Below are positions 1 to 64,000 of a stretch of 64,000 nt of DNA, in pieces (the stretch's first letter is position 1; each line of letters starts with the position of its first letter). Position numbers and translations under genes: made by a program. The notes below the pieces were generated by a model. It saw nothing but the letters and a program-made list of their open reading frames with translations. It searched no databases and was not told where the DNA came from. Source of the DNA: Dictyophora rubrovolvata (lineage: Eukaryota > Basidiomycota > Agaricomycetes > Phallales > Phallaceae); NCBI GenBank assembly GCA_029959195.1, contig CP114121.1:930001-994000 (forward strand), written 5' to 3'.

Positions 1-1056
1 GTTTCTATTCTTCCTGTTTTAGTTACGCAGACGGCGGCTAGTTTCGTTGCAGTACGTTCAAAAAGGGATTATTTACCTTTCATTTCATGTATTAAAAAGT
101 CCCTTTCAATTTCTCGTTTAGGGTATGATCGTCAGTCGAACTGGTCGATACAGGGTACGCATACACACACACTGTACACATGACATAATCATATCTATCT
201 GACTTCTCTTCTTTAGTCCATCATCTATTGCGGGTTTTCCGTCTGGGCGATCGGATGCGGATGCCTGTCGACTTTGAACCAATTCAAACCCAAGGTAGAA
301 CAGGTAATTTTCATGTTGTTATCTGGTCTGGGTGCTGGGCAGGTAAAAATATCCTAATTTTCTACCACTATGCATTTTGACATCTCCGACATTGTAATAC
401 GTACATAGACTCTGCAAACGACTACTGTCGCTGCTCAAGCTAGCGTTTCTCGTGCGGATATGTCGGTTGTTACTGCCGTCAGAAACGTACGTACATACAT
501 AGTATTAGTGAACTATCGTTTTTCTAGACTAATTTGTTTTAGTTCATTCGATTCGTCGGAGGTGCCCTATCATTGGCTGTTGCATCCTCAGTCATGTAAG
601 AAAAAATAATTCGAACACGGTCAAATGCTCATCTGATTTCTTCCGACGTACATACATAGCAACAACTCCCTCAGAAAAGCGGGTAACTCACTCAACCTAA
701 CACCAGATCTCCTCACGCAAGTAATCGAAGACCCCACACAAATCAAAACCGGAAAAATAAACATAACAGCCCATCAAAGCGACGTTCTTCTTGCAGGATA
801 TATAACCGGTTTTCGCACTCTGTTTATTTTGAATGCTTCGTTGGCGGCTTTTGCTGCTGTAACGGCGTTTTTTATGATTAAGCATAAAGAGCTTATTAGA
901 GAGGATGATGCGAAACGGAAGGATGAGGCGAGGAAGGAGGAGGAGGAGGAGATGAAGGATTTGAGGAAGAGACGGTTGTTGAATGTCAGTGTACCTAATT
1001 CGAAGTCGGGTTCGGAGACGACTGTTAGACGACCTCCGGGTGTGAATGCTGTGTGA
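1..1056 (+). CDS. MFS multidrug-type transporter, C-terminal part (5' end outside window)
   Basis: The last 245 residues of a major facilitator transporter. Exons read as 1-51, 122-154, 217-342, 409-486, 543-595 and 660-1056, all in frame, stop TGA at 1054. The segment reading GLGAGQTLQTTTVAAQ, followed by VTAVRN and FIRFVGGALSLAVASSV, is characteristic of fungal 14-TM drug:proton antiporters (DHA2-like). The final membrane span, around ILNASLAAFAAVTAFFMI, is followed by a highly charged cytosolic tail rich in Glu, Lys and Arg. Expected role is proton-driven efflux of small molecules at the plasma membrane; the substrate cannot be read from sequence. The N-terminal half lies upstream of base 1. 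Family assignment is firm, DHA2 versus a related MFS subfamily less so. Confidence 0.85.
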
Positions 1057-1501
1057 TGAATTGAGATTATTTTTTTTTTGGTTAGTATAGATGAGTTATA
1101 CTTAGTTTCGGCTCTTGTTTTGTGCTTTGGAGTTATCAATCAGATATAGTTTTTCCTTTAGAACTACAACTTTTAGTTTGAACGGAAATTTGTCGTCCTG
1201 CCCCGAATGAATTTCGGGGATTAAGAAAGGGTTTAGTGACTATCCTCTACTGTTTTAATGGCGACTATCTTGACATGTTCCTAGAGTTAATTGACATTCA
1301 ATCATTGATATTGATTTTTCCCCCTCCCTAATATCCCCTAATTTGTACAGATGATAGGGATCAAATTAGGGTCAAATTTCCTGTATTTTCCGAATATCAA
1401 CAGTAAAAAATAGCTCTATTTTTATACATAAACAAGCCTGAGTATTTGTCCCAAGCCTGAGTGTGCGTCACAAATCATCACGATTCACAAAGTCACATCA
1501 C
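1057..1501. other. Intergenic, no gene seen
   Basis: AT-rich 3' flank of the transporter followed by the promoter side of the acetyltransferase gene. It holds T-rich runs and no open frame with coding character. Confidence 0.6.
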
Positions 1502-2347
1502 ATGCCACACATCCGTCCCGTCAAAACCAGCGACGACGCCGCACTCTCTCGTATCTGTCTTCTCACCGGAGCAGCCGGCAAATCCGCAGAACCATACCAC
1601 GCCAGCCCAGAGCTTTTAGGACTGATATTCGCATTACCGTATAACCATCGGTTTGATATTACTTTCGGATTTGTTCTGGTTGAAGATTCACATTCACGTT
1701 CGAATTCCGACGAGTCCGGTGCTGGGGATGACTGTCCGCAGCTCAGTGGAGGTGGGAGCGGGAGTGAGAACCTGAGGAGTGGGGATCTGAATATTATTAG
1801 CCAGGGTGGTGGTGAAGAAGAAGATCCTGGCAGTGAGGAGGTGGTCGGGTATATTTTAGGAACGACGGATACCGTGTTGTTGAGCGAACTGGAGGGTAAA
1901 GAGTGGTGGCCTGCTCTAAGGGAAAAGTATCCTCTTGAAACTGAAGACGATTCTGGAGTTGCCTTGGCGAGGGGAAGAACTAGGGCGGATAGTCGGTTGA
2001 TCAAGGTTTTACATTCGCCTTATGTCGACCCTCCGTCGATAACGGATGCTTATCCCGCGCATATTCATATTGATATTTTGCCTTCTCATCAGGTAAATCA
2101 AAATTTGCATTACAGCCCCAGGTCATTTTGGGTGTTTTAATAGCATTCCATTCAGAGAAGGGGACATGGTCGGAAACTTATGGCTAGTGCTGTTGAGTAT
2201 TTACATTCTCGAGGGCATCGGGGATTGTTTGTGGGGCTTGATCCTACGAATGAAGAGGCTAAGAAGTTTTACAGGCGTCTTGGGTTTCGAAGAATTGACG
2301 AGGAGGGTGGAGAGTGGTGGTCATTAAGTTTTGAGAGATTCGTGTGA
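1502..2347 (+). CDS. GNAT-family N-acetyltransferase
   Basis: A 260-residue protein from two exons, 1502-2092 and 2156-2347. I chose the ATG at 1502 because MPHIRPV begins the conserved domain; an in-frame ATG at 1463 would only add a basic extension. The N-terminal part (RICLLTGAAGKSAEPYH) and the sequence VVGYILGTTDT match a fungal acetyltransferase subfamily. The acetyl-CoA pyrophosphate loop is QRRGHGRKLM, formed across the intron, and the C-terminal signature is NEEAKKFYRRLGF. A Ser/Gly/Glu-rich insert of about 50 residues (around residues 75-125) interrupts the usual spacing between the early strands and VVGYILG. It probably acetylates an amine substrate with acetyl-CoA. The substrate is unknown. 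Confidence 0.85.
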
Positions 2348-2383
2348 GTCGTGTCCCCATACGAGTGGTGGCACGTGCCCACG

Positions 2384-2410
2384 GTATCACATGTATCACA
2401 TGTATCACAT
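2384..2410. repeat. Three tandem copies of a 9-base unit
   Basis: GTATCACAT is repeated three times directly after the acetyltransferase stop. Partial copies (TCACATGTCAC, TCACGCGTGTCAC) continue to about 2437, and a GGCACGTGCC palindrome sits just upstream at 2370-2379. It is short and has no coding signal. Confidence 0.7.
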
Positions 2411-2911
2411 GTCACGCAGATCACGCGTGTCACATGTCACACCGCAAAGACAGTCGTTGCCGAGACGCAAAAAGTCTCATCAAATATATTACTTTGAATG
2501 AAAATTGAAGACTATAATACTTTTAACTCAATACCGACTCATTTTCTGTATTCAAATTCAAATTCCGTGCTACGAATTCCTCCAGCTGCTGTATCCGCTG
2601 AAATTCCGTGCCGGATCCCCGAGTGTGTGAAGTGTCCTTTTATAAGCAAACAAACAAAAAAGAAGCCAAAGCGGAGTGTGAAAACTGAGGTGCGGGCGAA
2701 AACTGGTCTCACCCATCCTTGCTGTGAACTCGTCGCGGTCAAGTCCACCGTCCCTCTCAGCGTGCCTCTCTTTCTTCTTCTTTCCCGTCGCATTTTATAC
2801 TGAATTCCATTTATTTCCTTCTTTTTGCCTTAATTTTCTTTTTCTTTTTCTGTTTCTTTTATATACATACATCACATCACATCAATATCTAGAGCTATAT
2901 CTCCTCCTTCG
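2411..2911. other. Intergenic, pyrimidine-rich promoter side
   Basis: Contains the tail of the short repeats and, from about 2750 to 2905, a strong C/T-rich tract typical of fungal core promoters before the ATG at 2912. No convincing coding frame. Confidence 0.5.
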
Positions 2912-4832
2912 ATGACTCTACGCAAAATTTACATTCGACAGGTTGGCACTGGTGGTGGTAATCCAGGAGATGGCGGAAACGGTGGAAATGGTGCTGGAGG
3001 CGGAGGCGGAAATCCTACTACCAGTGCGTATAATCAATCATCATTCATTCATTCATTCATTCCCGCCTCATTGATGCATCGACAGAGTATGTCTCTATCT
3101 CAACAACAACCTTGTCATCTTTCATTTTTGTGCTTACTTTCTCCATTGTAGTCCACCGCTTGATCCGAATTCTCCCTCTGCGTGAGTTTGTTCAAGGATG
3201 TCAATCTCAAAACTTAATCTCTAAACTAAACTAATTTATTAGGGGTCCTGCATCCCCAACTGCTCCACTAACCTCGCCAGTCGGGACAACTATTCCACCC
3301 ACCTCCACTTCAACCCTGATTCCAGGGCAGCCCTCTTCAACCCAAAATCCAAATCCGAATCCGAATCCAAACCCAAATCCAAACCCAAATCCGAATTCAC
3401 CTACCAACCCTTCTCCAACTCCAATTAACACCAACCCAACAGGAGGTTCGACCAGCAGCCCAACCAACAACGGTGGCAGCACCCCAGTCAACACCTCAGC
3501 GAGCCAATCACAGCAAACCTCTGCTTCTCTCCCAACATCGCAATCAACCTCACCCTCACCAACCACACAGGTTCCTAATTCTGGCATACAATCCACCACC
3601 ATAACCACTAACTCCGCGGGTCAACCAAGCGTTGTCGTAGTCACCGTACCTCCTACCTCAACCGCAGGCGACTCGGGCAACTCCTCTAGAGGCGGTTCCG
3701 CCAGGCACAACGCCAGCACCGGCGGGTTCTTTAACAATAAAGGCGCCGTCGCAGGTGTATTCGCTGTAGTCGGCATTGTCGTTCTCATTCTTGCGTTTTT
3801 CATTATTACGACATGTATTCGGCGACGTCGGGCGAAGAGGTTTGATCGGGAAGTTGCGGAGGCTGCTGCCGCTGCCGCTGCGACTAATATTCATGCGCCG
3901 TATGAAGATGATGATGATGGACTGGGTCGGATTAATGCGTATGCTGCAGGTGCGACCGGTGGAGCTGGTGCCGGTGCTCGTGCTGGTGGCTATGACACAC
4001 CCCAGCGCGATCCTTCCAAGTCATCCGGTCATGGCTCACTTCGCGGTGACCCATTGGGTTACTCTGATTCCTATAACATGTCTGAGCTGGGTGGCGGTGT
4101 TGCTGGTCTCGGTGCTTATGCGGCTTATCGAAACGGACAGCCACCCCAATCGCAATCGCAACAACAGCAACAGCAGCAGTCACAGCAGTATCCTCCTTAC
4201 GAGTACCCGCGTATTCCTACGGCTGTAGATGGTGGATACGGTGCGGCACTTTATGCCCGTCCCACGCCCCCACCCGGAGGATACTATGACCCATCTTCTC
4301 AAACCCCCCAACAACAAAACAATAACGGACCACAACGCCAATTCACATATCCGAGTCTGTCTCAATCGCCCGTTCCATCCATAACCGATCCGTACGCTGC
4401 CGTTGCTGCTGCAACAGCAGCCAGTGCAGCCGCCGCTAGCAGTACAACGGGCAAGCGATCGCCTTTGCCTAATCCGTACGAAACTGCGAATGAAAATGCG
4501 TATGGCGGATATGCTGGATATGACGCGCAAGGACCCTTCTCGTACGGACAACAACAACAAGCTCCAGCTCCTCGTACGACGTCTGTGTCCCCGTCCCCGC
4601 CGCCTGGTACTTATGATAATGCGCCGTTGACATCGGCGTTTGGCGGTGGTAGTAGTGGGGTGGATGAGCATAGTCATAGTAATGATCATAGTGGAGAGGC
4701 GGATGATGATAATGGGAGTATTGCTGAGGACTATGGTGCAAGGAGAGTTTTGAGGGTACGTTTTCTCGAGTGTTTGTTCTGAGATATGAAGGATTGACTT
4801 TTTTGTTTTTTTTTTAGGTTGCCAATGAGTGA
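2912..4832 (+). CDS. Single-pass, Ser/Thr/Pro-rich membrane protein
   Basis: An extracellular part rich in Ser, Thr, Pro and Asn, with an Asn-Pro dipeptide repeat near 3345-3400 and several N-glycosylation sites, is followed by one membrane span (GVFAVVGIVVLILAFFIITT, about 3756-3815) and a stop-transfer cluster RRRRAKR. The cytosolic tail is low in complexity, with Gln, Ala and Tyr/Gly/Pro stretches. A last intron near 4758-4817 gives a C-terminus ending RRVLRVANE, stop at 4830-4832. The layout resembles fungal Mid2/Wsc-like surface sensors, but no Wsc or other domain is present. The first exon (Gly-rich, no clear signal peptide) and its splice to the exon at 3152 are uncertain, and a missing upstream exon is possible. 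Confidence 0.65.
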
Positions 4833-6894
4833 AGAAAGTAAAAGATACTCTTGGAACCCTCGTTCTATTGCAAGTGTTTTTGGTAGTGCTATCTGCTCCT
4901 CCTCATTCTGCCGGATCGATCGTTTCACCTCTCACGAAAACACAAAAAACAATCTTCCTGAACGAAATATTCCCCCATTTTTTCTCCTTTTCTTTTCTTT
5001 TCTTTCTTCTCCTTTGTCTCTCGAACTTTTCATTTTCTTCATTTTTATATCCACCCTGATTGATATCGTTTGTACCATGATTTCAATTTCTTTCATCCCG
5101 TAGTACCCATCCATGCCCCCCGACTTCCCGACTTGTTCGTTTTTCCTCCTTTTTGACCCCGTTCAGTTGAACTGGTTACTATCTTCACCTTTTACTCCCC
5201 TCCGCAATGTAACGCTTGTGTTTGGGGTGTGTGTGTACTTCTGTACATTGATGCATATTGACTGCGCATGGCAACATGCATGCCTTGGATTTTTATCCAT
5301 CAATTGCAAGTTGGATATACAGACTTACATATCGATTATCGATACATACATACATGCTCACGTATGTATTAGCCCGCATGATCTGCTTTTTATTTTTCGC
5401 TTCTTCTTCCACTGATCATTGCAATATGGGGAATAATCGTCATCTTTTGTTTATTTTATTTCATTTTTCATTCCTTTCTTTTACTGGATATAAATAATAA
5501 TATTTCTTTACACCATTGATATAATGGTATGAAATTCTTGTTCCTTCTTTACGAATGATGACTCTGTCACGGTACATACCTATTGTAGAATCTTTTTGTG
5601 TTTTGTTTATATTTTTGATATAAATATATGCATGTTTAAATAACGAAATATTCCTCCTTTTTCGGACTCTTTATTTATCACTTTCATATCCACCCCGATC
5701 TGTAAGATCTTTTTGTGTTTCTTTCGTTTGTTTATATTTTTGATATACATAAATATACACGTTTGATTTGATGTGGATCTGTCGTCGGTCATTTGATGTT
5801 AAACTCACGTAGGAAGATCGTTAATTCACTGCTGCTTGTTCGCCTCGCATCCGCATCTGAATGTCTGATCCCGAATCCGAAGTCGTCGTCGACGATGGTT
5901 GAGCACTGTTTCCGCACTGACTCGCAATCGGCAAGAGTATTAGTAACCTACGTACGCAATGTGAAGTTCACCGAAATTGAACTCAACAACCTGAGTGTCG
6001 CGAGTGAACCCTTCCTGTCACTACCATGCACCTAACCAACTTCCAATGATCATGATCATCACTGCACAATACACACCACTCTTCTCTGGCAACGTGGCTG
6101 TGAAATCAAAAGTTTTTGTTCTTGCCCGTCAAGATCAGTGTGTGTCATCTCATAGTGCTTTTATCTGATTCAGTTTCATTTCTCATGTTAAGCTTGCCAT
6201 ATCATGTGGCCATAAGACCGAGGCAAGCTCGCAATGGAGCTTCGATGAACCTAAGAATCAAGACCCTGATGTTTATCAAATTTAAAAACGTAACTATAAT
6301 TTCGCCTCACCATATATGCGCGTTTGTTCTGTTCCTAATATATGTATATCAAAGCTGTCATTAAGGCGCAAGGCTATGATATTTTTAGACCTCAGTTCCG
6401 GACGAACAGCACTGACATTGTACTAGACAAATCGACAGCCATGTCATTAGTATCTACATCGAAGTTTCGACATAGACACCAGTGTCAATGAGTTAAATTA
6501 TCACCGTTGTTGTAGTTTCGTAGGCTCACTGACGAAATAGAGCCAAGTTGCCCGTTCTCCAATTATCAATAGATGCTGGTGGACAGCCTTGGTGAAAAGT
6601 ACGATTTGGCTAGGATTTTCAGGAACCATCATCCATCTAAAGTGAGCTCATGGCTGGGCGCTAAGTGGCACCATGCTGATGCATTTAAAATTATATTCAG
6701 ATACCGGCAAGTCCCTTTCAGAACAGTGATGGTTTTACAGTCATGTGGCAATTGATATTATACTATATTGGCAGCGTTGACTTAGTTCAGTTGGTATTTA
6801 AATAACGCATCGATTTGCTCATCCCACTTGACCTCACAATTGAAGCTATTGGAATTACCTTCTACACCTTTGTCTTTGACATCCTCCGAAAAAA
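4833..6894. other. Intergenic: 3' flank with local duplication, then upstream part of duplicated block A
   Basis: No gene supported. 4965-5060 and 5640-5762 share T-rich sequence, and two near copies of a segment with TCTTTTTGTGTTT and TTTATATTTTTGATATA lie at about 5586-5640 and 5701-5760. From about 5860 the sequence matches 20.5-22.2 kb on the same strand, which is the upstream part of the duplicated DUF6533-like block. The stretch from 6780 to 6894 is the likely promoter of the gene at 6895, as it is nearly the same before the paralogue at 22187. Confidence 0.55.
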
Positions 6895-8695
6895 ATGAAC
6901 AATAATACTGCTAATGTAACCTCCATTAATGTGGCCGCTGTAGACTCCGAATTAGTCCAGCAAGCATATCTAAGGTGAGTTCCTATCTCGAGTATTCAAC
7001 GTATCTGTCAAATAACCAAAGAGTTTCAGTAACGTCTACATGCTCTCGGGTGCCAGCATGTTAAGTGCGTTATACATCTAATAAACTAATGGAACGGTTC
7101 AATGATGAAAATAATACCCCAGCACTCCTAGTTTATACTATGGTATTGGCTATACCACAGGAAATGGAATATATGTGGTTATCACCCAAACCATTCAGTA
7201 TTCCAAATATACTTTACGTTTTTACAAGATATGGAAGTTTAATCGCTCAAGGACTTGTCTTCTCGTTGAGTTTCAATTTGCCAGTAAGCCGAACAATTCT
7301 GAAGAGTTCGCAAATAACGTTAACCATTCTTTATAGCTGGGGTAAGAGACTATATGTATTATCAAGATTTCTAAATTTAAAAAGTGCGAAAGCTTGTGCA
7401 ATTTCCTAACCAATGCACAAAGTGCCGTGTTCATTTTGGCATATACTGGTATTCAAGGTTAGTGTAGGATGTAATCGTGATTATTTTTACAAATGTTTCA
7501 TTTGAATAGGCTTACTAGTCGCTCGAGCGTATTCATTGTGTCAAGGGAATAAGATCGTGGCTGGAGCTTTAGCCTTCTTTTTTATGGGAGGGATTATTTT
7601 GTTCCTGTGTTGTGCGTAGTATCCTTCCTCCATGCACTGATGAGAAAACACAGTATAATCCAGTCTTCATAATTAGATTCAGTTACGTTTAAAGGATGCT
7701 CTATAGGGTTCGCGATAAAATCTCGTTATGCTAAATCTTGCCCTCAGCTTTTAAATTTCTAGCTATACTGGTAGGTTTGAGTAACTAGGCGTGCTCCTAA
7801 TAAGTCAACTAATGCATAGGTTCTCATCATGATACAATTTAGCTAACTACATCCTGGAGGGTTTTATCGGGAATATCTGTACCATTTCAGCAGATGCTCT
7901 TGTCTTTTGTGTTTGCTTATGGAAGGTTTGGGGTACATGGAAGTTAAAGCGTGAGGTTGGCATTCGGAGTAGTAATAGAAATGACCTTGTTCCGGTACTG
8001 GTCAGACAGGGTAGGTTTCAATCACATCCTCGATGGAGAATGTCTAATTGGGAATTATAGCTATATCGCGGTTAAGGTGAGCTTAAGGAACGTGGAATCA
8101 CTTTATCAACATCTCATCTCAACCTTCTAAACTCGGAAACTAAAGTTTTGTGATCGTTTTTACCATCACTATTTCCATCCTTGGACTAGTAAGATCTAGG
8201 AAAAATCTAGTTATGTGTTCTTAGTATCTGAAATTTACCTTTGCAGTTGCTAAGTGATGTAAGTATGCTCTAATAATTTAAATTTGGAAGAAAAATGATA
8301 TTCAAGCGCACTAAACTTCAAACATATTATGTATGCCACATCAGACTACAGTTTCTGCCATCATAAGCAGCTTTCAACGTAGGTAAGGTCATTTACCTTT
8401 CCATTGCAATGTCATCTACTGATCTCAAATTTCAAGTTTTTCGGCCATTTTAATCGCCGAATTCGCTTTGGACCTTCGTCAACAAAATTCCCCAGCAATT
8501 TTTCAAACCACGTCGAATGTGACATTACCAACTATTCAATTCCGAAGCGTAGTGAATTATCTCCATCAATCCATTCTTGTGGAAATGGGCGATTATCAGA
8601 ATACGGATGCGAGGGAAGGAGATGATGATCTTTTGGGATCTCAGGTTCAGGCTCCGGACCGTGACGTCGAAACTCAACGCGAAGAAGTCAGCTGA
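6895..8695 (+). CDS. DUF6533-like multi-pass membrane protein, copy A
   Basis: Multi-exon gene of a basidiomycete membrane protein family. The first exon starts at the ATG at 6895 (MNNNTANVTSIN) and ends AYLR. After a tiny exon comes the DUF6533-like core: LLVYTMVLAIPQEMEYMWLS, then PFSIPNILYVFTRYGSLIAQ, with the polar residues inside a membrane span usual for this family. Later exons give CESLCNFLTNAQ, GLLVARAYSLCQGNK, a span around AFFFMGGIILFL, then ALVFCVCLWKVWGTWKLKRE and a cytosolic tail ending ETQREEVS (stop 8693-8695). Splicing of exons near 7600-7850 and 8040-8400 is uncertain. Function is unknown. A close paralogue lies at 22187-23959, and the similarity includes introns and more than 1 kb of upstream DNA. 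Confidence 0.6.
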
Positions 8696-9224
8696 GGATC
8701 GCGTTCGGGACAAAATGGGCAGCGAAAATCCATTGATTTTTTGTTAACATATGTCGAAATAATATGACATCTTACTGTTTTGACCAGTATGTGCGACGGA
8801 GAAAGTGGAAAGAGCCGAAAGCACCCCCATTTACACCCATTTGCAAAACAGATAGTGGAGGAGCTGGAGTGTTGACTGGGCAATACGATGGATGAAATAT
8901 TAGTTATTTCAAGTGACTGTTCTTGTTCGAGTTCACTGGTACTGCCAAAACTGCGAAATTTGAAATTAAAGCAAACGCGCAAGGTGATGAAGTAACGACC
9001 TAAATTGTACAACCTAAATCAGATTATTTATGTAAATTACTAGAAGCGCTTAAAGCCAATGTGCTGTTTAAGCTTGATATGATAATGGAAAGAATATTTG
9101 ATATACCAAGGGTGTCAGCCACACAGTCGATTACACCCGAAAGAATGTGGCATATTATATTGTGAACGCAAGGCTATGTCTCGCAGCCTTGGCAACACGT
9201 GCAAAGTGGCCACACATATGCGTA
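8696..9224. other. Intergenic, end of duplicated block A
   Basis: Similarity to copy B ends near 8823 (last shared stretch AAAGAGCCGAAA). The rest is the 3' flank between the DUF6533-like gene and the convergent QRI7 gene. No gene seen. Confidence 0.55.
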
Positions 9225-10846
9225 TCACACGTTCAGATCTTCGATGTTCCATTCATGCCGTAAGTCAATATCGTATGGATCATGATCATTTCGGAGGAAA
9301 CGATCCATGGATGCCCAAGCTATCATAGCGGCATTATCTGCACCATAATGTATCAGCATGCATATGCCAAGGAGGGCTACGTCGCGCCAACTCTGCAATA
9401 CATACATACCTGTGCATAACGCAACGGGTGGAAACGCAAATGAAATTCCAGTCCGCCCAGCGTTTATCATAGCAAGACTTAACCTGAAAGCTATTGAGGA
9501 TCAAAATATAAAGAGCTACTATCGACCGCACCCATACCTTTTCCTGAGATACAAATTACTGGCAACTCCTCCGCTAACGACAATATTGCGAATCTCATAG
9601 TTCTGATTATTGCACCACTTCAATCCCAAGAGAAGCTTCTGCTCAAGCTGCTCAGCGGCATGATGTTGAAAAGCCCACGCAATCTGGACTTTCCGCTCAT
9701 GAGTCAAGTTGTCCGGCAAGAACCCTTCTATATAACGCTGGAAAGCAGAATAGATCCCGGCATATGAAAACATGAGGTGCCCGCGGTTCGGCACGGATAC
9801 CCTAATTTCGCCGAGTAAAGAAGAAGGGTCTGTCTCCTGAACGGGATTATCGGCGCAGAATTTCTCTAATGCAGCGCCAGGGCCGTGCGACCCCCATTTA
9901 ATGCCTAACAGTCGCGAGACTTTGTCATAAGCATTACCGATTGAGCTGTCGCATGTTGTGGCCAGTGTTTTGAAATGGGTTGAAGAAAGTGCTAAAAGGA
10001 GAAGAGTATGTCCGCCAGAGACGAGTAAAGTGAGGAATGGGTATATGGGGTGTTCTTCTGCCGGAAGAGCCAAGAACGGCGTTAAGGCGTGGGCTTGCTT
10101 GAATCAAAATGCCCAGTTAGGGATCAGAAAGATAATAGGGCCGGAAGCACCGGGTTTTAGTGAATTTACCATACCATATGATGAACACCCACTACTGGTT
10201 TTTTCAAAGCTGCCGCCAGGCTTTTTCCCGCATTTGCGCAAATGCTTAGACAGGCTTTCATTCCTAATAACAGAAGTTTATTCAAGGTAATAACAGTAAT
10301 GCACGATCAAAGCAACTGACCTGGACCTCGGGTAAATGCGATTCCATCTATGTCTGATATTTCCAATTTAGCGTCTGACAAGGCTTGAAAGATGGCACCT
10401 GGCTATAACAGTATCAAACAAATAAACTATGACGTTAACAGCTCAACATGAATCACTTTGACGGAAGATTTACCAAATGTTTCTTGAAATTGAATCAACT
10501 CCACAGATCATGACAACCAAAAAAAAAAATCTACTCCACCTGATGCGATGCAATAGCCTCATAAACATAAATGCCTCCGAATTTCTCGTGCCTGCTCAAT
10601 TATCATGCGTCAGCTTTTTATGGACTGATCATAGTTGGACGAGAAAGGGGAAAACAAAGGAGAAAAGGGGACGAGCACATTATGCTGTTTTACGACAATA
10701 TTTGATAGAATCCGGCGATTGGAGTTGACAATGGCGACGCATGTATCATCAGCACTGGATTCGAGGGCCAGAACCGTAAATAATCGATGATGGCGACGGA
10801 AGGCTGTTCTAGTGTGTGGCCGTATTGGCTGGAAGAGTCTGAGCAT
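9225..10846 (-). CDS. QRI7: Mitochondrial tRNA N6-threonylcarbamoyladenosine synthase (Qri7/OSGEPL1)
   Basis: Transfers the threonylcarbamoyl group to A37 of ANN-decoding tRNAs in mitochondria (TsaD/Kae1 family). Seven exons, 10846-10686, 10591-10540, 10402-10321, 10263-10175, 10097-9538, 9483-9410 and 9337-9225, give 376 residues. The Arg-rich start (MLRLFQPIRPHTRTAFRRHH) looks like a mitochondrial targeting peptide. Family hallmarks are VLALESSADDT, IDGIAFTRGPG, the metal-binding HHMQAHAL, LVSGGHT, IVVSGGVASN and the C-terminal DNAAMIAWA. Intron 1 has a GC donor (AAACA|GCATAA, 10685 down to 10592); only that splice gives KQHEKFGGIY in frame. Start ATG chosen at 10846, with no ATG upstream in frame. 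Confidence 0.95.
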
Positions 10847-11254
10847 CAGCGTTGAGGGTGAAATCCGCGGAAGCAAAAGTGAGTTACGTAAGAGAAAAGC
10901 TGCGGTCCTAATATTGTCTCGGACTCACCAAGAGTCCAAAGACCAAACTAAGACTTTGGTTTCAAGCTGTCTCGGGATTCCATATCCAAGGCACAAAACT
11001 GTAGTAAAAAGTTGACAGATCGGTCAAAATTCTGAGATCACCGAGTCTGTTCTGTTCTGGGTTTGTCATCGCGTCATCAGTGCAGTGCAGGGTTGGTGTG
11101 TATAGCACCGTGTACTGCGGAGCGCTCGTCGGTGGCTTCGGCTCCAAGGTTCTGCTGTGCTCGGGTCTTATAATTGGACGCCCTAACCTCATTTTTTTCT
11201 CTTTTCTCTCACCTATATTACCCTATTATCCTTTATTCTTCTTTCTCATAAACC
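10847..11254. promoter_or_regulatory. Divergent intergenic region between QRI7 and the GPI protein gene
   Basis: About 400 bases between two divergent start codons, so it should hold both promoters. The right end (11185-11250) is strongly pyrimidine-rich, as is common just before fungal start codons. No individual factor site can be assigned. Confidence 0.45.
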
Positions 11255-12351
11255 ATGTTACTCTCGCCTTTTTTGACGACTGTCGCTGGATTCCTCGCTG
11301 GCGTTGGGACCACACAAGCTCTTACGTTGTCTAAACGTGCTTTTTCTGGTGTTAGGTGAGTCGTCGTTATCAATCGACACATAAACATGAGGGCTCATTT
11401 TCACCTGCTCAGTCTTTCAAGGTGCTTACAATCTCCTCTATGTACCAATCATCTCTCTGACCTTCTATAATACAGCCAGTGCCAGAATGCATTACTCGGC
11501 ATAGCGAGCAATCCAGACGCTGCTGCTTGCTTGAACACTAAAACTCTCTTCACCGGTGCTCTCTCGCTTCAGGGCAATTCGAGCGCAGCTCCTTTCATCA
11601 ATACATTTCTGGAGGGTATTTGTGCCGCCGACCCGTGCAGCAACACAACCCTTACCGCTATCGCGTCCAACATAACATCAGGTTGTCAATCTGACCTTGC
11701 CTCGGCAGACAGCAGCTTGGGAACGGTCATCCAAAACCTTCCGCAGGAGTATCCCACTCTCCGCCAAATTCTGTGTCTCAAATCGTGAGTTTAATATTAC
11801 CCATCGTGGGATTGCTAGAGAAAAAACTCTAATTCAATATCCTGCTTCTAGAACTTCTAATGATACCTTGTGTGCCTCGAATTTATTGCTCGGATTCCAA
11901 GACACCGAAGGCACTTCATTGTCTTTGTCGTCAGCAACAAATGTAATTTCTCAAGTCACAGGTCAAGTGACCAATAATACTCTACCTCGGAATCTCTTAT
12001 GCACAGAATGCAACCAAGCAGCACTAGACATTTTGGTAAAAAATGATCCCTCCATCGGCAGTAATCCTCAATTCCAGAATGCTATCTCCAGTCAATGTGG
12101 CAGTGGATTTTTGAGTATGTAATTTCTTTCTCTTTCACAGCAGAACGATCTCATGTATTCCTTATTTAGGTTCTCCCTCCCCTACTGAAGTCGTCGTAGG
12201 AACCGGTACTGCTGCGCCTACCGGCACTTTACCTGCTCACTTGATATCTAACAATAACAACACCGCTAACAGTGCCACTGCAATTCTGGCGGGTGCGTTC
12301 ACTTCGACCTCCATAGCTCTGTTTGCAGGGTTATACACCCTCGTTGCTTGA
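11255..12351 (+). CDS. Secreted, probably GPI-anchored protein (DUF7729-like)
   Basis: A 284-residue protein from exons 11255-11355, 11476-11784, 11852-12114 and 12170-12351. It has a signal peptide (MLLSPFLTTVAGFLAGVGTT) and a Cys-containing, Asn/Ser/Thr-rich body with many N-glycosylation sites. The pattern CQNALLGI ... CLN ... CAADPC ... LLCTECNQAALDIL fits the basidiomycete DUF7729 type. The C-terminus has Ser/Thr/Pro-rich linker sequence, small residues (NSATAILAG) and a hydrophobic end (FTSTSIALFAGLYTLVA), as expected of a GPI attachment signal. Cell-surface location is inferred and the function is unknown. Confidence 0.8.
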
Positions 12352-12670
12352 GACGACTCGTAAAGTTGATTATGTAGATACACGTGTATGCGCGTTGGAT
12401 AGATACTATTTATTTATTTGTTACAGACATTAATATGTTAGTAAAATTACGGACGGATATATATAACCCATATTCGGTGTTGTATCTCTCATCTGTAGAT
12501 ACTCGAATGCATCTAATTTCCTTTCCTCATATACGACGAGGCACACATGCAATTGTCGTATGTGATCATCGTCAGTGCTAGAGCCTAAAAGGTACCATCA
12601 TATTACTAAGCAACAATTCCGTTCCCCAGCAGTGTTGACGCGTACTACCTACTACCACAAAAAAAAAACC
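12352..12670. other. Intergenic, no gene seen
   Basis: AT-rich 3' flank of the GPI protein and short promoter side of the proteasome chaperone gene. No RNA gene or repeat recognised. Confidence 0.5.
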
Positions 12671-13698
12671 ATGTCTTTATTTTTATCGTTTGATTCACCA
12701 GATTTCAACCCATCAGCACTGAAAAACAAAATTATCATTCTGGTTTGTTTTGCTCCTTCTCTTGATCCTGTTCAGCCTCTGCTCATCTCCAGGAACTAGC
12801 CCGTCGTGTCCGCCGCCAACGTACCACAACTCGCAGCTGACATTCTAATCGCCACTTTCTCATTATCCCGAATTGCAGTCTTCGATCCTAGATATCACAT
12901 CCCCATCGTGGGTGCTCGAGAAAACGGCGAGCCCGGAGCGACAACACCCCTCGAGCTGTTTGGGAGCGAGAAACATGACTTTGTCGTCATACAACAACGT
13001 TCACCTGTTTTGAAGGTTTTTAATTCATCTAATCTTTATGACTTTTTTTCGGGATTTTGAGTCTGTCTGTCTATCTTTTCTTTGTTTTTAAGACACAAAA
13101 AGATGCCTTCGTCTCCGCAATAATCAAATTCATCGACGAATTCGCTTTCAAATCAGTTTTATTCGTAACTGCAATTGACTCGACATATCGTACAGATGCC
13201 CAACTGAGGTGCGTTGCGTTATGTCTTTCCATAACTCGTTTTCATCACCTCGATACAACTCTTAGCATTCCACTTTTCCATTTCATACCACCCAAGGCTA
13301 CTGGTAGTAGCAGCAACACCCAAAACACACCTCTCGCCAAACTCGCGACTCTTTTTCCACAGTACACAACCCGCTCTTCATCTAATGATCAAACCCTACG
13401 TCTCCCTAATGGAGGTTTAACGAAAAAGTTCATATCCACTATACCAGACCAACTGGACGCAGGATTCTTAATATGGATGGGGATGGAAGGAGATAATCGC
13501 GAAGACGCCTGTCTCGTTGCTGACGTCATAGCCAAGATCTTATCAGTTGAACGAAAAGCTGAAGGTTAGTTTACATACATCGGAAATTTACACTACTGCT
13601 AACTCGATTTTTTTCTTTCTCTCATAGATTGGAAATATCCTCAAAGTTGGAAACAAGGTCTATTCGGAACACCAAATGATCAAACATTATATGGATAG
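12671..13698 (+). CDS. ADD66: Proteasome assembly chaperone 2 (PAC2/Add66)
   Basis: Partner of PAC1 in assembly of the 20S proteasome alpha ring. Five exons, 12671-12742, 12800-13015, 13093-13208, 13266-13564 and 13628-13698, encode 257 residues, usual for the family. Diagnostic stretches are the start MSLFLSFDSPDF, the joined sequence VVSAANVPQLAADILI, SRIAVFDPRYHIPIVG, and a C-terminus of SWKQGLFGTPNDQTLYG, which is strongly conserved in PSMG2/Add66 proteins. The gene is convergent with the transporter gene downstream; the two stop codons are 42 bases apart. Confidence 0.93.
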
Positions 13699-13740
13699 GT
13701 ATAGAAAAAATTATCCTCTTCAAGGGTATTTCATATGTAA

Positions 13741-16256
13741 CTAATAGAGATATCTGAATTTAATTCTTCTTCCAGTGACCGCCTCTTTTCTTTCTATCTC
13801 TTTGTTTAGTGATATCAAATGCTGCCGGAAAATAAAGCACATGACGATTGTAAGTCCAGCAGTCTATGTCAAAAACTCCATTATTAGCTCGGGAGAAAGA
13901 AAAAAAGACCAAAGCAGAATTTTTTTTTTCTCTCACAGCAACGCAAATTCCGTATGATTTACGATATGTTGGACCCCATGAAGTAGCCCAGATGTATCTT
14001 TGAGATAGGAACGACTCTAAGTTTTTTTGGTTGACTTGAGGATTGTTACAAAAATGACTTACGACCCGGCAATATTGCCTAATTGACTCCACGCATTAAT
14101 CAACGCAATGGCTATTTAAGTATCAGAAACCGGTGTCATCACTTAAAGAAAAACGATAGACAAACCGACGGCTCGTTTGGCAGGGGGCCGGGGAAGGGAG
14201 TTACTCTGCCATGCATACAGAACCACGAAACCAGCATAGGACTGAGCCTCGAGGAATCTAAAAACGAGCATGAGTAATGATACTACCAAAAAAAAAGGTC
14301 CAGTGGTAGAAAGACTGACAGAGCTATATAACGAGCGGCGGTATTCATTGTCGACAGCGATATAACGAACCCTACAATTCCGAGTAAAATAGGTCCTGAA
14401 ATGTGCCAAAATCGTTCGCCGGTAGAGTCTGCATGGCGCGCATTCAAGAAAGAAAGGAATGTGGCGAAAAACCAGGGCGGTGCTGTTAATAGCAGAGTTA
14501 CGGTTGTTGATTCAAATCCCAAGGTGGCAGCTAAAGCTATTTATACAAACGCAGTCAGTGTTTCACGAATTAGTGAGAAGAGGTACTGTAGACGCTCAAC
14601 TGGGAAAATACGCGTTGAAAGAAAGACTCAAAACTTGGGATAGGAGCGCAAAAGCCAGCCACCATACTTTCCAATCAGAAACAGCAAGTTTTAAACCCGT
14701 AAATTGATTATGTTCCTCTTTGGACTCTTCCTCGTCGGCTTCTCCGACATCTTCTGACATTCTTAGCATTGCGAGTCTTCGTTCTACGGGAGAAAGCCAG
14801 CGAGTTGTCGCAGGAAAGTCCGGTAAAATAAAAATAGCACAAATGGCTACGAATACCTGAAAAAAAGGAGTGTGTTTAAGAGTGTTGAACATGTCATACG
14901 AGAATGAATTACCGTCAAAGCTCCTTCAATCTTCATTCAAACCTGTCAAAAACATGTCGAGAATGTTTGCAATTTCAAGGTGACTCACGAAAAACAGCCA
15001 CCTGACAGAATATACAAGAAGTAAAAAAATAGATCAGAAAATTAATGCTCGTACCTCCAACCAGCTTGACCAAGTTTTCCGTCCATACCACTTAATATTC
15101 CGGCGGCTAATAGACCACCGAAGGCATTGGACATGAGGTTACCGCAGTATAAAATTGCTGTCCGAAGACCTAGTTCTTTTCTGGTGTGTATTTCAGATAC
15201 TTAATTTGACTCCTCGCCTCAGAATCACCTATAAAGAAATGTATCTACCTCGTGTACCATTTGGATAACAGGAATAAAGCGCCTGGCTTAAAGTCAGGCC
15301 GTGTTTGTGAAAAACAGAAATATGAGTACCGGGGAAGAATGCGGCTTCGACGCTAAATAAGAAAAAACGTTTCATGATGATGTATCAAGGTAAAAGGTCA
15401 AAAGCTTACAATCCTAGGAAGAAACGGGTTAGGAGGGCACCTGTAAAGCTTTTTCAAAGAGGTCAAATGATATATTCGAGAAACAAAGAGCAGTAAAGCA
15501 CACTCTTTCGTGATCCCTGTGATCGAGTTTAGATTACGTCTTGTGTATGGGATAACTCTCACCGGTAAGAATCGATAAAGTGCCCCAGATCATCATGCAG
15601 ATAGGGAGGTATAGACTTGGTCTCCCTAGCCAATTGAGAAGCATGTTCCTATCCTAATATTGAATACTCCGTATGTGACGATGAAAAACATGCGACGCAC
15701 GATGGTATTTGCATTATGATATAGCTAAGTATATTATATTAGAACGGGATTGGCTTGCTTTAGTAATTAAAAGTGGTTCATACCCAACATATAAAATAGA
15801 TAATAATGTTGCAAATTGAGTTCCATGCAAATTTAAGTCTTCTTCAAACCCTTTAAGACGAGCCGCGCTGGAAGACGTGAACAAAGGTGTTATGATGATT
15901 TGAGTTTGAAGAGTATGTTACCTAGCATTATTGCGGTCTATCTGATATGGAAGGATTTAGAAATAACAAATGCATAAATTTGGGAACGTACATAATTCAA
16001 GACGTATATTAAAATCAATATACTCATACGGAGATCAATTCTCCATAACCTGAGATAAAATGTAAGATGTCAATCTCCATGTCCATGTCGGGCTGTGGCA
16101 GTGATCGCCGTCAGCACTTACAACTTCTTCTCCAAAGTCTTCCTTCCTTCGGGCCCACCAAATTCAGCTGATTCATCCACATATTCAGTTTCACCTTCAA
16201 TAACAACTGGAAATTTTTTGGAATCAGTATTACTTTGTGCCGGAGATGAAGACATG
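13741..16256 (-). CDS. MFS anion:cation symporter (DAL5/allantoate and nicotinate permease type)
   Basis: Many-exon 12-TM transporter read from the ATG at 16256 (MSSSPAQSNTDSKKFPV) to TAG at 13741-13743. Family features in order are WRIDLRM, the TM1 region LIYVLNY followed by IDRNNARAARLKGFE, LSILYVGYILMQIPSNMLL, a central loop after FPATTRWLSPVERRLAMLRM, SYAGFVVLYAWQSNSLPRPP, and AWSQLGNIAGSYIWATSWGP. The C-terminus after the last span reads FRQHLISLNKEIERK. This is the Dal5/Tna1 branch of the MFS, which takes up organic anions such as allantoate, nicotinate or vitamins with protons. The actual substrate is not evident. Several exons are very short and I did not fix every junction. Confidence 0.85.
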
Positions 16257-17008
16257 ATGATGATGACGGGCAAGTGAGTGGGGGTAACTCGGTTGACGTG
16301 GGGACTTACGTGGCGCCAACTCTTCTAATGAATTTGAATTGGCATTATGTTCTAAAATGGATCTCACGCCACGTTGGCCATTAAGTGCCATACGAACCCC
16401 CAGAAGATTAAAGACCCTTGTGCTCTTTGAACCAGAAGGCGCAATAATATCGCGTGACAGAGTAAGTGTGACGTGTAATGCATGTGACCTGCCCCCAGCC
16501 CTAATTCCGGACGATTAAGCGCTCGAAACACCGTTTGTTTTTTCTCCTTGCACTCGACCTCTGTCCGGTGTCGATAGCTAGCGACATATTCAAGGTTCGC
16601 CTGAAAATGCTCAAATGCAGCATTGTCGGTTGAAGTTACGCTTGCTTGGAGTTTTGATACCTCACATGCGCAACTTCCCTCGGAGAATGGATTATGTAAT
16701 ACCTTCACTGGCCGTTACATTAATTTCCTTTTCATGCAAGGCTTCTGTTGAGAATCTCGAGATGCAAGCATTATGTGAAGTTCTTCTTTCACGTCCAAGT
16801 ATTGAGCTGATATAACTCTTTTTACAACAGTCTATAGCCCGCTGTTTGACATGCCTCGAGGTCATTATGTGATATTGAGTAGTTGACAATAACAGTATGC
16901 ACAGTTCCAATGCAGAAGTTAGAACAAGATTTTCGTGACCTTATTGTGACGATTGAAAACGCCCCCTTTTTTCTGTTAATTTCGACTTGCTTCCAGCTTT
17001 CAATAATA
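16257..17008. other. Intergenic, no gene seen
   Basis: Divergent region between the transporter start (16256) and the start of the RRM-like gene (17009). It has short open frames in several directions without codon or family support and probably holds the two promoters. Confidence 0.5.
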
Positions 17009-18827
17009 ATGTCCAGAGCAGACGATGTATTCGACCGCGTTGTGGACGTGCATAGTACCAAGATCCCAAAGCTGGATCTAGAAGAGATGTTCAAAAAATG
17101 CGGTCCAATGTACGTCTTGAAAGAAAGAGTATAGGTGACGATCCGTTGACTTGCTATCTTCACTCCCAAAGGAACAACATGTTTCACTGGAGAGGAGGAC
17201 ATGATAAACCGCATATGCTCGTCGAATACGCGTCTCTTAGCTCTGCAAAGGCGGCCCGCGCATTGAGCAACGATAAATCAGGCCTCCAGGTTATCAGAGC
17301 ATACAATAACGATGGTCTCATTCGCAAATTCAAAGATCTGTGCCGATCACACAATCAAAGCACTCGCACTCCAAAAGGTCCCAGAAATCGCTCTCGTTCT
17401 CGTTCGCCAGTAGCTAGCAATACCCATCGACGCGTACGTTCGCGAGAAACAAATGGCTTTCGAAGACCTCTTTCACTGTCACCGAGACGAGAGAGCCCTT
17501 TGAAGAACGGCCGTCCTTCTTGGCACAAGCCTCCCTCGGTCAAAGCGAGTTCGGCCACAGCTCCGCAGCCTTCGTCTTCTGAAAAGAATGACCGGTCACG
17601 CTTGAAAGATCTCAATCTTTTGGCTGCCACGCCTATGTCCGATCAAAAAGATAAAGACTCCCCGAAGCGATTTAATATTCCGAGCGCCACTTCTGTTCTC
17701 CGTATTCCATATGCCGGGGAAATTATCCAGATGGATTTGAGTCATCAGCTGGAAGAAAATCCGATCGGGATTATTACCATTCTCACCGCAACCGAAGCTG
17801 CTCAACAGGTAAATATCTGTGAAAAAGGGAAAACAGTGGATTTAGCGTGTTTCTTAACTTAGGTCTGGATGATCGTCGCTGCGCATTACAACAGTTTGAA
17901 CAATCAGACTTCCGCTCGAAAAGTATTAGAAGCAGGGATAGACCTTTCAATTCGTTTAGGAAGAACGGATACGAGACCATTTTGGTATTTGCTCGATCAA
18001 ATCAATAGTGCTAAAAGTACCCCCCCTTACATGCCTGGCTTCGCACGACTCCACGTTGAATCTAGCACTTTGGTTGCAGATTCCGTTGAGGGGCCCTTTA
18101 ACTCCCTCCCATTTGCGGATATACCATCAACGAACTTGCAGACTGCAATTAATTCAAGTGCGTTCGTTCATTGCACAATTAATCTGGTCTTTTTTTTTTT
18201 AGGTCTGAACTACTATTAGACCGTGATACCATTTGGAAAACCGGAGATAAAGATAAATGCCCTCTTGACCAGTTTCCCAAGTCACCTGCTGCTCCGTCAC
18301 GCCCTTGCGACGAAAGCCAGAAGAATCCTACTACATATTCATCAACAAAGGAAGAAGTCTCTTACGAGACACGAAATATAATTGACAAACTACATGCTGA
18401 AAACAAGTCTTTACGTTTCAAGTATCGCGATCTTCTGGAAGATTTTTCGGAAGCAAAAGCAGGAAAACGTCGAGCAGATGATGAAGTGAAAGAAGAACGA
18501 GCGGTTCGAAGAAAGCTGGAACGGGATTTAAAACAAGCAGAAGATGCTCTCAAACGTAGTAAACGAATGGAACAAACCGCGCTAGATCAATTCAGGACCG
18601 AAGTGGAGTTCAGAAGGAAAGCTGAGGTTTTATTGACTAATATGAAAGCTCAACAACCTCGCTTCAACTTGGAATCACAAAAGAGTATTCTCCTTCAGCT
18701 GATTTCTTTGATTCAGAATGTGTCTCCTCCGACGGAGCACTGCTCGAGTTCGGGTCTTAGGTCGAAAGATCCCCGTGCGTCTCAGGCCCCAGCTGCTTCT
18801 TCACAGGAATTACGCGCTGCTCAGTGA
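17009..18827 (+). CDS. RRM-like RNA-binding protein with SR-rich and coiled-coil regions
   Basis: A 546-residue protein from exons 17009-17109, 17172-17808, 17863-18157 and 18220-18827. The first ~85 residues look like an RRM-type fold: VVDVHSTKIPKLDLEEMFKK, a gap, then HMLVEYASLSSAKAARAL as the RNP1-like strand and helix. An Arg/Ser-rich stretch follows (GPRNRSRSRSP; LSLSPRRESP). The third exon contributes VWMIVAAHYNSLNNQ, and the last exon a long Lys/Glu/Arg coiled coil (around KYRDLLEDFSEAKAGKRRAD to LERDLKQAEDALKR). The last intron must end at the second possible acceptor (18219), since the earlier one meets a stop. Probable role in RNA processing; no close named homologue is recognised. 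Confidence 0.7.
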
Positions 18828-19272
18828 AAAATCAATTCTGTTTTCGAATGCTGTTTCTCTTTTCATCGGACGCTCGATATCGGTCTAATAGTCTGTCTCA
18901 ACATTCTACATCCTCAAGATATATAGCTAGGTACAATTATTAAATAAAAGAGATAAACTAACCCCACTACGAGTACTGATTCAAACGGAGAATAGACGCT
19001 GAGACTAGAACTATGAACAGTAATTAAGTATTATGCTCCGTATATGCATACACGCATACATGTTGAGGTCAACGACCTAATTCTAATTGCCCCCACAATA
19101 CCTCGCACATGTGACATTTTCGTCAACCAGGGCGTCTATGACAAATTATGAATGAAACGCGGCGTAAATTTTGTTGTGACACAGACGCGACAAACACCAA
19201 CCAGTGTTCTTTTCTTCATTTACTGTGACTACACGCCATTTTCTTTTTTTCTTCTCCAACGGGGAAACGATT
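18828..19272. other. Intergenic, no gene seen
   Basis: AT-rich flank. A pyrimidine-rich stretch lies at 19205-19260 just before the ATG at 19273. Confidence 0.5.
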
Positions 19273-20303
19273 ATGCCAAGAAAATCAAATTTGGCAGCTT
19301 TCTGGCCATTCCCTGTGCCTCGAACCATTGAAGAGGCACGAGAAACGTATGAGGGGCGGGTTGCATGGGCATTACAGTACAGGTGGATCTGCACGTACGC
19401 AGATCATGATAAAATCGGAATTCCCATCCCTCAATTCAACAAAGACTCCGTTTTTGCCGATATTGAATTCGCTCAGCGTAGATATGACAATGAATACAGG
19501 GAAAAGAAGGAGGAATTGGAGAAGAGAAAGAAAGAGATGGAGAAAAAAAAGATGGAGATAGAGGAGAAGAAGAAGAAGTTGGAGGAGGAGAATCACGAAT
19601 GGCTAGCAAAACTCAGGGAGAAGTTTGGAGAGGACTTGGATATGATATTAAGTGTAATTGCATATTTTTCTTTGCTCTTTCTTCTTCAGCTAAACCCTTT
19701 CTCCCACCCCAAAAGGAGGTTGTGAAAAAATCCTCTTCAAACCCTGTACAAAAACGACCACGCGAAGACGATGGCGCGCAGGAAGTAATTCCGATCGTGC
19801 CTCCGGCAAAAAAGGTAGCTCGTCGTAGCAGAAATTTAGGGAAAGACCTCGATGAAGAAGTTGATGCTGCGTCCTCAAAGTCCCGTATTGGCACGACACG
19901 TGAATCCCCTTGTTTAAGCTGTCGACGCAAGGGGATAATCTGTCACGACCAAGAAGACGAGAACAACGACTCGTGTTTTGAATGCTCCTCGACTCATTTA
20001 GGTTGTCTGGACACCAAGAAAGTTGAGAAGGGGCCGAGGCTAGTAACGCAGGCCGAAATCCGAAAGGTCGGAAAAATTCGAGATGATATATCGAAGATGT
20101 TTCTTCTCTTCGTGAAACAGCAGGAGGAGGTGCTGGAGCTCTTCTTGAAACAACAGACGCAAGTGTTGGAGACCTTCGGTTTCAATATCATCGACTTTCT
20201 AACGGAGCGCTGTTCAATGACATTGGCAGAAGAGGAGAGAAAACTGTCCGAGAGGCCACTGTTGGAATCGGAGGATGAGGGAGAAGGCGATATAAAACGC
20301 TGA
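19273..20303 (+). CDS. Orphan protein with coiled coil and Zn(II)2Cys6-like cluster
   Basis: A 330-residue protein from exons 19273-19651 and 19690-20303; the intron is only 38 bases. Residues 1-75 are unlike anything I recognise (MPRKSNLAAFWPFPVPRTIE). Residues about 77-112 form a Lys/Glu coiled coil. After a basic region with a likely nuclear signal (KKVARRSRN) come six cysteines at 201, 204, 211, 222, 225 and 232, spacing C-X2-C-X6-C-X10-C-X2-C-X6-C, which fits the fungal Zn2Cys6 DNA-binding cluster. The region after it has two heptad-like helices (FVKQQEEVLELFLKQQTQVL). The cluster lies in the middle of the protein rather than at the N-terminus, and no fungal-specific TF domain follows. 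It may bind DNA or only zinc. A degraded copy lies at 26970-27673. Confidence 0.7.
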
Positions 20304-22186
20304 AGAGGTAAATATAGCGGAGGATGGAAAGCAAGACGTTCACAAGTAACAGCTAGTACTACACGATGCGATACATTATTCTGTTTAATTTTAAAAGTAC
20401 ATCAAACATTTACAAGCAACGCGTTAAAATACTGGAACAGTGATCAGCCTTGCTATGTGTAAACGCTATTACCGCGCCTTCAGAATCCGAGTCCGACATC
20501 GATGACAACGACGACGACGACGGTCAATTGAGCAAGGTTTCTACACTGACTCGTGATCGGCAAGAGTAGTAGTAACCTACGTATGCGATGTGAAGTCAAA
20601 ATTGAACTCAACAGCCTAAGTCTCTGACCCTTCGTCGCGAGTCCTTCCTAGGCCTGCTCGTCGTCAGGCTCCTCATATTAACTGACCTTCTGAACGATTT
20701 ATTTTCAAGTCTCAATTTTGGTTTGGAGAACCAATCATGCCCCTAACTAAATATCAATGATCCCTGCACAGCACTTTGATCTGGCACCATGACTGAAATC
20801 GAAGCATAATATTGTAAGTAGTTGATGCCGAACCCCGGGCCGGGGTGAACTAATAGACTGTAGTACTAGTAACTGCAACGCATATGCTCAAGTTTTCTTC
20901 ACCCAAGATCCGTGAGTGTCATCACATAGTGCTTTCCTCTGAGTCAATTTCATTTCTCATGCATATTTGTGGTTAGCTTGCCACATCATGTGGCCATAAG
21001 ACTGACTCGCCAAGTTTGTAATGGAGCTTCGATGAACCCAACAGTCAAAACCCTGATGATTATTGAGTTTAAATTAAAAACATGACTATGTTTTCGCCAT
21101 ATAACATCTGTCTGGTCGACGATTGTGATATTTTGTCAAGCATTATTCTTCATCCGTTCGGAGTGAGCCCTTCCGAGGCCCCTTCGCGAACCTTTCGCAG
21201 CCTCTGCACGCACTTGTAGTGTGATAGTCATACAAAGATTTAGCAACGTTTCATGAAATACACTCGCGTGCGAGTATTGATATGGGCCCGGGGCCGTGTT
21301 GTTGTATAGTTTCGATATCACATTATCACTACCAGCGAGGAATGGCGTTATTAATGACACCTATGGATTGGGTTCTGAATCGTCGCCAATTTGGTACCAT
21401 TTCAGTACTGATCCCATTGTGATAGCCTTAGCCGAGCCCAACCGATAAGAGATTGGTACGAAATTAACAATGATTCGAGACATAATCCACAGGTCCTATT
21501 AATAACGCCATTCCTCGCTGGTGGTGGTAGGTCTCACAATAACTTTGATTGTTCAAATTTAATTTAATACATGCGCTTTTGTTCCTAATATATAAAGCTG
21601 TCATTAAGGTTGTGATACTTTTCGACACCGGTTCCGGATGAACGGCAATGACAATTTACTAGATAAATTGATAGTTGTGTCATATCTGCATCTCGAAGTT
21701 CATCAAGTTGTCGACATAGACACCAGTGTCAATGGGTTAGATTATCAGCGTCGTTGTAGTTTTGTAGGCTCATAGGCGAAATAGAGCTGAGTTGCCCGTC
21801 CTCCTTATCAATAGATGCTGCCAGTGGTGGACCAGCCTTGGTTCTGCCTGTCAGGTTGGTGACGGATTTGGCTAGGACTACCAGGAACTATCACCATCCA
21901 TCATGGGTGAGCGCACAGCTGGCCCCACGGGCTGATGCATTTAAATATAAATTATATTCAGATACTGGCAAGTCCCTTTCAGGACAATGATGTTTTAAAG
22001 TCATGGACATGTGGCGATTTATACTATGTTGGCGACCCGGACAGCCTTGGCCCGGCCATTTGAGTCTTGATTTGGTTAATCAGTGGGTATTTAAATAAAG
22101 CATCGATCTGCTCATCTCACAATTGAATCTTTTGAAGCTATTGGAATTACCTTCAGTACCTTTGCATTTGACAGCCTCCAAAAAAA
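20304..22186. other. Intergenic: 3' flank of Zn2Cys6-like gene, then upstream part of duplicated block B
   Basis: 20304-20447 matches 27674-27816 (3' flank of the degraded copy). From about 20500 the sequence matches 5.86-6.89 kb, the upstream part of block A. About 470 bases at roughly 21096-21570 are absent from block A and contain the inverted repeat listed separately. No protein-coding gene seen. Confidence 0.6.
21331..21522. mobile_element. Candidate short inverted-repeat element (MITE-like)
   Basis: Perfect 25-base inverted repeats at 21331-21355 (starting ACCAGCGAGGAATGGCG) and 21498-21522 enclose 142 bases with no coding frame. The matching place in block A lacks this sequence, so it is either a later insertion in B or a loss in A. 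The extra segment in B is larger (about 470 bases) than the part between the repeats, and I see no clear target-site duplication, so the element's true ends are not fixed. Confidence 0.45.
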
Positions 22187-23959
22187 ATGAACAACTATAC
22201 TGCTAGTGTAACCTCCACTAGTAGTAGTGTGGCCGCTGTAGATTTGGAATTGGTCCAACAAGCATATCTAAGGTGGGTTCCTATCTCGGGTATTCAACGT
22301 ATCGGTCAAATAACCAAACATTTTCAGTTACGTCTACATGCTCTCGAGTGCCAGCACATTAAGTGCGTTATATGTCTAATAAACTAATGCGACAGTTCAA
22401 TGATAGAAATAATACCCCACTAGCACTCCTTGTTTATACTACGGTATTGGCTATACCACAGGAAATGGTATATATGTGGCTATCACCCAAACCATTCAGT
22501 ATTCCAAATATACTTTACGTTTTTACAAGATATGGAAGTTTAATCACTGAAGGACTTGTCTTCTGGTTGAGCTTCAATTTGCCAGTGAGCCGAACAGTTC
22601 TGAAGAGTTCACAAATAACGTTAACCATTTTTACCTGTAGCCAGGGTAAGAGACCATATGTATTATCAAAATTCCTAAATTCAAAAAGCGCGAAAGCTTG
22701 TGCAGTATCGTATCCGATACAGCAAATGTGTTCCTCATTTTGGCATTTATTGGTATTCAAGGTCAGCGTAATATTTTGTGATTGTGATTACTTTTACAAA
22801 TATTTCATTTAGGCCTAATAGTCGCTCGAGCGTATTCATTGTGCCAAGGGAATAAGGCCGTGGCTGGGGCTTTAGCCTTCTTTTTTATGGGAGGGTTTAT
22901 TTTATTTCTGTATGGTGCGCGTAGTATCCTCAATGCAATGGGAAAACACAGTATAATCCAGTCTTCATTTAGGTTCAGTAGGGTCTGGGGGATGCTCTAA
23001 CAAGTTCGCAAATAAAATCTCGTTATGCTAAATCTTGCCCTCAACTTTTTTCTGGCTTTAGTGGTAGGTTTGATTTATTAATAGGCATGCTCCATAAAAC
23101 CAATAGGTCTCGTTTTAATACAATTAGTTAACACCGTCCGGGAGGCTTTTGCCGGGGATATCTGTACCGTTTTAACAGATGTTCTTGTCTTTTGTGTTTG
23201 CTTATGGAAGGTTTGGGGTACATGGAAGTTGAAGCGTGAGGTTGGCATACGGAACAAAAATGACCTGGTTCTGGTACTAGTCAGACAGGGTAGGTTTCAT
23301 TCGCATCCCCAGTAGAGCTGTCTAATAAGAAATTTTTTATAGCTATATCACGGTTTAGGTGAGCTTGAAAAAATGTTGAATCACTTTATCAACATCTCAT
23401 TTCGGCCTTCTAAACTCGGAAATTAAATATTAAAGTTTTGTGATTGTTTTTTCCATCACCATTTCCATTTTTGTACTGGTGAAATCTATTAAAAATTTAG
23501 TTATGTGTTCTTAGTAGTTGACTTTTACCTTTTTTTAGGTGTTGTCAAGTGGTGTAAGTATACTCTATTTTGGAAGAAACATGATGCACACTGAACTTCA
23601 AATACACGTTGCAGTATGAGACAGCTTCTGGCATCTTAAGCAGTTTTCAACGTAGGTACAGTCATTTCCTTTTCCATCGCAATGTTATCTGCTGATTTCT
23701 AGTTTCAAGTTTTTCTACTATTTTAATCGCCAATTTTGCTTTGGATCTTCGTCAACAAAATTCCCCAATTTTTCAAACCACGTCGAATGTGACATTACCA
23801 ACTATTTCGTTTCAAAGCATGGTGAACTACATACATCAATCCATTCTTGTGGAGATGGGCGATTATCAAAATACGGATGCGAGGGAAGGAGATGATGATC
23901 TTTTGGGATCTCAGGTCCAGGCTCCGGACGTCGAAACTCAACGCGAAGAAGTCAACTGA
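22187..23959 (+). CDS. DUF6533-like multi-pass membrane protein, copy B
   Basis: Paralogue of the gene at 6895-8695 with the same exon plan. Exon 1 is 22187-22272 (MNNYTASVTSTSSS), exon 2 is 22328-22362, and exon 3 begins at 22424 with LLVYTTVLAIPQEMVYMWLS, PFSIPNILYVFTRYGSLITE. Later parts are ESLCSIVSDTANVFLILAF, GLIVARAYSLCQGNK, AFFFMGGFILFL, VLVFCVCLWKVWGTWKLKRE and the tail ending ETQREEVN (stop 23957-23959). Differences from copy A include an extra Thr-Ser-Ser stretch near the N-terminus and scattered substitutions; I saw no frame break in the exons I could follow. Middle exons around 22920-23110 and 23340-23720 are uncertain. It sits inside one unit of the tandem Zn2Cys6-like/hydrolase repeat. 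Function unknown. Confidence 0.6.
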
Positions 23960-24182
23960 GAATCACGTTCGGGACAACAATGATGGGCAGCGAAAATCCA
24001 TCAATTTTTTCGTTACACAACATTATGTCGAATTTTGTGAAATTTCTTTTTCTTACTGTTGAAATAATATGACATCTTACTGTTTTGACAAGTTTACATA
24101 CATACAAGTACTACGGCGACGGAGAAAGTCGAAAGAGCCGAAATATATGAATAATGAATCCTAAGCAATTCTAATAGCAGTA

Positions 24183-26695
24183 TCACAAATAATATCCCAT
24201 CCTAGCTTCATGCATACCCCGACCAAGCTCTTTCGCCAAATCCATAAATTCCCTTTCTCCTTCATTCAAAGTGGGACCGGAAAGCCCCTGAGTGTCGTTC
24301 TTGACAAACAGTTTATCTATGATTGGACAAACAGTTCCGACGGGAGGAAGACTTCCGTCTCGGAAGTAGTCCCGGATATATTTCAGAGCAGGAAGTGATG
24401 TTCCAGCAACCGAACAATGCTAAATTTTTGTAATAAATATCAGAAGAGACGGAATAAATGATGGATGACCTACTCCGGGAGTATCTACTGTTAGAAGAAC
24501 AGAATTGCTAAATCCTTCAGAAGCCTTTTTGGCACTGCCAGCCAAGTTGCATGAAGTGCGGAGGATAGAGACGAAAGAAAACGAAAGAGACTTACGCAAA
24601 AAGTGGAGTGACAGGGTCTAAAAATCTTGTTCAGTTGGAACTGCAAATAATATGCCTTACGACTCACCGAAGGTATTGCCAATTATAAGCAAAGGGAAGG
24701 AAGTTGTTGTATGAAAGTCACCTGTATCGAGGCTGTGAATATATTATTTTTTCAAAACAACTTTATAACCAAACCTCGATATCGTTCCTTTGCCTTAATT
24801 TTCCAACCCCTGTGCTCACAAAATCAGTCAACAAAGGAGTATACCCAATTACATGATAGACGTACGAGCAATCAGTGCGAACTTCAGACCAGATATCTGC
24901 AAAGACGGTTACCTTCCGGAGTTCTTCAATGTATCTCTGAATATCGTCGAATGTAGCATTTAGACCTTCACCACCCTCTCCGCACCGAACGGCGACTCCT
25001 CCTTCCTGAAGGGAGTTAGGAATAGCAGAGGACTTTGGAACACCACATTTAGGAGGAGCGTCCTTTAACGCGTTGACTTGGAGCAACATTGGCTCCCCAT
25101 CGCCCTTCTCTAACGCAGTCAATGCGTCAAAGAATGGTCCAATCTTTTTGAAAGGGGCGTATAAGCCCATAAAAAGAACACTTTTCACGTTCCCGTAATT
25201 CAATATAGTATAATCGGTGCCATTGAAAACTGGGACTGGATGTTGTTTCAAAGAATCGAGGATGGCTTCGACTCTAGCACCAACTTGAGAAGGTGTGGGT
25301 TCATAAAGAGGGCAGTCATTTCCAGCAGCGACGCAGGCATCAAATATGTAGTCCAAAATTTTGTCGGTGTCAACAAGGTTGCTAGACCAGCGACCTTATG
25401 CGTAGACGCGCATGTGAACTAGACTAGTTTTCTAATTCGGGTATAACGTACCTGAATAATAATCTGAGAACTCGACCACGCCTGTAAAAAAAAAAATCGA
25501 TCGCGTTGATTCAAGGGGATAAAGTGCGACATAAAAGGCGAAACGGACCATCGATGATCAGACGGTCCACATAATCCTTGAAACGAACATGTTATTCAGT
25601 TAAAATGCACATATGCCATAAGATAGCAACTTACAGGGAACATGGCAGCAAACCTGAGGTCAAATATAATCAGAGGTGTCACCAAAATCACAAACAGACG
25701 TACGTTCCACCAAGCACTGTTCCATATGAGAAACCCCAGTACTTGAGTTTTCCAAAACCAAACGCGTTTGTGATATTCAACATGTCTCGCGCGACGGCGG
25801 CTGTGCCAACATACTCGGCTATATGCTTGGAACGAGCGGAGGCGAGTTGTCCGAGTAGACCCGCTCGGGAATACGTCCAAAGCAGAGCGTCAGAGCTTCT
25901 GTTGAGCAACTGTGTGCCTCCTGCGTCCCATAAAGCTCTTTCAGTGTCATCTAAGAAGACCGAAACCTTGGGTGTTGTAGCACCGATACCTGAATAGGAA
26001 GGTTATTGAGCCCTATGCACTTGTGATGATAACCAGATACCTCGCGGATCGAAACCAACAATATCATATTCGCCGCCTATAAGCTGTTGGAAAGAATCTC
26101 CTATCTTGTTTGCGAACATGACTCCAGAGCCGCCGGGACCACCTTCAAGCCAGAAGAGAATAATTGATGATTGGCTAAATGATATGACGTCTTATTACCT
26201 GGATTCAGTAAGATCGGACCGCGGTATTCCTTGTCGGTAGCTGGTACCCGAACCAAAGCGACAGCAATCTTATCACCTTCGGGATCCAGATGATCCATTG
26301 GAAGCTAGCAAAAGCAATGAGTAAAAATTCGAAGAACAACTTTGAGATATCTCAACACACTTCCAGTCGCGCGCATTCTCTACGTTCGCCACATGCATGC
26401 CATTTGAGGTCGGAGCTTGGCACGATCTAGATAATGATTCGCGTGGGCGGTCTCAGTCTGGACTGTAGAAAATAATGTCAATGAATATTTGACGCACCTT
26501 ATTCCATTCAAAAGTAAGCGGGGTTACACTGTCAACATTCTCGGATAGATTGATAGAGTTGAACAAATCGCTAAAAAGCTTGTTAAAGAGGATAAAAGAG
26601 AGGATTGTAACCGCTGCGACGCGAGTAGCAACTAGACGTCTGCTACGACGCGCTGGCAAGGGTTGCACACGTTCAACGACGGGAGACTTTTCCAT
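24183..26695 (-). CDS. TAP-like alpha/beta hydrolase (peptidase S33 family), copy 1
   Basis: Type II membrane-anchored or secreted alpha/beta hydrolase with many exons, from the ATG at 26695 (MEKSPVVERVQPLPARRSRR) to TGA at 24183-24185. A hydrophobic segment (VAAVTILSFILFNKLF) follows the basic N-terminus. Family signatures are LPMDHLDPEGDKIAVALVRV, the oxyanion-type GGPGGSG, YDIVGFDPRGIGATTP, the nucleophile elbow WGFSYGTVLGGT, then a lid and the C-terminal TAP-like domain with GNTF..DPVTPLFA (catalytic Asp) and HCSVAG (catalytic His). Relatives in Streptomyces remove tripeptides from protein N-termini, and the fungal members probably cleave peptides or esters. The intron after the codon for C in RTDC restores frame to SGWKIKAKERYR. 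The neighbour copy 2 is at 27856-30374. Confidence 0.85.
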
Positions 26696-26969
26696 AGTAG
26701 TAAGCTTCGAAGTTCGAGTATCAAACGACGACTGTCTTGACTTCAATTTAGAGACGTATTTTATAAAGGATCGCCTGCCAAAGCCCAAGTCGTGTGAATG
26801 GACCCGACTAATTGGGGTCAAAGGCCATGGGTGGTTTTAAAGATATTGGCTGAACTTTAATTGACTACGCGAGCGTGCCATGTTTGTCTCACAGGACGCG
26901 CAGGTGACGCGTGACGCGTGACGCATCAGTTAAGTCAACTACTTGAATTAGGGTTAACGTTTAAGGTTT
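26696..26969. promoter_or_regulatory. Upstream region of hydrolase copy 1
   Basis: Short divergent gap between the hydrolase start and the degraded Zn2Cys6-like copy. It includes a small GACGCGT repeat (about 26897-26922). Confidence 0.4.
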
Positions 26970-27673
26970 GAACATTTGAACCATTGAAGAGGTACGGGAA
27001 ACGTATGTGGGACGGACTGCATGGGAATTGGACGTACGCAAATCAGGAAGAAGTCGAAATTCCCGTCCCTGCATTGAGGAACGATCCCGATTTTGACGAA
27101 ATTGATTGGAAACAGCGTATTGGATATGACCATGACTACAGGGAAGAAAAAGAGCCTGGAGGAATTGAAGAAGAGGATAATGAAAAGGATAGGGATGAAG
27201 GAGGAGAAAAAGTTGGCGGAGGAGAAACATGAATGGCTACCAAAACCTGGGGAGAAGTTCGGAGAGGACCTGGGTGTGATATTGAATGTAATTGCATGTT
27301 CCTCTTTGCTTTTTCTTCTTCAGCTAAACCCTTTATCCGATCTCAAGAAAGGTCGCAAAAAACGACCACGCGAAGATGACAACGACGATGATAATGCACA
27401 GGAAGTAATTTTGATCGCGTCTCCGACAAATGATGACGCATCTGACAACGACGACGTGCCGTCTGGAGGAGATCCCAGTGCCGAAAAAATGGGGATGCGT
27501 TATTGAAGGAGGTTCATCTCTTCATGAAGCAGCAGGAGCAAGTGACGAAGACCCTTGTCGATATCGTCAAGCTTCAAGCGGAGCACATCCATTTAATGGT
27601 GTTGGCAGGAGAGGAGAGGAACCGGCCACTGTTGAAATCGGGGAGTGATGTAGAAGGAGGTACAAAACGCTGA
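26970..27673 (+). pseudogene. Degraded second copy of the Zn2Cys6-like gene
   Basis: Aligns with 19320-20303. It keeps the region starting at ACCATTGAAGAGGTACG (TIEEARETY in the parent), the Lys/Glu coiled-coil region, the intron-like sequence ending CTTCTTCAG at about 27324, the basic linker (KKRPREDDNDD) and the C-terminal part ending TKR with a stop at 27671-27673. It lacks the first ~17 codons with the ATG and the entire six-cysteine cluster, where the copy jumps from the linker to the C-terminal helices. The frame ending at the TGA near 27506 is out of register with that C-terminal part. The 3' flank stays similar to copy 1 up to about 27816. No full product is expected. Confidence 0.7.
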
Positions 27674-27855
27674 AGGGAAATAGTATGGCGGAGGATGGAA
27701 AGCAAGACGTTCACAAGCAACAGCTAGTACTGCACAATCCGACACATTATTCTGTTTCATTCAAAAATACATCAAACATTTACCAGCAACGCATTAAATA
27801 CTGGGACAGTGATCAGGGCTATATGTGGATGCTAGAATAATTCGACGGAACAGTG

Positions 27856-30374
27856 TCACAAATAATATCCCTTCCTAGCTTCATGCATACCCCGACCAAG
27901 CTCTTTCGCCAACTCCATGAATTTTCTTTCTTTTTCATTCAAAGTGAGGCCGGAAAGCCCCTGAGTGTCATTCTTAACGAACAACTTATCCACAATGGGA
28001 CAAACAGTTCCGACGGGAGGGAGACTTCCGTCTCGGAAGTAGTCCCGGATATATTTCAGAGCAGGAATTGAAAGTCCAGCGGTCGAACAATGCTAAATTT
28101 TGTGATAAATATCAGAAGAAACGGATTAAATGATCGATGACCTACTCCGGGAGTGTCTACTGTTAGGAGAACCGAATTACTAAACCCTTCAGAAGCCTTT
28201 TTGGCACTGCCAACCAAGTTAAATTTTAAGTCTGAAGATGAAGACGAATGAAGACGAAAGAGACTCACGCAAAAAGTGGAGTGACAGGGTCTAAAAATCT
28301 TGTTCAGTTGAAATTGTAGATAACTTTATGCCTTATGACCCACCGAGTGTATTCCCAATAATAAGCAAAGGGAAGGAAGTCGTTGTACGAAAGTCACCTG
28401 TATCAAGGCTATAAATATCAGTTTTTCAAAGAAAACTACACTAAGGCCCACCTCCATATCGTTCCTTCGTCTTGAGTTTCCAACCGCTGTACTCAGTAAA
28501 TCAGTCAACGAGGGAGCATATTCAATTACATGAGACATACGAGCATTGAATGCGAATTTCAGACCAGATATCCCCAAAGACGGATAATTCCCCGAGTTCT
28601 TCAATGTGTTTCTGAAGATCATCCAGTGTAACACCTACACCTTGACCCTCCCCACATCGAACGGCAACTCCTCCTTCCAGAAGGGAGTTAGGAACAGCAG
28701 AGGACTTTGGAATGTCACCACATTTAGGAGGACCGTCCTTTAACGCGTTGACTTGGAGCAACATTGGCTCCCCATCGCCCTTCTCTAACGCAGCCAATGC
28801 GTCAAAGAATGGTCCAATCTTTTGGAAAGGGGCGTATAAGCCCGTAAAAAGAACACTCTTCACATTTCCGTAGTCCAATATGATATAATCGGTGCCATTG
28901 AAAACTGGGACTGGCTGTTTTTTGAGAGAACCGAAGATGGTTTGGACTCTGGCACCAACTTGGGAAGGCGTGGATTCATAAAGAGGACAGTCCTTTCCAG
29001 CGGCGACGCAGGCATCGGATATGTAATCCAAGATTCCATCAGTGTCAACAAGGTTACTATACCAGCGACCTTACGTGCAGTAGAAGCTCACGTGAGCTAG
29101 ACTAGTTTGCTGAATTTGGGTATAACGTACCTGAATAATAGTCTGAGAACTCGACTACACCTGGAAAAAAGCGATCGCGTTAAATGGAAAAGATGAGGTG
29201 TGGCATAAAAGGTGAAACGAACCATCGATGATCAGACGGTCCACATAATCCTTATCATAAAGATGTTATTCCCAAAAAGTCAACATATACATACATGCGT
29301 AACAACGTACAGGGAACATGGCAGCAAACCTGAGATAAAAAAGAATGAGGGATGCGTCACCGAAATTACATGAAAACGTACGTTCCGCCAAGCACTGTTC
29401 CATATGAGAAGCCCCAGTACTTGAGTTTGTCAAAACCAAACGCGTTTGTGATATTCAACATGTCTCGCGCGACGGCGGCTGTGCCAACATACTCGGCTAT
29501 ATGTTTGGAACGAGCAGAGGCGAGTTGTCCGAACAGACCCGCTCGGGAATACGTCCAAAGCAGAGCGTCAGAGCTTCTGTTGAGCAACTGTGTGCCTCCT
29601 GCGTCCCATAAAGCTCTTTCAGTGTCGTCCAAGAAGTTTGAGACCTTGGGTGTTGTAGCACCGATACCTGAACAGGAAAGTAAGTCATTGAGCCCTTGGT
29701 GGATGTGATAACCAGATACCTCGCGGATCGAAACCAACGATATCATATTCGCCGCCTATAAGCTGTTGGAAAGAATCTCCTATCTCGCTTGCGAACATGA
29801 CTCCAGAGCCGCCGGGACCACCTTCAAGTCAGAAGAGAATAATTGATAATTGGCTAAATGATATGACGTCTTATTACCTGGATTCAGTAAGATCGGACCG
29901 CGGTATTCCTTGTCGGTAGCTGGTACCCGAACCAAAGCGACAGCAATCTTATCACCTTCGGGATCCAGATGATCCATTGGAAGCTAGCAAAAGCAATGAG
30001 TAAAAATTCAAAGAACAACTTTGAGATATCTCAACACACTTCCAGTCGCGCGCATTCTCTACGTTCGCCACAGGCATGCCATTTGAGGTCGGGGCTGGGC
30101 ACGATCTAGATAATGATTCGCGTGGGCGGTCTCAGTCTGGACTGTAGAAAATAATGTCAATGAATATTTGACGCACCTTATTCCATTCAAAAGTAAGCGG
30201 GGTTACACTGTCAACATTCTCGGATAGATTGATAGAGTCGGACGAATCGCTAAAAAGCTTGTTAAAGAGGATAAAAGAGAGGATTGTAACCGCTGCGACG
30301 CGAGTAGCAACTAGACGTCTGCTACGACGCGCTGGCAAGGGTTGCACACGTTCAACGACGGGAGGCTTTTCCAT
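27856..30374 (-). CDS. TAP-like alpha/beta hydrolase (peptidase S33 family), copy 2
   Basis: Tandem paralogue of the gene at 24183-26695, same exon plan, from the ATG at 30374 (MEKPPVVERVQPLPARRSRR) to TGA at 27856-27858. It keeps the N-terminal membrane anchor, LPMDHLDPEGDKIAVALVRV, WGFSYGTVLGGT, DPVTPLFA and HCSTAG, so the triad looks complete. A two-base difference from copy 1 near 28533 falls in an intron, and splicing gives CSGWKLKTKERYG, so it is not a frameshift. By eye the 5' part (about 29370-30374), introns included, is nearly identical to copy 1, whereas the 3' part (27856-29100) has many more changes in both exons and introns. Confidence 0.85.
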
Positions 30375-30706
30375 AGTAAGCTTCGAGTCTACGACTGGTT
30401 CGACTTCAATTTAGAAACGTGCTTTTATATAGGATCCGTCTGCCGAGTCGTGTGAATGCATGCTGCCAATTGGGGTCAAAGGCATCCTTCTCCGCAACCT
30501 TTCCGTATGCTCACAGTCTCGGGAGAAGGCAGTTGCATGATTTTCGTTGACTTCGCCGGGAAATCGTCTAGCAACCGGCTTACCTAATGGTGATTTGTAA
30601 TAAATTATCAATGAAATAGGTTCCTGCCTTGTCTTGGCCTGGTCATGGCATTATTCTCAAGATTCCCTCTCATCTCATCTCAAATACTACAGTGATTATA
30701 TTCATT
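30375..30706. promoter_or_regulatory. Divergent region between hydrolase copy 2 and the acyltransferase gene
   Basis: About 330 bases between divergent starts, with no coding frame. Similarity to the upstream region of hydrolase copy 1 fades soon after the ATG. Confidence 0.4.
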
Positions 30707-32803
30707 ATGGCTAGCAATCATACACCCACTCCACTCAGTTACATTATATTACGGCAAGTGTTTGAACTTTCTTACCTCATTTGCGATAGTGACGTAGTCC
30801 TTATCAGATGGTTCTATAAATTGGTTTTGAAAGTTTTTTATGGAACTATTGTCATCGAAAATAGGGAATTTCTACCAAAGGAAGGACAAGCATGGCAAGC
30901 TATTCACTGTCACCACTCATCTTGTACCTATCTTGATTTGTTATGAGCAGTATCATTTGCGCAAACCACACCAACTCTTTGACGGATGCTATGTGCGTGC
31001 GCACTTCTGTTTTCCTTTAAGATATAGTCTAACAAGAATTCAGACTTTTAATGACGCTTACAAAGGTCAATCCAATGCGATATTGTTGTATCACTGTTGA
31101 GCCTTGAGTTTGTTCCAGACTTTCACCCGGATGACCGCAAAAGCCACACAATTTGGAAAGCGCACATTTACAAGTTGGCTCATCGAATCATCTGGTGCTT
31201 TACCAATACATAGACGCATGGATTTCCCTGAAACCGTAGAGCCAGACAACTCCGACATCCTGAACAAGCTGTACAATGTTAGCCCATTTCTCCATTGAAT
31301 TCCTGTAAAGCGTGATCCGTCCCGATGCCAATGTGTTGCTTTTATAGGCCTTGGAAGTCGGCGATACTGTGTGCATGTTTCCAGAAGGAATGAGTCGATA
31401 TCAACCGGGGCTTGCACCACTCAAAACGGGAGTGGCCCGTATCATATCAGAAGTCCTTTCTCGTCGTCGCGATGATCCTAGCTACGAATTGACATTGTTA
31501 ACGTGCTCGATAACTTACATGCATAGACATCATTTCCGTTCCGATCTTCTCGTTACGTTCAACCCTCCAGTTACATTTAGGCCCCAGGTAAAGACACTTC
31601 TTGCGTGTTTTTTCATCGGCCTAAAAACCGATCCCTATTTCAGCAATCCCCAGCTCTATTGAAGCCTGTCGACTTTCAAGTTATCAAAGATTTGACGAAC
31701 TATATTGCAGAAGATATCGCCTCAGAAGCACTGGATGCACCTTCATGGGAGATGATTACAATTGCTAGAGCGGCGGCCAGACTTTATGCTCCTTTGGGCA
31801 CCAACATGACCTTGGGAGATTACGTGCGTGTCATCAAAGTGTTCATTGAAGGTTTCAAGAAAAGCGGTAAAACATGGGAACGACTACGCCCAAGAAGCGC
31901 TTCTCGGTCATTTCAGCCCACTGTGGGGCCAAATGGCCCCGATGAAATAACTATCCAACCGAAGTTAACTATCGGACCAACAGATGAAGACATCGACCAA
32001 CTAGCAAAGGATTTGCTGGTAATCCTCGTTAAATCGTTTTCCTTTTTCTCCTCATGTTTACCGTACATACTCATAGACTCATCATAACACACTAATTCGA
32101 CTAGGTGTAAAAGACGAGCGCATAAGAGCGGGTCCATTGAACAAAGTAAAAATCCTCAAGCGAATATTCTTCAGATCAATATGGCTTCTTGTTCTACTAC
32201 TCGTCTGTGGGCCCGGACTCATTTTGTGGACACCGGTTTTCATAGCTTCTTCCTTGTCAGCGAAACGTTTCAAGACAACTGGACCCAAAGAAGACGTCTG
32301 GGATGAAATTGCACAACGGAAACTTCTAACCGGTCTCTATACTGGGTTATGTGTTTGGCTCTGTTGTGTCTTTTTGACACTACCAACGGCTTTAGTGACG
32401 TTTTTCCTGGTGCCCCCATTTATGTGGATGTCTTTGCGCTTCTTCGAAGATACAGTGTCGAGTTTCCGGGCTATAGTTTCTCTCGTCAATCTATTGTGGC
32501 TCGGTCCCGCTAGAGTTAAGGAGCTGTCCGAGCAAAGCACAAGTTTATACAGCCGAGTAATGGTGTTGGCAATACATAGGTTGAAACTACCTCCAGAGCC
32601 AGAAAATTATTTCTTGAACAGAGGTGGTAGAGAAAAGGGCAGAGTCAGAAGTAAGTGGGAGAGCACGGCAAGATACTTTTCAGTAACACGACGGAGGAAA
32701 CGAGATGTAAGTCTTTGTTCTTATAAGTACAGACAGTGAAAGTTTCTGACACAGTGATATTTAGTGGAATGAGATACTTCGTGTATGGCCGCACGAGGAA
32801 TGA
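30707..32803 (+). CDS. Glycerol-3-phosphate / dihydroxyacetone-phosphate acyltransferase (SCT1/GAT1-like)
   Basis: First step of glycerolipid synthesis at the ER: acylation of glycerol-3-phosphate. It starts at the ATG at 30707 (MASNHTPTPLSYIILR). Catalytic blocks are CANHTNSLTDAM (block I), MTAKATQFGKRTFTSWLIES with GALPI (block II), and LFPEG-type MFPEGMSRYQPG (block III), then PLKTGVARIISEVLSR. Two hydrophobic stretches follow (IWLLVLLLVCGPGLILWTPV; LCVWLCCVFLTLPTALVTFF). The last exon starts at 32765 and ends RVWPHEE. Introns 1 (30754-30789, GCAAGT donor) and 2 (30895-30950, GCAAGC donor) are GC-AG, and only these splices join RDVVLIRWFYKL and EGQACIICANH. The junction near 31010-31125 is not resolved. 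Confidence 0.9.
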
Positions 32804-32857
32804 AGATGGTCTGGTTTATAACTTATAGCCCTCTCCATCCTTAATTGAGTTTAATAA

Positions 32858-33909
32858 TTAACCACCAGGAATAGTTTGGTATCCTCTTCGTCCTGCTGCC
32901 CATCTTTCTCCTGCCTGAGCTGCACGGGCTGTGTGGACGAGTGCGACTATGGTAAACACATCTAATACCCAAGAAGTGGTACCGAGGTAGAAGGATGTAC
33001 CTTTTTCTCGGTAAGCGTGTTTTGTTCTTTGAAAAAAGAATGGAAGAAATGTGACTAACTTAGCGTTCCCTTGTGGAACATAGGGTTTGCAGACGTTCGA
33101 TGTAGATGTGCGACAACTGCCATAGTAGTTATCTGCAATGCTCCTGTTTTGCATGTCAGATGTAGATAATTTATTTAATGATAATCCATTATGTTTACGG
33201 ACCGTGCAAACTAATCAATGCCACAACGCCTTGCCAAGCGGTTCGTCTCCTCGCCCGAGTCCCAAACCCAGTGGTGACGAGAAGTAGCGCGACTATAGTT
33301 GCTGCGAGAAAGATTAAGCTCAATTCTGAAGTATAAGTCGCGGTAGACCTGTCGCAATCAAAGATATGTCGGAAAGTAAAATAAAGTGATGGTGTTTATG
33401 TTTACCATAAGACGCAGTAGTTGTCAATCTCCTTTGCGCAATCATCGTACTTCCAAGACGGGAATTCACGACATTGCAGCTCTGATTCATATTTCCCATT
33501 CGGCAATTGTACATAGGTGCGCTCGCACCTCTAATCCCCAGCATCGGTGAGTGTCAATGTAGTCCTTTCATCTTTGACATCGGACATACCTCATACAAGC
33601 CCCATCTAATAACTTTACCGATGGGTAGATCAGGATCTGTTTCAGCATAAATCCTGAGCAATCGAAATAGTAGAAAGAATAAGTTACTGGCGCATGTTCA
33701 TTACAATACTCAGCTTACCATTCTGGTATTTCAAACGACACAAGGGACTAATGTCAAAGTTTAACTCGCTTCGACAGGCTATCGATCCAAAACAGTGAAA
33801 TTACCAGAATGAGACTAAGTACAACGGGAATTAGAGCAGCGATATAAGGAATCTATTGAAGGTGAATTAGGCTATTGAAAAGAGTTATGATGTAGCATAC
33901 CTTTCGCAT
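32858..33909 (-). CDS. Claudin-like four-TM membrane protein (Dcv1/SUR7-like)
   Basis: A 217-residue protein from eight exons: 33909-33901, 33852-33805, 33747-33719, 33653-33590, 33530-33406, 33348-33203, 33143-33060 and 33006-32858. It has a TM segment at the N-terminus (IPYIAALIPVVLSLIL), a first extracellular loop of about 80 residues, then TM2 (LSLIFLAATIVALLLVTTGF), TM3 (WQGVVALISLHGALQITTMA) and TM4 (WVLDVFTIVALVHTARAA). The loop contains W...WGLYERC...LQC, the claudin-type W-GLxxC-C signature, plus three more Cys. Fungal members such as S. pombe Dcv1 and the SUR7 group act at the plasma membrane and cell wall. The exact subfamily is inferred. It is convergent with the acyltransferase gene (stops 54 bases apart). 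Confidence 0.75.
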
Positions 33910-34055
33910 GATGGAGCCAGTGGCGGGAGACGTCGACCAGGCTGCGTCCTGCCAGTGGGCTCACGGTCACGGTACCGGTGGAGCTTGCCTCCCGAGATAG
34001 ACGTCATGCACTCATATTCGAATATAATGTCACAGTTTGAAAGTATGTCACGACT

Positions 34056-34139
34056 TCTCAGGTAGTATAGAGGTTAGTATTCGCGCCTGTCATGGCAACG
34101 CGAACGCGCGAGACCGGGGTTCGATTCCCCGCCTGAGAG
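34056..34139 (+). tRNA. tRNA-Asp (GUC) with a 12-base intron
   Basis: Acceptor arms TCTCAGG (34056-34062) and CCTGAGA (34132-34138) pair fully, discriminator G at 34139. The D-arm region TAGTATAGAGGTTAGTA and the T-arm GGGGTTCGATTCCCC are standard for eukaryotic tRNA-Asp. The anticodon stem is CGCGC/GCGCG with loop CUGUCA-C, anticodon GUC at 34089-34091. The intron, 34093-34104, lies one base after the anticodon, the usual place. A T run at 34144-34148 can serve as the Pol III terminator. Mature length is 72 before CCA. Confidence 0.96.
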
Positions 34140-34154
34140 TTTCTTTTTCCCCCC

Positions 34155-34172
34155 CCCCTGAAGCTTCAGGGG
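34155..34172. repeat. Perfect 18-base palindrome after the tRNA gene
   Basis: CCCCTGAAGCTTCAGGGG, preceded by a run of C. It follows the tRNA-Asp terminator by a few bases and could form a cruciform or hairpin. Confidence 0.7.
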
Positions 34173-34263
34173 AATTTCATGGTATGCGTGGTAGCCAAAC
34201 TTCTTTTCTTCTACAGTTGAGTAACTAACCAAAAATGTATATTGCAATATCGTAAACATGACA

Positions 34264-37200
34264 TTAACGTCGTCCAACTAAGTTAATCCGCTGTTGTTTA
34301 CCACCTTTCTTTTTTGCAGCTTGCGAAAGAGGCAGATAGGCATATGGATCCACACCACCCTTTTTGATGTCACCCCCAGCTCGCTAAAACAATGATGGCT
34401 GAGCAAAACAGAACCTTTACAGATATGACAAGATCAAACCTTCGCCTTGAATTCTCGACCCAGCTTAATATCTTGTTTCCTTTTTTTGTTAGATTGTTTG
34501 GGAACGTTAGCTTCCTCCATGTCAACGTCCCCATCTTCATCCGCGTTATTCGCTCGCCTTTTTTTGGTATCTTTGTTGAATTTAATACGTCCGCCAGCTC
34601 CACGAGCAAACCCATCGGCTGAGGTTAGGCTTTCTCTGTAAGCTCCACCAGCGACGTCCTCCTCATCTTCATCATAGCCCTCGCCATTGCCCTCACCATT
34701 ATCGTCATCTTCAATTATCATCCGTCCAGTCTCTTCGTCTTGGCGGAAACGTGGGGCCTCTTGACCTGGCTTACGGCGACGATCTTTTCCTTTTCCAACT
34801 AATTGATTAATGTCAGGCGAGTGTGTAAACTCTTAGACGACCTATACATATACATACCAATAACTTTGTCGGCAGCACTTTGCAAAAGATCCATAGGTTT
34901 ATCGTCATCCACACGGATTCGAGCACCCTTTTCCTGACCTTTGGTTTTGTTTGATTGGCGAGCAGGACGGTCGTCGTCGTCGCTATCCTCTATCTCACTT
35001 TCACTGCCATATAAAACGTCTTCGAACGCATCACCTGTCTTCTTGGTAGGCTCCTAAGAAGTAGTTTGAGTATGATTTTCGATGAGTTACATGGGATAGA
35101 AGGAGGTCACCTCTTCCTCTTCCTCGTCCTCACCCTCCGCCTCGGCCCTAGCCTTTTTCCTTTTCGCGCGATCTTTACGCTTTTTAATGTTTTGTAGTAC
35201 TTTACCCTTTTCTGGATTATCCCCTACACATGAATAAACCGCATCCCATCCAAATCTCCGTATCATGCGTTCGAAGATATGGCGAACTTTTACTTTGAAA
35301 TGATTTTTATGATCCCCGGACCAGTTGAGTAAAGCTGGGACAAGCTGTTGTAGATGATTCACGACCAATTCCACGGGTAAAGTGTGAACTGATAGTTTGA
35401 TGAACCCTAATGCAGACTTGACGATCTCCCTGTTAGCTGAAGTGACGAAAACGAGCATTGTGGATAACATTTCGTCCAGCATATTGGTTGAGATATCATC
35501 TGGTAACAAATATGAACATCAAAATACTATTAGAGCACTGGCAATAGAACGAACCTTTAAATTCAAAGACCAGTCGGGATATCGCGGTGATGGTAGCACT
35601 AATCATATGTGGAGTGCCCCCGACCAAGCCAGCCGCCATCATTGTAATATACTCTTCTATAGTTGCTTGAACTAGAAGAAAGTGAGCACAAGCTTAACCG
35701 CAAGCAGGCAAAGACTGTCCACGTACCTTCATGAGCATCTTTATCCTGCATCTCATTCAAACGGTTGCGTTTTACCACTCCACCTTCCTTCATTTTATGT
35801 CCCATCGCGACGACGAGATCGAATGCAGAAGCACGTGTACGTTCGGCGGGCTCTTTCGTTGCCAAAACAGCTTCAGGAATCAAAACCGGGATCAAGTGTA
35901 GTGAGGTTGAGGGGACAGATGGTAGTAGAAGTGCTATCAGTGATACACGGTCCTGGAACGTGATGGGTTAAACGACGTTACGATAAATAGGCAAGTTTTC
36001 AAAACTTACTCGTTTGGCTGGAGTAGAGACAGCATCCGAGCTGGATGTAAGATTCGTTATAACGTCTTCGACATTGAGTACTCCAGTCAGGGAACCACTT
36101 TCGAACAGTTTCATTAAGATACGATATCCACGCTTTTGTACACCACTCTCTGGATGTCCCATTACCGCGCTAGAAGAGCACAGGTCCCAAAGTTCCTTGC
36201 ATTCTGGTTGTGGAAGTCGTGGGAGAACAAGAATTAGTAGATCTTGAGACATCAAGAGAACGTTTGGAGCATCGCTTCCTTTGGGCGGCTGATTTTTTGA
36301 AGGTTTGTTTATCTCTTGTTGAAATAGGGAGACGACTTTGCGATACATTTTAACGATACCCTATGAGAAATGAGAGTCCGAATATATAAAACAAGACAAG
36401 CAAGTTACCTCATCTCCAGCGACCTTAACCCAAGCTGAAATAACATCTCCAATCATACCTCTCTTCTCCTGACCTACGCTCCCAAAGACGTTGAAAAAGA
36501 CAGCAAACCAATTTTCAGCTTGTTTTTTAAGATGCTCAATATTACGTTGGCCATCTTCAGCCGTTACGATGCCCGATGCTATCTCGTAATTTGATTCGAC
36601 AATTACCTTGAGAGCTTTCAGAATGGCAGGTCGTAAAGAGGGTTGATTGTATAAAATCTGGGACAACAATTGCGCAAACCTGGTATCGAATGTCTAAATA
36701 GCGCAGCTCAATTATAAATGTGTTGTAAATTTGGGTGGGTGCGGAACGTACCTCGGGTAGATCTCTGGGTGCATGGCAATACCCCACGAGACCATTCCAT
36801 ATTTGACCAATTAGTACTTCCCACATCTTTGCTTCGCTGTTTCTACCCGCTTCCGTAGCTGATTGTTGTAGATTGAACATGTTTTCAGATAGAGGAACGA
36901 AATAGTTGACAAAATGAGAAAGTGGACAGGGATGGGGAACCGGAAGTAGTGACAGAAGATAGGCATGTGCATCTTTTCCACTTGATCTAGATACTTTGTC
37001 AGTGGGATGAGGCTACAGCTTAAACGAGTCGCACCTTTCTTCAGGGAGAAGACGTAAAGGCAGTACTTTGAAAAGAACCTCAGGACCCAGTACGCCCATG
37101 GCAGTCCGGAGGACCTGATCGGTGGCTTCTTTGTGTTCGAATCCTTCTTTTATTCTTAGTTCGCCTGTGTGCTGTACTAAATCCAGGACTAAAAGTTCTG

Positions 37201-38521
37201 CAGCAGTAGGCGAAGGGTGGATGGGTTTGTTTAGAGGACGAAAAGATAACGTTTTGAGAAGGGCGGCTAGCACGGTGAGAATTTGGGGTATTGCTCGGAC
37301 ATACTGCAAACTGTTGAGGGACGTTCGTACATGTGCGATTATCTTGCTGACTGAAGACACTTTCTTCCCATCGTCCTTCTCTCCCACCGCCGCTGTAATC
37401 ATGTCTTTTGTTATAACTTTAGACAGAAAAGCGGACAGTGTTTCTGCCGCGGCTTTTCTAATGTTCGTATCTGGTGTTTGCAAATAGTTGAAGATGGATC
37501 TAAAAACAACATCCGCGCCTTTGTCATCAAGAGAGACCAAGCCGGTAGAAAAAGCTGCTTGATGCAATTCGAGCCATGCCGGAGTTTGGGTAGCGTCAGT
37601 CTTGACGGGTGGGGAAGAGAGTAAGGTGTGGACAAGAGGAGTGATATCGGACGATGTTGAATCGTCTGACACCATAGTAGTGAGAAGAAAATATGATGAC
37701 TGGGATAGATATGGATTTCCGAGCCGGGGTAAGGATAGTAATGCATTGACGATAGACGGCAGCACCTAGAAAAGCATTGAATTAAAGAAGAAAATGATGG
37801 TGGTGATGATACATACAGAACGAGGCAAGTAGGATACAATAGGTTTGACCATAGCGACTATGTGAATACCAGCCTCTGAACCAGTCATTGCTTCCGTAAC
37901 CTTTGTCGATTTTCCAAAAGAGCCTGCCCCCGAGTTAACAATAGCTAGTGTTGAGACTATCCATTCGCCAACGCGTCCAGCGTATGGATGCACCAACAAC
38001 GGTGGTTGCACATTGGACAAGACATCACGGACAACTTCTGCAGCACGTTTCCTAACCTTTGGACGAGGGTCAACAGTAAGCTCCAATATGAGATTGAAGA
38101 CCTGAAGAAGTTCTGGCTTATTGAGAAGAGACGGATCAAGTGCTTTTATGACTGCACAGAAGATTGTAAGTTGTGATCGGAGCGGGGGCGCATGGGTAAG
38201 TAGTAGCGGGAATATGGGGCTCAGGGACGAAAGGAGAACGCTGAGATTGGAGCGTATGACAGGTACTGGGACATAAGGTATGACAAGGGCGAGCAGGTAG
38301 AGAATTGCGGGCAAGACATCTCCTTCGCCAAAAGTCGGGTTGCTTTTTGATGTGTCAAGAGCAGTCAGAAGAGCAGCAAAATATGCTGTGGGTGTCCGCT
38401 CAGTTTTCTGTTCGGTGAGTGTTGTTTCTAGAGCTACTAGGAGATTGGCTGGAGCCTTTTGGTGCGGTAGGGATGATGCAGTGTGAGGACGGATTTTTGA
38501 CAGGGCTGAGACTAGTGACAT
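34264..38521 (-). CDS. RRP12: Ribosomal RNA-processing protein 12
   Basis: HEAT-repeat export and maturation factor for pre-40S (and pre-60S) particles. Read from the ATG at 38521 (MSLVSALSKIRPHTASSLPH) through about ten exons to TAA at 34264-34266. Helical repeats run through most of the length (for example LPAILYLLALVIPYVPVPVI; PKVRKRAAEVVRDVLSNVQP; FKVLPLRLLPEE). The conserved region HFKVKVRHIFERMIRRFGWD is followed by a basic stretch and acidic segments (EDEEEEE; DDDNGEGNGEGYDEDEEDV), then a Lys-rich C-terminus (KKRRANNADEDGDVDMEEAN; KKKGGKQQRIN), all typical of RRP12. It is convergent with nothing close; the tRNA gene lies 124 bases past the stop. Confidence 0.93.
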
Positions 38522-38848
38522 GATTAAATCTGCGAAGAAGAATGAAATTCAGCGTGTGGAATCAAACAAAATCTCATACTATTTTAAGAAAAGATGGTAT
38601 CTCAATGGAAAAGGACTGTCGTCCAAATCCAAGTTTTTTGAGCGGCTTACGAGGTGATAGTCTGGCAAGCGCCAATGACGCACCGACAACTTGAAACCTG
38701 CTCAAGCTTACTTAACAACTCTTAACAACCAGTAATTCATTTCACAAATCTTTAAAAAAATTAATATTAAATTATTATTTGTGTGCATGAGAAGCTTAGT
38801 GTTTAGGGTTTTGTTTTCGTCCCAGGCCTTGGATCATCGCTCTCTGTC
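38522..38848. promoter_or_regulatory. Divergent region between RRP12 and the orphan gene
   Basis: AT-rich, including an A/T run at 38750-38780. No coding frame supported. Confidence 0.4.
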
Positions 38849-40095
38849 ATGGATTCCAATGATCGCCTTCCCGCCCGCTCACGCTTCTATTCTGTGGTCG
38901 AAATGCATTCTGCTCCTACTAATCAAGGCATTTGCATGCCACCCTCCCTACTCCACCCCAAGCCAGCCAGCGAATGGGAGTTTGGGGACCTCAAAACACT
39001 CCAAGTCGACATGGTTCCCCTGCGTATTGAACAGTTCTTTGGATGCCACCCTGAGGATCTTCCGAAGCCCCAGTTCACGCATGCTTTCCTGGAGGAAATT
39101 CTCCAAGCAGGATTCCCCCCTTCTCCGAAGGAACTCTTCCACGCGATCTTTTTGTTGTCAACTTCTTTGAATTGATCGAAGCGCGGCCCATGAGTCAGAG
39201 CCCCATTGAGACCGTAGATCTACTACTTGCTCACTTCATTATGACATATCTGGGGTACCAATCGCTTTCTCCAGACGACCGCATCAATACCCTCTCTGTA
39301 CAGCATCAGCTGGACTTCAAGATGGACGGTATTCAAACGAGAGCTAGTGTCGATATTGCACTGGTAGACGAGGTCCGAGCCTTGCTCTGTCTTTACGTCG
39401 AAGATAGACGGCCGAAGCCCACCATAACAGCCATGGGCACCCTTTTGTGGCCTCATCCACAGGTTTTTGCTCACGCGCTGGGCGCGTACAATGCCAACAT
39501 GGTCGACGCTCGTCAAGCGGCTCGGGAGAAGTACTTCATCAGGAAGAATGATGATACTCACTCTAACATATTTTGCTCTTTGCGATAACCAAATTGACTT
39601 ACACCGCAGGTGATCCCTGCCTTTACGCTCATCGGCACCATTCCCTGTTTCTATCTTACTCCCATAACGGCCGCGTTTGCTTCTGCTGTCGCCCGCGGGG
39701 AGATCCCACCTCACCCCACCAAAGTCTTCTATTGTGTGGCCCCCGTTGCTTCAACATTTTTAGGAATGGTGCCCAAAAGTCAGCGTTACCTCATTTTTCA
39801 GATGTTTGAAGCTTTTAAACGTTTCGTCCCCACCGACTTTGCACAACTCTGTCACTTCTCGGAGCTTGGCGGGACAATCCCGCAGCCGATCAATCCCACA
39901 TTCTCCAGTAACGCATGGCATTTGGTGCATCACTCTCTGCAGGAAAGTGAGGAGCATTGCAAAAGAAAAGGAATCAACAAAACCGACTATGCTTCCGGCT
40001 GTATCAATTACTTGGTTGATTCCAGCGCGATGTTCAGTGCCCAGCCAAACCATTCACCTGTCTTCCCCGCAACGATCCCGGCCCAAAGCCCCTGA
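38849..40095 (+). pseudogene. Basidiomycete orphan gene, frame broken
   Basis: Two or three long coding stretches in one direction: MDSNDRLPARSRFYSVVEMH to about 39140, VVNFFELIEARPMSQSPIET to about 39550, and VIPAFTLIGTIPCFYLTPIT from 39611 to the stop at 40095. The first two are in different frames with no usable intron between them: LPKPQFTHAFLEEILQAG...KELFH should run into DLFVVNFFELIE, but two extra bases in CACGCGATCTT (about 39142-39152) shift the frame. The second and third join at an acceptor (CCGCAG, 39610) for which I find no good GT or GC donor near 39545-39560. The long matching frames suggest a recently disabled gene or a sequence error. I do not recognise a domain with confidence. 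Confidence 0.5.
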
Positions 40096-40760
40096 AGACT
40101 GTCCTTCAATCTTATCGAGGGTCCCATTTCCCCTGAATTAGATAACTCCCATTACCAGATTTACTGATCCAAACCAAAACTAGTAAACAAGTATGTATAT
40201 ACTATAACTAGCATATGAAATTGACTGTACACTGCAGGTACTGTTGGTATCGGAGTCGCCGGCTAACAGTCAAATTAATATTGCGTCGTCGGCGACGACG
40301 CATTAGTTAAGTCTTAGTAAAATATTATAAATCCCGGTAGTTAGTTTTTACCTTTTTCATATTTATAATTTTGTATATAAAGCTCTATATTTCGAGCACT
40401 AAATAACAAGTTCTATCTAAACCATAACCGCTAGTTGCGACAGGTACTAATACAAAGGCTCTGTTGAACTTGCTCGCTGTCGCCGTAAGATTTGTTTTTG
40501 ATTGTATTCATGTTTTTCAGACATTGTCAGGCTGTATAGGCTTTGTTGCATTCACAACATTGATCTGAGCATGAAATTGTCGATTTATAAGGAAAGTCCC
40601 ACTATCCGTCACTGTTGGGCACGGGCGCTTGCTGGGTGGTATAAAGAGCGCCGGAGACTGTCAAGCCTGCGTGGTTCTTCCAGAACCTCCACCTCGACCA
40701 CATTTCTACATTACTGTACCGTACTCGCAGCATAATTCTTTCTTTCATTTAATATAAATC
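40096..40760. other. Intergenic, laccase promoter side with a hairpin
   Basis: AT-rich, with the hairpin at 40282-40302 listed separately. The laccase promoter lies here; a TATAAAG-like sequence at about 40640-40647 and a C/T-rich stretch at 40720-40755 precede the ATG. No gene seen. Confidence 0.5.
40282..40302. repeat. Short GC-rich hairpin
   Basis: Nine-base arms TGCGTCGTC and GACGACGCA around GGC, within otherwise AT-rich sequence. No open frame; possible regulatory or terminator structure. Confidence 0.6.
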
Positions 40761-43174
40761 ATGCGTTACATCGCCTCTTTTCTCGTTCTTTCTGGAATTG
40801 TCTCCGCTCGTACTCGTTTCTTTTCGCTCGACATTGCTGACCGTCTTCTCGCTCCAGATGGACATCTACGCTCTGTCGTCACTGTTAATGGAAGTACACC
40901 AGGTCCATTGATATATGCCGAAAAGGGAGATCAGATAATGGTGAACGTGACAAACCATCTTCAAGTATAAATCAACGCCCTCTGCTTGTGCAACCCGCAA
41001 ACAAATATCTCTATCATAGGATCCCCTAATGCGACGTAGTACAACTATCCATTGGCATGGAATTGTAGATCTTTGATTATCTGGGCTGACAGATATCTGA
41101 TGGATTTTCTAGTATCAGAAGAAACGAGCCCAAGACGACGGACCAGCGTGGGTGACTCAGGTAAGTCTATATGCATCGTATCATGTTATAACCACATCTA
41201 GAATTCTTCCTCAGTGTCCAATAGCCTTCAAGTACGTACCATTTGACCTATTTATACCGATCCGGGCGCATACATAGATAGCCATTCATATACGTATCTC
41301 GTCGATTCGGGAGAACAGGCAGGGACCTTCTGGTACCATAGTCATCTGAGTACACAATACATAGACGGTCTTCGGGGACCTTTGATTATCTATGGCAAGT
41401 CTTCGAGTATCGTGTGCGTTTTTAAGCTGATAACATCAGACCCGAGTGACCCTCATGCACACCTTTATGACGTTGACGATGCGTCCACCATTATCAGTTT
41501 GACTGATTGGTACCAGCAATATAGCGAACAACTTGTTGGTACGTTGCATTTTTAAAACAGTATGATTCTGGGTTCAAAGAAGAGAAATAAGGGGACTGGA
41601 TGGAGAACATCATCACCGAACCTGTTCCTGATTCTGTTTTACTCAACGGTAAATATTGTAATATCTAAATTCAAGTATTGCATGCAATTATTGACAGGTG
41701 TTGGCCGATATCGCGACGGACCGAAGATTAAACGAGCCGTTATCACAGTGGAGAAAGGTATTCTGATTTTACTTGGTTTTGAGGAGCGAAGCGGACTGTT
41801 CGTGAGGCAAACGTTATAGATTTCGCTTGATCAATATGAGCGCAATCGTTCCATTTCGGTTTGCCATTGAAGGTCATTATTTTACGGTGATCGAAGTTGA
41901 TGGCATAAACCATAAACCGCTCACTGCTACGTCTCTTTCAATCTCGGCTGGGCAACGCTATTCTATTGTTCTTCACGCAAGCCAGAAGATCAATAATTAT
42001 TGGATTACATTTCCAACCATATTCTTGGGGAATAGCACCACGTCAGCAAATCCAAATTATAACGGAAGCGAAGCTTACGCCGTCTTGCATTACAAGGGTG
42101 CTCCGGATGAAGAACCAGCCAGCTCGGAATTAGTTTCCTCTATTACTGGTGCTCTTGGCACAATGGGTGGGCTACAAGAGTATCAATTGACTGTATGCGC
42201 CTTTTACTGCGTTATTATCGGTATCGATTATATTAATTCTAGCCACTGGAAAACGCCGTCCCACCTGGAGGTTCCAATCCGGACATTACTATTAAGCTCA
42301 ACTTCACGACGACCAAGCCTGGAGATAGCAGCACTGTGGGTGGAGGCAATAATTGGATTGTCAACGGGGAAAGGGTGACTCGTATTTTACTTCTTTTTGC
42401 GAGGTTTACTAATCTGTCTAGTACACTCCTCCCACACTCCCTACTTTGCTTGAAATTTTGAGGGATACACACATATCGCCGTAAAAATCTATACATTATT
42501 GATGCCCTTTTGATTAACTGTTACATTAGAGCGAGTTTTCGTCAGCATCAAGCGACATATGTGCTTCCTCCAAATAAAACCGTTGAGGTTCGGCTGATCG
42601 GAGACGCGGCACATCCATTTCACTTGGTTTGTCTCTTCCCCTGACAAGCTTTCAGGCCCTTAATATGATACGATGATTAGCACGGTCATGCGTTTTCCGT
42701 GATACAGTCAGCCACAGGTCCTTTGAACCTTGTCAATCCACCGATTCGCGATACTGTCGATTCCAGCAACGACTTGTTCAACCCTGTTACTATTCGGTTC
42801 CGAACCGATAACCCTGGCCCCTGGGTGAGAATGTCCCCTTGTCTAGCGAATGCCCTGAGATTGACTTTTACCCAAGTTCTTACATTGGTACGGCTATTGT
42901 TAACAATAGATGATGTGGTCGCTAAAGTGGAGGTTCGGCAGTCATAAAGATTGGCACCTGGAAGCTGGGCTTGCCGTGGGTAAGCCATCTCATGCTTTTA
43001 GGATAAGTTCTGTCGTACAATCTTTTGCGGTTCCTATCAGTATTCGCAGAGGATCCCGGAGATGAACGCACAGGGGCGGACTCGCTACATCCATCGAAGC
43101 AGTGGCAAGACCTGTGCCCAATTTATCACGCTCTTCCAATTGAAGTACGCGGTTGGTTTTTTGTTAGGGCCTGA
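40761..43174 (+). CDS. Laccase (multicopper oxidase)
   Basis: Oxidises phenolic substrates and reduces O2 to water; secreted (signal peptide [16 protein letters not shown]). Sixteen exons sum to 547 residues: 40761-40964, 41020-41064, 41113-41160, 41215-41231, 41282-41394, 41440-41538, 41592-41648, 41698-41757, 41807-42192, 42243-42374, 42422-42480, 42530-42626, 42681-42824, 42877-42887, 42942-42979, 43041-43174. Copper motifs are IHWHG, WYHSH, HPFHLHGH and [12 protein letters not shown]. The last is built from an 11-base microexon (42877-42887) coding FLH plus two bases of Cys. The intron after exon 5 (41395-41439) has a GC donor [20 protein letters not shown] and [12 protein letters not shown] are typical Agaricomycete laccase stretches. 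All ten His ligands and the T1 Cys appear present. Confidence 0.92.
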
Positions 43175-43375
43175 TGTATATGCTGACATATGTGATTGAC
43201 GATCTTATTGAAATTTGACAGCTCCAATAAGGAAATCATTCCGTTTTTTTTTATATTCGGAGGTCTTCTGGTCTGGAATAGGGTTTGCTTTTGGACTTTG
43301 TACTTGCAATCTGTCTCCTGCATCATGTACATACAATAATACACAATAAATACATTATTTCTATATTACGAGGAA

Positions 43376-44623
43376 CCCGCGCTATCGGGTGTTCTCCAGA
43401 CTTTTACGGTTCCATCCGAACTAGCGGTAACCATTTCGTTTGTTTCTTTTGGATGGTGCTCGACCCACGTAATTAACTTATTATGAACCTTGGGCGGGGG
43501 ATTTGGAGATAACGGCGAGGCCTGCAACAAAAGCATGAGTCCATAATCTGATTACCTTCTCCAAAGAAAATAAACTTACTTCGACAAGATCCCATGCCCA
43601 TACTCTTCCGTCTTCATCACCAGAGATGACACACGCTTCTGCGGGTCCGAAACAGGCTCGTGAGCGATACTCATTATTAATATGTCCTTTAAAGGTATTC
43701 AATAGCTTTCCATTCTCGGCATCCATTAATCTGATAGTTGAATCGAGGCTTTGTACAAGGTATGTTTGAGTATCCGCTGTTGGCAAAACAGAAGTGACAG
43801 GATCTAAGGGGTAACAAGGGTGGGCAAGGAAAAAGGGACCGTAGTCCATTTACGACTTACTTCCGATAAAGTCCGACCTTAGCTGTCCCTTTCTAAGGTC
43901 GTATGTACGAACATGTCCATCCACTGAACCTGACATGATGAAAGTGGCACCAACAAAAAGGGTCTGGATGGCATCACGCGCCTCCTCTAAAGTCTGAATA
44001 GCCCGTCTATTTTGAGATCTTGAGGAGAAAGAAGTCGCGTTATTTTATTATTTCCATTGAGGTATGTACAACGGAGGGCAATGTAATACTCGGTACGTAC
44101 CGGAGGTCCCAGAGTTTCACGGTTGAATCATAACTTCCTAACATATCAATGCTTTGACGACGTGTTATCATTAAAAGACAGAAATAGCACTCACCACTTA
44201 CAACGACTGATGCATCTTCGTTGAACTCTACCACATTGATCCTTGTCATATGTCCCGATATCCGTCTTATGGTGTTGCCAGTTGCAACATCCCATAAAAA
44301 TATGGACCGGTCACCTCCCGAGGTGGCGAGTTTTGCGTTGTCATGAGAGCTGAACGAAATATCTTTAAGTTTGATGAGCACATCAAGGAAATCCAGAAGT
44401 TTGTTTACACAGTGATTGAGAGTACTTCGTAACCATGACCCTTGTAGACCTTGATCTCGGTGCCCAAGTTAGGGTTCCACAACCGAATTGTTCTGTCTTG
44501 ACCACCGGTCAACACATATTTTGCAGCACCTTTGGCATACCTCGCAACGTGCACTGGACCAGTGTGTGTCGACAAAGTTGTGTGCAGGGCCCTTGGCAAC
44601 GGTGGAGGGCCGCGCAAAGACAT
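43376..44623 (-). CDS. WD40 protein WDR83/MORG1
   Basis: Seven-bladed WD40 scaffold found with the spliceosome and MAP-kinase modules. It starts at the ATG at 44623 (MSLRGPPPLPRALHTTLSTH) and ends KVWRTPDSAGSS with TAA at 43376-43378. Blades read in order: GGQDRTIRLWNPNLGTEI, SGGDRSIFLWDVATGNTI, GSYDSTVKLWDLR, GSVDGHVRTYDLRKGQLR, SLDSTIRLMDAENGKLL, SGDEDGRVWAWDLVE and ASSDGTVKVWRT. The sequence ..GTEIKVYKGHGYEVLSI is diagnostic for MORG1. It is divergent from the DOCK gene with 148 bases between start codons. Confidence 0.9.
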
Positions 44624-44771
44624 TGGCCAGCTGCCGTACACTGGTAATCCGCGCCCACAACGACAAACAATTTCGATTCTACAATAGCTTCCGTGTTTCC
44701 CAGCGCGTGAGCTGTTTTATTGCCCGGCCACAAACGCAAGATTGTTCAATAGTTACTTCCCTGAGCAGCGG
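44624..44771. promoter_or_regulatory. Shared divergent promoter of WDR83/MORG1 and DOCK genes
   Basis: Only 148 bases separate the two start codons, so both promoters overlap here. It includes CCGGCCACAAACGCAAGATT. No single factor site is assigned. Confidence 0.5.
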
Positions 44772-47700
44772 ATGGTCTCAGTGGCCGTTCAAAGCCAGCG
44801 TCGGGGCGTATGGGAGCCACTGCCTGCCGTCTTGTACGGCCATGCGATTCACCCGCTTTCAAACGGCCAGCAGAGAGATTCGTTGCATGATCCAAAGTCG
44901 AATGGTGGCGGTTCGAATAATAATGGGGAGTCTTCCGCTGCAAATGACATGATTGTCGGTTTGGATGTTGGTGACGACGTGTACGCCTTCGAGCGCTATG
45001 TTCCGAGGGGTAAAGAAGTGGACGGAATATGGTACAGAGGGTTAGTCATTAGAAAATATATCCATCTGCCTTTATATTAATCAGAAGAGGTTTTTTCCTA
45101 AAAGTTATGTCGTATGTCTTTCGAGATGTACCGATGTCTCACAGTGGATCCATCCTGGAAAACCCACCGAACAACAAGCTGTCTTCATCGGTATATTTCC
45201 AGCATCTCACATCCATGTATGCGAAGAATTCATCGACGAAGAAAGTCGTCTTCCAGAAGCTGCAGCTGCCTCTGCTATTCCGAGTCGATTTGAACTTCCC
45301 CCTATCATTCGCAGCGGTGCCACGATGAGTACTTTACTTGAAGACCCGGAAGAGGATGCGGAGACAACCGCGTCTCGTCGCTCGCAGCGTCTGGCTGCAA
45401 CTTCTACCGGAAGGCCATCTTTTCCATCTACAAAAGCCGCGGCAGGTGCTAGCATTCGATCAATATCACCCTCAGATACCTTAACGTTGAAACCAATTCC
45501 TCCTCGGCCCGCCCTTAAACCAGGTGATGAGACTGCTTCGGGAGTTTACCAACCAATCATTGACGAAATTGCCTCCACATTGCGTGAATGGCAATCACTT
45601 ATGTTCACTTATCTTGGCCGGCGGGATTACAAGTTATTTCATATGGTCCGAGAACATTTTGAAGCATTACATCTGGGAAGACGCCAATTGCTTGCTCAAA
45701 CGCTGAGCAAGGAAGAGACTCTGACACTAGTAAAAGACTGCGTAACCAAGCTAGTAGTCGGGAACGTGATCCAGGGCTTGGATGTTATTGTTAGGCATCC
45801 TGTGTCAGGTGGATTAGTAACCGCTGATATCGAAAGTGACGTCGATAGTCAATCTTGGGTCAGTGGTGTGCGGATGTATGCCATGCAGATTTCTCTTGCC
45901 TATATGGATATAGGGCCGTCAGGGAACCTTACCAAACCTCCAACCCTCCCTTACGCTATAGATCACACCTCTAAACCACTTCCAACACCCGCTCAATCCG
46001 CGTTTCCTGAGTACGGAAGGCCCAGAAACCGCTCTTTTGGATCTTTCGCCATGCTTCCTAATACCAAAACTGCCATCCAATTTTATCATGTCTTCTTAGA
46101 CCTCCGAGCCTTCGTAGCATCACTTTGTTCACCTGGAGAAACCGCGGAACTCTACTTTTCGTTATACAACAAAAATGATGCGCGGTTCCTCACAGAGGAT
46201 TTCTGTGTTGTGTTAAACCATAATGGCGTGTCAGCTAGGGATCCCGGCGACGGTCGGCTTGGTAAGCTACGAACGCTGTTCGTAGATCTAGCCCAGGGAG
46301 ACGTACAGGAGTCAATATACCTTGTTTGCCGTATTGTCAGAAACGGATCCATGAAACTAACAACAACGCTGAGCTCAAGTGGTCAATCCACCGACCCGAG
46401 GCGAGCTTCAGAAACAGGTCCACGTGCTGATTGGGATGCTAACTCGAACGCTGGGACTCCATTATCCCCCGTGCGGCCGCAAGGAGCCCTATTCGATATT
46501 CAACAGACTTCATACCGAAGGCCTTTCGGTTGCGCTGTACTCGAATTGAACCAACTCAATCAACTCTACGCTGAACAAGGTGATATGACTTCATCGAAGG
46601 AACACCATATGCCAATCTTTGTGCCCGTAAACGAAGCAGCCTTTTCAACACTACATCAAGACATTATTGCAAGTAAAGTCAGGGAGTTCACAAAGTCTCC
46701 TAGGTAGGTTTATATGTCGTTTGCTTCACCTGATATCTAAAAGCTGCTGAACTACTAGAGCCGAGATGATTGCCGTATCAATCAAAGTTCTCCGCGGTAA
46801 CGCGAATACCATCGTGAAAGAGAATCCTTCGCTCTTACAAGAAGTGCCCTTGACATCTCCCTTGGGATTCCCAGACGTCGTATTTCCCGGAGATTTTCGT
46901 AATGAGGTGTACATCAAGTTATGGAGCGGTGAATTCTTTACCGGTCCTGCCGCAAAAACGCGAATGAGTCTTATCCCTGGTACCACGCCTGGTCCATTCA
47001 ATGTCCAAGTCACCATTGAAGTGCGTAATAGCGAAGGCACAATGGAACGTGTTATCTCGGTTGGCAGCGGTGAGCCACCCATGACGCAGTTTAGGTCTAT
47101 GGTGTTTTATCGTAACAACTCGCCTACTTACGGAGAACTCATCAAACTCTTGCTGCCTAACGATGTACCCCTAAAATTCCATTTATTCTTCACCTTTAGA
47201 CATCGGCCATCAAATACCAAGTCTTCCAATCGATATTCCATAGATGGTTCCGATAAGCCATTCGCATTTGCATATTTACCTTTATTCCCAGATAATCGTG
47301 CTTTCGTCCAAGACGGCAGCCATTCACTAGTGCTTTACCGCGCTGACAAATATCCTCAAATCTCACCAGGCGATTATTTTGGTGCACCTGCAATTCTCCC
47401 AGCCGGGCACCGTCCTGAAGCTTTGATCATTCCCCCTCAACTTCAACGAACGGCAGTTCCGATACGTGATGGACTCGTTATCCGCTCATACCTATGCTCT
47501 ACCAAATACACACAAAACGTCGTCTTGCTAGGTCTTTTGCACTGGGAGAACCTCGCTAACCATGAAGAACTCACCACGGTTCTCTCTAAATTCCCTTTTG
47601 TCGGGGAAGTTGAAATTGTTAAATTTCTGGGCGACATCTTCAATGCTCTCTTTGCTATACTCGTATCACCAAACAATGTTGATGGTAGTTTTGACGATCT

Positions 47701-50700
47701 TATCTTCAATGCATTGGTCGCAGTTCTTCGAATAGTGCAGGATCACAGATTCAGCAATTTCCAGCCTGTTTTGGACGTCTACATCGAGAAACATTTTTCA
47801 TGCAGTACAGCAGCTCTCCGTATCCTTCGATCTCTCGATCGATTAATATCTAATCCGTCCAGTCCGGAGAACGCCCAGCCGTTGCGATCTGCGTTGAAGG
47901 TATGGCACTACATCTTCAAGTTTATCGCCCGGTCGAGGGAGCTGCAAAAAGTTGAGGACGAACAAACCATGGGACAGGCATATGCAGAGCAAACCGAATC
48001 GTCTTTTAGACGAGAGGTCTCATCTCATCTCAACTACGTTAATCACATGATGACCAGCCCAATGCCTTCGTCTATCATTGGCACACAGACGATTGCACTC
48101 CAGAACTTTACTTCTATTCTTCCAGATTTGGCGAATATCTATAGTACCGTGGAGTTGGTTACTATCGTCACTGGGTTCACAAATTCTGTCCAGGCTGTTA
48201 AAGGGAAAATTGTTATATGGAAGCTTATCATGTATCTTCAGCTCGTTAAAGGTTTCCTTTTCGATCTCCCACAGTCCCGAACCCTCCTTGTCGAAGCCAT
48301 TGTGGAATGGATTAAGCCCCACTTTGGTAAATTTGACGACTTTAACGACCTCGACGAATTAGACAGCAACCGATACAATTCGCGCATTGATTGGCTTCAA
48401 AGCATTCGTCTCTCCGTCACTATCATCTCCATTATGTTAGATAAAATACAGTCAAGTTTAGTTAATCCGACAGTGTCGTCAGATCCTAAACTATACCGTC
48501 AAGAGCAGGAGCATGTTGAGTTTTTGCTTCACTTCATCCCCCGGTACGTCTAATCCCCCTGGTAAAGTATAAATTGACACTAAAGAACATTTATATAGAC
48601 TCGTTGATTCATATCACGAACTCCAAAGTCCGGCTTCGTGGAAGGCAATGGAGCAAGCGAGATCACCAGCGACCCTCGCGGCAAATGTTCCCATAGCATT
48701 CCCAGAGTCACATCCATTTTCCCTGCTGTCTACTCTTCCTCCAACAAAGGTCTTGAATCAAGACGTTCAAGTTGATCAACCCGTGATATTCAACTGTGCC
48801 CTGGCTGAGACGGCCGTAGTCTTCCTTGTTCTCATCTCCTCGGCCCCACGAAATCACCTCATCAACTTCTTGGAATCAAAGATGGATATCGAAGGGAAGG
48901 ATAAATTCGTTTATTTCCTATCCCAATTCTTCAGAATGGCTATCTCTATCTTATCGAACGAGCCCTGGCCAAAAAACTGGCTGAACATTGACATTTTGGC
49001 ACATAAGGTTCTTTCAAAGATCATTGATCCCATCGCGTTTTTGTTAATCAGAGATTTTGTACCTGAACAATCTTCTTCCTTTGAATTCAACGCTACGCTT
49101 TGGCGTGAAGCATTTTATACAATCCTTAAACTGCTTTCTTCTGATCAACTGGTCATTGAAGATTTCAGTCCTCAAGTTTGTTTATCTTTCCTTTCCAGAT
49201 GACGCTTGTTAGCTAACTCAAAGTAGAAACGACGTTCTGTATGGCGGTTGTCGGGCGATCTCCGTGGCGAAGGTGCGAACATTTTGCTACGGCTGTGGGA
49301 GGCATTAGGATGGCCGGAGGCTGTCGCGACGAGCACGGGTGCTTTGTCTCGCTACGGTGTAAGTTTATCATAGCATTCGGCTGCTGATATGATTTTAACG
49401 AATGAAATGAAGGGGTACCAATTCTCGATGAATTCGTTAGTCGGCCACATCGTCAACCTATGTTTGAGCAAACATGACCTCCTGCGTGCTCATTCCACTC
49501 AAATTCTCTACGCAATGATTGCATCTGAATACCATCTATCGGGGCATTTTGATGATATCGAAAATGAAGTCGTCACGAAGTTAGATTCTCTTTTCATGTC
49601 GGAAAGCAAGCGAGACGATATTTCGAGAGCATTCTTCATTGGACAGCTTCGACATTTATTCGATAACTCAAGTGTTGATGAAGCGTTGAAGCAACGAGTT
49701 GTCGCATTCTTGGAGTCTGTGGATCTTTTCTTGAATTTGCTGCTGGAAGTTCGAGCACTTCCGGATGGAGACGAGTATCAAGATGATAGGGTAATTGCTA
49801 CACTCCGACTCATGAACTTCATCAGACGAATCGGCCGCGACGAAATTTACATCAAATACGTGCATCAGCTTGTCAATGTAAGTGCAGCCATACAACACTG
49901 ACGTTTCTTCCTTTGACCTTCCTTTCTAGATGCACTTACAAAGCCAAAATTACACTGAAGCCGCATTTACTCTCAAGTTGCATGCAGACTTACACGATTG
50001 GGATCTCCAAACGTACGTCGAGCCACTGGAAGAGTTGGGTCTCCCCCGCCAGACTGCTTTTGCCCGGAAAGAAACACTCTCACTTTTGATTCTTGATTAC
50101 TTGGGTAAGTCTTAGTCATGTTTCGTCGATTAAGCATGTCTGATGCCGTGCAGGCAAAGGAAAGGCTTGGGAAACGGCCATCGACATTTGTAAAGAGCTC
50201 GCTTATCAACATTCCGAAGTGACGTTCAATTAGTAAGGATGTTTTACACACGGATTGTTTTTATGATTCTAAATACCACGCCAGTGCTCGGTTGTCCGAG
50301 GTTTTAGTTCATCAGGCGACTTTGTTAGAACACATAGTTACCGACCAACGACAGTACCCCGATTATTTCATGGTTGCATTCTGCGGAAACTTCCCCGATG
50401 CGTTGCGGAACAAACAATATATCGTAACTACCTTTGCATTTGACTTGTTTCGTGTTGTCTTATCGGCATTGTTTTAGTACCGTGGCTACGAGTGGGAAAA
50501 ATATCCGGCATTCTGTGAAAGGATGCTGAATAAACATTCCGGGGCACGTCTTCTTCAAAGTCTCTCGGATCCTATGGACGATCTTCAATTGCAATATATT
50601 CTCGTCATGCCTGTCGAGCCTGAACCTGACCGCGAATCTCCGATATTCACAAATCCAGATGTCCCTACGTCCGTTCGAAAATATTACGAAAACTGGTAAG

Positions 50701-51833
50701 TGAAGTCGTGAATATTATGACGAAGTTTAATTGACTTAAATTGGCTAGTGCGATTAACGTCTTTAGCACATCGACCCCTGTCGCCCGACAGATTGTCAAT
50801 GAAGAGGAGATCTGGATCGAAAAGACGTATTATACAACAGAAGAGACATTCCCCACGGTGTTGCGCAGGTCGGAAGTGACGGATACGGCAATCATCGATA
50901 TTTCACCTTTGGAGCATGCTTTAACGGAGGTTGAACAACAAACTAGGAAGATATCGATCCTGGAGCGTAAATACAGTGCTATGGCTAAAGCCGGCCAGAC
51001 GATGTCTACGAACGCGTTATCTATGACATTGAACTCGGTTGTCGATGCTGACAAAGGAGTGCCGTACTATCGATCCACATTTCTGAGATTGGAATATCTG
51101 GACTTGCATCCGGACCGTGTGGAGCTTGTCCAGAAACTAAAAGAGGCGATAGACGAACAGGTACATGTTAAATCAAATATCTACATAAAATACTGACCAA
51201 TCGATTCAGGCACGGGTGCTAGATGCGTGTTTGAAGCTTCACGGCCAAATATGTCCCCAAGAAATGTTACCTTTCCACGAGACCTTAGAGCACCTATTCC
51301 AAAAGAATTTTTCAGAAGAGATTCTTCGCCTGCCTTTAGAATCGGCTGTTGACGTTAGAGAGTATTCCGAACCAATTTCCCCTTTTGCGTATACACCTAA
51401 TCCTTTTCGAAATAACCTGCAGCACAAGCCTTCACAATCATCATTCCCGGAACAGTCTGTCGTTTCATCCCCAACTCGAGCCGTCCCTGACAAATCTTTA
51501 ACAACACCATTATCTCCCTCCGCTTCTTATAGTCCTTTGAATGGAACTGATTCCTCTGGGAGGCGTCAGCAAACACCCCTGCAAAGGCATCTGCAGCATC
51601 TGGCTCGTTATGGCATGACAGGGGTTTCTTCCGGCCCCGGAGATAGACAGCCGCTAAGTGGCAGCGATGGGCACTCTGCGAGCTCGAACAGAGAGTCCAG
51701 CGTAAATCTCATGAATGGTGGTGGACCGGCTCATTCCGGAGTATCGTTGTCCCATTCTGCCAGCGGTAGTCTTCGCACCGCTCTACGGAAGTTCGGAAGC
51801 CTCAACCTAGGACGGACGTTAAGAGAACCCTGA
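44772..51833 (+). CDS. DOCK-family guanine nucleotide exchange factor (Dck1-like)
   Basis: Large Rac/Cdc42-type exchange factor. An SH3-like N-terminus (VVYG-type start PLPAVLYGHAIHPL, then DDVYAFERYVPRGKEVDG and GYVVCLSRCTDVSQWIHPGK) is followed by a linker, then a DHR1/C2 region with FRNEVYIKLWSGEFF, FNVQVTIEVRNSEGTMERVI and SMVFYRNNSPTYGELIKLLL. A long helical middle follows (48-49 kb). The DHR2 exchange domain has NYTEAAFTLKLHADLHDW, GKAWETAIDICKEL and YYRSTFLRLEYLDLHPDRVE. The C-terminal tail from about 51370 is Ser/Pro-rich and ends GSLNLGRTLREP. Early exons are 44772-45040, 45105-46703, 46759-48543 and from 48599; the rest were followed but not all junctions fixed. In yeast Dck1 works with Lmo1 upstream of Rho5. 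Confidence 0.9.
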
Positions 51834-52049
51834 CCTACCCTGATCTTCTTATGCCATTGATTTCATATGATTTTCTCTTGAAAATATTTCCTAATTGCTT
51901 TGATCTGTATACCTTAAGTTTCGTCTGTACCCCAGTTGACATGTTACTCTCTGTTATATTCGCTACAACACCCTACTGTACGCTTAAAATTAAATTCATA
52001 TATTACAGCCCAAATGGCTTTTATTAGTTTTTATTCCTTGTGTTTATTA

Positions 52050-52578
52050 TTATTTTGGATGAATTTCCCTCAAAGCTTCCACGCCCCTCCGCCACTCGGT
52101 CATGTTCACGTCGTTGATGCTCTTACACAAAATTGCGCGTATAACCAAATTATCATCCAATGACGGTGCATCTGCAAATTTAGAAAGCATAGGAATATCC
52201 AAGGGTGTCTATAAAAATCCGTTTCCTCAAATGAAGCGTGATCTGAGAAGGAAGCTAGAGTCTATACGCACTTCAGAATAGTCCAATGTTCCTATCACCA
52301 TCAAATTTCCCCTTAGCTCTTTTAAGAATGGCAGCGGCTGAGAAGGGTCCAAACACAATGACATGTCCACGAGTACAGCGTGAGGAGGATCAACTAGAAT
52401 GAGAACATACGTCGATGGATCATATCCAAGTATTCTAATTCATTTGTTCAAACAGGTTCGCAGTCTTCTATAGTCTAACTCACTTTCCCGCAACTCGGAT
52501 CTTTTGGTTCACAAAACTTGGATTTACATCTTGCAGCGAACAGACAAACGCAAAATCGCCACTATGAGACCGTGACAT
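52050..52578 (-). CDS. TEN1: CST complex subunit Ten1 (telomere capping)
   Basis: Small OB-fold protein of the Cdc13/CTC1-Stn1-Ten1 complex that protects telomere ends. Three exons, 52578-52484, 52434-52272 and 52208-52050, give 138 residues. The sequence runs FAFVCSLQDVNPSFVNQKIR, VAGKILGYDPSTYVLILVD, HAVLVDMSLCLDPSQPLPFL, KELRGNLMVIGTLDYSE, TPLDIPMLSKFADAPSLDDN and ends EWRRGVEALREIHPK. The order (strand VNQKIRVAGKILGYDP, then a loop, then VDMSLCLDP and LMVIGTL) fits Ten1, though an RPA3-like OB protein is a possible alternative. Each exon is under 170 bases, so simple frame scans miss it. It is divergent from ARC19, with 80 bases between start codons. Confidence 0.75.
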
Positions 52579-52658
52579 TTAAGGGAGACTAGTTCGCAAC
52601 CGACCGGCAGCTCGGCTTGTCATTAGACGCCCAAACAATTATCGATTGTACTTGTACA
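52579..52658. promoter_or_regulatory. Bidirectional promoter gap of TEN1 and ARC19
   Basis: Eighty bases between the two ATGs, which point away from each other. Both 5' untranslated regions must be short or overlap. Confidence 0.6.
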
Positions 52659-53520
52659 ATGGCAAGTGCAATTTCAGTTGCTTGTTTTCCTAGTCTGATC
52701 ATCACTTTTGTCATGACAGTCTAATGTTTTGCGACCATATCTTGCGGCTGTTCGAGCAACCCTCACCGCTGCTCTTACTTTAGAGAATTTCTCCTCGCAG
52801 GTATAGCTTCTTCGTGGCTCTATTGAGCTAGGACGTTTTTTTTTTCTCATGTCGTCTTTGTTTTAGATTGTTGAGCGTCATAATCAACCTGAGATTGAAG
52901 TTGGGTAAGACTCTTCTTTTGTTGTGTATCCTCCAATAGCTAGTTAATCTTTGCCTCCAGAGGTTCCAAAGAAGTCCTCCTTAATCCTCTAACGATATCT
53001 CGGAATGAAAATGAACGTGTTTTAATCGAACCTTCAGTGAATTCTATTCGTCTAAGCATCAAGATTAAGCAAGCAGATGAAATCGAAAGGATCTTGTGTC
53101 ACCAGTTTACTCGATTCATGATGCAAAGAGCGGAAAGCTTTATCGTACTGCGGCGAAAACCTATACCGGTGGGTTACATCGTTTGCACCGACAATGTAAT
53201 GCTTTCTGAATTTTATTCAGGGATATGATATATCATTTTTGATCACAAACTTTCACACGGAAACTATGTTAAAACACAAGATTGTTGATTTTATCATCCA
53301 GTAAGTTCCTTTCTTTCTTTGGCTGACATGTAATTTTCTCATAGTGCCTCGTAGATTCATGGAAGACGTGGATAAAGAGATCAGTGAGATGAAACTTAGT
53401 CTCAATGCTCGCGCTCGTATTGTAGCCGAGTCGTATCTATCCACAGTACGTTCCCACTATCTTACGGTCAATCTATCCGATCCTAATATATCTATCACCT
53501 CGTGGCAGTTTGGATCATAG
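52659..53520 (+). CDS. ARC19: Arp2/3 complex subunit 4 (ARPC4/Arc19)
   Basis: Core subunit of the actin-branching Arp2/3 complex, 170 residues (the usual length is about 168). Exons are 52659-52661, 52720-52800, 52867-52904, 52961-53168, 53221-53300, 53355-53445 and 53509-53520. The first coding exon is only the ATG; the next intron (52662-52719) has a GC donor, GCAAGT, joining to [20 protein letters not shown]. Conserved stretches are [91 protein letters not shown] and [20 protein letters not shown]. The final exon codes only FGS and stop. Confidence 0.95.
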
Positions 53521-53643
53521 ATGTATATTGTATTCTAAAAAAGTTGTATGAGCGTTTTGTGCGATGTGATGTTCTAATTATTAAAATCATAAGGACTTAC
53601 TACATAAACGACGTGCTTAGTAAGCTGCCAATTTTCTCTTGCG

Positions 53644-54441
53644 ATGTCCTTGGATTCGTTTGTCGTCAGAACGAAACCAACAATCAAGCCGATTTGCACT
53701 TCGCGGTCCATTCAGGATCGCGATTCTACTTTTATTGCACATATATTCAAAGCTTCGTCGCTCGAACAAGCACACGAAGCGCAAAAGCATGTTAAAGTCG
53801 TGCTGAACGCCAATAATGCTGCCTCCCATAACATGATGGCGTGCCGGTTTATGGCACTAAAGAAAGGGCGGACCGGTGTTCAAGGGCCCGATGATTTTGA
53901 GATGCAAAGTAATCTATGTAGCCCAGTGATGATATGCGATAGCAATCTAATCTCCATATGTAAGGTCATTTTGATGATGACGGCGAAAGCTATGGTGGTG
54001 CCCGGATCCTGAAAATAATGCAAAGAGAAAGCATAATTGATGCTGCGGTTGTAGTTAGTCGTTGGTAAAGTATACAATCGACTGAATCTCAATTCCTTTC
54101 ATCGGACACATTTTAGGTTTGGCGGAACAATGTTAGGTGCTGCAAGGTTTGCCCACATCGAACATTGCACTCATGACGCATGCGTCAAGTTCAAGCTTAT
54201 CGAAGACATCGAGAGTCATATTCAAATATTACATCGGCTTGATGAGACTCTAGCAGATCTACGACATCGCTACAAAGTATTACAGGACCCAGGTGCCGAA
54301 AGAATCTCACATGCACGCGGAGACTATTCGTCTTTACTCGAAACGGTTGATCTTCCAAGAGCTCGCCGATTAGTTAACGCTCGACAAGGGGCGATACGCA
54401 GCATGCAATCCTTGATTAAAGACTATGCCCAGAGTAATTAG
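53644..54441 (+). CDS. IMPACT/YIH1-family protein (UPF0029)
   Basis: A 229-residue protein from exons 53644-53908, 53965-54064 and 54117-54441. The core reads DSTFIAHIFKASSLEQAHEA, NAASHNMMACRFMALKK, SHFDDDGESYGGARILKIMQ and AAVVVSRWFGGTMLGAARF, the UPF0029/Impact domain with its DDGE and WFGGTMLG signatures. In yeast and mammals, Yih1/IMPACT regulates the Gcn2 kinase, but through an N-terminal RWD domain that is missing here, so that role is not certain. A C-terminal extension of about 100 residues is helical and possibly coiled (DIESHIQILHRLDETLADLR). Confidence 0.85.
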
Positions 54442-56241
54442 TTGATAGGAGGAGATCCATCTACGATGCGGTCGACAGGGCGAATACCGGACCCGACTCA
54501 TGAGCATAGCATTACACCACCCCTGCGTAGTTGACAAAGGTGTTGTTAATGTCGATGAGCAACCTTTCCGGACCACACGAAGTGCCGGAGTATTTCTTAT
54601 ATTTAAATACTTTCAGAATCAACAAACGTATCGCATTAAGACAATGTTTCCTCGTGATTTAGGGAGGCATTTTCAGGTACGTTCTGAATCCTGCAACCAG
54701 AATAGTGAATTACTAGATCCGAATGTGAGGTGACCGGTGAAGGGTGAAAGGAGTGCCATTTTTCAAGGACAAAAATAACTGCCCAGGGCTTCAAGTACAA
54801 GATCTCGTGGATTTAATTCGGTCAAATTCTAAGTCGTTGAATGCAAGATGGAGTGTGACCTCAAAGCAGTTATTGATATGAAACTTGACAGACTTCGCGT
54901 CTTCATTCAATTGCCTTGCTCGAAGCTAAAGAAGCCTTCAGGCTTCAAGGATTGAAATTGGGCGTAAGGACTGGGGGCAAAAATTAAATGAGTGGGCCAC
55001 TTGACCTAACTCCGAGACACCTGGAAGAACTTCCGGATGAAACGACATAGGATGGCAGAAATAATGTCTTTCCCTAGTGCAATCATGAGCAACGTAAGAG
55101 GGGAACAGTGCGCACACACGGTCATCAACAGCCAAGAGAATACACATACGTATAGCCCGCCGGGTATCGCGTTGGATGAGAAAGGTTGATCACGTAAATT
55201 AGAAGAACCATATTCTGGACAATATATGTGATGTGGGCGATGTTCGATGCCACACCTTCATTAAGGTAGAAATTCAGTGGAGGGGTGAAAGTGCCTCCGG
55301 GAATAGTAACCGCTGAGGTCAAAATGTTGCGTCCACATACTTTCGGAAATCATTCCGGTGATCCACAGAAGGAAGGGCCTGTCCACCAATTTTAGTTTAG
55401 TACACCGGATTAAGAACAAAGAATTGGGGGTGAGACAACAGAGTTTGAACAGCAAGGGTGATATCTCTCTCTTGGTTCTAAACGTTATCAGGGAACCATG
55501 AAACCATAAATTACATGTTTCATTGAGAAAAATAAACTCACCGAAAAAATAATCTTATTTTCTTCTACTCTGGGATACTTCAACAAATATATATCAAAAT
55601 GTGGAGGGCAACTAGTAGGTTTTTGCTAAAAAAAAGGTTGCCAATAGGGCGGGGAGTGTGAAAGGCCTTCCTAAAGAGCTTTCCTTGTAACATTCGTCCC
55701 TCTTTTCGCTCCCCTGACCAAGAATGGAGATCCTTGACTTGAACGAAATTTGGAAAAATGCTCGACCCGTTCATGAAATAGTAATAAAGGCAAGAAATAA
55801 ATGCTAAATAAAGTAGCGAACAAGCCAGCGATTTGACGTTCTGTGGAAATTTCAGCATCTTTGGATATATTGATTAACAATCTTATAAGACAAATGATAT
55901 ATCAATGTGGCGTCCAACGCACCGACACTATGAGACCATCCTATATCAAGGAATCAAGAAGACATGCTTCAAAAACAAAATTTCAAATACATCAAGCGGG
56001 AGATCTAGGAAACAAATTGTTTGTCAGTATTCAAGAGTGGTGCTTAGCTTATCTGAGATCTTAAAGATGATGACCTTTTGTAGATACAGTATGGATACAG
56101 TGAGCGGACGACTTGACTGGACAATTAGTAAGAGACAAAAAAGACGCTCGGGATTGGAACTGCTGAGTAAGCGGTATCCTTCCTGACCTCGATCAAAACC
56201 ACGACGACATACTACGCTTCAAAAAAAACTCGATTCACATA
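54442..56241. other. Gene-poor stretch with membrane-protein-like fragments on the minus strand
   Basis: No complete gene found. On the minus strand, between about 54990 and 55880, several short frames read like membrane spans: QIAGLFATLFSIYFLPLLLF, NIAHITYIVQNMVLLIYVIN, and WLLMTVCAHCSPLTLLMIAL. They lie in different frames with possible splice sites between some of them, so this may be a decayed or poorly spliced multi-pass membrane protein gene. I do not recognise the family. A pyrimidine-rich promoter for the next gene is weak. Confidence 0.3.
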
Positions 56242-57333
56242 ATGACAGATACCGCGCGGGTCTCTTTCTTCAAGAAGGGCAAGGTTAGACCTTCGACGAC
56301 CCGCCAACGGTCGCCAGGACTGTCGTTAGAATCATCAAGTACCGCTCCGTTCAGGGCATCCGATGCCACAAGCTCGAGTGAGGCTGTAGTTCCCATTCGA
56401 AAGGCACCCTCACGGCTGTTAAGTCAAGGGACAAAACGAACACGGATTCATGAGGACGGGGAAGTTGATTCCGGAGTGGATGTCAATTGGGCTGGTGGCT
56501 CATCATCCAATGTAAATGCGGCTTTGGGTATTTTGGAAGGTGATGAGGCAGAGGCTCTTTTGGAAAGGAAACGACAGAAAGTCGACAACGATATCATGAA
56601 TGATGATTTAACCCTTGACGATGGCTTATACCGAGGACAATCCGGGTACAAAAATCATATCACGAAAAGCAAAGAAATACCGAAAGCTATGCGCGTCGGG
56701 CCACAAAAGTCCGCAAGCACGATACGAACAGTAACTATCGTAGATTATCAACCCGATGTGTGTAAGGACTATAAAGGTATGTGAGATTGATTTAAGTCTT
56801 TATTTTTGGATATCAATCATTGACTTGGCTTGCAGAAACTGGATTTTGTGGCTTCGGTGATACGTGTAAATTTCTTCATGATCGTGGAACATGTGAGAGA
56901 AACCCCCAAAATCTTTTACCATTTTTATTGACATGTGCACTTTGTAACAGATTTGGCAGGTTGGCAACTAGATAAATTGGCTGCTGAGCCCCAAAAAAAT
57001 GCGGATGAAGCCGAATCAGATTCGGATTCAGATGAAGACATACCATTCGCCTGTTTAATTTGCCGCAAGCCTTATACAGATCCAGTAGTCACCAGATGTG
57101 GCCACTATTTTTGTAGCAGCTGCGCTATCAAACGGTTTGCTAAGACACCGAAATGTTTAGCCTGCAATGCGCCTACCGGTGGTATATTCAATCGTGCTGA
57201 TAAAATAATTGCGAAGAGGAATGCGAAGAGGGATGCGAAGGAGCGAAAGTCGAAAGAGGATGAGCCTTCAGAACCAGCATTGACAGGCATTGAAGTAGAA
57301 GGGCTCGCTGAGAAATCGGATTCGGATGAATAA
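56242..57333 (+). CDS. CWC24: Pre-mRNA-splicing factor Cwc24 (RNF113 type)
   Basis: A 324-residue protein from exons 56242-56776, 56836-56892 and 56951-57333. A low-complexity N-terminal half with FFKKGKVRP is followed by [14 protein letters not shown] and [20 protein letters not shown], a CCCH zinc finger (C-X8-C-X5-C-X3-H, reading C..TGFC..DTC..LH), and a RING finger ([28 protein letters not shown]). This order is that of Cwc24/RNF113A, which joins the activated spliceosome. The Lys-rich C-terminus ends AEKSDSDE. It starts 20 bases after a run of A. Confidence 0.93.
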
Positions 57334-57497
57334 CTATAGCAAATACTATTAACGAACATTATTTGTACTTTAGGTGCTATACTATACTAGATTATAAATG
57401 TACAACGAACTACAAATTAAGTTAGAGATTATGGATTATATATATATAAAATATGCCAGTGATACACTAGATAAGTAATCAGAATAAAAATTATAAC

Positions 57498-58258
57498 TTA
57501 GCGACGAGTGCTTGAATAGTATTTTGATGCATCAACGGCGCTGCTTCTGCGTTCCTTCTTGATATCTTTCCGTTCCCGTTCCCTTTCCAAGTCTTCCATG
57601 TCCTCATCTTCCATTCCTGAGCAACCGCGCTCAATATGTCTTTTCAGCGCATCGGCTCTGCTTAGATTCTTGTGACAATAAGGACATGCATGTTTTCCTT
57701 GACGTGTATGGATGTCACGATGTCTCTTGCAATCATAAGCGCGACTAAACGAAGAGCCGCATATATCACAAGCGAACGTTTTAAAGTTTGTTACTGGATG
57801 TGGCGGCTCAGGTGCATATCCGAAGGTCTGCGGGGAGATGGACGGGTAGGGGTAATAGGTTGGCGACGAGCCCGGGTCTCCAGAATTTGATCTTCCGTGA
57901 GACCGAAGAGAAGATGATGTGTCTGAATAAATGTTTGAAGGCACTTTGGTAGATAGCGGACTCGAAGAAATGGGATAGTAACCCATTGAGGACCTTGGCC
58001 GTGACTCGAGTTCCATTAAAGGAGGGAGAGAAATGGCATTGGATCGTGAATAACTCGAGGAATAATGTGCAGGAGGTTCCATAGTCTGTACATCTAGTAA
58101 TGTATATATATCAGAATCAATTTCGTTGAGAAAAAAATCGGCCACTTACATCTCCCAATCAAACGGGGAGCGGAATTGTGTGCGGTGTCTCGAATAGGTG
58201 GAAGTTTAAGGTCATCTAAATTGTTCGGACGGAAGAGAGCAGAAGATGAAGACTGCAT
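57498..58258 (-). CDS. Two-finger C2H2 zinc-finger protein
   Basis: A 234-residue protein from two exons, 58258-58150 and 58093-57498. It starts MQSSSSALFRPNNLDDLKLP and has a Ser/Pro/Tyr-rich middle. Two C2H2 fingers sit near the C-terminus: CDICGSSFSRAYDCKRHRDI with H, and CPYCHKNLSRADALKRHIER with C. The second finger ends in Cys instead of His, so it is C2HC. An acidic then basic tail follows (EDEDMEDLERERERKDIKKE). Probably a sequence-specific DNA-binding regulator; the target is unknown. The gene is convergent with CWC24 (165 bases between stops). Confidence 0.8.
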
Positions 58259-60187
58259 TCGTGGTGGGCGGGCGGGGGGATATGGTATGGTGAAGTCTCG
58301 TCGAGTGCCAAGACAGGTTTACGAGGGCGGCCTTTATAGACCTTGCCTGTGGCGTACAGCTGCCGAAGTTATGTTAAGCCCAGGGGCTGAACCGCCGTAG
58401 ATGAGAAATTGGAACAACACCGTAAAATAATAGGGAAACAATTCAAAACCGTTCGAAAAAGGATTAACAAAGGAACAGGGCAGATTTTGATGGATGTATG
58501 TAAACAAGGGCTACCTATGAACAGCATCTAGAGTAAGACTTGTGGCGTTCTCAGTTCGTCAATGTTCCGCTTTCGAACAGGGGAAGTGTAAGTTGCAAAT
58601 AAAAGTTAATTTCCGAGGCGCCGGATTACTTTAGGTCTCTTTAGGGCCAGGATAAACGCCACTCAGGGACCAAGAGATCTTATCGCCATTGTTTATATAA
58701 AGCCGGCAGTAGCTTCGCGACAAATGTATCGTAAGCAAATCAACGTAAACCCACCAAATGTGCGTTAACTTGATTATTCTCGCTTGGAGTTGTTAAACCT
58801 TACTCTCTCGGTTTGCATGCTAACGCGATGTCGCCGTTGCATCTCAGTATGATGATTATCGTGGAGCGTGGGGCCGCTTGTCCCTATGGCACAGGGCGGG
58901 GACTACGTATACACATCCACACTCTCGCCTGAGTTCGCTGAGGGGTGAAAGGAATTCAAGGGTTGTATATTCTTCCCCTGGATAATCAACGTCGATAACT
59001 CGATCTTCTAATGAGGCATTCCACGGTCGTTTTGAGGTTTTGTAAGGAACCATCTGCTGGATCCTGTAAGCCATACGGATTGGACGGGTGGGGCCCATAT
59101 ACCACTACCAACCAGGTGACACATCTGCATCAGTCGTCGAGACGACCGTTAATTCTTGACATGCAAAAATATGCAATCGGCGCTTTTCAAAAGGCACGGC
59201 TGAAATAATATTCGTTCCACCTTTAAAGTATTAAATGAGATGCAAGATGAAGGACTAGGACGTACTGATACTAATCCAAATAAAATATACTCCGACTTTC
59301 TCGTATGAATGAAACTCCCTTGAATAGTTTGAAAGATGGTTGCCTTGAACATCGAGATCCAAGGTGTTATATCCTAATTCGTGTTAGAGCCACAAGTCAT
59401 ACATTTCCTAGTCCAACGTATGGCAAATCATGTGTCTGGCACCAATTCGGTGATCAGAAAAGTCAGGGGAGCGTGTCGAGCCGACTGTGCCCTATGAACA
59501 CGGATCATGATTCTACTAGGGATGGCGTTCCATGGACGAACGTCATTCATATTCGACACTGTTTAAATACTCAAAATAGTCGAAGGCAAATAGTTGAAAT
59601 TCATCCCTAGTGATATATTCAGCGAAGATCTGCTTAGGTAGCAACTGAGCACGCTTGCGTTCTATTGCACTGCCTGCAATAGAAAGTGTTTAGAAATACA
59701 TATTACAACTTACGACGATTGAATCTTAAGCCAGAAAAACCAATCGCCAAAAACATCTGCCAGAAGAAAGCCACATCACCCGAACCAAATATCAGACGCC
59801 AGGTCGACATGTACACCGAGATTTCTAGAGCACCAAGAAATCTTGGCAGACATCTGTCGACGCCACGGAATCGCTTGTAATTTGAAAACGAAGAGAGCCT
59901 GTTCGTCAATCTTCGGGCCCGTTTGTTGTACCTTTCGATGGAGCTAAAAATACTATCGATTGATTTTATAATCTCGAGTGCCCCTTGACCTTGAATTTGC
60001 GTCCATATATCAGAGCACATCCTATTCGGAACTCCAGCAGCGATTGAGCTTTAGCTTTGAACTACGTCAAAAGCTATAGCCGAACAGTGATGCGAAAACT
60101 GCCACTACGGCCACGGAACTGTCTAAAACAAAGTTGGAACTAGAGTAGATTTGGTAAGCTGTGAAATTGTGACGGGGCGGTCACAGC
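58259..60187. other. Long intergenic region, no gene supported
   Basis: Upstream of the C2H2 gene and of the phosphatase gene. TATATAAA-like sequence lies near 58692-58700. Short frames on both strands (for example 59703-60020 on the minus strand, with a span-like ALEISVYMSTWRLIFGSGD) lack splice or family support. It may hold the regulatory DNA of the zinc-finger gene or a non-coding transcript. Confidence 0.4.
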
Positions 60188-61517
60188 ATGGCACCTTTTG
60201 ACCTTGATGCTTGCATTTCCCAGCTATTGCGGAAACAACTATTGCACGAGGCTTTACTGCGAGAAATATGTGCCAAAACGAAGGAAGTCCTTATGAGAGA
60301 GTCGAATGTCGTCCACGTTAGCGCGCCCGTTACTGTGGTCGGTGATATTCATGGGTAAGTAGCGTCCACAACTCGCACTCAGTTTGAAACATTAACATCA
60401 GGCTCCAAGCCAGTTTCATGATTTGATAGAGATATTTAGAATAGGCGGTTATGCTCCAAATACCAACTATTTATTTCTTGGTCAGTCCGTTCAGTGAATT
60501 CGCCATCATTTCCTGTAGTAACACGGATTTTTGAAACGCCAGGTGATTATGTTGACAGAGGTCTTTTTAGCGTAGAGACAATATCATTGCTGACATGCCT
60601 AAAATTACGATATCCTGAACGTGTTCAATTAATACGTGGCAATCATGAATCCCGCGCAGTAACCCAGGTTAGTGCTCTCCAGCTTCTTGATTGCTTGAAA
60701 ATCAAACACGACTCAGAGCTATGGCTTCTATACCGAATGCGTTCGAAAGTATGGCTCGTCCCACGTATGGACATACTTTACCGATATGTTCGACTTCTTA
60801 ACTCTGTCCGTTGTCATTGATGATCGCATATTTTGTGTTCATGGCGGTGAGTTTTTACAGCCCATAGTTTTCAATTCACGTTAGACGTAAATCAAGGCTT
60901 GTCTCCTTCTATACATTCAATCGACCAAATTAAAGTGGTAGACCGTTTCCGAGGTATGTATAGTTTGTCTTGGATATCTTGTACCAATTCAGTCTCGTGG
61001 CCATCAGAGATTCCACACGAGGGTCCAATGGCAGATCTTGTTTGGTCGGATCCAGATCCGGACAAGGAGGATTTTGCAATTTCACCTCGGTAAGCTGTTT
61101 TAGTTCACTTCGCTATCTGTAAATAAACATGATTTTCCGTTTATGAACGCTAGTGGCGCAGGCTATACATTCGGGTCGGGAATTGTACGGAAGTTTTTGG
61201 AAACAAACAGGATGTCGCACATTCTGCGAGCGCATCAGCTATGCATGGAAGGTTTCAGTGTGTTATATGATAATCACCTCTCCACAGTCTGGTCAGCTCC
61301 AAATTACTGTTATCGCTGTGGCAACCTTGCCAGCATACTTGAAGTCGGACCTGGTGAAGGAGCAATGCACTTTAATGTGTTCGAAGCGGCCCCTGAAAAT
61401 GAGCGAGATGGCCCTAGCCATCAACCTAACCAAAATGCTGGTGGCAAGGTGTGTAAATTTTTTGTTCTTGATAGATGATATACTAACAGTTTGTAGTTAC
61501 CCGAGTACTTCTTATAA
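60188..61517 (+). CDS. PP2A-like serine/threonine phosphatase catalytic subunit (Ppg1 type)
   Basis: A 315-residue protein from exons 60188-60354, 60410-60480, 60543-60667, 60717-60846, 60897-60953, 61008-61089, 61154-61448 and 61497-61517. The phosphoesterase motifs are all there: GDIHG (with QFHDL), GDYVDRG, RGNHES, then [27 protein letters not shown] and [11 protein letters not shown]. The end LPEYFL matches the PP2A-class carboxy-terminal tail. [19 protein letters not shown] and [13 protein letters not shown] place it nearest Ppg1; PP4 or PP6/Sit4 are alternatives. Ppg1 in yeast works with the Far complex. Confidence 0.9.
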
Positions 61518-61732
61518 TATATACATGAATATACCAGGATATACCTTCTATAATAATCAATCGTGTAGAATATCCAAATGTATTGAATATGGCATTGATA
61601 TAGGACGAATTTTGATTTTTCTCGAGTTGTTACCAAGGCTGCTTAAGCGTAAGAATCATAAGAATCACATGCGCCAGGTATGATGACCTAAGCAGGCTGC
61701 AGACGATCTCCTCTCCTGAAGTACTATGTAGC

Positions 61733-63127
61733 ATGCTGACACTATTGGAAGAAAAGCACAATGCAATATTAGCTTTATATGAACAACACTACGACACTCT
61801 TTTAGAAATTCGGGATACTCTGTACAACAACGTTCTCCCCGCCCTTGTAAGGGAGCTACATCTGGAAGATGAGACGGTAGAATGGCTGAAAACGTGGATT
61901 GTTGATCAAGGTGGGTTTGATCTATTACCCAACTCTTTGCTTTTAATTCGTTAATTTAGGGTCTATCTTTCGTATGCTCAAGGCATGGAGAACTTTTGCC
62001 TGTCGCACCTGGTCTAAACTAACTACTTGCCTCGTGATCTCTGCAGAAACACAAATTCGATCCTGGGAAAACTATCGAATTTTCTACCTATACCTTGCGA
62101 TGGCGTGTTCAGGAAAGAAAAAATCTTCAGTCTCACTCAGAGCGGGATAGCATCCAAAAGTGTATAAGAAGTTTGCCCATCAAAACTCGTGATATTTTTG
62201 GACGACCTGCCGTCGTGATAAAACCATCCGTTATCCAAAATAACGTTTCGGAAGTTAAACAAGAGATAGTCTCTGTGTATGAAAAAATTCGTCAGCAAAT
62301 GGCTTTTCGGCACAACTTTCAAGAATCTGGATGTGTTCAATTTGTCATGATAATTGACACCAAGAACGTCTCGCTCAGCAGTTCAGTAAGCCACTAACTT
62401 ATTCAGTTTTTATAATATATCAATCTCGATAGATCCTTGGTGTCATATCTTGGTTTGTACGTGAAGTGGCACCGAGATTTCCGGGAATGTGTGCCGCTGC
62501 TTTTGTGATAAATTATACTAAGTCATATGGGCTACATAATTTCGTTAAGTGAGTTCATTAACCTTGTTCAATAATTTCTGCGTATTTATTGGGGACATGT
62601 AGACGATTACTCCCAGCTAATGCACGGGCAAGAATCTACTTTCCCGATGCATCCGAATTAAATTCATGCTTTTCTTGCCCACTGCATTTTGGTTAGCTCT
62701 TTGCTGTGCCATGTTTATTTTGAGAACACGCGAAACTGATATACATTCTCTGTTTCAAGACACCTATGGAAATTCTGATGTCCCAGAAAATCTGACCAAC
62801 ATGAACGCGGGGCAACCGCCTGTCGCTGAGGAAGAATGTTTGAAGATCATATCTGCATCTTCTAATAGCTCAATTACAAGCGGCAATCTGTCACAATACC
62901 TTTCACCCATGTCTGTTTTCAATCCCTACTTTGGCTATCCTACCATCAGCATTCCGGGATCTTCTGCACCTCTCTTGAAGAATGGTCGTCGACGTAAAAG
63001 GGATCTGGCTCGTACCTTAATACAACTGTGGCTGGTCAAACTGAAGAGATTGACAGATAAGACGTGGCCTTGGATTCTGGTAACAATTGTACTTTGGGGT
63101 GTTGGTCTAATGGACAATTATAAATAA
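61733..63127 (+). CDS. CRAL-TRIO (Sec14-like) lipid-binding protein with C-terminal membrane anchor
   Basis: It starts at the ATG at 61733 (MLTLLEEKHNAILALYEQHY) and ends DNYK at 63127. The CRAL-TRIO domain reads TLRWRVQERKNLQ, TRDIFGRPAVVIKPSVIQ, CVQFVMIIDTKNVSL, ILGVISWFVREVAPRFPGMC, AAAFVINYTKSYGLHNFVKR and ARIYFPDASELN. After a Ser/Asn-rich linker, the last 40 residues have basic residues (GRRRKRDLARTL) and a span WPWILVTIVLWGVGLMDN, so the protein is probably tail-anchored with the domain in the cytosol. The likely role is lipid transfer or sensing at a membrane. Junctions at 61912-62045 and after 62680 are uncertain in phase. Confidence 0.75.
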
Positions 63128-64000
63128 GTATATACGGCTTTATATTAATTATTGGGTCTTGTCGTCCTGAGGTATTGTTTGCCATCGACTATTCTGAATT
63201 CATGTCAGAATAATAGTTCAATACTTTTAGAGTGGGTCCGGTAAAATTTGAATAATTGTCAGGAATTTGAATTCGCAGTTTCTAAGCGACGTTTGGCACT
63301 AGAGTGGCAAACTACTATGGAGTAGAATCATCGCCACTTGTCAGGGATCATGCATCAAGGATGTCGAGCGATGTGAACTTTAATGTTTCATGTTATTGAC
63401 AAATTGCGAAACATCTCGATCGGGCGAGCTTCTTAAGCCAGTCAATACTTCTGTGCTGAGCTGCGGGCGACATTTTCAATTGATGCATAGAACTAGCGAG
63501 TTACCACTTAGTAATGTAGAAATAAATCCTCAGCGTTGGAACACTAATGGAACACTATACGGAATGCGATTGGTTAGCATGTACCGCTTGTTTGTCTCGG
63601 TCACTTTGTTATATGAAAACTGTTTCATGTCACCTAAAACTATTATCTTTGTCCTTGAAAAGATAATCGCTCATGGCGTTGGATATCGATTGTTACTCGG
63701 CGATATGCGATCTAGAGCCCGTGGACAGCGAAGTCAATGAATTACGTAGGAATCATTAGGTAATCACACAGAACAGACTCCGCCTTACGGGTCCTTTTCG
63801 ATCCCAACGCGAACGCGTTCGACCACCTTTGCACAGTCACGCGACAATTTGATAAATTTGGTCTCTCTTAAGGTCCAAAGGAATGTCTTCAAAGTCGAGT
63901 GTTGAGCAGCAAAATCGGGTGATTATAGTCTGGTTTCGTTGATAATGATTTGTGTTAGAGCTCCTGACCAATTGTGCCTATTTCTCAAATAGAATTCAGC
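63128..64000. other. Right edge, no complete gene
   Basis: Mostly without supported genes. On the minus strand, a short exon-like piece at about 63788-63865 reads ETKFIKLSRDCAKVVERVRV with a GTAAG donor after it, so a gene entering from the right edge is possible. Not enough sequence to name it. Confidence 0.3.

Follow-up and report, generated by a model that had tools for sequence, protein, structure and literature searches.

Identity and structure of the laccase gene

The stretch of DNA analysed here, a 64-kb window (positions 930001-994000 of contig C5) in a genome of 28.24 Mb and 11 contigs, holds a multicopper oxidase gene that raises a question: can an exon of only 11 nucleotides supply the cysteine that binds the type 1 copper of a laccase? 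If so, the catalytic Cys of an industrially important enzyme family depends on an exon with which gene prediction may have difficulty, and laccase genes of this kind could be misread as broken. The gene model was obtained by reading the frames first and then joining the exons by a script; start and stop were chosen by eye, and the spliced alignments described below do not extend to both of them. The gene and two of its smaller parts are as follows:

40761..43174, + strand: laccase gene from start codon to stop, 16 exons, 547 aa (exon assembly, Pfam, PDB match)
41215..41231, + strand: exon 4, 17 nt, encoding CPIAF plus two bases of N, another very small exon of this laccase (assembly, spliced alignment)
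41395..41439, + strand: intron 5, 45 nt, with a GC-AG border, frame open if retained (563 codons) (frames, assembly, spliced alignment)

Retention of the GC-AG intron 5 (41395-41439) would add 15 residues and no stop. The 16 exons, separated by 15 introns, sum to 1644 bases, that is 548 codons including the stop, or 547 residues. This total agrees with the 548 codons given by the initial annotation once the stop is counted, although the border between exons 6 and 7 is less certain, as two of the alignments (queries 9gly and 1gyc) place it at 41534/41606 instead of the 41538/41592 of the model, which means 6 codons fewer and an unchanged frame. This border is the soft spot of the model, making the total of 548 less certain than exon 14. 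Open frames of at least 110 aa lie on both sides of the laccase gene and on both strands between 36.5 and 47 kb; those on the minus strand at 43.5-44.4 kb, read by eye, may encode a WD-repeat protein.

Pfam domains Cu-oxidase_3, Cu-oxidase and Cu-oxidase_2 (PF07732, PF00394 and PF07731) were all found in the predicted protein above their curated cut-offs, with E values from 2.5e-36 to 4.8e-42. The best PDB match is the laccase 9gly (E 3.6e-156), while matches to FET3 (1zpu, 3.1e-53) and ascorbate oxidase (1aoz, 5.7e-46) are far weaker; identities to the laccases 9gly, 1gyc and 1v10 are 55, 48 and 47%, respectively. In a tree of 14 rows the window laccase groups with six laccases of its own genome (support 95/94), the nearest paralog being L010 (56% identical), and its end branch measures 0.52 changes per column. 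In the accessible part of PMC7700495 laccases are defined by 10 His and 1 Cys copper ligands lying in motifs L1-L4. All of these ligands are kept in the predicted window protein, where the four motifs are complete after splicing (HWHG, HSH, HPFHLHGH and HCHKDWH). Judged by its domains, ligands and closest relatives, the gene is classed from sequence as a laccase sensu stricto, and its product would be a four-copper laccase in which Lys replaces the usual Ile after HCH.

This Lys (AAA, 42946-42948) sets the window laccase apart from the other 14 aligned sequences, of which 13 have Ile and one Val at that place. The Ile after HCH presumably adjoins the type 1 copper, so that a Lys there might be of consequence; a single codon supports it, and an assembly error could explain it. 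Besides, 9gly and 1gyc have two Cys (in STQYC and SISC), which we take to be a disulphide pair; both are missing from the window laccase and from six paralogs (L009, L010, L011, L013, L014 and L016), where the Cys-less stretches read STQY[V/I] and VSVSA/INMSA.

Evidence for the 11-nt exon

The region that yields the fourth copper motif is composed of these parts:

42681..42824, + strand: exon 13, HGHAFSV...FRTDNPGPW, phase 0 at its end, last bases CCCTGG (exon assembly, spliced alignment)
42825..42876, + strand: intron 13, 52 nt, GTGAGA...CCCAAG (donor at percentile 31, acceptor at percentile 27 of 147 reference introns)
42877..42887, + strand: exon 14, 11-nt microexon TTCTTACATTG, encoding Phe, Leu, His and the two first bases of the type 1 copper Cys codon (assembly, alignment, path enumeration, shuffles)
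42888..42941, + strand: intron 14, 54 nt, GTACGG...TTCGGCAG, with a weak acceptor context (donor at percentile 30, acceptor at percentile 4)
42942..42979, + strand: exon 15, 38 nt, which first completes the Cys; entered in phase 0 it reads TCA TAA, a stop (sequence, assembly, path enumeration)

Exon 14 is directly preceded by ...TTTTACCCAAG and directly followed by GTACGG, and a match to YTRAY is present in intron 13, 16 nt ahead of the intron end. Its 11 nt fall within the size limits for microexons given in the accessible parts of two publications (up to 30 nt, PMC7821500; smallest class up to 15 nt, PMC8831610).

A spliced aligner was written for this analysis, using as queries the three solved laccases 9gly, 1gyc and 1v10, and each of the three returned exon 42877-42887 when aligned to the window DNA. 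The boundaries of exon 14, its phase and its neighbours 42824 and 42942 had been proposed in the initial annotation, and a re-reading of the sequence agrees with them, as do all three alignments for exon 14 itself. The same annotation held that the HCH motif can be obtained only through the 11-base exon, a claim that stood up when the paths from exon 13 to the end of exon 15 were enumerated, covering none to two introns of 35-200 nt, all with GT-AG borders. Of 1197 paths, 581 are open and five contain HCHxxxH; all five include exon 42877-42887 together with intron 42888-42941, and only one leaves exon 13 complete. When paths were also required to join exon 16 in frame, 211 remained, five with HCHxxxH and 206 without it.

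The interior of the exon 13-15 region was further shuffled 60000 times preserving dinucleotides. An open exon of the right phase appeared in 38803 shuffles, thus openness means nothing as evidence, while any HCH was reached in 75 and HCH at the spacing of laccases in 3. The 15-base pattern AGTTYNTNCAYTGGT occurs five times in the 28.2 Mb genome and four times when read backwards as a control, hence the evidence for exon 14 is its gene context and not the 15-mer. Taken as a prediction, the eleven-base exon 14 of the window laccase is confirmed in silico.

Splicing around exon 14 and alternative explanations

Splice sites were scored against 147 introns of 12 multicopper oxidase genes, those of the paralogs being taken from the same aligner; this set corresponds to 189 introns minus 42 that adjoin exons of 25 nt or less. 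Relative to this reference the sites around exon 14 are weak, with donors at percentiles 31 and 30 and acceptors at percentiles 27 and 4. The lengths of introns 13 and 14 (52 and 54 nt) match those of the 189 introns (median 57 nt, 5-95% range 48-88). Skipping of exon 14 needs a single intron of 117 nt, and only 2 of the 189 are longer. Moreover, exon 13 joined to exon 15 reads CCC TGG TCA TAA and stops immediately, so a gene caller that misses the microexon, as the initial annotation thought probable, would need other splice sites.

Intron definition is usual for short fungal introns, and a mechanism of this type may operate here. Two short introns, separated by 11 bases, flank the FLHC codons; each would be recognised as a unit across itself, and exon length would then impose no lower limit. 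An exon too short for binding at both ends at once would have to be joined to a neighbour first; introns 13 and 14 would be excised in two successive steps, the earlier of which would attach the 11 bases to an exon of normal size. Failure by skipping would lead to the stop codon in TGG TCA TAA and probably to decay of the mRNA.

We estimate a probability of about 0.88 that exon 14 is constitutively spliced as an 11-nt microexon in a gene for a laccase sensu stricto. The five genomic occurrences of the bare 15-base pattern AGTTYNTNCAYTGGT would suit the opposite idea, namely that the motif is a chance reading, with HCH unused or built from another exon, yet the 1197 paths hold no other source of HCHxxxH and the shuffles reach HCH at laccase spacing in 3 of 60000, and we give this idea practically no credence. 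It is also improbable that exon 14 serves as a regulated switch, whereby inclusion would give an active laccase, exclusion a truncated frame with mRNA decay, and splicing would set the enzyme level. Weak flanking splice sites and the immediate stop upon exclusion are consistent with such a switch, for which a condition-dependent microexon described in the accessible part of PMC11121469 (Xlr2 of Trichoderma virens) offers a precedent; but the same source describes microexons as usually multiples of three, which 11 nt is not, loss of function is the only consequence of skipping that we see, and the sequence, in which no sign of regulation was found, cannot tell regulation from simple inefficiency.

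The weakness of the sites could also be understood as relaxed constraint in a laccase that is losing its function. The intron 14 acceptor at percentile 4 and the Lys beside the copper Cys (Ile in 13 and Val in 1 of the 14 other aligned sequences) would fit decay of this sort, which we consider very improbable given that 547 codons run across 15 introns without a stop or frameshift, that all 11 copper ligands are kept, and that the protein is still 56% identical to L010; its end branch of 0.52 changes per column is long, and not decisive.

Predicted microexons in the paralogs

Genome searches with PF07731 and PF00394 found the same 12 loci, a count to be read as a lower bound (at least 12). The paralogs were modelled from a single query (9gly), and their gene models are uncertain wherever conservation is poor. 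Matches to NCBIfam were all below cut-off for the three proteins tried. No counterpart of intron 13 or 14 at the same position and phase was found in the 11 paralogs of the same genome, and thus the exact borders of exon 14 receive no comparative support from them. The six classical laccases (L009, L010, L011, L013, L014 and L016) have no intron at either position; the nearest counterpart is an intron of L012 that interrupts this Cys codon at a point shifted by one base (phase 1 versus phase 2). L012 is a Fet3-like gene (PDB FET3, 1.4e-92), and its positions 2820-2829 form a 10-nt exon, GTCATATCGA, in the HCH motif, which supplies two bases for Cys, the full codons for His and Ile, and two bases for Asp. 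It is a further HCH microexon, whose borders are unlike those of exon 14 of the window laccase.

Very small exons recur among the multicopper oxidase paralogs. The second exon in the models of the six classical laccases has 15 nt, encoding exactly HWHGI, and is followed by an exon of 20 nt. In L017 and L018 the introns before exons of 18 nt, an example of the uncertain parts of the models, have donors and acceptors at percentiles 0-3. These two genes and L019, laccase-like multicopper oxidase genes outside the window that are 52-63% identical to one another, have their copper motif L2 (W-H-S/A-H-Y/F) split over an exon of 5 nt and then one of 3 nt, ATT:

L017, 1218-1222 and 1285-1287: tandem exons of 5 nt and 3 nt (ATT), in the region C8:2133162-2133338, + strand (path enumeration, shuffles)
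L018, 921-925 and 988-990: tandem exons of 5 nt and 3 nt (ATT), in the region C3:2024668-2024841, + strand (path enumeration, shuffles)
L019, 1176-1180 and 1247-1249, reverse complement: tandem exons of 5 nt and 3 nt (ATT), in the region C9:949199-949384, - strand (path enumeration, shuffles)

All nine introns around these exons are GT-AG and measure 52-66 nt. Enumeration allowing at most three GT-AG introns, each of 38-200 nt, gave 1822, 305 and 952 paths for L017, L018 and L019, respectively, and in each gene the path through the tandem exons is the only one to preserve the motif at its proper distance from QYxDG; if this distance is disregarded, 2, 2 and 9 paths have the motif. A substitute for the tandem exons arose in 4, 1 and 5 of 4000 shuffles. 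Intron sequences can hardly be aligned between the three genes (0.6 to 3.2 s.d. above shuffled sequences). Counting against the tandem arrangement, both splice sites of the intron that follows the 3-nt exon of L017 score poorly (donor at percentile 3, acceptor at percentile 16). The 3 nt are required for the second His in L017, whereas in L018 and L019 skipping would preserve the frame at the cost of the Tyr alone. Predicted in the same manner, the tandem exons would be stronger examples than exon 14 of the window laccase, and they would offer a good natural test of how a spliceosome deals with exons so short that their two splice sites cannot be bound simultaneously.

Expected frequency of tiny exons and intron positions

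The possibility that small size is in itself significant was rejected. Random placement of the 15 introns of the window laccase is expected to give 1.35 internal exons no longer than 11 nt, and one is seen; for all 12 genes, whose paralogs are not independent, 20.8 are expected and 8 seen, tiny exons being if anything fewer than by chance. These figures, together with the microexons published for Phanerochaete chrysosporium, place exon 14 of the window laccase in a known kind. As a kind it is ordinary: tiny exons are already known in wood-rotting fungi, and no new kind of biology is involved.

Positions of introns relative to the conserved motifs were also compared. Of 69 distinct intron positions, 8 lie in the four copper-motif cores, where 2.85 would be expected (hypergeometric P 0.006, in a test designed after the exons had been seen); a single tandem event contributes two of the eight through its borders, and the L012 microexon contributes another two in the same way. 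Other conserved columns contain 20 positions, with 17.9 expected. An enrichment of introns in the copper-motif cores is weakly suggestive on these counts. A broader proposal would be that in this fungus the introns of multicopper oxidase genes land preferentially on codons for copper ligands, with independently derived microexons exactly on the ligands (FLHC of 11 nt and CHID of 10 nt in L4, tandem exons of 5 and 3 nt in L2), tying enzyme activation to accurate splicing at the lower limit of exon size; we regard it as unlikely.

Comparison with known systems

No published laccase microexon was found among the matches listed in our literature search, which mostly left out subscription journals and does not show that none has been published; the accessible parts of PMC3342255 and PMC3990503 yielded nothing on laccase or fungal microexons. 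Laccase genes are described as intron-rich, with 11-23 introns of mean length 58 bp in Amylostereum areolatum (PMC7700495) and 10-12 introns in Pycnoporus cinnabarinus (PMC4101180). The window laccase resembles both families in this respect, and the accessible parts of those two reports mention no microexon and give no exon lengths.

The microexon in Xlr2 of T. virens is alike in that inclusion of a fungal microexon decides function, and differs in being glucose-regulated according to the accessible part of PMC11121469, no sign of regulation having been seen at exon 14. Similar in the way it was recognised is an exon of Fusarium CYP621A; the available text of PMC12940212 describes it as a single nucleotide, aligned across 24 sequences, with confirmation by reads from two species. 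There, as with exon 14, manual assembly was used since the conserved motif and the phase fail without the exon; exon 14, by comparison, is a predicted exon of 11 nt in one gene.

A further likeness is to the P450 genes of P. chrysosporium. In the accessible part of PMC1184071, microexons are reported for nearly one-third of these genes, with exons of 2-10 aa and a minimum exon length of 6 bp, and short introns of 45-55 bp are frequent; the portion available of PMC12940212 cites an 8-nt exon in the conserved P450 I-helix motif AGHETT. That white-rot fungus shares with the window laccase its short introns and tiny exons, one of them in a conserved motif. The P450s are another enzyme family, whereas exon 14 carries a metal-ligand codon of a multicopper oxidase.
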